Virus record (IMG/VR): IMGVR_UViG_3300043446_000528
Span: 1 to 24,915 of that record
Strand: one strand, 5' to 3'
Source: a virus
Length of the DNA stretch: 24,915 nt
Shown here piece by piece: positions 1 to 24,915 of the stretch (position 1 is its first letter; the number at the start of each line of letters is the position of its first letter). Position numbers and translations under genes: made by a program. The notes under the pieces are model-generated. The model searched no databases. It was not told the origin of the DNA and saw nothing but the letters and a program-made list of their open reading frames with translations.

Positions 1-495
1 GCTCCTTGTCGCAAGATGATTAAAGATGGACTCAAATTGATGATGAGTGGAACTGAGGATGATGTGATTGAGTTTATTGATCAATGCCGCAGTGAATTTA
101 AAAAACTTCCACCAGAACAGATTGCTTTTCCTAGAACTGCTTCTGATGTTCGTAAATATCATTCATCGTCAAGCATTTACGCCCATAAAACCCCAATTCA
201 TATTCGTGGAGCACTTCTTTTTAATCATTATATAAAAGAGAAAAAATTGACCAATAAGTATTCTCTGATTGCTAATGGTGAAAAGGTCAAGTATATTTTC
301 TTAAAGAAACCAAATATAATTCAGGAAAATGTCATCTCGTTCATCCAAGATTTTCCAAAGGAACTTGGTCTTGACAAATACATTGACTATGAACTACAAT
401 TTGAAAAGAGTTTTGTAGACCCACTGAAATCTATCCTTGATGCGATTGGATGGAATGTGGAAAAAACTGTAAACCTTGAACTATTTTTTACCTAA
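1..495 (+). CDS. 43: DNA polymerase gp43, C-terminal part (cut by window edge)
   Basis: This is the C-terminal end of the T4-type family B replicative DNA polymerase; the reading frame is open from base 1, so the N-terminus lies outside the window. The visible 164 residues are the thumb and C-terminal tail. Recognisable stretches are LPPEQIAFPRTASDVRKY and, near the end, YELQFEKSFVDPLKSIL followed by GWNVEKTVNLELFF. T4 gp43 ends in the same way, in a tail that binds the gp45 sliding clamp. The catalytic palm and exonuclease domains are not visible. The stop TAA overlaps the start of the next gene (taATG), as expected in a compact replication operon with uvsX and gp41. The internal ATG at 16 is not the start. 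Identification rests on tail similarity and on neighbours. Confidence 0.9.
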   Translation, partial: APCRKMIKDGLKLMMSGTEDDVIEFIDQCRSEFKKLPPEQIAFPRTASDVRKYHSSSSIYAHKTPIHIRGALLFNHYIKEKKLTNKYSLIANGEKVKYIFLKKPNIIQENVISFIQDFPKELGLDKYIDYELQFEKSFVDPLKSILDAIGWNVEKTVNLELFFT

Positions 496-659
496 TGGAT
501 CTACCTATTAACGATCAAGAACTGAATACTATTGTAAGTGCTATGGCTTTGGGTGGAGATACGGCACTATACCAAAAACTTAAATTGGTAAAAGAACTTA
601 GAGAACAGGGTTTACCTTATAAAAAAATCTTACGTGAAGAATATGGGATGGTGGCGTGA
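495..659 (+). CDS. small conserved-type hypothetical protein between gp43 and uvsX
   Basis: A 54-residue protein (MDLPINDQEL...EEYGMVA) fills the space between the polymerase and recombinase genes exactly. Its ATG overlaps the gp43 stop by one base and its TGA overlaps the uvsX ATG by one base. That spacing argues for translational coupling and for a real gene. It is hydrophilic, with a likely helical middle (ALYQKLKLVKELREQG) and no transmembrane segment or catalytic motif. A small ORF at this spot is familiar from related cyanomyoviruses, but I know of no function. Its position suggests a replisome accessory role, which is inference only. Confidence 0.75.
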   Translation: MDLPINDQELNTIVSAMALGGDTALYQKLKLVKELREQGLPYKKILREEYGMVA

Positions 660-1666
660 TGGACTTTCTTAAAGAAATTGTAAAAGAAGTTGGTGGTGAG
701 TATACACAACTTGCCGCAGATATTGATGAGACTGAAAAGTATGTTGACACGGGTTCGTACATTTTTAACGCACTGGTTTCAGGTAGCATATTTGGCGGTG
801 TATCTGGGAATAAGATTACTGCTATTGCTGGAGAGTCTTCTACTGGAAAAACTTTCTTCTCTCTCGCTGTGGTTAAGAATTTTCTTGATAATAACCCCGA
901 TGGTTATTGTCTCTATTTTGATACTGAGGCTGCCATTACAAAGTCTCTCTTGGAATCACGGGGCATCGACACATCTCGTCTTGTCGTGGTTAATGTTGTC
1001 ACAGTAGAAGAGTTTCGTGGAAAAGCACTTAAAGCAGTGGATATTTACTTAAAAAAACCTATAGATGAACGCAAACCTTGTATGTTTGTGTTAGACTCTC
1101 TGGGTATGCTTTCAACTGAGAAAGAGATTACTGACGCACTGAATGACAAACAAGTTCGTGACATGACTAAATCCCAACTGGTAAAAGGTGCATTCCGTAT
1201 GCTCACTCTCAAGTTGGGGCAGGCAAATATTCCTATGATTGTAACTAACCACACCTACGATGTTATTGGCGCTTACGTTCCTACAAAAGAAATGGGTGGT
1301 GGTAGTGGTCTTAAGTATGCCGCTTCTACTATTATCTATCTCAGCAAGTCGAAAGAGAAAGATGGAAAAGAAGTTATTGGAAACATTATCAAGGCAAAGA
1401 CTGCTAAGTCACGTTTGAGTAAGGAGAACCAACAAGTTGAAGTCCGTTTATTTTATGATGAGCGTGGTCTTGATCGCTATTATGGTCTTCTGGAACTCGG
1501 GGAACTCGCTGGACTCTGGAAGAATACTGCGGGGCGTTATGAGATCAATGGTAAAAAACTTTATGCGAAAGAGATCTTAAAAAACCCAGATCAATATTTT
1601 ACCGAAGAAGTAATGCAGCAACTTGATGCTGCCGCAAAACAACAATTCTCTTATGGAACGAATTGA
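659..1666 (+). CDS. uvsX: UvsX, RecA-like recombinase
   Basis: A 335-aa homologue of T4 UvsX, the ATP-dependent strand-exchange protein that coats single-stranded DNA for recombination-dependent replication and repair. Walker A is AGESSTGKT (about residues 57-65) and Walker B is MFVLDSLGM (about 142-150). The DNA-binding loop region includes MGGGSGLKYAAST, typical of the UvsX/RecA core. Length is close to that of UvsX proteins. I place the start at the ATG at 659, which overlaps the stop of the preceding gene; an in-frame GTG one codon earlier (656) is possible but less likely. The 3' end overlaps the helicase gene by 14 nt. It acts in the cytoplasm with gp41 helicase, the UvsY mediator and gp32, the latter two not in this window. 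Confidence 0.95.
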   Translation: MDFLKEIVKEVGGEYTQLAADIDETEKYVDTGSYIFNALVSGSIFGGVSGNKITAIAGESSTGKTFFSLAVVKNFLDNNPDGYCLYFDTEAAITKSLLESRGIDTSRLVVVNVVTVEEFRGKALKAVDIYLKKPIDERKPCMFVLDSLGMLSTEKEITDALNDKQVRDMTKSQLVKGAFRMLTLKLGQANIPMIVTNHTYDVIGAYVPTKEMGGGSGLKYAASTIIYLSKSKEKDGKEVIGNIIKAKTAKSRLSKENQQVEVRLFYDERGLDRYYGLLELGELAGLWKNTAGRYEINGKKLYAKEILKNPDQYFTEEVMQQLDAAAKQQFSYGTN

Positions 1667-3029
1667 GACAACTATTCTCAGAAACTTAGTATTTAATGAA
1701 GACTATTCACGAAAGGTCATACCTTTCATTCAACCAGATTATTTTGAGCAAAAGACCGAGAAGGTCATTTTTGAAGAGATTGTCCAGTTCATTGTTAAGT
1801 ATGGTTCAGCAATTACAATTGAAGCACTTAATATTGAAGTAGAGAATCGCACTGATTTAACTGAAGAACAAATTAAAGAAGTTAGGGAAATTAATAATTC
1901 TTTAAATGATTTTCCTGTAGATAAACAGTGGTTGCTTGACACAACTGAGAAGTGGTGTCGTGATCGTGCTATTTACTTAGCACTGATGGAATCAATTCAT
2001 ATTGCTGATGGTAATGATGACAAGAAGAATCGGGATGCTATTCCGACCATTCTTTCTGATGCTCTTGCGGTAAGTTTTGATAATAATATCGGTCACGATT
2101 ATCTCCAGAACTATGAGGAGCGATATGAGTTTTACCACCGTAAGGAAGATAAAATCGAGTTTGATTTGGAATATTTCAACAAAATCACGAAAGGTGGTCT
2201 TCCTAATAAGACTCTCAACATTGCTCTCGCTGGAACGGGTGTTGGGAAATCACTGTTTATGTGTCATCTGGCTAGCTCCGTCTTGCTACAGGGCAGGTCC
2301 GTACTCTATATCACTCTTGAAATGGCGGAAGAGCGAATTGCAGAAAGAATTGATGCGAACCTTCTCAATGTACCGATTCAGCAACTGGTTGATCTTCCAC
2401 GCCAGATGTTTGAAAACAAAGTTACAAATATCTCAAAGAAGACACAAGGAACCCTTATAATTAAGGAGTATCCAACTGCCTCTGCCCATAGTGGACACTT
2501 TAAGGCACTGCTTAATGAACTTTCACTTAAGAAGTCATTTAGACCTGATATTATTTTCATTGATTACCTTAATATATGTGCTTCCAGCAGGTATAAGTCA
2601 AACCTTTCTGTCAATTCATATTCATATATCAAGGCAATTGCTGAAGAACTTAGGGGGCTCGCAGTGGAGTTTAATGTCCCAATTGTCTCCGCTACTCAGA
2701 CCACCCGTTCAGGTTATGGTAATTCTGATGTTGAACTTACTGATACTTCAGAGTCCTTTGGTTTGCCTGCTACTGCTGATCTTATGTTTGCCCTTATTAG
2801 CACTGAAGAGCTTGAGCAGTTGGGACAGATTATGGTAAAACAATTGAAGAACCGATACAATGACCCCACTATCTACAAGCGTTTCATTGTAGGTATTGAC
2901 CGTGCTAAAATGAGACTATATGATTGTGAACAGTCTGCTCAGAAAGACATACTTGACTCTGGACAAGATGACGAGTATAATGATGAGGACAAGAAATCTA
3001 AAAAGTCGTTTGAAGGATTCAAATTTTAA
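1653..3029 (+). CDS. 41: gp41 replicative DNA helicase (DnaB family)
   Basis: A 458-aa hexameric 5'-3' replicative helicase of the DnaB/gp41 type, which unwinds the fork and recruits gp61 primase. Residues 1-140 form the N-terminal helical domain. The RecA-like domain follows with Walker A AGTGVGKS (193-200), a DnaB-type LYITLEMAEERIAERID motif, Walker B DIIFIDYLNIC and an SATQTTRSGYGN segment. The start is the ATG at 1653 (MERIETTIL), matching the family N-terminus; an earlier in-frame TTG at 1623 would add ten odd residues. The C-terminus is a Lys/Asp/Glu-rich tail. The gene overlaps uvsX by 14 nt, and its stop overlaps the next ATG by one base. Confidence 0.95.
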   Translation: MERIETTILRNLVFNEDYSRKVIPFIQPDYFEQKTEKVIFEEIVQFIVKYGSAITIEALNIEVENRTDLTEEQIKEVREINNSLNDFPVDKQWLLDTTEKWCRDRAIYLALMESIHIADGNDDKKNRDAIPTILSDALAVSFDNNIGHDYLQNYEERYEFYHRKEDKIEFDLEYFNKITKGGLPNKTLNIALAGTGVGKSLFMCHLASSVLLQGRSVLYITLEMAEERIAERIDANLLNVPIQQLVDLPRQMFENKVTNISKKTQGTLIIKEYPTASAHSGHFKALLNELSLKKSFRPDIIFIDYLNICASSRYKSNLSVNSYSYIKAIAEELRGLAVEFNVPIVSATQTTRSGYGNSDVELTDTSESFGLPATADLMFALISTEELEQLGQIMVKQLKNRYNDPTIYKRFIVGIDRAKMRLYDCEQSAQKDILDSGQDDEYNDEDKKSKKSFEGFKF

Positions 3030-3442
3030 TGAACCCATCTATGAAAAATTTTCAATCTGAAAGCACTGCTTCTGGCGGTCTTTTTGAAGATATTGTAGAA
3101 GAAAATCTTGTCATAAACGGTTATACAATTATTTCTACCAATACAAAAATTGATGGAATTGGTGTAAACGTTGATGTTATAGCAGAAAAAAATGGTGTAG
3201 TAGAGTACATTGAAGATAAAGGAGGTAGACCTGGTAAAGGAAAACGTCCTGGCGCTCAACGTACAGATAATGTAAAAAAAGCTATTTGTAATGGAGCACT
3301 TTTAAAATTTAAAAATCCGAGTGCTCGTTACGTTATTTACTTTTCTGCTAAACCAAAAGAAGGAAACTCTTCAGATGAAATGATTAAAACAGCAATCGCT
3401 GCTGGATTTGTTGATGAAGTTCGCTATTTAAATTACAAATAA
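3029..3442 (+). CDS. hypothetical protein with PD-(D/E)XK-nuclease-like motif
   Basis: A 137-aa protein directly downstream of gp41 in the same operon (ATG overlaps the helicase stop). I do not recognise the family by name. The sequence carries the spacing expected of a PD-(D/E)XK nuclease core: Glu20 in GGLFEDIVEENL, Asp49 in GVNVDVIAEKNG, then Glu62-x-Lys64 in VEYIEDKGG, followed by a Gly/Lys/Arg-rich stretch GRPGKGKRPGAQRT that could touch DNA. This would fit a small recombination or repair nuclease working beside UvsX and gp41, or an anti-host nuclease. The motif is visible; the function is inferred. It is more AT-rich in codon use than its neighbours, which might mean separate acquisition. 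Confidence 0.8.
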   Translation: MNPSMKNFQSESTASGGLFEDIVEENLVINGYTIISTNTKIDGIGVNVDVIAEKNGVVEYIEDKGGRPGKGKRPGAQRTDNVKKAICNGALLKFKNPSARYVIYFSAKPKEGNSSDEMIKTAIAAGFVDEVRYLNYK

Positions 3443-3453
3443 AGGATTATAAA

Positions 3454-3870
3454 ATGGAAACCGCTAGACACGTTAATTTTGATAAGTACGCAGAGTTTGT
3501 GGATGCTGTAACTTCAGATGCATCCAAAGACTTTCTCTCTCTTTCAGATCGTCTTGTCGCACTTGATGAGAAAGGTGCTAATATTGAGCGACTCTTGACT
3601 GCCGCTGTTGGTATCAATGCTGAAGGTGGTGAGTTTATGGAAATCGTCAAGAAGATGATCTTTCAAGGTAAACCCTTCAATGAAGATAATCGTGAACACA
3701 TGATTATTGAACTGGGTGATATTATGTGGTATGTTGCTCAAGCATGTATGGCACTTGAAGTGACCCTTGATGATGTTGTTGCCCGCAACGTACAAAAACT
3801 TCTTAAGCGTTATCCTGAAGGTGCGTTTGATGTTTATTTCTCTGAAAACCGTGCTGCTGACGACCGATGA
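3454..3870 (+). CDS. mazG: MazG-like nucleoside triphosphate pyrophosphohydrolase
   Basis: A 138-aa all-alpha NTP-PPase of the MazG family, removing pyrophosphate from (d)NTPs in the cytoplasm. The metal-binding signature is present: Glu57-x2-Glu60 (AEGGEFMEIVKK) and Glu86-x2-Asp89 (IIELGDIMWYVAQ). MazG is a common cyanophage auxiliary gene. Cyanophage MazG has been reported to act on dGTP and dCTP rather than on ppGpp, consistent with helping shift a GC-richer host pool to an AT-rich phage genome. A good AAAGGA ribosome site lies about 8 nt before the ATG. Its stop forms an ATGA overlap with the next small gene, so it belongs to the same operon. Confidence 0.9.
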   Translation: METARHVNFDKYAEFVDAVTSDASKDFLSLSDRLVALDEKGANIERLLTAAVGINAEGGEFMEIVKKMIFQGKPFNEDNREHMIIELGDIMWYVAQACMALEVTLDDVVARNVQKLLKRYPEGAFDVYFSENRAADDR

Positions 3871-4046
3871 CTAAACAAAAACAAGTGACAATTAAAATGG
3901 ACGTTCGATCTGCTGCCGCAGTTCGTCAAGTTCTATTTGATGCCCAAAAAGGATATGGTCTTGAACATACCCCCGAGCGCATCGTTGACATCCGTTCGGT
4001 AATTCAAGACATTGACGATAATATTGGATCTGTATTAGGAGTCTGA
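3867..4046 (+). CDS. small hypothetical protein
   Basis: A 59-aa protein (MTKQKQVTIKMDVRSAA...DDNIGSVLGV) that starts in an ATGA overlap with mazG and ends in a one-base overlap with the oxygenase-like gene. Both junctions support translational coupling and a genuine gene. It has a basic, Gln/Lys-rich N-terminus and an amphipathic C-terminal half, and no membrane segment or known motif. I do not recognise a function. Operon position links it to nucleotide metabolism only by association. Confidence 0.75.
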   Translation: MTKQKQVTIKMDVRSAAAVRQVLFDAQKGYGLEHTPERIVDIRSVIQDIDDNIGSVLGV

Positions 4047-4672
4047 TGAAAGTCCATAAGTTCGCACCAGTAACAGTATTTGAAACGGAAATTCCTGGAT
4101 ATGGTAATCTTCTAAAAGATCTATATCGTGGACATTCATTTAATGATGAAACTGGAATGATTACTGGTGAACTTAATGGAAAAGTTCTCGTACATAAAGA
4201 TCCTGCTTTTGCCTCTTTTTTTAAAGAGATAAAATCAAAAGTCAAAGATTATCTTAATGTTTTTGATTTTCAACATGAACTGTATGATCTAAACATTGTC
4301 AAGAGTTGGTACACTGTTTGTGGAACTCAATTCAATGTTCCCAAACATTATCATTCTTGTTCTCATATTAGTTTTGTTTATTATATTGATGTAAAAGACA
4401 ATGATCCTTTGTTGTTCTCTATTGAAAATAAAAATGAATGGTTTGGTGATGCGTTTTATTTTGTAAATAATCGCCACGAACTTAATGGTTTAAATTATGC
4501 GGTTCAACCAAAAAATGAAAGTCTTTTAATTTTCCCTGGAAGTCTTAGACATTTTACAGCAGCAAAAAGAAATTATAAACGAATGTCAATTGCTGGTGAT
4601 ATCCTCTTGACACTTAAAGAAAATATGTTAGACTTTGAATCTGGATTACTTCCAACTAAATATTGGACTTAG
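4046..4672 (+). CDS. putative 2OG-Fe(II) oxygenase-like protein
   Basis: A 208-aa protein resembling the 2-oxoglutarate/Fe(II) dioxygenase-like proteins frequent in T4-like cyanophages. The core double-stranded beta-helix signature is seen as HYHSCSHISFVYYID (His101, His103, His107), then IFPGSLRHF with His169 as the distal iron ligand, and Arg179 (YKRMSIAGDI) to hold 2-oxoglutarate. The proximal site reads H-x-H rather than the classical H-x-D, as in some phage and TIGR02466-like members. The substrate is unknown; proposals for phage enzymes include DNA, protein or metabolite hydroxylation. It closes the replication operon; the tRNA genes begin 2 nt after its stop, so the tRNAs may be processed from read-through transcripts. 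Confidence 0.75.
   Translation: MKVHKFAPVTVFETEIPGYGNLLKDLYRGHSFNDETGMITGELNGKVLVHKDPAFASFFKEIKSKVKDYLNVFDFQHELYDLNIVKSWYTVCGTQFNVPKHYHSCSHISFVYYIDVKDNDPLLFSIENKNEWFGDAFYFVNNRHELNGLNYAVQPKNESLLIFPGSLRHFTAAKRNYKRMSIAGDILLTLKENMLDFESGLLPTKYWT
4607..4634 (+). promoter_or_regulatory. possible sigma70-like promoter before the tRNA genes
   Basis: A perfect -35 hexamer TTGACA (4607-4612) is followed after 16 nt by TAGACT (4629-4634), four of six matches to TATAAT. A start near 4641 would place tRNA-Ala about 35 nt downstream. It lies inside the oxygenase-like coding sequence, so the match may be chance. Cyanophage early promoters are known to resemble host sigma70 promoters. Confidence 0.35.
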
Positions 4673-4674
4673 TT

Positions 4675-4747
4675 GGGGAATTAGCTCACTTGGTAGAGCG
4701 CCTGCTTTGCACGCAGGAGGTAAGGGGTTCGACTCCCCTATTCTCCA
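4675..4747 (+). tRNA. trnA-UGC: tRNA-Ala (anticodon UGC)
   Basis: A complete 73-nt cloverleaf. The 7-bp acceptor stem GGGGAAT/ATTCTCC includes one G-U pair. The D arm is GCTC...GAGC, the anticodon stem CCTGC/GCAGG encloses the loop TTTGCAC (anticodon TGC), the T arm is AGGGG TTCGACT CCCCT, and the discriminator base is A. CCA is not encoded. It reads GCA and other Ala codons ending in A or U, which suit AT-rich phage mRNAs. Confidence 0.97.
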
Positions 4748-4770
4748 TTCGCTATTCGCAAATAGCGAAT
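4747..4770 (+). other. perfect hairpin between the two tRNA genes
   Basis: ATTCGCTATT (4747-4756) and AATAGCGAAT (4761-4770) form a perfect 10-bp stem with a CGCA loop. The hairpin begins at the discriminator base of tRNA-Ala and ends 3 nt before tRNA-Leu. There is no T run, so it is not a terminator. It may guide processing of the tRNA precursor. Confidence 0.8.
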
Positions 4771-4773
4771 ACT

Positions 4774-4853
4774 GCCCAAGTGGTGAAATTGGTATACACG
4801 CATGACTTAGGATCATGTGCTTCGGCGTGGAGGTTCGAGTCCTCTCTTGGGCA
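4774..4853 (+). tRNA. trnL-UAG: tRNA-Leu (anticodon UAG)
   Basis: An 80-nt class II tRNA. The acceptor stem GCCCAAG/CTTGGGC is perfect, the anticodon stem CATGA/TCATG encloses CTTAGGA (anticodon TAG), the variable arm folds as TGC TTCG GCG, and the T arm is GGAGG TTCGAGT CCTCT. The discriminator is A, with no encoded CCA. It reads CUA and, by wobble, other CUN codons. It forms a pair with tRNA-Ala. Confidence 0.96.
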
Positions 4854-4856
4854 TTT

Positions 4857-4863
4857 CTAAATA
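4857..4863 (+). promoter_or_regulatory. T4-like late promoter (CTAAATA)
   Basis: CTAAATA lies immediately after the tRNAs and 32 nt before the ATG at 4896. It matches the T4/cyanophage late -10 element (TATAAATA type) read by gp55-programmed RNA polymerase, with no -35 needed. It marks the switch from the early operon to late-type genes. Confidence 0.7.
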
Positions 4864-4895
4864 GAATATAAGATATTAAAATACAAAAAGTAGAG

Positions 4896-6287
4896 ATGAT
4901 AGAACCAAAATCCTTTAAAGATTTGATGATGATTTTGGAAGAAAAGAAGGGTCGTGGTGGTCCAGACTATAACTACGAAGTTGCTCTTGTCAATCTTTAT
5001 AATCATTTAATCAAAGCTAACGATAAAGGCAATGTTAGAGGTAAATTGCTTCGTGGTGCGGTCAGTCGTGGAGATATGGATACTGTAACTGATATTCTTT
5101 CTGATGAATTAAACAAAGCAAAAACTGATCCAAAACATCCACTTCATTTTAATAATGCTGACAATGAAGGATTTACTGGTAAGGCAGGAAAGACAGAGGA
5201 GCATAAAGACGCATATTATAAAGCACTTGAAGATCAGGCATATACCTTTCTAAATGATGCTCAAAGTAGAGTCGGTAAAAATCTTATATCTCAAGGATAT
5301 ACTGTAAAGAGGCAGGGTGCCGAACAGGCTCCACTATCCAAGACAGGTCAGAAAGCATACGGTAAAAAAACTGATACATCTAAGCCTGATATTGTATTCC
5401 AACATCCAACAAGACCTGAGAGAGTTAATTATGTGAGTTTGAAGAAAGCATCTGGTGCTGTATCAGCATCTTCTGGTGCAGAAGAAACCGCAGGAAATTA
5501 CACTGTAGGAATGAAGGCAGCTTTAAACCTTGCCCTTAAGAGTGGAAGAATCACCAAGGATCAAAAGACAGAATTAGAAAAGCAAGCAGGGGAGAAAATT
5601 ACTCAACTTCGTGATGTGATGTCCAGTAGTAAGGGAATGAGCAAGGAACAACAAAAAGATCTTCTTCCCAAGATAGACAGTATCCGTAGTGAAATTGAAA
5701 AGATGGTTGCCGGAACTGAAAGGGAAACCGGAAAAGAGCAGTTGAGTGGTAAGGGTAAATATCAGCAAGGTGTTCATAGTTTCTTGTCTACTGGCCCTGG
5801 TGGTGGAAGAAAGCAAAAACCAGAGGAAGTTTCTGGACCTCATCAGAGAGCAAGACTTGGTAAAGGAACATCTAAAACTGCAGCAGGACCTGTTCAGAGA
5901 CCAGTGACAATGACTGGTGACATTAAGAAACCTATTACTGGTCAACCATCATCGTTTAGTCAACAAGAACCCACACAACAATCTCTACAACGCAGAGAAC
6001 AAATACCTCAATTAGCACAAAGTATAGCAGCAAGAAGAGGGTTTGAAGTTCCAAAAGGAATCAGATTACAACACATTGGGAACTTTATCAGAAATCAAGC
6101 TGCTCAACAAGCAAGACTTCAGCAGATGAGAGGAGCACAACCTGCTGCTCAACAACCACAAACTAGAGAACCTTCTAGACCAGAACCTCAACAATCACAA
6201 CAGCAAAGACCTCAACCCACCCAACAGCAACAACCAGCACAAACTCAACCGAAGAAAAAACCTCAAGGTCAACAACCCCAGATGTGA
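4896..6287 (+). CDS. late protein with possible PD-(D/E)XK-like core and Gln/Pro-rich tail
   Basis: A 463-aa protein of unrecognised family, first gene of the late block. Residues 1-150 are predicted mostly helical and charged. Residues 164-184 hold KPDIVF...NYVSLKKASG, a D...S-x-K pattern that resembles the PD-(D/E)XK active site. Residues 205-260 look like a coiled-coil-prone helix (LKSGRITKDQKTELEKQ). From about 280 onward the protein is low-complexity, ending in a Gln/Pro-rich tail. The next gene carries a similar SLKK motif. Possible roles are a virion-packaged nuclease-like protein or a structural protein with a disordered tail. The start ATG follows AAAAGTAGAG, a fair ribosome site. 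A CDS is certain; function is speculative. Confidence 0.85.
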   Translation: MIEPKSFKDLMMILEEKKGRGGPDYNYEVALVNLYNHLIKANDKGNVRGKLLRGAVSRGDMDTVTDILSDELNKAKTDPKHPLHFNNADNEGFTGKAGKTEEHKDAYYKALEDQAYTFLNDAQSRVGKNLISQGYTVKRQGAEQAPLSKTGQKAYGKKTDTSKPDIVFQHPTRPERVNYVSLKKASGAVSASSGAEETAGNYTVGMKAALNLALKSGRITKDQKTELEKQAGEKITQLRDVMSSSKGMSKEQQKDLLPKIDSIRSEIEKMVAGTERETGKEQLSGKGKYQQGVHSFLSTGPGGGRKQKPEEVSGPHQRARLGKGTSKTAAGPVQRPVTMTGDIKKPITGQPSSFSQQEPTQQSLQRREQIPQLAQSIAARRGFEVPKGIRLQHIGNFIRNQAAQQARLQQMRGAQPAAQQPQTREPSRPEPQQSQQQRPQPTQQQQPAQTQPKKKPQGQQPQM

Positions 6288-6288
6288 A

Positions 6289-6296
6289 AATAAATA
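6289..6296 (+). promoter_or_regulatory. T4-like late promoter (AATAAATA)
   Basis: AATAAATA directly follows the stop of the preceding gene and lies 20 nt before the ATG at 6317. It fits the late promoter motif seen repeatedly in this window. Confidence 0.6.
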
Positions 6297-6316
6297 TCTA
6301 AAACGACATGTAAAAG

Positions 6317-7855
6317 ATGGCACTTCCTGCTGCAGAAATAATTAATGAAACGATGTGGGTTGTTTATTATGCCATCTCAAAAAAATCTCCAAAATTTGTT
6401 GTGAATGGAATAGAAGTGAATGAAAATTTTTGGGTAAATGCTTTTTCATCTAAAGATAAATTATCTGGATCTTTAAAGGCACTAGGTATTTCATCTGACC
6501 TTGCTAATTTATCTTATGAAGTTAAAAATATTGATTCAAAGATGACGGAAAAGGATGCTACATCTTACTTTGTAAAAAATAAATGGCATGAGGCACTTAA
6601 GTCCCAAATTTCAAAGTTTGTTTCTAATCCAAAATTTTCTTTTATATCTGGACTTAAAATTGTCAGACAATCTGATTTTTATGATGAAAGTGGGTTAAGT
6701 GATTTTCTCAAAAAAGTTTGGAACATATTTAAATTTTCTGGAACTTTTGATAGATGGAATCCTGCTGATGTTTGGTTTTATAGTTCAAATTCAATTAAAG
6801 ACATCAAAGACTATCTTAAAGTTTGCTCTGTTTATAAACCAGAAATAAAATCTCTTCCACCAAGAGTTCAAAAGAATCTTGCTCTTGAAGACATTATTGG
6901 ATTAAATAAATTATTTGTCAAATTATTTGATGAAAAAAAATTGGTTCCAATTTCATTAAAAAAATCTACTTTATATAAAGCGGAATATTCTTTTAGAATT
7001 GGACTTGTCAATGTTCCTCAAAATGATCTTGGAAGACCAGCACCACCGAAGGTGACTAAAAAACAAATGCCAATTAAACAAAGTGGATCGTCAGCAATCG
7101 TTGGTGGCGCCGCAGGATCTGGTGGAATAAACTTGAAGTATGATATTGAAATAGATCAAGTTGAATATGATATGAAAGGTAGAAAGAAGTATGTTAGAGA
7201 ATATGATTATATTGGATATAATGAAAAAGGAAAAACTTTAGGAGTAAAAAAAGAAAGACAATTTGAATCTGCTCAAGGCGGATCTCTAGGAATGGATCTA
7301 GCAGAGAAGGTATTATATACTGCTTCTGGTAGCAGAGCGATTAAACAAGTCAGAGATCGTATTTTTGACCAGTCATTATCACCTGATATTTTGAGTAAAG
7401 GTAAAATGATTGGTAAAGATTATCAAGATAAACTTGCTAATGCATTTGATTATATTAGTGAGATGGCAAGAGAATTGGATCCATCTATAAAAAACGCAAA
7501 AATAAAATTTGCTGTTGCCGAATCAAATAATAAATCTTTTGTAAAGGATAAGAACGTATTAGAAGAAATACAGAATAAACTTGAGATTGCTATGTCAATT
7601 GATAAGTCTAATATGTCCGATGAATTGATTTTGGATTTATGGTCTGCTATTACAAGTAAGGGAATTACTAATAGAAAAGATTATGAAAAGTTGGTTGAAA
7701 GAATTGGTAAAGGCAAATTAGAAAAGTCTAGAAAAAAAGGACAAAAACAATTAAGTCAGCAAGAAGCAGATCTTCAAGCAAAACAGGCATTATCTGCTAC
7801 AATAGTTGGAGACAAAACAAAAATTCCTGGATCTTTTCACGTTAAACTTTATTGA
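6317..7855 (+). CDS. late protein with possible PD-(D/E)XK-like core
   Basis: A 512-aa protein I cannot name. The most telling region is residues 144-216: FDRWNPADVWFY (Asp151) followed about 60 residues later by KKLVPISLKKS. An Asp in a beta strand followed by a strand ending S-L-K-K is the layout of several divergent PD-(D/E)XK nuclease families, and the WNPADxW phrase recurs in phage proteins of this kind. A Gly-rich linker (IVGGAAGSGGINLKYD, about 262-277) separates this half from a C-terminal half rich in Lys and Tyr. Strong use of A/T-ending codons makes it more AT-rich than most neighbours. A likely role is a DNA-acting or virion protein; this is inference from the motif. Confidence 0.85.
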   Translation: MALPAAEIINETMWVVYYAISKKSPKFVVNGIEVNENFWVNAFSSKDKLSGSLKALGISSDLANLSYEVKNIDSKMTEKDATSYFVKNKWHEALKSQISKFVSNPKFSFISGLKIVRQSDFYDESGLSDFLKKVWNIFKFSGTFDRWNPADVWFYSSNSIKDIKDYLKVCSVYKPEIKSLPPRVQKNLALEDIIGLNKLFVKLFDEKKLVPISLKKSTLYKAEYSFRIGLVNVPQNDLGRPAPPKVTKKQMPIKQSGSSAIVGGAAGSGGINLKYDIEIDQVEYDMKGRKKYVREYDYIGYNEKGKTLGVKKERQFESAQGGSLGMDLAEKVLYTASGSRAIKQVRDRIFDQSLSPDILSKGKMIGKDYQDKLANAFDYISEMARELDPSIKNAKIKFAVAESNNKSFVKDKNVLEEIQNKLEIAMSIDKSNMSDELILDLWSAITSKGITNRKDYEKLVERIGKGKLEKSRKKGQKQLSQQEADLQAKQALSATIVGDKTKIPGSFHVKLY

Positions 7856-7857
7856 TT

Positions 7858-8088
7858 ATGAATCCCCAAATATTAGAATTGATTCAGTCATTTGAAACTG
7901 ATGCCGTTACACCTAGAAAAAAGTATAATGATTTTCTCGCCCATGTTTACTATGTGTTTGACAAAAGGATTTCATTGTGTAAGGCAAACGCAGCGATGAA
8001 TAAATATAAAAAGATGAGGATGAGTATTTTGCGATACATAGTCGCAAACGAAAGAGCAATAACGACTGAAATCTGTAAAAATAAGTAA
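7858..8088 (+). CDS. small hypothetical protein
   Basis: A 76-aa helical, basic protein (MNPQILELIQSFETDAV...TTEICKNK) beginning 2 nt after the preceding stop. I place the start at the ATG at 7858; a TTG two codons earlier is in frame but would overlap the upstream stop. There is no membrane segment or known motif; two clusters of basic residues (KANAAMNKYKKMRM) could contact nucleic acid. The stop overlaps the ATG of the nucleotidyltransferase-like gene by one base, so the genes are likely translated together. Function unknown. Confidence 0.7.
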   Translation: MNPQILELIQSFETDAVTPRKKYNDFLAHVYYVFDKRISLCKANAAMNKYKKMRMSILRYIVANERAITTEICKNK

Positions 8089-9380
8089 TGAAGAATTTTT
8101 TCCAATTTTTATCTGAGGCATCTGCTTCACTTGCCGTCCAACAAGCCCAACGTATGGGACTTGTTGGAGATGGTCATGGTGGGTGGTATGATAAAAGAAC
8201 TGGGGAGTTTGTTGCCAAAACTGAAAAGGGGCAATTAAAGTTTTATAATAAGCGCCAGAGAATTGGTCAACAGGATCCACGTCAGTCGGATAAAGAAAAA
8301 AGATTATCTCAAACAACGACAGAACCAGCACCTCAACAAGAACCACAGGCACAACAACCAACAGAAATGGTTCCGCCCGAAGTTGAAAAGACAAAAGGAA
8401 CTCTAACGATTGCTTTTGGTCGTTTCAATCCACCTACAACTGGGCACGAAAAACTGTTAGATACTGTAGCAACATCTTCTGACGATGGTGACTATATTAT
8501 TGTACCTTCACGCAGTCAGGATAAGAAAAAGAATCCATTAGATCCTGATACTAAAGTCTCCGTAATGAGACAGATGTTTCCAAAGCATAGTGAAAAGATT
8601 GTTAATGATCCAACAAACCGCACCATCTTTGATGTGCTTAAGAGAGCTCATATGGATGGATATACTAATGTAAGAATTATTGGTGGTGCTGATAGAGTAA
8701 AAGAGTTTGAAAATCTCTCTGGAAATTATAATGGCAAACTCTATCAGTTTGATAATATTGAGGTTCGTTCAGCTGGCGAAAGAGATCCTGATGCTGAAGA
8801 TAATGTAACAGGGATGTCAGCATCAAAGCAAAGAAAAGCAGCAGCAGAAGGAGATTTCAAAACATTCCGTAAGGGTGTTCCTGCTTCAATGAATGATAAA
8901 CAGGCAAAAGAACTTTATAATACTCTTCGTTCTGCAATGAATATCAAAGAGGGGTGGACTCTTTGGGAAATTGCTCCTAAGTTTGATTGGTTAAATCTCC
9001 GTGAAAATTATATTCAAGAAAAGATTTATAAGATTGGTCAACTCGTAGAAAATCTTAACACTGGATTAGTTGGCAAAATTATTCGTCGTGGAACTAATTA
9101 TTTGATCTGTGTTACTGAAGACAATATTATGTTTAAGTCCTGGATCAAAGATGTTGTAGAAACTAAAAATTATCAAGAAGTTCCAATGAAGAATCTTAAA
9201 AAACTTGTAGAGGAATCTTCTAATAAAAGTCAAATCACCAAAATTAAAAGGTTCACTGATGAGTCTGGAGTTCCAGCAAATCAAAGGGAAGTTGGCACGG
9301 ACGCCTTTAGAGAATATGCGATGAGAATGACAAATACTGCTTATATAAAGAATTTCATAAATAGATACAGGAAAAAGTAG
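8088..9380 (+). CDS. nucleotidyltransferase-fold protein with cyanophage virion-type domains
   Basis: A 430-aa multidomain protein. Residues about 20-64 (MGLVGDGHGGWYDKRTGEF...) are a module I recall recurring in cyanophage late proteins. A Gln/Pro-rich linker (about 65-102) follows. Residues 105-255 form a HIGH-superfamily nucleotidyltransferase: GRFNPPTTGH (111-120) is the nucleotide-binding motif, IIGGADR lies at 197-203, and GMSASKQRKA (242-251) stands for the ISSTxxR-type motif. Enzymes with this fold transfer NMP to small substrates such as NMN, pantetheine phosphate or glycerol phosphate; the substrate here is unknown. Residues 314-357 (GLVGKIIRRGTNYLICVT) resemble a small beta-barrel domain common in cyanophage late proteins. 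Placement in the late block suggests packaging in the virion or late-stage metabolism. Confidence 0.85.
   Translation: MKNFFQFLSEASASLAVQQAQRMGLVGDGHGGWYDKRTGEFVAKTEKGQLKFYNKRQRIGQQDPRQSDKEKRLSQTTTEPAPQQEPQAQQPTEMVPPEVEKTKGTLTIAFGRFNPPTTGHEKLLDTVATSSDDGDYIIVPSRSQDKKKNPLDPDTKVSVMRQMFPKHSEKIVNDPTNRTIFDVLKRAHMDGYTNVRIIGGADRVKEFENLSGNYNGKLYQFDNIEVRSAGERDPDAEDNVTGMSASKQRKAAAEGDFKTFRKGVPASMNDKQAKELYNTLRSAMNIKEGWTLWEIAPKFDWLNLRENYIQEKIYKIGQLVENLNTGLVGKIIRRGTNYLICVTEDNIMFKSWIKDVVETKNYQEVPMKNLKKLVEESSNKSQITKIKRFTDESGVPANQREVGTDAFREYAMRMTNTAYIKNFINRYRKK
9356..9363 (+). promoter_or_regulatory. possible late promoter (CATAAATA) inside the end of the preceding gene
   Basis: CATAAATA lies within the last codons of the nucleotidyltransferase-like gene, 33 nt before the ATG at 9397. 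The spacing equals that of several late promoters here, which supports function even though the site is coding. Confidence 0.45.
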
Positions 9381-9396
9381 CAATTAAATCTTTTAA

Positions 9397-10926
9397 ATGG
9401 AAAAACCTACAGGATCTCCTGCTTCTGGAGCAAAAGAGAAAATTGAAAAGCAGGCAAGACAACTAGCTTATGACACTCGTTATAAGGTAAGGCAGTCATT
9501 GAATAAGGGTACGAAGATGAACCCTGCTCAAGTTTCCAAAGCATATATGGCACAACTTGCCAAATCTAGTGCTGCTCCAGCGGTCAAGGCAAGAGCAAAG
9601 CAAATGCTTCTTGGTGAAGATTTAGTTGATACAAAGAGACTGGCAACTGATACTGTCGTTTCTGCTCTTTATAAAGTTTTTGTTGAAGGTGTTCAGGAAG
9701 AAGTTGTTGTTGAGGAGAATGAGTATCTTCAACAACTCAATGAGATGGAAGAGAAGAAGTATAAAATTAGAGTTACCGACAAGAAGACTGGTAATACTTA
9801 TGTAAGAATGGCAACTCGTGCCAAGATTGCTGAACTTCGTGCAAATCCAAATATTTCATCTGTTGAGATGACTCAGTATGGTGATGTCTCAAAGAGTGAG
9901 AAACTCAAAGGCGCAGCAACCGCAAAAGCAAAATCTGGTAAGGGTCTAGATCCTGTAGGTCAAGAAGATTCTGATGTTAATAATGATGGTAAAGTTGATA
10001 AAACTGATAAGTATCTTAAAAATCGTCGCAACGCAATTGGTAAAGCGATGGCGACTCGTAAAGAAGATTACAACTGGCAAGACGGTTTTGCTGAACTGAT
10101 TGAAAAGAAAAAAGAAGAGGAAGGTGAGAAAAAAATCACCGGTGAAGGAGTCAATAATACCAAACTGATTAAAGTTTTTCCAGATGAGAACTCCGGAATC
10201 AAAGAGCAAGTAAGACCTGAACAGCAAATGAATTCGGGTCAACAGAAACCTCAACAAAATGTATCTGCTATTAATCAAGTATTAACCGCAAAACAGAGAG
10301 CAGATGTTGCCCAAAGAGAATTGGCAATGAAGCAAAAAATGGCTGCTCAAAAAGGAGTTAATTTAACTTCTTTATCAGCGTCCTATGAGCCAGAAGGTGA
10401 TCAAATTGATGAAAAGATCACTGCTAAAACTGATATGGGAATGGCAATCAAAGATTTCTATGCTTCTAAGTCACCTCAGTTAGCAGGTAGAACCAAAGAA
10501 GAAAGAAGAAAGGCTGCGATTGCTGCTGTATTGACTGCTCGCCGTGGCGGTAAGAAACTTGGTGAAGAGTGTGAGTGTGAAGATGAAAAAGCGCCAAAAA
10601 TGAAAAAGACTGAGAACGGTGCGGAAGATCCAAGATCAATCCCAACTAAAATTAATCTTGTAAAAAATAAAATGAGAGCAATGGGCGTGAAAAATCCAAT
10701 TGTAATGGTTGCCTCTGAAGAACTCGTTTCAGAAGAAGATTATGATAAAATGAAGGATACTCACCTACAAAGAGGTGGTATGGGAATTCGTGCTTCGCAA
10801 TCTCCTGCTAAAACTGGAACATCCAAACCAGTTGATCCAAAGAAGTATGCTGAAACCAGTAAAAAAGCAATGGATCTTGTAAGGCAATCAATTATTGCTA
10901 AGCACGGAAAAGGATCTTTAATGTGA
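9397..10926 (+). CDS. late, probably virion-associated protein with EF-hand-like loop
   Basis: A 509-aa charged protein of a type I associate with cyanomyovirus late regions, function unknown. Residues 10-75 (KARQLAYDTRYK-type start, ending RAKQMLLGED) form a basic helical module. Residues 120-165 (KKYKIRVTDKKTGNTYVRMAT) look like a small alpha/beta domain. Residues 193-204 read D-V-N-N-D-G-K-V-D-K-T-D, a good match to a 12-residue EF-hand/dockerin calcium loop, followed by KYLKNRRNAIGKAM. The C-terminal half is Lys/Glu/Gln-rich with a Cys pair (EECECED) and a final basic tail. There is no signal peptide. The domains, length and setting suggest a head-core or other structural protein, by inference. 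Confidence 0.8.
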   Translation: MEKPTGSPASGAKEKIEKQARQLAYDTRYKVRQSLNKGTKMNPAQVSKAYMAQLAKSSAAPAVKARAKQMLLGEDLVDTKRLATDTVVSALYKVFVEGVQEEVVVEENEYLQQLNEMEEKKYKIRVTDKKTGNTYVRMATRAKIAELRANPNISSVEMTQYGDVSKSEKLKGAATAKAKSGKGLDPVGQEDSDVNNDGKVDKTDKYLKNRRNAIGKAMATRKEDYNWQDGFAELIEKKKEEEGEKKITGEGVNNTKLIKVFPDENSGIKEQVRPEQQMNSGQQKPQQNVSAINQVLTAKQRADVAQRELAMKQKMAAQKGVNLTSLSASYEPEGDQIDEKITAKTDMGMAIKDFYASKSPQLAGRTKEERRKAAIAAVLTARRGGKKLGEECECEDEKAPKMKKTENGAEDPRSIPTKINLVKNKMRAMGVKNPIVMVASEELVSEEDYDKMKDTHLQRGGMGIRASQSPAKTGTSKPVDPKKYAETSKKAMDLVRQSIIAKHGKGSLM

Positions 10927-10933
10927 TCTGTTT

Positions 10934-10940
10934 CTAAATA
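10934..10940 (+). promoter_or_regulatory. T4-like late promoter (CTAAATA)
   Basis: CTAAATA 30 nt before the ATG at 10971, in a non-coding gap. The leader contains TTCACACGGAGG, whose CACACGGA recurs in the leader of the membrane protein gene at 22698. Confidence 0.7.
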
Positions 10941-10970
10941 GGACAGGATACTCTTCACACGGAGGTTATT

Positions 10971-11156
10971 ATGTCCGCAGTAGTCGCATGGTGTCTTGCT
11001 AATCAGGCTCTAATCGCAACTGTACTTTTTGCAGTTTCGGAAGCATTGGGAGCAAACCCAAAGGTCAAATCAAACGGTATTCTTTCACTCATTCTTTTAC
11101 AAGTTCAAGGACAACTGAAAGCAAAGGGTGCTAAGGATCTCACTCCTGGAGAGTGA
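10971..11156 (+). CDS. small membrane protein
   Basis: A 61-aa protein with a hydrophobic segment near residues 12-28 (NQALIATVLFAVSEALG) and a second moderately hydrophobic stretch (GILSLILLQVQGQL), then a short Lys-rich tail ending LTPGE. It has its own late promoter, a strong ribosome site (CGGAGG, 8 nt before the ATG) and its own terminator, so it is expressed as a single-gene late unit. That arrangement implies high-level late expression. It could be a holin-like or virion membrane-interacting peptide, but I do not recognise a characterised family. Confidence 0.8.
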   Translation: MSAVVAWCLANQALIATVLFAVSEALGANPKVKSNGILSLILLQVQGQLKAKGAKDLTPGE

Positions 11157-11162
11157 ATAATC

Positions 11163-11193
11163 AAGGAGACCAAATATAAGGTCTCCTTTTTTT
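11163..11193 (+). terminator. Rho-independent terminator
   Basis: AAGGAGACC (11163-11171) pairs perfectly with GGTCTCCTT (11180-11188) around an 8-nt loop, followed by a run of T ending at 11193. It ends the one-gene unit before it. The last T is shared with the next late promoter. Confidence 0.9.
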
Positions 11194-11200
11194 ATAAATA
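11193..11200 (+). promoter_or_regulatory. T4-like late promoter (TATAAATA)
   Basis: An exact T4 late consensus, fused to the T run of the terminator and 32 nt before the ATG at 11233. Confidence 0.8.
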
Positions 11201-11232
11201 TCTGTATACAAAGAATTTATAGGTAGGGAAAC

Positions 11233-11790
11233 ATGGCTCTTTGGGGCAATAAAGATTCTTTAAGCAATCTCACTGGAACTATAACAATTAATCTTGGTAC
11301 TGAAGTTGTACTTGGAAGTGGCACAACTTTTGTAACTGCTGGTATCTCAACGGGCGATATCCTAGTCGTTGGCGCTGGAGCAACCTATGGTCAGGCAGTG
11401 ATCACTGGAATTACCTCTGCCACTCAACTTTCAATCGGATCTACGCAGTTCTTGATTCCTCATCCAACACTCAACACGATTGCTGGTGCTGCATATACCG
11501 TAACTCAAAAACCAAAGTATACTCTTGAGGATGGTCAATACTTTGCTCCTGAAGTAAAGTCTAATAGATTCTCTGCGGTATTTGGTGTAGATACTACCGA
11601 AACTAGGGTAGCTGCAGGAAGAACTGTTGGCAATAAAAACGCCGCTTATGCTGTAGCACACGCTGGTTGGGTTGGCGTTACAACTTATGTTGACAACCAC
11701 GGTAACTTCAGAGTCAAGTCTGAAACTTTAGTTGCTGGAAGCACGATTACCGGTGATGCTGCTGACGATACAAGATATCCAGATAGCTGA
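11233..11790 (+). CDS. cyanophage virion structural protein (putative)
   Basis: A 185-aa beta-rich protein. The start MALWGNKDSLSNLTGTI and the pattern VVLGSGTTFVTAGISTGDIL are characteristic of a structural protein found repeatedly in T4-like cyanophages. Residues 10-80 form short beta repeats (Thr/Gly/Val-rich), and 100-170 include RVAAGRTVGNKNAAYAVAHA and GWVGVTTYVDNHGN. It has no export signal or membrane segment. The exact late consensus promoter and strong leader agree with a protein needed in many copies. Whether it sits on head, neck or tail cannot be told from sequence alone. Confidence 0.8.
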   Translation: MALWGNKDSLSNLTGTITINLGTEVVLGSGTTFVTAGISTGDILVVGAGATYGQAVITGITSATQLSIGSTQFLIPHPTLNTIAGAAYTVTQKPKYTLEDGQYFAPEVKSNRFSAVFGVDTTETRVAAGRTVGNKNAAYAVAHAGWVGVTTYVDNHGNFRVKSETLVAGSTITGDAADDTRYPDS

Positions 11791-11799
11791 TAATATGGT

Positions 11800-12171
11800 A
11801 TGAGATTTGATGAGTTGAATGAAAATAACTATTTGTTATTTGCTATAAAATTCTATGACAATCCCCACGCTCTCACTAGAGAAGACTTTGAGGATGATTT
11901 GAAGCGCATTAAATATGTGAAGAGACTTCTTAAAAGGTATAAAAATACTGGAGTCTTAAAAACACATTTAATCTTAAATCATCTAACAATCTTGTTTAAT
12001 GTTTTTAATGATGCTGCTGTTCCATTATTATTCTATAATTTGGAGCAGGATCTTTGGCCAGCAATTAAAAGTTTTTTGGTTTTTTTAAATAGAATTCCAG
12101 AGTTTCCAAAAACTCGCATTCACGAAATACCAGAAGATAATTTTTGTATAAAAGAATTAAATTCAATCTAA
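11800..12171 (+). CDS. conserved cyanophage-type hypothetical protein
   Basis: A 123-aa, largely helical protein (MRFDELNENNYLLFAIKFYDNP...). The central segment RIKYVKRLLKRYKNTGVLKTHLILNHLTILFNVF followed by FYNLEQDLWPAIKSFLVFL is a pattern I recall from many T4-like marine phages, without assigned function. It is hydrophobic-amphipathic but has no clear membrane span. It begins 9 nt after the structural gene and its stop overlaps the next ATG by one base. Confidence 0.8.
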   Translation: MRFDELNENNYLLFAIKFYDNPHALTREDFEDDLKRIKYVKRLLKRYKNTGVLKTHLILNHLTILFNVFNDAAVPLLFYNLEQDLWPAIKSFLVFLNRIPEFPKTRIHEIPEDNFCIKELNSI

Positions 12172-12362
12172 TGGATATCAATAAGATCATTAATATAATT
12201 AGAGAACTTAAGGAAGAAGCACCAACGATGAGTCTTGGTGCTGGAAAGATTGCTGGTACAGTTGAAGCGGGAGATGATCCTCCTGTTAGGAAGAAAAACA
12301 AATATATTTACGGTACAGGGTTTCGTAAAAACTGGTTACAAAGAAGGAAACCACCACAATAA
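12171..12362 (+). CDS. small conserved cyanophage-type protein
   Basis: A 63-aa protein starting MDINKIINIIRELKEE, with a conserved-looking middle (SLGAGKIAGTVEAGDDPPV) and a basic C-terminus (KKNKYIYGTGFRKNWLQRRK). The start is the ATG at 12171, overlapping the previous stop by one base; an in-frame ATG at 12144 would run back into the preceding gene. A small protein with the IAGT...GDDPPV phrase is familiar from other cyanomyoviruses, function unknown. Confidence 0.75.
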   Translation: MDINKIINIIRELKEEAPTMSLGAGKIAGTVEAGDDPPVRKKNKYIYGTGFRKNWLQRRKPPQ

Positions 12363-12370
12363 TTAGGACA

Positions 12371-12793
12371 ATGTTTAATCCATCATCTACCGAAACAAAA
12401 ATAGCACTGCTTGAAGAGCGTATTAATGTTTATGAGCAGATGATGGAGCGTATTGATACCGCAATTCAAAAGATTGGTGAGACAAGTCAAAATATCAGTC
12501 AAATGCTTGCCGTTCATAATGAAAAGATTGAGCAGTGTAACCGAACCGATAATATTATTGTTAAAATGATTGAAGATATTAAAGAATCTTCAAAAGTACA
12601 ACACGAAGCAATTAGTAAAGAACTTGGTGAAAGAATAGAAAAGGTTGAAGAAAAGGTTGAAGAAATATCACAGTTTAAATGGAAAGCAGTTGGAGCAATC
12701 GCAATCGTTGCTTTTCTAATCGGAGTCATTCCAACAGCATCTTCTTTATTGACTCCTGCTTCTACCCCTGCTACAATAGAAAGAGCGAAGTAA
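12371..12793 (+). CDS. coiled-coil protein with C-terminal membrane anchor
   Basis: A 140-aa protein. Residues 8-102 are heptad-rich (LLEERINVYEQMMERID..., then GERIEKVEEKVEEIS), predicting a long coiled coil. Residues about 106-127 (AVGAIAIVAFLIGVIPTASS) form one transmembrane segment, followed by a short Pro/Thr/Ala tail. This layout resembles XhlA-type lysis-accessory proteins and spanin-like or holin-associated proteins, though I cannot assign it. The 3' end also contains a sigma70-like promoter match for the primase gene. Confidence 0.8.
   Translation: MFNPSSTETKIALLEERINVYEQMMERIDTAIQKIGETSQNISQMLAVHNEKIEQCNRTDNIIVKMIEDIKESSKVQHEAISKELGERIEKVEEKVEEISQFKWKAVGAIAIVAFLIGVIPTASSLLTPASTPATIERAK
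12749..12777 (+). promoter_or_regulatory. sigma70-like promoter upstream of the primase gene
   Basis: TTGACT (12749-12754) and TACAAT (12772-12777) are separated by an optimal 17 nt, each matching five of six consensus bases. A start near 12784 would give a short leader to the primase ATG at 12806. It lies in the coding end of the coiled-coil gene. It would let the primase-nrd block be expressed early, independently of the late promoter at 11193. Confidence 0.5.
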
Positions 12794-12805
12794 AGCACCT
12801 TTATA

Positions 12806-13777
12806 ATGGATTTGATTGACTCCAAGTACATTGGACTCGTTTCGTCACGCTTACAAAAGTTTAAGAGAGTCAAGGCAGATCTCTACAACTTCCGCTGCCC
12901 ACTATGTGGAGACTCTCAAAAAAACAAGAATAAGACTAGGGGATACATTTACCCAGTCAAGAATAATACAAACTTTAAGTGTCACAACTGCGGAGCAAGT
13001 TTATCTTTTAATAACTTTCTCAAAGAGTTAGATCCTACACTTCATAAGCAATATACTCTGGAGAAGTTTAAGGAAGGTCACACTGGTAGAAATTTTGTGG
13101 TTGAGGAACCCAAGTTTGAGTTTGTGAAACCAGTGTTTAAAAAGAAACTGGATCTACCCAAAGCATCAGAGATTCCCATTGCCAGAGAATATCTGGAAAG
13201 GAGAAAACTCAATCCAGAAAAGTTTTATTTTGCTGACAAATTTAAACAGTGGACTAATGCTCAAAAAGTTACGTTTGACACTATCGGTAGGGATGAAAGT
13301 CGCATTATTATACCAATGTATGATGCTGATAGTAACTTGATTGGTTTTCAGGGAAGAGCACTAGGACCGAACCCTGTTAAATATATTACCGTGATGCTTT
13401 CTGATGATGCCCCGAAGATTTATGGTCTTGACCAAGTGGATTCTTCGAAACCCATTTACATTGTTGAAGGACCCTTCGACTCCACGTTTGTACAAAATGC
13501 TGTTGCTATGTGTGGGTCCGACGTTGATATTGGGTCGTTTGGTTGGGGCAATTATATTTACGTTTTTGATAACGAACCTCGCAATCGAGAAATCGTCAAC
13601 CGAATATCAAAAACCATCAACAGAGGCGACAAGGTGATTATCTGGCCAACATCCATTGAGCAAAAAGATATCAATGATATGGTGCTCACTGGACTTAACG
13701 TTATGGATGTGTTAAAATCAAATACATACTCAGGTTTAGAAGCAAAAATTAAGTTTAACAACTGGAAGAAAATATGA
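12806..13777 (+). CDS. 61: gp61 DNA primase
   Basis: A 323-aa T4 gp61-type primase, which makes RNA primers for lagging-strand synthesis with gp41 helicase. The N-terminal zinc-binding domain has CPLCGDSQ (about 31-38) and CHNCGA (about 59-64). The TOPRIM domain follows with IYIVEGPFDSTFV (catalytic Glu) and YIYVFDNEPRN (acidic pair), then WPTSIEQKDINDMVL. Length is near T4 gp61. The stop overlaps nrdA in an ATGA junction, linking priming and dNTP supply. Confidence 0.93.
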   Translation: MDLIDSKYIGLVSSRLQKFKRVKADLYNFRCPLCGDSQKNKNKTRGYIYPVKNNTNFKCHNCGASLSFNNFLKELDPTLHKQYTLEKFKEGHTGRNFVVEEPKFEFVKPVFKKKLDLPKASEIPIAREYLERRKLNPEKFYFADKFKQWTNAQKVTFDTIGRDESRIIIPMYDADSNLIGFQGRALGPNPVKYITVMLSDDAPKIYGLDQVDSSKPIYIVEGPFDSTFVQNAVAMCGSDVDIGSFGWGNYIYVFDNEPRNREIVNRISKTINRGDKVIIWPTSIEQKDINDMVLTGLNVMDVLKSNTYSGLEAKIKFNNWKKI

Positions 13778-16071
13778 GCAACGGAACGAAAGTCGTCAAA
13801 AGAAACGGTAAAACCGAACCCCTTGATTTAAATAAACTCCACGTCATGGTGGAAGAGGCATGTAAAGACCTCGCAAATGTATCCGCATCACAAGTTGAGA
13901 TGCAGTCTGGAATCCAATTTTATGACGGCATTACAACCGCAGAGATTCAGGAGATTCTGATTCGTTCTGCTTCTGACCTGATTGACCTGGATCACCCCAA
14001 TTATCAGTTCGTTGCTGCTCGTCTGCTGCTGTTTGCGCTTCGTAAGCAGTTGTTTGGACGTATCTATGACTGCCCTAGCGTGAAGCAACACGTAGAGCGT
14101 TGTGTGGGTAGAGGAGTGTACGATCCAGAGATCCTATCACTGTATTCTGATGAAGAGTTTGATAAACTTGAGTCGTTCATTGATCATAGTCGTGACTATT
14201 TGTTTACTTACGCAGGTTTACGTCAGGTCGTTGATAAGTACCTCGTGCAAGACAGAAGTTCTGGGGCACTTTACGAAACGCCACAGTTTATGTACCTTTT
14301 GATTGCGGCAACTATCTTTTCCAAGTATCCTAAAGAAACACGTTTAGATTACGTTAGGAAGTACTACGATGCAATCTCAAAGCACAAAATCAACATTCCG
14401 ACCCCCATCATGGCAGGAGTTAGAACGCCACTTAGACAATACGCTAGCTGTGTCCTTGTTGATGTTGATGACACCCTCGATAGTATCTTTACTAGCGATA
14501 TGGCTATTGGCAGATATGTTGCACAAAGGGCGGGCATCGGTATCAACGCAGGTCGCATCCGTGGCATCAACAGTAAAATCAGAGGCGGAGAAGTTCAGCA
14601 CACAGGTGTTGTCCCTTTCCTCAAAAAGTTTGAAGCAACTGTCCGATGCTGCACTCAAAATGGCATCAGAGGTGGATCAGCAACTGTCCACTTCCCAATC
14701 TGGCACCAAGAAATCGAAGATATCCTAGTACTAAAAAATAATAAAGGAACCGAAGATAACCGTGTCCGTAAGTTAGACTATAGCATTCAAATCTCCAAAC
14801 TCTTCTATGAACGATTCATCCGCAACGAAGAAATTTCTCTCTTTTCTCCCCACTCCGTTCCTGGCTTGTATGATGCTTTTGGTACTGATGGATTTGACGA
14901 GTTATATGTTCGTTATGAACGAGATGAGTCTATTCCAAGAAAAACTATCGCTGCTCAAGAACTCTTTTTGGACCTCCTGAAAGAGAGAGCAGAAACTGGT
15001 CGTATTTACATTATGAATATTGACCATTGTAATTCTCACTCATCATTCTTGGATAAAGTTGAGATGAGCAATCTGTGTCAGGAAATTACTCTACCTACCA
15101 AACCTCTTCAACATATTGACGATACTGATGGCGAAATTGCTCTTTGTATTCTTTCTGCTATCAATGTTGGCAAAATCAGGGATCTTGAGGATCTTCAAAT
15201 TCTTTGCGATCTTGCTGTTAGGTCTCTTGATGAACTCATTGATTTTCAGGGATACCCCGTCAGAGCAGCAGAAATCGCCACCAGAGCACGTCGTTCACTT
15301 GGGGTAGGTTTTATTGGTCTTGCCCATTATCTCGCCAAGCACGGCGAACACTACGACGATCCTGGTGCCTGGAAACTGGTACACGATCTGACTGAGGCAT
15401 TCCAGTATTATCTTATTCAGGCAACTGTTGATCTCGCAAAAGAAAAAGGTGCGTGTGAATATTCACACAGAACCAAGTATGGTCAGGGTATTCTTCCTAT
15501 AGATACTTACAAGAAAGATGTTGATGAAATCGTCCCGAACGAGTTAAACTATGATTGGGAGTCTCTTAGAGCACAGGTCTTACAGTACGGTGTACGGAAC
15601 TCAACATTGTCCGCACAGATGCCATCGGAGAGCAGTTCCGTTGTGTCAAACGCAACCAACGGAATTGAGCCACCTCGGGGATACTTGTCCATTAAGAAGT
15701 CCAAGAAGGGTCCACTCAAGCAGATTGTTCCCCAGTACCAATCACTTAAGAACAACTATACGCTGCTGTGGGATATGCCTAGCAATCGTGGGTATATTCA
15801 TATTGTTGCTGTTATGCAAAAGTTCTTTGATCAAGCGATTTCTGGAAACTGGTCCTATAATCCAGAAAATTACCCAGATAATGAAGTTCCTACTTCAGTA
15901 ATGGCACAGGACCTTTTGACTACATATAAGTACGGCTGGAAAACCAGCTACTATCAAAATACACACGACATGAAGAATGATGAGGTTGAAGAAACCCGTC
16001 AGTCTCTTGAGAATTTAATTTCCGATATTCTAGATTCAGAGGAGGAAGATTGTGAGTCTTGTAAGATTTAA
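13774..16071 (+). CDS. nrdA: ribonucleotide reductase class Ia, large subunit NrdA
   Basis: A 765-aa alpha subunit that reduces ribonucleoside diphosphates to deoxy forms in the cytoplasm. The N-terminal ATP-cone is visible (VVKRNGKTEPLDLNKL..., through DHPNYQFVAARLLL). The catalytic set is complete: Cys226 (ASCVLVDVDD), Asn433-x-Cys435-x-Glu437 (NLCQEI), the Tyr-Tyr radical pair in KTSYYQNTHD, and a C-terminal C-x-x-C (DCESCKI) for thioredoxin or glutaredoxin reduction. Length is typical of NrdA. Phage NrdAB supplies dNTPs beyond host capacity. It lies between primase and nrdB in one operon; Glu codons at the 3' end give a purine-rich stretch resembling a ribosome site for nrdB. Confidence 0.97.
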   Translation: MSNGTKVVKRNGKTEPLDLNKLHVMVEEACKDLANVSASQVEMQSGIQFYDGITTAEIQEILIRSASDLIDLDHPNYQFVAARLLLFALRKQLFGRIYDCPSVKQHVERCVGRGVYDPEILSLYSDEEFDKLESFIDHSRDYLFTYAGLRQVVDKYLVQDRSSGALYETPQFMYLLIAATIFSKYPKETRLDYVRKYYDAISKHKINIPTPIMAGVRTPLRQYASCVLVDVDDTLDSIFTSDMAIGRYVAQRAGIGINAGRIRGINSKIRGGEVQHTGVVPFLKKFEATVRCCTQNGIRGGSATVHFPIWHQEIEDILVLKNNKGTEDNRVRKLDYSIQISKLFYERFIRNEEISLFSPHSVPGLYDAFGTDGFDELYVRYERDESIPRKTIAAQELFLDLLKERAETGRIYIMNIDHCNSHSSFLDKVEMSNLCQEITLPTKPLQHIDDTDGEIALCILSAINVGKIRDLEDLQILCDLAVRSLDELIDFQGYPVRAAEIATRARRSLGVGFIGLAHYLAKHGEHYDDPGAWKLVHDLTEAFQYYLIQATVDLAKEKGACEYSHRTKYGQGILPIDTYKKDVDEIVPNELNYDWESLRAQVLQYGVRNSTLSAQMPSESSSVVSNATNGIEPPRGYLSIKKSKKGPLKQIVPQYQSLKNNYTLLWDMPSNRGYIHIVAVMQKFFDQAISGNWSYNPENYPDNEVPTSVMAQDLLTTYKYGWKTSYYQNTHDMKNDEVEETRQSLENLISDILDSEEEDCESCKI

Positions 16072-16105
16072 AACAGGTTTAGAGGGTAAATCAGTGGTTG
16101 AGTCA

Positions 16106-17236
16106 ATGACTGTTTTTAACCCTAATGAAGTAGATACCAAGAAGCAACCGATGTTTTTTGGTCAACCATTGGGAATTCAAAGATATGATTCTTACAAGTA
16201 TCCAATATTCGATAAACTAACAACACAGCAACTGGGTTATTTCTGGAGACCCGAAGAGGTATCTCTTCAAAAAGATCGTAGCGACTACCATATGCTACGC
16301 CCAGAGCAAAAACACATCTTTACCAGCAACCTAAAGTATCAGGTGATGCTGGACTCAGTTCAAGGTCGTGGACCTGGTATGGCATTTGCTCCATACTGCT
16401 CACTGCCCGAACTGGAAGCGTGTATGAAAGTGTGGGAGTTTATGGAGATGATCCATTCTCGTTCTTACACTTATATCATCAAGAATGTTTACTCAGACCC
16501 ATCTGAAGTTTTTGACACGATTCTGAAAGAAGATCGCATTATGGAACGTGCCGTGAGTGTGACTCAGGCATACAACGATTTCATCAATAGTGCTCATCAC
16601 TATGATAATTCAAATGAGTGGGTTCACGCATTAGAACAAGTACCCTACGCAAAAGAAGCAAGGTATGAACTCAAGAGAAAACTTTTCAGAGCAGTTGCAA
16701 ACGTTAATATTCTTGAAGGTATTCGTTTTTACGTCAGCTTCGCTTGTAGTTTTGCGTTTGGCGAGCTCAAGCTTATGGAGGGAAGTGCAAAGATCATCTC
16801 ACTAATTGCTCGTGATGAGAACCAGCATCTAGTGATTACTCAGAATATTCTGAACAAGTGGAAAGAGGGTGATGACCCCGAGATGGCACAAATTGCTAAA
16901 GAGGAGGAACAATGGTTCTACAAAGCGTTTGAGAATGCCGTAGATCAAGAAAAACTTTGGGCAGAGTATCTGTTCAAAGATGGTTCTATGATTGGTCTGA
17001 ATGACAAACTGTTACAGCAGTATGTTGAATGGATTGCCAACCGCAGAATGAAGGCAATTGGACTCAAACCACTTTATGATATTTCTGCGAAGAACAATCC
17101 TCTTCCTTGGACTGAACACTGGATTTCCTCTAAAGGTCTTCAAGTGGCGCCACAAGAAACAGAAGTTGAATCATACATCGTCGGAGGAATCAAACAGGAT
17201 GTTACCAAAGATACTTTCTCAGGATTCCAATTATGA
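16106..17236 (+). CDS. nrdB: ribonucleotide reductase class Ia, small subunit NrdB
   Basis: A 376-aa beta subunit that houses the di-iron centre and tyrosyl radical driving NrdA. Ligands visible are Glu in FWRPEEV, Glu114 and His117 in EMIHSRSYTY, and Glu and His in ARDENQH; the radical Tyr121 is present. I chose the ATG at 16106 because MTVFNPNEVDTKKQPMFFG aligns with the T4 NrdB N-terminus. An in-frame GTG at 16052 has a better ribosome site (GAGGAGGAA) and would overlap nrdA by 20 nt, adding 18 residues; it remains possible. The C-terminal tail (DTFSGFQL) would dock on NrdA. Confidence 0.95.
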   Translation: MTVFNPNEVDTKKQPMFFGQPLGIQRYDSYKYPIFDKLTTQQLGYFWRPEEVSLQKDRSDYHMLRPEQKHIFTSNLKYQVMLDSVQGRGPGMAFAPYCSLPELEACMKVWEFMEMIHSRSYTYIIKNVYSDPSEVFDTILKEDRIMERAVSVTQAYNDFINSAHHYDNSNEWVHALEQVPYAKEARYELKRKLFRAVANVNILEGIRFYVSFACSFAFGELKLMEGSAKIISLIARDENQHLVITQNILNKWKEGDDPEMAQIAKEEEQWFYKAFENAVDQEKLWAEYLFKDGSMIGLNDKLLQQYVEWIANRRMKAIGLKPLYDISAKNNPLPWTEHWISSKGLQVAPQETEVESYIVGGIKQDVTKDTFSGFQL

Positions 17237-17360
17237 TGAATGGTGTGAGCAGGCAATCCTGAACGCATATCAGGAAGCAGCAGAATGTGACGAATATTTG
17301 TTTGGTGATTATGATTATCATGCGGAGTGGTTAGGTAAGTGCCATGATGATGTAAAGTGA
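17199..17360 (+). CDS. small acidic protein overlapping nrdB
   Basis: A 53-aa acidic protein (MLPKILSQDSNYDEWCEQAI...AEWLGKCHDDVK) starting inside nrdB in another frame. An excellent ribosome site GGAGGA (17182-17187) lies about 11 nt before the ATG, though it is also nrdB coding sequence. Beyond the nrdB stop the frame stays open for about 120 nt up to the terminator stem, using it fully. It is rich in Asp, Glu, Tyr and Trp, with three Cys. No known family is recognised; position suggests an nrd accessory or an unrelated small protein. Confidence 0.6.
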   Translation: MLPKILSQDSNYDEWCEQAILNAYQEAAECDEYLFGDYDYHAEWLGKCHDDVK

Positions 17361-17384
17361 GGGGTCTTTGGACCCCTTTTTTTT
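17360..17384 (+). terminator. Rho-independent terminator after the nrd block
   Basis: AGGGGTC and GACCCCT pair perfectly around a TTTG loop and are followed by eight T residues. The stem begins in the stop codon of the small ORF. The last T starts the next late promoter. Confidence 0.93.
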
Positions 17385-17391
17385 ATAAATA
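17384..17391 (+). promoter_or_regulatory. T4-like late promoter (TATAAATA)
   Basis: An exact consensus fused to the terminator T run, as at 11193, and 29 nt before the ATG at 17421. Confidence 0.8.
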
Positions 17392-17394
17392 TTC

Positions 17395-17408
17395 ACAGGA
17401 ATTCCTGT
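17395..17408. repeat. 14-bp perfect palindrome in a late leader
   Basis: ACAGGAATTCCTGT is a perfect palindrome just after the late promoter and near the expected transcription start. It contains AGGA, the only ribosome-site-like sequence before the ATG at 17421. It could be a protein-binding site or chance. Confidence 0.6.
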
Positions 17409-17420
17409 AAGTATAAAAAA

Positions 17421-18557
17421 ATGTTAGGATCTGAATTAAAAGCATTATATGATTCTTATCAAAATATCTACGAAGAAGGGGATGGAATCTCCTGTGAAAT
17501 GATTGAAGAGATCGTAGAAGAACTCGTTGAAGAGTGTGTAGAATTCGGATACACTCTTGATGAAGCAACCACTGCCGTAGAGAACGCAGCGTTTTTATTC
17601 ATTGATGAGGCAAAGGTCACCTATGGTAGTGACACTGAAAGCCCAGAGCAAAGACGTGAGAGAGCAAAAGCAAAAGTTGGTGAAAAGCAGGCAGCGGCAC
17701 GTAAGGCAGCAGTAAAGACCGCTGTAGGACGTGCTAAGGCAAAAGCAATGGGTGCCGTAGCAGGAGCAGGAATCGCTGCCTCAATGGCAAAGGACACTGC
17801 TAGAAGAGCAGGAAGAACTGCTGCTCACAAGATCACCTATGGTGCTCAGAAAAAGAAAGCAGAAGTCAAGAGTGGTGTAAAGAGTTTGATCGGAAGAGGT
17901 CTCCGTAAGGCAGCAGGAGCAGTCGGAAAGGTCGCTCAGAAGGCAGCAGGTGCCGCTTCAAGACTTGGTGAGGAAGCGGTTAATGAAGCAATCACCAGCG
18001 AAAAGGGTAAAGCAAAAATGAAAGCGATGCTTGATGCTCGCACTACTGCTTCAGGTAGAGCAAAACCAGGTAAAGGTGATAATGTTGCTCAAATTAAACA
18101 CATTGGTCGTGCTAATGTAGATGGTTATCGTGGAACACCACCTAATCTAAAAGTTGCTAAGAACCCAGTAAAATCAAACTTTACTGGACTTAACACTGGA
18201 AGTGGAAACAAAGCAGCAAGAAGAGCAGGAACTTACCAAGAAGAGATTCATGTAGACGCTTGGGATGTGGTTCTTGAGTACCTCATCACTAACGGTCATG
18301 CTGATACCAACTCTGAAGCACTATACATTATGTCTCAATTGGATGAGGAAATGGTTCAAAGCATCATTGAAACTCGTATGGATCCAAGAGGTCGTCCTGC
18401 TTCCGGACCCATGAATGTTTATGCCAAGAACAAACCAAATACAGATCCTAAATTTCAAGCTGCTCTAAAAGCTGTTAGAGATGCTGACGCCAAAAAAACT
18501 CCAGAGCAAAGAAAGGCAGAACTGGATGCTTATAAGGCAAGACAAGCAAACAAATAA
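17421..18557 (+). CDS. basic Ala/Lys/Arg-rich late protein (histone-like composition)
   Basis: A 378-aa protein in three parts. Residues 1-66 are acidic and helical (CEMIEEIVEELVEECVEFG). Residues 76-180 are very rich in Ala, Lys, Arg and Gly (for example AAARKAAVKTAVGRAKAKAM), similar in composition to H1 histone tails or phage internal proteins. Residues 274-318 form a short acidic helical unit (EEIHVDAWDVVLEYLITNGH). The C-terminus is again basic. It is not exported and has no enzyme motif. A DNA-condensing internal head or head-core protein is the best guess; late transcription agrees. It has its own promoter and terminator. Confidence 0.8.
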   Translation: MLGSELKALYDSYQNIYEEGDGISCEMIEEIVEELVEECVEFGYTLDEATTAVENAAFLFIDEAKVTYGSDTESPEQRRERAKAKVGEKQAAARKAAVKTAVGRAKAKAMGAVAGAGIAASMAKDTARRAGRTAAHKITYGAQKKKAEVKSGVKSLIGRGLRKAAGAVGKVAQKAAGAASRLGEEAVNEAITSEKGKAKMKAMLDARTTASGRAKPGKGDNVAQIKHIGRANVDGYRGTPPNLKVAKNPVKSNFTGLNTGSGNKAARRAGTYQEEIHVDAWDVVLEYLITNGHADTNSEALYIMSQLDEEMVQSIIETRMDPRGRPASGPMNVYAKNKPNTDPKFQAALKAVRDADAKKTPEQRKAELDAYKARQANK

Positions 18558-18577
18558 TTGAATCCTAACATAATCCT

Positions 18578-18605
18578 AAGCACCTCTTGACAGGGGTGCT
18601 TTTTT
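18578..18605 (+). terminator. Rho-independent terminator
   Basis: AAGCACCTC (18578-18586) pairs with GGGGTGCTT (18593-18601), with one G-U pair, around the loop TTGACA, followed by T residues to 18605. It ends the basic-protein unit. The loop happens to be a perfect -35 hexamer. Confidence 0.9.
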
Positions 18606-18616
18606 ATTGCTAGACT
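18587..18616 (+). promoter_or_regulatory. possible sigma70-like promoter nested in the terminator
   Basis: TTGACA in the terminator loop is followed after 18 nt by TAGACT (18611-18616), the same pair of hexamers seen before the tRNA genes. A start near 18624 would precede the GIY-YIG gene at 18665. This could give early expression in addition to the late promoter at 18635. Confidence 0.35.
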
Positions 18617-18634
18617 AGGTTTGTCTCCGTTGAA

Positions 18635-18642
18635 GATAAATA
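18635..18642 (+). promoter_or_regulatory. T4-like late promoter (GATAAATA)
   Basis: GATAAATA lies 22 nt before the ATG at 18665 in a non-coding gap and matches the late motif of this window. Confidence 0.65.
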
Positions 18643-18664
18643 ATAGCTCATAAAGACTTTAAGT

Positions 18665-19114
18665 ATGAGTTATGAAAACCCCTGGATCTACAATGGGGAA
18701 GTATTTGATTCAACTGATATTCAAGATTATTTTGGTTTTGTTTATCATATACACTGCGATAAAACTGGTCGTAGTTATATTGGTCGAAAGTATTTCTGGT
18801 CTTTCCGCACACCAAGAGGAAAATCTAGAAAAGTTAAGTCGGAGTCCGATTGGAAAGCATATTACGGCTCCTGTCCTGAACTCAAAGATGACGTTAAGTT
18901 TTGGGGAAAAAATTCGTTTAGCAGAACAATCCTCAGCCTCCACAAAACCAAAGGACAATGTAACTACGAAGAAACCAAACAACTTTTTCTAAATAATGTG
19001 TTGATTGAGTCTCTTGACGATGGAACGCCAGCGTATTACAATAGTAATATTCTAGGACGCTACATGCGAAAAGATTATGGTAACTTTGGAAGAGACCCTT
19101 CAAACAACACATGA
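18665..19114 (+). CDS. GIY-YIG family endonuclease (putative)
   Basis: A 149-aa protein with a GIY-YIG-like core: GFVYHIHCDKTGRSYIGRK (about residues 24-42) gives the two core strands, with the YIGR arginine as catalytic candidate and the Glu in CNYEETKQLFLNNVL as the likely metal ligand. The sequence then runs into YNSNILGRYM. The first motif reads GFVY, a tolerated variation of GIY. Such nucleases act on DNA as homing endonucleases (T4 Seg type) or as repair or degradation enzymes. No extended DNA-recognition domain is visible, so a free-standing small nuclease is likely. No ribosome site stands out. The 3' end overlaps the next ORF by 38 nt. Confidence 0.8.
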   Translation: MSYENPWIYNGEVFDSTDIQDYFGFVYHIHCDKTGRSYIGRKYFWSFRTPRGKSRKVKSESDWKAYYGSCPELKDDVKFWGKNSFSRTILSLHKTKGQCNYEETKQLFLNNVLIESLDDGTPAYYNSNILGRYMRKDYGNFGRDPSNNT

Positions 19115-19265
19115 TTGGGCAGTTGACCGCATTCATACTCTCTGTGAAGAAAATATTGAGAATGCCCATGCGATTCAATCTGAATTTAGTGAATGGTTGA
19201 ATCCCGAAATTCCAGATCATGATATTTTCTCATTAGAGTTTATAGGAGAGGAAAATGACACTTGA
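19077..19265 (+). CDS. small acidic hypothetical protein
   Basis: A 62-aa acidic protein (MVTLEETLQTTHDWAVDRIH...FIGEENDT) overlapping the GIY-YIG gene by 38 nt and the C39 peptidase gene by 11 nt. The part between these genes remains open and codes for a Glu/Asp/His-rich helix, which supports reality. The start has no clear ribosome site, and a shorter frame from the ATG at 19111 gives only 29 residues and is less likely. Function unknown; perhaps coupled to translation of the downstream lysin. Confidence 0.55.
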   Translation: MVTLEETLQTTHDWAVDRIHTLCEENIENAHAIQSEFSEWLNPEIPDHDIFSLEFIGEENDT

Positions 19266-19926
19266 TCTTCACAACTTTTTCAAGTTTTACGACGAAAAGA
19301 ATTCAAATCACGTAGCAGCAGTTCAATGGTTAGAAGATAACCTACCTGCTCAATTTCTAGATGATGCGGAGACTGACTGGATCGGTATTTTTAGAACAAA
19401 ACCACCAACTCCAGAAGTACTCGCAGTTCCATACTTTAACCAAGTAGATAACTATAGAGATGCACATAGAACTTGCAACAGTTCGTCATGTGCTATGTGT
19501 CTTGCTTTCCTCAAGCCAGGAAGCATCAAAGGTGATGACGAATATGTCAAGAAAGTATTTGAGATTGGTGACACGACTGACCATGCGGTACAGACAAAAG
19601 TTCTGGCGGCTTATGGAGTTAAGTCACACTTTAGTTACAATCTTTCTTTCTCTGATATTGATAAAAGTCTCGACGCTGGGAAGCCCGTTGTTATTGGTAT
19701 CCTGCACCGTGGTCCTTTATCTGCACCTACTGGTGGGCACATGTGTGTTGTAATCGGAAAAACTCCGGATGGTAAAGGTTATTTTGTTAATGATCCTTAC
19801 GGTTCCTGTAATGACAATTACACTGGTCCAGTGACAAATGGTAAGAAAACCATTTATACAAAGGCAATGCTTAAGCACCGCTGGTGTCCAGGAGGCAATG
19901 ATGGCTGGGGAAGAATTTTCGATTAA
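19255..19926 (+). CDS. C39-like cysteine peptidase with shared lysin N-terminal module
   Basis: A 223-aa two-domain protein. Residues 1-45 (LDLHNFFKFYDEKNSNHVAA, then QWLEDNLP) match the N-terminus of the muramidase at 20025, including a 29-nt identical DNA stretch. After a Pro linker (KPPTPEV), residues 57-223 form a papain-like C39_2-type domain: Cys74 in TCNSSSCAM, His162 in GGHMCVVIGK and Asp180 in VNDPYG make a plausible triad. Enzymes of this group cleave peptides; here the target could be peptidoglycan stem peptides, making it a candidate endopeptidase lysin, or a protein processed in the virion. It has no signal peptide. A good ribosome site (AGGAGAGGAAA) precedes the ATG. Confidence 0.82.
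   Translation: MTLDLHNFFKFYDEKNSNHVAAVQWLEDNLPAQFLDDAETDWIGIFRTKPPTPEVLAVPYFNQVDNYRDAHRTCNSSSCAMCLAFLKPGSIKGDDEYVKKVFEIGDTTDHAVQTKVLAAYGVKSHFSYNLSFSDIDKSLDAGKPVVIGILHRGPLSAPTGGHMCVVIGKTPDGKGYFVNDPYGSCNDNYTGPVTNGKKTIYTKAMLKHRWCPGGNDGWGRIFD
19318..19346 (+). repeat. 29-nt exact direct repeat, copy 1
   Basis: Identical at every base to 20091-20119. It codes AVQWLEDNLP in the shared N-terminal module of the two lysin genes. Identity at all codon third positions argues for recent duplication or gene conversion. Confidence 0.95.
19891..19905 (+). repeat. junction repeat, copy 1 (GGAGGCAATGATGGC)
   Basis: Matches 20015-20029 at 14 of 15 bases. Each copy holds a strong ribosome site and an ATG ten bases from its left end, marking the start of the small gene at 19901 and of the muramidase at 20025. 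Confidence 0.85.
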
Positions 19927-20038
19927 TTTTAAAAGAAAGATCTTACAAAGAATTAAAGATCTAACCAATCACGGAAAGCACGTAGAGGCACAACAACTTT
20001 TTACAAAATACTTCGGAGGCAACGATGGCAAGAGTTGA
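19901..20038 (+). CDS. small basic protein nested between the two lysin genes
   Basis: A 45-aa basic helical protein (MAGEEFSINFKRKILQRIKD, ending QLFTKYFGGNDGKS). It overlaps the C39 peptidase gene by 26 nt and the muramidase gene by 14 nt, in a different frame from each. The ATG at 19901 is chosen over 19898 because GGAGG then sits 5 nt away, the same geometry as at the muramidase start. The middle (KILQRIKDLTNHGKHVEAQQLF) is amphipathic. It could be a regulator of the lysins or a translational coupler; no family is recognised. Confidence 0.65.
   Translation: MAGEEFSINFKRKILQRIKDLTNHGKHVEAQQLFTKYFGGNDGKS
20015..20029 (+). repeat. junction repeat, copy 2 (GGAGGCAACGATGGC)
   Basis: Second copy of the ribosome-site plus start-codon repeat described at 19891-19905, at the muramidase start. 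Confidence 0.85.
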
Positions 20039-20699
20039 CTTACATAACTTCTTTCAGTTCTATGATGAAAGAAATCCAAATCACGTTAAAGCAGTTCAAT
20101 GGTTAGAAGATAACCTACCAGTCAAATATCTTGAAGATAATAATGAGTGGGCGGAGATTTATAGAGGAAAAAAGACTAGTGCTGCACCAGCAACCCCAGC
20201 TGCTGCAGCTCCTGCTCCTGTAGTCGGTGGTGATGATGTTCCACAAATGGGCATTAAGTTAATTAAGGAGTTTGAAGGTTGTCACTTAAAGGCATACCCA
20301 GATCCTCTGACTGGTGGACTTCCAATCACAATCGGTTGGGGTTCAACTCGTAAGAAAGATGGTTCAGCATTCAAACTTGGTGATACTTTAACTCAACAAG
20401 AAGCAGATGAACTTCTGATTGAACAATGTAAGAAAGAGTTCCTTCCTGCTTTGCGTAAAATCCCACATTGGAGTGAAATGTCAGATGGAAAAAGAGGAGC
20501 TCTGCTCAGCTTTGCTTATAATCTTGGTGCCGGTTTTTACGGTGGCGATAACTTTAATACTATTACTAAACGCTTGAAGAATAAAGAATGGGATCAAGTT
20601 CCTGATGCTCTTTATATGTACCGCAATCCTGGTTCAAATGTAGAAGCAGGCTTGGCACGTAGAAGAAAGGCAGAAGGTGAATCTTGGAAAAAGGGATGA
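20025..20699 (+). CDS. GH24 muramidase (T4-lysozyme-like endolysin) with shared N-terminal module
   Basis: A 224-aa endolysin expected to cleave MurNAc-GlcNAc bonds of peptidoglycan. Residues 1-45 (VDLHNFFQFYDERNPNHVKA, then QWLEDNLP) are the module shared with the C39 peptidase. An Ala/Pro linker (about 52-68) follows. The GH24 domain (about 72-224) has the catalytic motif Glu84 (EFEGCHLKAYPDP), Asp93 and Thr102 (ITIGWG); the conserved SFAYNLGAG and an Arg-rich end (LARRRKAEGESW) are typical. No signal peptide or signal-anchor is seen, so a holin would be needed for release. The start follows GGAGG by 5 nt. Confidence 0.92.
   Translation: MARVDLHNFFQFYDERNPNHVKAVQWLEDNLPVKYLEDNNEWAEIYRGKKTSAAPATPAAAAPAPVVGGDDVPQMGIKLIKEFEGCHLKAYPDPLTGGLPITIGWGSTRKKDGSAFKLGDTLTQQEADELLIEQCKKEFLPALRKIPHWSEMSDGKRGALLSFAYNLGAGFYGGDNFNTITKRLKNKEWDQVPDALYMYRNPGSNVEAGLARRRKAEGESWKKG
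20091..20119 (+). repeat. 29-nt exact direct repeat, copy 2
   Basis: Second copy of the repeat at 19318-19346, 773 nt downstream and in the same orientation and frame. Recombination between the copies would fuse the peptidase N-terminus to the muramidase and delete the segment between. Confidence 0.95.
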
Positions 20700-20706
20700 C
20701 TAAATA
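20700..20706 (+). promoter_or_regulatory. T4-like late promoter (CTAAATA) with long leader
   Basis: CTAAATA begins one base after the muramidase stop. The next ATG is 101 nt downstream, three to four times the usual spacing in this window, and the leader between them is highly structured. Confidence 0.7.
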
Positions 20707-20736
20707 GTTTCAATCAGTGAGTTGAAACTGCAACTC
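20707..20736 (+). other. pair of mutually exclusive small stems in the leader
   Basis: GTTTCAA (20707-20713) can pair with TTGAAAC (20722-20728), while GAGTTG (20719-20724) can instead pair with CAACTC (20731-20736). The two stems share bases, so only one can form at a time. GAGTTG and CAACTC also recur in the larger hairpin just downstream, giving further alternatives. This is what an RNA switch or attenuator would need, but no ligand or known riboswitch class is recognised. Confidence 0.5.
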
Positions 20737-20747
20737 AAACCCACACC

Positions 20748-20809
20748 AAGGTGAGTTGTGTTTGGTAGTTCTAGAAGATTTCTACCACACCAACTCACCT
20801 TATTTTTAT
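20748..20809 (+). terminator. terminator-like hairpin ending at the start codon
   Basis: AAGGTGAGTTG (20748-20758) pairs perfectly over 11 bp with CAACTCACCTT (20791-20801); inside, GGTAG (20764-20768) pairs with CTACC (20782-20786). The stem is followed by TATTTTTAT, an imperfect T run whose last bases enter the ATG at 20808. It may terminate the lysin transcript, attenuate the barrel gene, or stabilise its mRNA. Confidence 0.65.
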
Positions 20810-22661
20810 GTCTACCTACTCGCAAAAGGCGCTGGCTGCAGCGTCTGCGCTTCTTCTTGGAGTGCCAACAGCAGCATTAGCACACACCAACTCTATCGGA
20901 TATGTTGGTGGGGGCAACGGATCAGTTACTTTCTGGTATGGTAACTGGCATCCTGGAACTACCTTCAATGAAGGAACTTTAACATTACAAGGTATTAATG
21001 GCACCAGTTTTTCTCCAACTACTGTAAACTGGTCTCAATTATCAGGAACAATGCCAAATGGATTAATTCCTGGTACAAACTATTTTACTTCCAATGGATC
21101 TCAATTAGTTCCTTATGATCCTAGTATTCAAACATCATATACTTGGCAAGGTGTAACCTTCACAGGTCTTTCTGCTGGTGATTATCAGTTTACTTATAAT
21201 GCTGCTGGATCTCCAACAGTAAACTGGATGCCTATGGATAGTATTATTCTCTCTAGTACTGTAAGTCTTTCGGCATCTGCTCTTTCTGGTGATGCTAACC
21301 AAAATGGTATTCTTGACATTTATGAAACAGGTGGAACACCTCCACCTCCAACAGTTACTTCAACTGCTGCTGGAAACTCAATTGTAACTACATCAACAAC
21401 TTATGGAACCAGAACAACTAGTGGAACTCCACATAGACACGTAATGGGTGTAGATGCGAATGGAAATCAAACTGAAACTCATTATACGGATACAGCAGTT
21501 ACAACCATTCCAACAACCACAGTTACAACGACCACAACTCCAGTTACTGTAACAACTTGGAGTGATGGATCTACTACCACAACTAATGGAACTCCAGTTG
21601 TAACTTCGGTTACTACTGATGATAATGCTGGAACAACCGTGATTACTCAAACTAATGTGATTGATTGGGTAAAAACAAGAACTTATGATGTCTCTCCTGT
21701 TTCTTCAGTTCAGCATACAGCATCTGAAAGTGGTGGAAGACAAAAAGTTAATGCTTATACCACAACGACAACTACAACCACTCCAGTTTATACTAAAGTA
21801 TATCCAAACGGAAATCCAACTGAAGTAACATTTGGATCATCAACAGTTGACGTTACTTACGCTTCTAGAGATTATTTTGGACGTATTGACCAATTAGAAG
21901 TTCTTGATGGCATCAATGATAATATCAATGGACTTCTGAATCATGAACCAACCAGAACCAAACAGAAACTGAGAGTATTTGAGAACAACCGTTTTGTTCA
22001 GTCCTATAATGCTGATGGGTATTCTGCAAATTCACAAATCTTTGGTGGTGGATTTGAATTGGATCTAAGTAAAGGTTGGACTGTTGGATATCAATACAAT
22101 AATGTAAACGTTAATCTTCGTGGGGTAGATTCAAGTACATCACAGAAGAAAGATGTTCATGGTATCTTCAATACTTTTCATGGCAATACCTTTACTCTGA
22201 ATACAAACGCTGCTCTAGCAAACAGCAACTACAATTACACCAGAAATGTGGAAGGTGTATTTAATAACGCTGGTGAAACAACGGGAACTGAGTGGTGGGT
22301 ATCTAATAGACTCTATTGGCATCTATCCAAGAATGTAAAACCATTCATTGGATATACAGTTCAGAATGTAAAGAGAAATGCTTATACCGAAACTGGTTCT
22401 CCAGAATCTGCAAGAGTTGTCTCTGCAACTGATAACACCACACACGTTGGTGAAGCAGGTCTTAAATTAGAGGCAAGATTTGGTGGTAAGAAGCACAATC
22501 TTTTTGGTGTAAGTGTTGATGGTGCTTATGCAACTGATAGTTCTTATGGTGTAACTGCTTCTATTGATTATAAGGAATTATTGATTGTTGAAGGTTCTCA
22601 TGGTGTTAATAATGGAGTTACTAACAATTCTGTTGCTGCGAGAGTTAAGTTTAGGTTCTAA
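20808..22661 (+). CDS. exported protein with predicted outer-membrane beta-barrel
   Basis: A 617-aa protein I cannot assign to a named family. Residues 1-25 look like a Sec signal peptide (MSTYSQKALAAASALLLGVP, cleavage after TAALA before His26). Residues 26-160 form a beta-rich domain (GGNGSVTFWYGNWHPGTTFN). Residues 162-173, D-A-N-Q-N-G-I-L-D-I-Y-E, match an EF-hand-type calcium loop, followed by a Pro stretch. Residues 180-345 are Thr-rich low-complexity repeats. Residues about 350-617 show alternating strands and turns (GFELDLSKGWTVGYQYNNVN; RLYWHLSKNVKPFIGYTVQN; GEAGLKLEARFG) ending in ARVKFRF, a C-terminal Phe typical of outer-membrane barrels. No ribosome site is visible. It could alternatively be an adhesin-like virion protein. 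Confidence 0.8.
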   Translation: MSTYSQKALAAASALLLGVPTAALAHTNSIGYVGGGNGSVTFWYGNWHPGTTFNEGTLTLQGINGTSFSPTTVNWSQLSGTMPNGLIPGTNYFTSNGSQLVPYDPSIQTSYTWQGVTFTGLSAGDYQFTYNAAGSPTVNWMPMDSIILSSTVSLSASALSGDANQNGILDIYETGGTPPPPTVTSTAAGNSIVTTSTTYGTRTTSGTPHRHVMGVDANGNQTETHYTDTAVTTIPTTTVTTTTTPVTVTTWSDGSTTTTNGTPVVTSVTTDDNAGTTVITQTNVIDWVKTRTYDVSPVSSVQHTASESGGRQKVNAYTTTTTTTTPVYTKVYPNGNPTEVTFGSSTVDVTYASRDYFGRIDQLEVLDGINDNINGLLNHEPTRTKQKLRVFENNRFVQSYNADGYSANSQIFGGGFELDLSKGWTVGYQYNNVNVNLRGVDSSTSQKKDVHGIFNTFHGNTFTLNTNAALANSNYNYTRNVEGVFNNAGETTGTEWWVSNRLYWHLSKNVKPFIGYTVQNVKRNAYTETGSPESARVVSATDNTTHVGEAGLKLEARFGGKKHNLFGVSVDGAYATDSSYGVTASIDYKELLIVEGSHGVNNGVTNNSVAARVKFRF

Positions 22662-22665
22662 AAAC

Positions 22666-22672
22666 CTAAATA
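22666..22672 (+). promoter_or_regulatory. T4-like late promoter (CTAAATA)
   Basis: CTAAATA lies 25 nt before the ATG at 22698. A small inverted repeat TTAGGTT/AACCTAA (22651-22669) overlaps it. The leader shares CACACGGA with the gene at 10971. Confidence 0.7.
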
Positions 22673-22697
22673 AGAGAGACTTCATCACACGGAACTG

Positions 22698-23030
22698 ATG
22701 GATAACAAAAGAGAAAAAGCTATGGGACAAGTTATTCGTATTGCGATTTTGAGTTGGTCTGCTGCTCTTCTGACTGCTAGCTATGCTGGTATGCTGTCCA
22801 AAATGGACCCAACTTTCATTGCTACTGTCTTTACTGCTTCCGCTGCTACCTTTGGTATTAATACTATGAAGAAAGGTGGCGAAGAAGAAGAAAAGAAAGA
22901 AGAACCACGTAGAGAAGAAGTTGTAGAAGCACCACCAGAACCTCCTGCTCCTGAAGCATTAACAGCATCTCTTGAAGAAAGAGTTGAAGTGTTGGAAGGT
23001 CAAGTACAACCTCGCACAGGTGGCGCATAA
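22698..23030 (+). CDS. holin-like small membrane protein with acidic tail
   Basis: A 110-aa protein with two likely membrane segments: residues about 11-31 (VIRIAILSWSAALLTASYAG) and 38-57 (PTFIATVFTASAATFGINTM). Residues 60-110 form a highly charged tail, first Glu/Lys-rich (KKGGEEEEKKEEPRREE), then Pro/Glu-rich, then a short helix (SLEERVEVLEGQVQ). Size, two spans and a hydrophilic charged tail match class II holins, and it follows the lysin genes. It may also be an unrelated membrane protein. A second start at the ATG at 22722 (MGQVIRI) is possible. The stop overlaps the next ATG by one base. Confidence 0.75.
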   Translation: MDNKREKAMGQVIRIAILSWSAALLTASYAGMLSKMDPTFIATVFTASAATFGINTMKKGGEEEEKKEEPRREEVVEAPPEPPAPEALTASLEERVEVLEGQVQPRTGGA

Positions 23031-23152
23031 TGGCAAAGTCCGCAAACAAAGGTAAAAAGGGTTCTGGTGGAGCAGGTTCTGCCAATAACAAAAAACAGAA
23101 CTCTGGAAACGCTAATGCCAATAAAGCGAAGAACGGTGGGAAGAAAAAATGA
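23030..23152 (+). CDS. very small, highly basic Lys/Asn/Gly-rich peptide
   Basis: A 40-aa protein made of only a few residue types (MAKSANKGKKGSGGAGSANN, ending KNGGKKK). It has no acidic residue and about a dozen lysines, so it is strongly positive and probably disordered. It is translationally coupled to the acidic-tailed membrane protein before it by a one-base overlap. It could bind nucleic acid, anionic lipid or the partner's Glu-rich tail. The coupling and the good ribosome site after it support reality, but low complexity makes it hard to verify by homology. Confidence 0.6.
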   Translation: MAKSANKGKKGSGGAGSANNKKQNSGNANANKAKNGGKKK

Positions 23153-23158
23153 GGTATT

Positions 23159-23359
23159 ATGCCAAGAGAATGGAATACACCCGTTCGGGAGCCTTGGAAT
23201 CCTGTAATTAAAAAGTGTCTAGATGCTGTCGATGAACATATGCGACAGCATCTCAAGACAGGTGATGAGTGGCACCTTTCTCAAGCAGAAATCTTAAGAA
23301 AATATGTTAAAGACTTAAAAGTTTGGATACATAAACAAGAAGGATGGTGGGATGAATGA
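23159..23359 (+). CDS. small hypothetical protein
   Basis: A 66-aa protein (MPREWNTPVREPWNPVIKKC...WIHKQEGWWDE), rich in Trp and His, predicted mainly helical from residue 14 on. GAGG lies 4 nt before the ATG. The stop forms an ATGA overlap with the metalloprotease gene, so the pair is probably co-translated. It has no export signal, so a direct role as chaperone of the exported protease is uncertain. No family recognised, though the general look is familiar from cyanophages. Confidence 0.75.
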   Translation: MPREWNTPVREPWNPVIKKCLDAVDEHMRQHLKTGDEWHLSQAEILRKYVKDLKVWIHKQEGWWDE

Positions 23360-24102
23360 AAAAACTCCTTACAGCAATAGGATTATCATTAAGTTTAATT
23401 ACTCCAGCATACGCAGACAAATTATTAAGTAAACAACCCACCGTTCCAGCATATAGTCTGGCAGCGATGGGTTGTATGATTTTAAGAGAGTGTACTGAAG
23501 GTGTAGAACAACTTACAGTAGATTCTGCTTCTATCAAAGGAAAAGAGTTTGATGCGTTTAGAGATGAAATTAAATCTATTCTTGCTGGACTTGATAAACT
23601 TGGTGTTCCTGTTTACATTGGACCAGCACGTTACTTTACACCAAGAACTGTAGGATTATATAAACCCGAATATAATCGGTTCTTTGTGAATGAAGAACTC
23701 CTTAAAGATCCTAGGGAGTTTCTAGGAACGATGAGACATGAAGGATGGCATACGGTTCAAGATTGTATGGGTGGTGGACTGAAGACTTCCTTTATGGCAC
23801 AAGTACATCAGGATAGTGAGATCCCTGCTTGGGTCATGAAGATGACAAAACTTTCTTATGAGAGTATGGGTCAAAGTCGTGCCGTGCCTTGGGAAGCAGA
23901 TGCTAACTGGGCAGAAGAACAAGCAAATGTAACAGCACAGAAGTTAGAAATGTGTGCTAAAGGTCCACTCTGGGAACAGATTAGACCGACACCACTTACA
24001 ATGGAATGGTTGATTGGTTGTGGGTGGATGAAACCACAAGAAGGATATAAAGAGTATGTACCTAACAAGAAATCAGATTATTGTGTAGAAGGTAAATACT
24101 GA
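23356..24102 (+). CDS. exported HExxH zinc metalloprotease-like protein
   Basis: A 248-aa protein with a classic signal peptide (MKKLLTAIGLSLSLITPAYA, cleavage after Ala20). The mature part contains MRHEGWHTVQD, with His128-Glu129-x-x-His132 as zinc-binding and catalytic site, and PWEADANWAE with Glu180 as probable third ligand, a gluzincin-like arrangement. Several Cys (40, 46, 137, 200 and two near the C-terminus) suggest disulfides outside the cytoplasm. A periplasmic or envelope peptidase is predicted, acting on host envelope proteins, phage structural proteins or peptidoglycan peptides; the substrate is unknown. It overlaps both neighbours by 1-4 nt. Confidence 0.85.
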   Translation: MKKLLTAIGLSLSLITPAYADKLLSKQPTVPAYSLAAMGCMILRECTEGVEQLTVDSASIKGKEFDAFRDEIKSILAGLDKLGVPVYIGPARYFTPRTVGLYKPEYNRFFVNEELLKDPREFLGTMRHEGWHTVQDCMGGGLKTSFMAQVHQDSEIPAWVMKMTKLSYESMGQSRAVPWEADANWAEEQANVTAQKLEMCAKGPLWEQIRPTPLTMEWLIGCGWMKPQEGYKEYVPNKKSDYCVEGKY

Positions 24103-24257
24103 TGCCACAAGAGTTTCCTTGGGGAGTAATGGCAATTCTTGTCCCAGGACTTATCTTTGTATTGTATATCATTTACTACATATTACGACTAGCATTTGAG
24201 GAAATGAAAGATGAAGAACCTAGCACTGATTCTATCAACGACAAGCCTTCTCATTAG
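24102..24257 (+). CDS. small single-span membrane protein
   Basis: A 51-aa protein with one strong membrane segment (residues 8-30, VMAILVPGLIFVLYIIYYIL) and an acidic cytoplasmic-type tail (AFEEMKDEEPSTDSINDK). It starts in a one-base overlap with the metalloprotease stop and its 3' third overlaps the next gene by 47 nt in another frame. Such nested small membrane genes near lysis functions bring to mind spanin pairs, but no lipobox is present. Too small for ordinary ORF cut-offs. Confidence 0.65.
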   Translation: MPQEFPWGVMAILVPGLIFVLYIIYYILRLAFEEMKDEEPSTDSINDKPSH

Positions 24258-24423
24258 CGGAGCACTTTGTTATGGTGCTTATGTGACTTATAAGAAAGCA
24301 GAAGCAATTCTTAACAACCCAGAACAGTTTGTTGGTAAGGTTGTAGAGAATCAAGTCAATAAGGCATTTGAAAAATTACCTATTCCTAAACTAAATACTG
24401 GCAGTATTAAGTTTCCTTTCTAA
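24211..24423 (+). CDS. small membrane-anchored protein
   Basis: A 70-aa protein with an N-terminal hydrophobic segment (MKNLALILSTTSLLISGALC, continuing YGAYV) and a polar helical remainder (KKAEAILNNPEQFVGKVVEN) ending in a Pro-rich PKLNTGSIKFPF. The hydrophobic segment is either an uncleaved anchor or a signal peptide; the sequence before the Cys (GALC) is not a good lipobox. GAGGAAATGAAAG lies before the ATG. It overlaps the upstream gene by 47 nt and its stop overlaps the nuclease ATG by one base. Function unknown; an i-spanin-like topology is possible. Confidence 0.75.
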   Translation: MKNLALILSTTSLLISGALCYGAYVTYKKAEAILNNPEQFVGKVVENQVNKAFEKLPIPKLNTGSIKFPF

Positions 24424-24854
24424 TGGATAATAAAGACCCATACATATATCGTATACGCTCAATCCATAAAGTAGTCGATGGGGACACTATTGACGCTGAC
24501 ATTGATTTGGGTTTTGACATCTCTCTCACTAAGCGAATTCGTCTTGCGGGTGTTGACACGCCAGAGAGTCGAACGGCGGATGCGAATGAGAAGAAATATG
24601 GACTTGAATCAAAAGAATGGTTGAAGCATCGCTGTGAAGGTGCTAAGAACATTCTAATCAAGACTGAACTTCCAGATTCTACTGAGAAGTATGGTAGAAT
24701 TATTGGTCACTTGTTTATCAATGGTGAAGAGACTTCACTGAATAACCAGATGATTGCTGAAGGTTATGCCTGGGAATATTCAGGGGGCACCAAAGTAAAA
24801 GATTTTGAAAAACTTAAACAAATTCGCAAATCAAAAGGAACTCTGGTAGAATAA
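24423..24854 (+). CDS. thermonuclease (SNase family)
   Basis: A 143-aa staphylococcal-nuclease-like protein, a Ca-dependent phosphodiesterase of DNA and RNA. The OB-fold core begins KVVDGDTIDADID (Asp21), then RIRLAGVDTPESRT with Arg40, Asp45 and Glu48, and EKYGRIIGHLF with Arg92, matching the SNase catalytic Arg-Glu-Arg set and calcium-binding acids. It lacks the signal peptide of secreted nucleases, so it would act in the cytoplasm, for example on host DNA or RNA, unless released at lysis. Length is typical. A late promoter motif overlaps its stop codon. Confidence 0.9.
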   Translation: MDNKDPYIYRIRSIHKVVDGDTIDADIDLGFDISLTKRIRLAGVDTPESRTADANEKKYGLESKEWLKHRCEGAKNILIKTELPDSTEKYGRIIGHLFINGEETSLNNQMIAEGYAWEYSGGTKVKDFEKLKQIRKSKGTLVE

Positions 24855-24857
24855 ATA
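24850..24857 (+). promoter_or_regulatory. T4-like late promoter (AATAAATA) overlapping the nuclease stop
   Basis: AATAAATA covers the TAA stop. It is followed within about 35 nt by a terminator, so any transcript starting here would be very short unless it reads through to genes beyond the window. Confidence 0.5.
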
Positions 24858-24861
24858 GTAA

Positions 24862-24889
24862 TACCTGTGTGGTTCGCATCTATCAGGTA
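24862..24889 (+). other. inverted repeat in the short promoter-terminator interval
   Basis: TACCTG (24862-24867) can pair with CAGGTA (24884-24889) around a 16-nt loop. With the terminator stem it gives a two-hairpin RNA of about 50 nt. This may be a small RNA or simply a leader. Confidence 0.35.
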
Positions 24890-24890
24890 G

Positions 24891-24915
24891 AAGGGGTGCT
24901 TCGGCACCTTTTCTT
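24891..24915 (+). terminator. Rho-independent terminator with TTCG loop
   Basis: AAGGGGTGC (24891-24899) pairs with GCACCTTTT (24904-24912), two G-U pairs included, around a stable TTCG tetraloop; a T-rich tail runs to the window edge. It closes the envelope and nuclease operon. Confidence 0.85.

What the first reader, a model, noticed from the sequence alone, without database searches (positions are those of the whole stretch)
20808..22661. A phage gene for an exported outer-membrane-like beta-barrel protein
The 617-aa product has a signal peptide ending ALA before His26, an EF-hand-like calcium loop, a Thr-rich repeat region and a barrel-like C-terminal half ending in Phe (RVKFRF). Phage virion proteins rarely have Sec signals, so this may be placed in the host outer membrane during infection. 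Possible roles are blocking superinfecting phages, altering permeability, or helping lysis. The export signal and barrel are read from sequence; the role is inference.
Basis: partly seen in the sequence, partly recalled or inferred. Interest (0 to 1): 0.75.

Follow-up and report, generated by a model that had tools for sequence, protein, structure and literature searches.

The report
Swappable-head autotransporter in cyanophages
A family of T4-like viruses of cyanobacteria carries an optional gene for a classical autotransporter, a protein that threads itself through the outer membrane; the part it would display on the infected cell comes in at least three interchangeable kinds, which suggests the virus re-decorates its host's surface late in infection.

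Summary
Window 20808-22661 encodes a 617-aa protein that meets nearly every testable mark of a monomeric (type Va) autotransporter. It has a Sec-type signal peptide, an Ig-like beta-sandwich head, a Ca-loop-like motif and a Thr-rich beta stalk. These are followed by a helix, 12 predicted strands, a C-terminal Phe, no cysteine and a Pfam PF03797 match. The nearest solved structures are the translocators of NalP, EstA, EspP, Hbp and BrkA.

It sits in a T4-like cyanophage (Kyanoviridae) between lysozyme and DUF6450, as a removable cassette with its own late-promoter-like motif and a strong hairpin abutting the start codon. Close relatives lack it at the same spot (8 of 35 scorable, non-independent loci). 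About 300 IMG/VR stretches encode the barrel, but only 2 of 50,697 deposited phage records do.

One conserved signal peptide and barrel carries three unrelated heads (84, 39 and 8 distinct proteins). Barrels 97% identical can bear different heads. The head also occurs on bacterial autotransporters.

Best mechanism: late display of a variable adhesin-like head on the infected cell, most likely to change what can adsorb. The anatomy is well supported; the role is inference.

The parts
20700..20706 (+). CTAAATA late-promoter-like motif 108 nt upstream of the autotransporter start, just after the lysozyme stop
   Evidence: [ACG]TAAATA lies 27-40 nt upstream of 9 other + strand genes of the window; the same motif lies 109-149 nt upstream in relatives with either leader type
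20748..20801 (+). Leader hairpin ending 6 nt before the ATG; strongest fold upstream of any gene in the window
   Evidence: z -5.0; z -5.4; paired changes in 15 sequences; relatives with an unrelated leader sequence also fold (z about -5.5 to -6.1)
20808..22661 (+). Autotransporter gene, 617 aa
20808..20882 (+). Sec-type signal peptide, residues 1-25 (PTAALA|HTN)
   Evidence: sequence; kept across all head types; SignalP not run
20883..21287 (+). Head domain type A, residues 26-160, Ig/FNIII-like beta-sandwich, no Cys, Lys or Arg
   Evidence: AlphaFold mean pLDDT 88.5, pTM 0.84; no significant PDB fold match; bacterial homologues; composition
21291..21326 (+). EF-hand-like calcium loop, residues 162-173, DANQNGILDIYE
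   Evidence: sequence; variants DADGDGIND and DANGNGIPDVQE in relatives, absent in a few; dN/dS 0.04
21342..21875 (+). Thr-rich stalk, residues 179-356, long predicted beta strands; length varies among relatives (about 100 to 300 aa)
21891..21935 (+). Predicted helix, residues 362-376, in front of the first barrel strand (autotransporter linker helix)
21969..22658 (+). Beta-barrel, 12 predicted strands in residues 388-613, ending VKFRF
22666..22672 (+). CTAAATA motif between the autotransporter and DUF6450; absent from 7 of 8 empty sites and kept in L320
19255..19926 (+). C39-like cysteine peptidase (endolysin-type), conserved upstream neighbour
20025..20699 (+). Phage lysozyme, conserved immediate upstream neighbour
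22698..23030 (+). DUF6450 membrane protein, conserved downstream neighbour

Best explanation
The gene is a removable late cassette encoding a classical monomeric (type Va) autotransporter. The product leaves the cytoplasm by Sec, the C-terminal 12-strand barrel is inserted in the host outer membrane by the host BAM machinery, and the stalk and head are threaded to the cell surface. The barrel is a constant anchor and the head a swappable recognition module. Most likely (about 0.4 taken alone) the displayed head changes what can adsorb to the infected cell or its debris, for example by masking receptors so that late-arriving or newly released phages are not wasted. Supported here: gene, family, predicted fold, modularity, presence or absence at a fixed site, late-promoter-like motif. 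Inferred: surface localisation, timing of expression, and role.
For: PF03797 at E 1.7e-13, and 9 of 10 barrels of the family match it when scanned without the Thr-rich stalk. AlphaFold predicts a helix plus 12 strands at pLDDT about 90. The best PDB folds are autotransporter translocators: NalP 1uyn/1uyo (E 6.5e-9, target TM 0.74-0.78), EstA, EspP, Hbp, BrkA. There is no Cys in 617 aa, and no Lys or Arg in the head. Three unrelated heads sit on one barrel; barrels 97% identical bear different heads; the barrel tree needs 10 head changes where 2 would suffice. Head A is fused to autotransporter barrels in bacterial genomes: L085 E 4.9e-59, L088 3.7e-28, L089 2.8e-31, L086 1.2e-12. Empty sites have 17-37 nt between the lysozyme stop and the DUF6450 start. 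A late-promoter-like motif precedes the gene in relatives. The head changes about twice as fast as the barrel in dN/dS, 0.24 against 0.125.
Against: No experiment places the protein in the outer membrane or at the surface. The head has no significant fold match, so nothing says what it binds. A late promoter is unusual for superinfection exclusion, which is normally set up early. Barrel closure and the helix-in-pore position were not measured on the model. No cyanobacterial host genome could be searched.
Confidence: 0.5

Rival explanations
1. It is a surface-displayed adhesin whose purpose is to make infected cells, or outer-membrane debris released at lysis, stick to other cells or particles, bringing progeny close to new hosts.
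For: Head-stalk-anchor architecture with exchangeable heads and variable stalk length; the same head is used on bacterial autotransporters.
Against: No ligand or adhesin family match for the head. Aggregating infected cells has no demonstrated benefit here.
Confidence: 0.22
2. It is part of lysis: it weakens or opens the outer membrane together with the adjacent peptidase, lysozyme and DUF6450.
For: Conserved position inside an endolysin cluster; late-promoter-like motif.
Against: 8 of 35 scorable loci with near-identical neighbours lack the gene and have lysozyme followed within 17-37 nt by DUF6450. Swappable heads are hard to explain for a lysis part.
Confidence: 0.1
3. It is a host-fitness or nutrient gene: the head captures a metal, carbohydrate or other solute for the infected cell.
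For: A conserved calcium-loop-like motif; neighbouring auxiliary genes such as ferredoxin, peroxiredoxin and psbA in relatives.
Against: Three unrelated heads on one anchor imply different partners rather than one nutrient; no enzyme or binding family match.
Confidence: 0.1
4. It is a virion protein (fibre or decoration), and the signal peptide is incidental.
For: Beta-rich head and stalk could pass for a fibre; late-promoter-like motif.
Against: Clear autotransporter translocator fold; signal peptide kept through head swaps; neighbours are lysis and envelope genes, not structural ones.
Confidence: 0.04

Closest known systems
Type Va autotransporters (Pfam PF03797; NalP, EstA, EspP, Hbp, BrkA translocator domains)
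   Same: Signal peptide, N-terminal passenger, linker helix, 12-strand C-terminal barrel, terminal Phe, no cysteine.
   Different: Encoded by a lytic-type cyanophage rather than a cell; beta-sandwich head and Thr-rich stalk instead of the usual long beta-helix; heads swapped between otherwise near-identical proteins.
Bacterial autotransporters with the same HTNS...FWYG head (MAG/SAG loci L085, L086, L088, L089)
   Same: Alignable head region (43-53% identity to the L086 head among the set) and an autotransporter barrel in one protein.
   Different: Their barrels are only remotely alike to the phage barrel; linkers differ (Big_5 Ig repeats in L088 and L089); they lie in bacterial contigs.
Annotated phage 'autotransporter beta-domain containing' proteins (A0A6J5L9T3, A0A6J5R861; DSL-LC03 WJZ47857.1)
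   Same: Same label and similar predicted fold in uncultured Caudovirales; DSL-LC02 and DSL-LC03 proteins are orthologues.
   Different: Automatic annotation only; no paper found discusses them.
Phage proteins that alter the host surface (Cor of phi80/N15; lambda Lom, from memory)
   Same: Phage-encoded envelope proteins; Cor inactivates the FhuA receptor (PMC11436027).
   Different: Not autotransporters; Cor is small; Lom is a small barrel without a displayed head (from memory).
CwpV of Clostridioides difficile
   Same: Conserved anchor with type-variable repeat domain; confers phage resistance resembling superinfection exclusion (PMC4737114).
   Different: Gram-positive, host-encoded, no barrel, acts after adsorption; an analogy only.

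Membership tests
Type Va autotransporter | Sec signal peptide | tested here: met
   n/h/c regions and ALA site by inspection and hydropathy; conserved across head types; SignalP not available
Type Va autotransporter | C-terminal PF03797 beta-domain | tested here: met
   E 1.7e-13, 51.4 bits against cut-off 26; 9 of 10 family barrels
Type Va autotransporter | 12-strand barrel in a single chain | tested here: met
   12 strands between residues 388 and 613 at pLDDT about 90, Foldseek to NalP, EspP, BrkA; closure not measured on coordinates
Type Va autotransporter | Linker helix before the barrel, inside the pore | tested here: inconclusive
   helix 362-376 predicted; its place in the pore not measured
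Type Va autotransporter | C-terminal aromatic residue and terminal-strand signal | tested here: met
   VKFRF end, [VI]KF[RK]F throughout the family
Type Va autotransporter | Passenger reaches the cell surface through BAM | not testable with these tools
   needs fractionation or surface proteolysis
Type Vc trimeric autotransporter (YadA-like) | Four strands per chain, coiled-coil stalk | tested here: not met
   12 strands in one chain, beta stalk
Superinfection exclusion protein | Blocks adsorption or DNA entry of further phages | not testable with these tools
   no functional data
Superinfection exclusion protein | Made early in infection | tested here: inconclusive
   late-promoter-like motif, no transcript data
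Essential lysis protein (spanin or disruptin) | Always present with the lysis genes | tested here: not met
   absent from 8 of 35 scorable relatives

The most novel reading that the evidence does not exclude
A population of lytic cyanophages shares a pool of interchangeable surface-display modules on a common autotransporter anchor, and the head type decides which competing phages or cells can interact with an infected host: a phage-run surface identity system acting after takeover.
Probability: 0.2. Interest if true: 0.85.

Novelty: new variant of a known kind. Interest (0 to 1): 0.62.

Why it matters
Autotransporters are among the best-studied secreted bacterial proteins, yet I found no report of one functioning in a lytic phage. 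If displayed, it would show that a phage spends late resources re-surfacing a host it is about to lyse. The swappable heads and the natural with/without pairs at one site give a direct way to ask why. It also adds a named, testable gene to the poorly explained auxiliary genes of cyanophages.

Tried and rejected
A draw of 299 genomes of the phylum of one of them found no further head. Sequence search of the PDB with the protein or its profiles gave nothing significant. The head fold search gave only Ig/FNIII-like hits with E 0.05 or worse. Rfam has no family for the leader hairpin. PF03797 is missed in full-length relatives with long Thr-rich stalks; scanning the barrels alone recovers it, so the miss probably comes from the stalk's composition, not a different family. 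The TAA (YadA-like) label seen for another cyanophage protein (PMC9146016) does not apply, since this protein has 12 strands in one chain.

Full report
Observation. The ORF at 20808-22661 is 617 aa, as stated. The window is part of a T4-like cyanophage: UvsX, DnaB-like helicase, primase, NrdA/NrdB and a SegE-type endonuclease are present. The only annotated relatives are the lake phages Synechococcus phage DSL-LC02 and DSL-LC03, Kyanoviridae, whose paper does not mention an autotransporter or outer-membrane protein (PMC10611076).

What the protein is. Pfam finds the autotransporter beta-domain at residues 394-575 (E 1.7e-13). AlphaFold on 37 family members predicts a helix at 362-376 and 12 strands between 388 and 613 at about 90 pLDDT, a stalk of long strands at 185-360 also mostly near 90, and a poorly resolved head. 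A second model of the head alone, with 31 diverse sequences including bacterial ones, is confident (pLDDT 88.5, pTM 0.84) and is a beta-sandwich. It has no significant PDB match, only Ig/FNIII-like hits at E 0.05 or worse. The whole model's best PDB matches are autotransporter translocators: NalP, EstA, EspP, Hbp, BrkA, AaaA. The protein has no cysteine, and the head has no lysine or arginine. In predicted viral structures the two best hits are proteins already labelled autotransporter beta-domain in uncultured Caudovirales.

Spread. In 50,697 deposited phage records only DSL-LC02 and DSL-LC03 match, even for the barrel at E 10. In IMG/VR, 301 stretches match the barrel and 155-157 the head A queries. 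These are contigs, not independent phages.

Modularity. Among 133 distinct full-length proteins, the heads fall into three unrelated classes: A (84, the window's), C (39) and B (8), plus two fragments or split genes. The signal peptide and barrel stay recognisably the same. The closest pair with different heads has barrels 97.0% identical. On a barrel tree (quick method), heads need 10 changes where 2 would suffice; well-supported branches alone force at least 3 for A, 3 for C and 4 for B. Stalk length also varies, from about 100 to 300 aa. All regions are under purifying selection; the head's dN/dS is about twice the barrel's.

Cellular source of the head. Head A occurs in bacterial MAG or SAG contigs. 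In L085, L088 and L089 it is joined to a strong PF03797 barrel, and in L086 to a weaker one. L085 lies beside malate dehydrogenase-like and succinyl-CoA ligase-like genes (read from sequence), so it is not a stray phage contig. The phage barrels are only remotely like these bacterial barrels, so head and barrel may have had different histories.

A removable cassette. The gene order C39 peptidase - lysozyme - autotransporter - DUF6450 - ... - SNase - three minus-strand genes - psbA is very stable. In a scan seeded with the C39 peptidase, 35 loci had enough sequence to score: 27 had the autotransporter after lysozyme and 8 did not. The 8 have 17-37 nt from the lysozyme stop to the DUF6450 start. 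Seven of them lack the CTAAATA motif there. The eighth, L320, keeps a CTAAATA and flank closely resembling the window's autotransporter-DUF6450 spacer, as a deletion would leave. These loci are not independent.

Expression. [ACG]TAAATA, like a T4-type late promoter (comparison from memory), lies 27-40 nt upstream of nine + strand genes in the window. For the autotransporter it lies 108 nt upstream, and 109-149 nt upstream in the relatives checked. Between it and the ATG lies the strongest hairpin upstream of any window gene (z -5.4), ending 6 nt before the start codon. Two unrelated leader sequences in the family both form such a hairpin, with some paired changes that keep base pairs. It may limit translation or act as an attenuator; this is inference.

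Mechanism. From established knowledge of type Va autotransporters, the protein should pass the inner membrane by Sec and the barrel be inserted by BAM, with stalk and head delivered to the surface. A constant anchor with exchanged heads, dispensable at a fixed site, argues for interaction with variable outside partners rather than lysis or structure. I rank adsorption interference first (about 0.4), then adhesion (0.22), with lysis, nutrient capture and virion roles below. Superinfection exclusion by altering surface receptors is a known phage strategy (PMC11436027), and type-variable surface proteins can block phages (CwpV, PMC4737114). These are precedents, not tests.

Novelty. Searches of open papers for cyanophage or phage-encoded autotransporters found none describing this. 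Only open-licence papers were searched. I rate it a new variant of a known kind.

Noticed in passing
window 20748-20801: Long hairpin ending 6 nt before the autotransporter ATG; in relatives an unrelated leader sequence forms a similar hairpin whose 3' arm holds an AGAGGA Shine-Dalgarno-like run, suggesting translational control.
   Followed up: partly
window, upstream of 4896, 6317, 9397, 10971, 11233, 17421, 18665, 22698, 24423: [ACG]TAAATA late-promoter-like motif 27-40 nt before these starts; 18 on the + strand against 6 on the - strand.
   Followed up: partly
window 19255-19926 and 20025-20699: The C39 peptidase and the lysozyme begin with the same ~45-aa module (LHNFF.FYDE.N.NHV.AVQWLEDNLP); PHROG 3617 (405 positions) matches both, so the two enzymes are probably fused in some phages.
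   Followed up: no
window 23356-24102: Exported protein (phrog_591) with HEGWH, an HExxH zinc-peptidase-like motif; may act in the periplasm.
   Followed up: no
window 22698-23030: DUF6450 protein, 110 aa with two hydrophobic stretches and a charged tail, directly after the endolysins in phages without the autotransporter; holin-like by size and place.
   Followed up: no
window 18665-19114: PHROG 447 calls this NAD synthetase, but Pfam identifies a SegE GIY-YIG endonuclease (E 2.5e-52); the PHROG label looks wrong.
   Followed up: no
L001 4201-4572, 9913-10428 (DSL-LC02): Two more small exported or barrel-like proteins (WJZ48320.1 annotated outer membrane protein; WJZ48310.1) near the autotransporter in relatives.
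   Followed up: no
L043 379-2278 (same contig as L178): Autotransporter gene split by a frameshift between head and stalk; an assembly error or on/off variation.
   Followed up: no
L320 2077-2120: Lysozyme-DUF6450 junction without the autotransporter but with its downstream CTAAATA motif and flank, as if left by a deletion.
   Followed up: partly
window 11233 and 17421: Two other genes with strong upstream hairpins (z -4.4 and -4.7).
   Followed up: no
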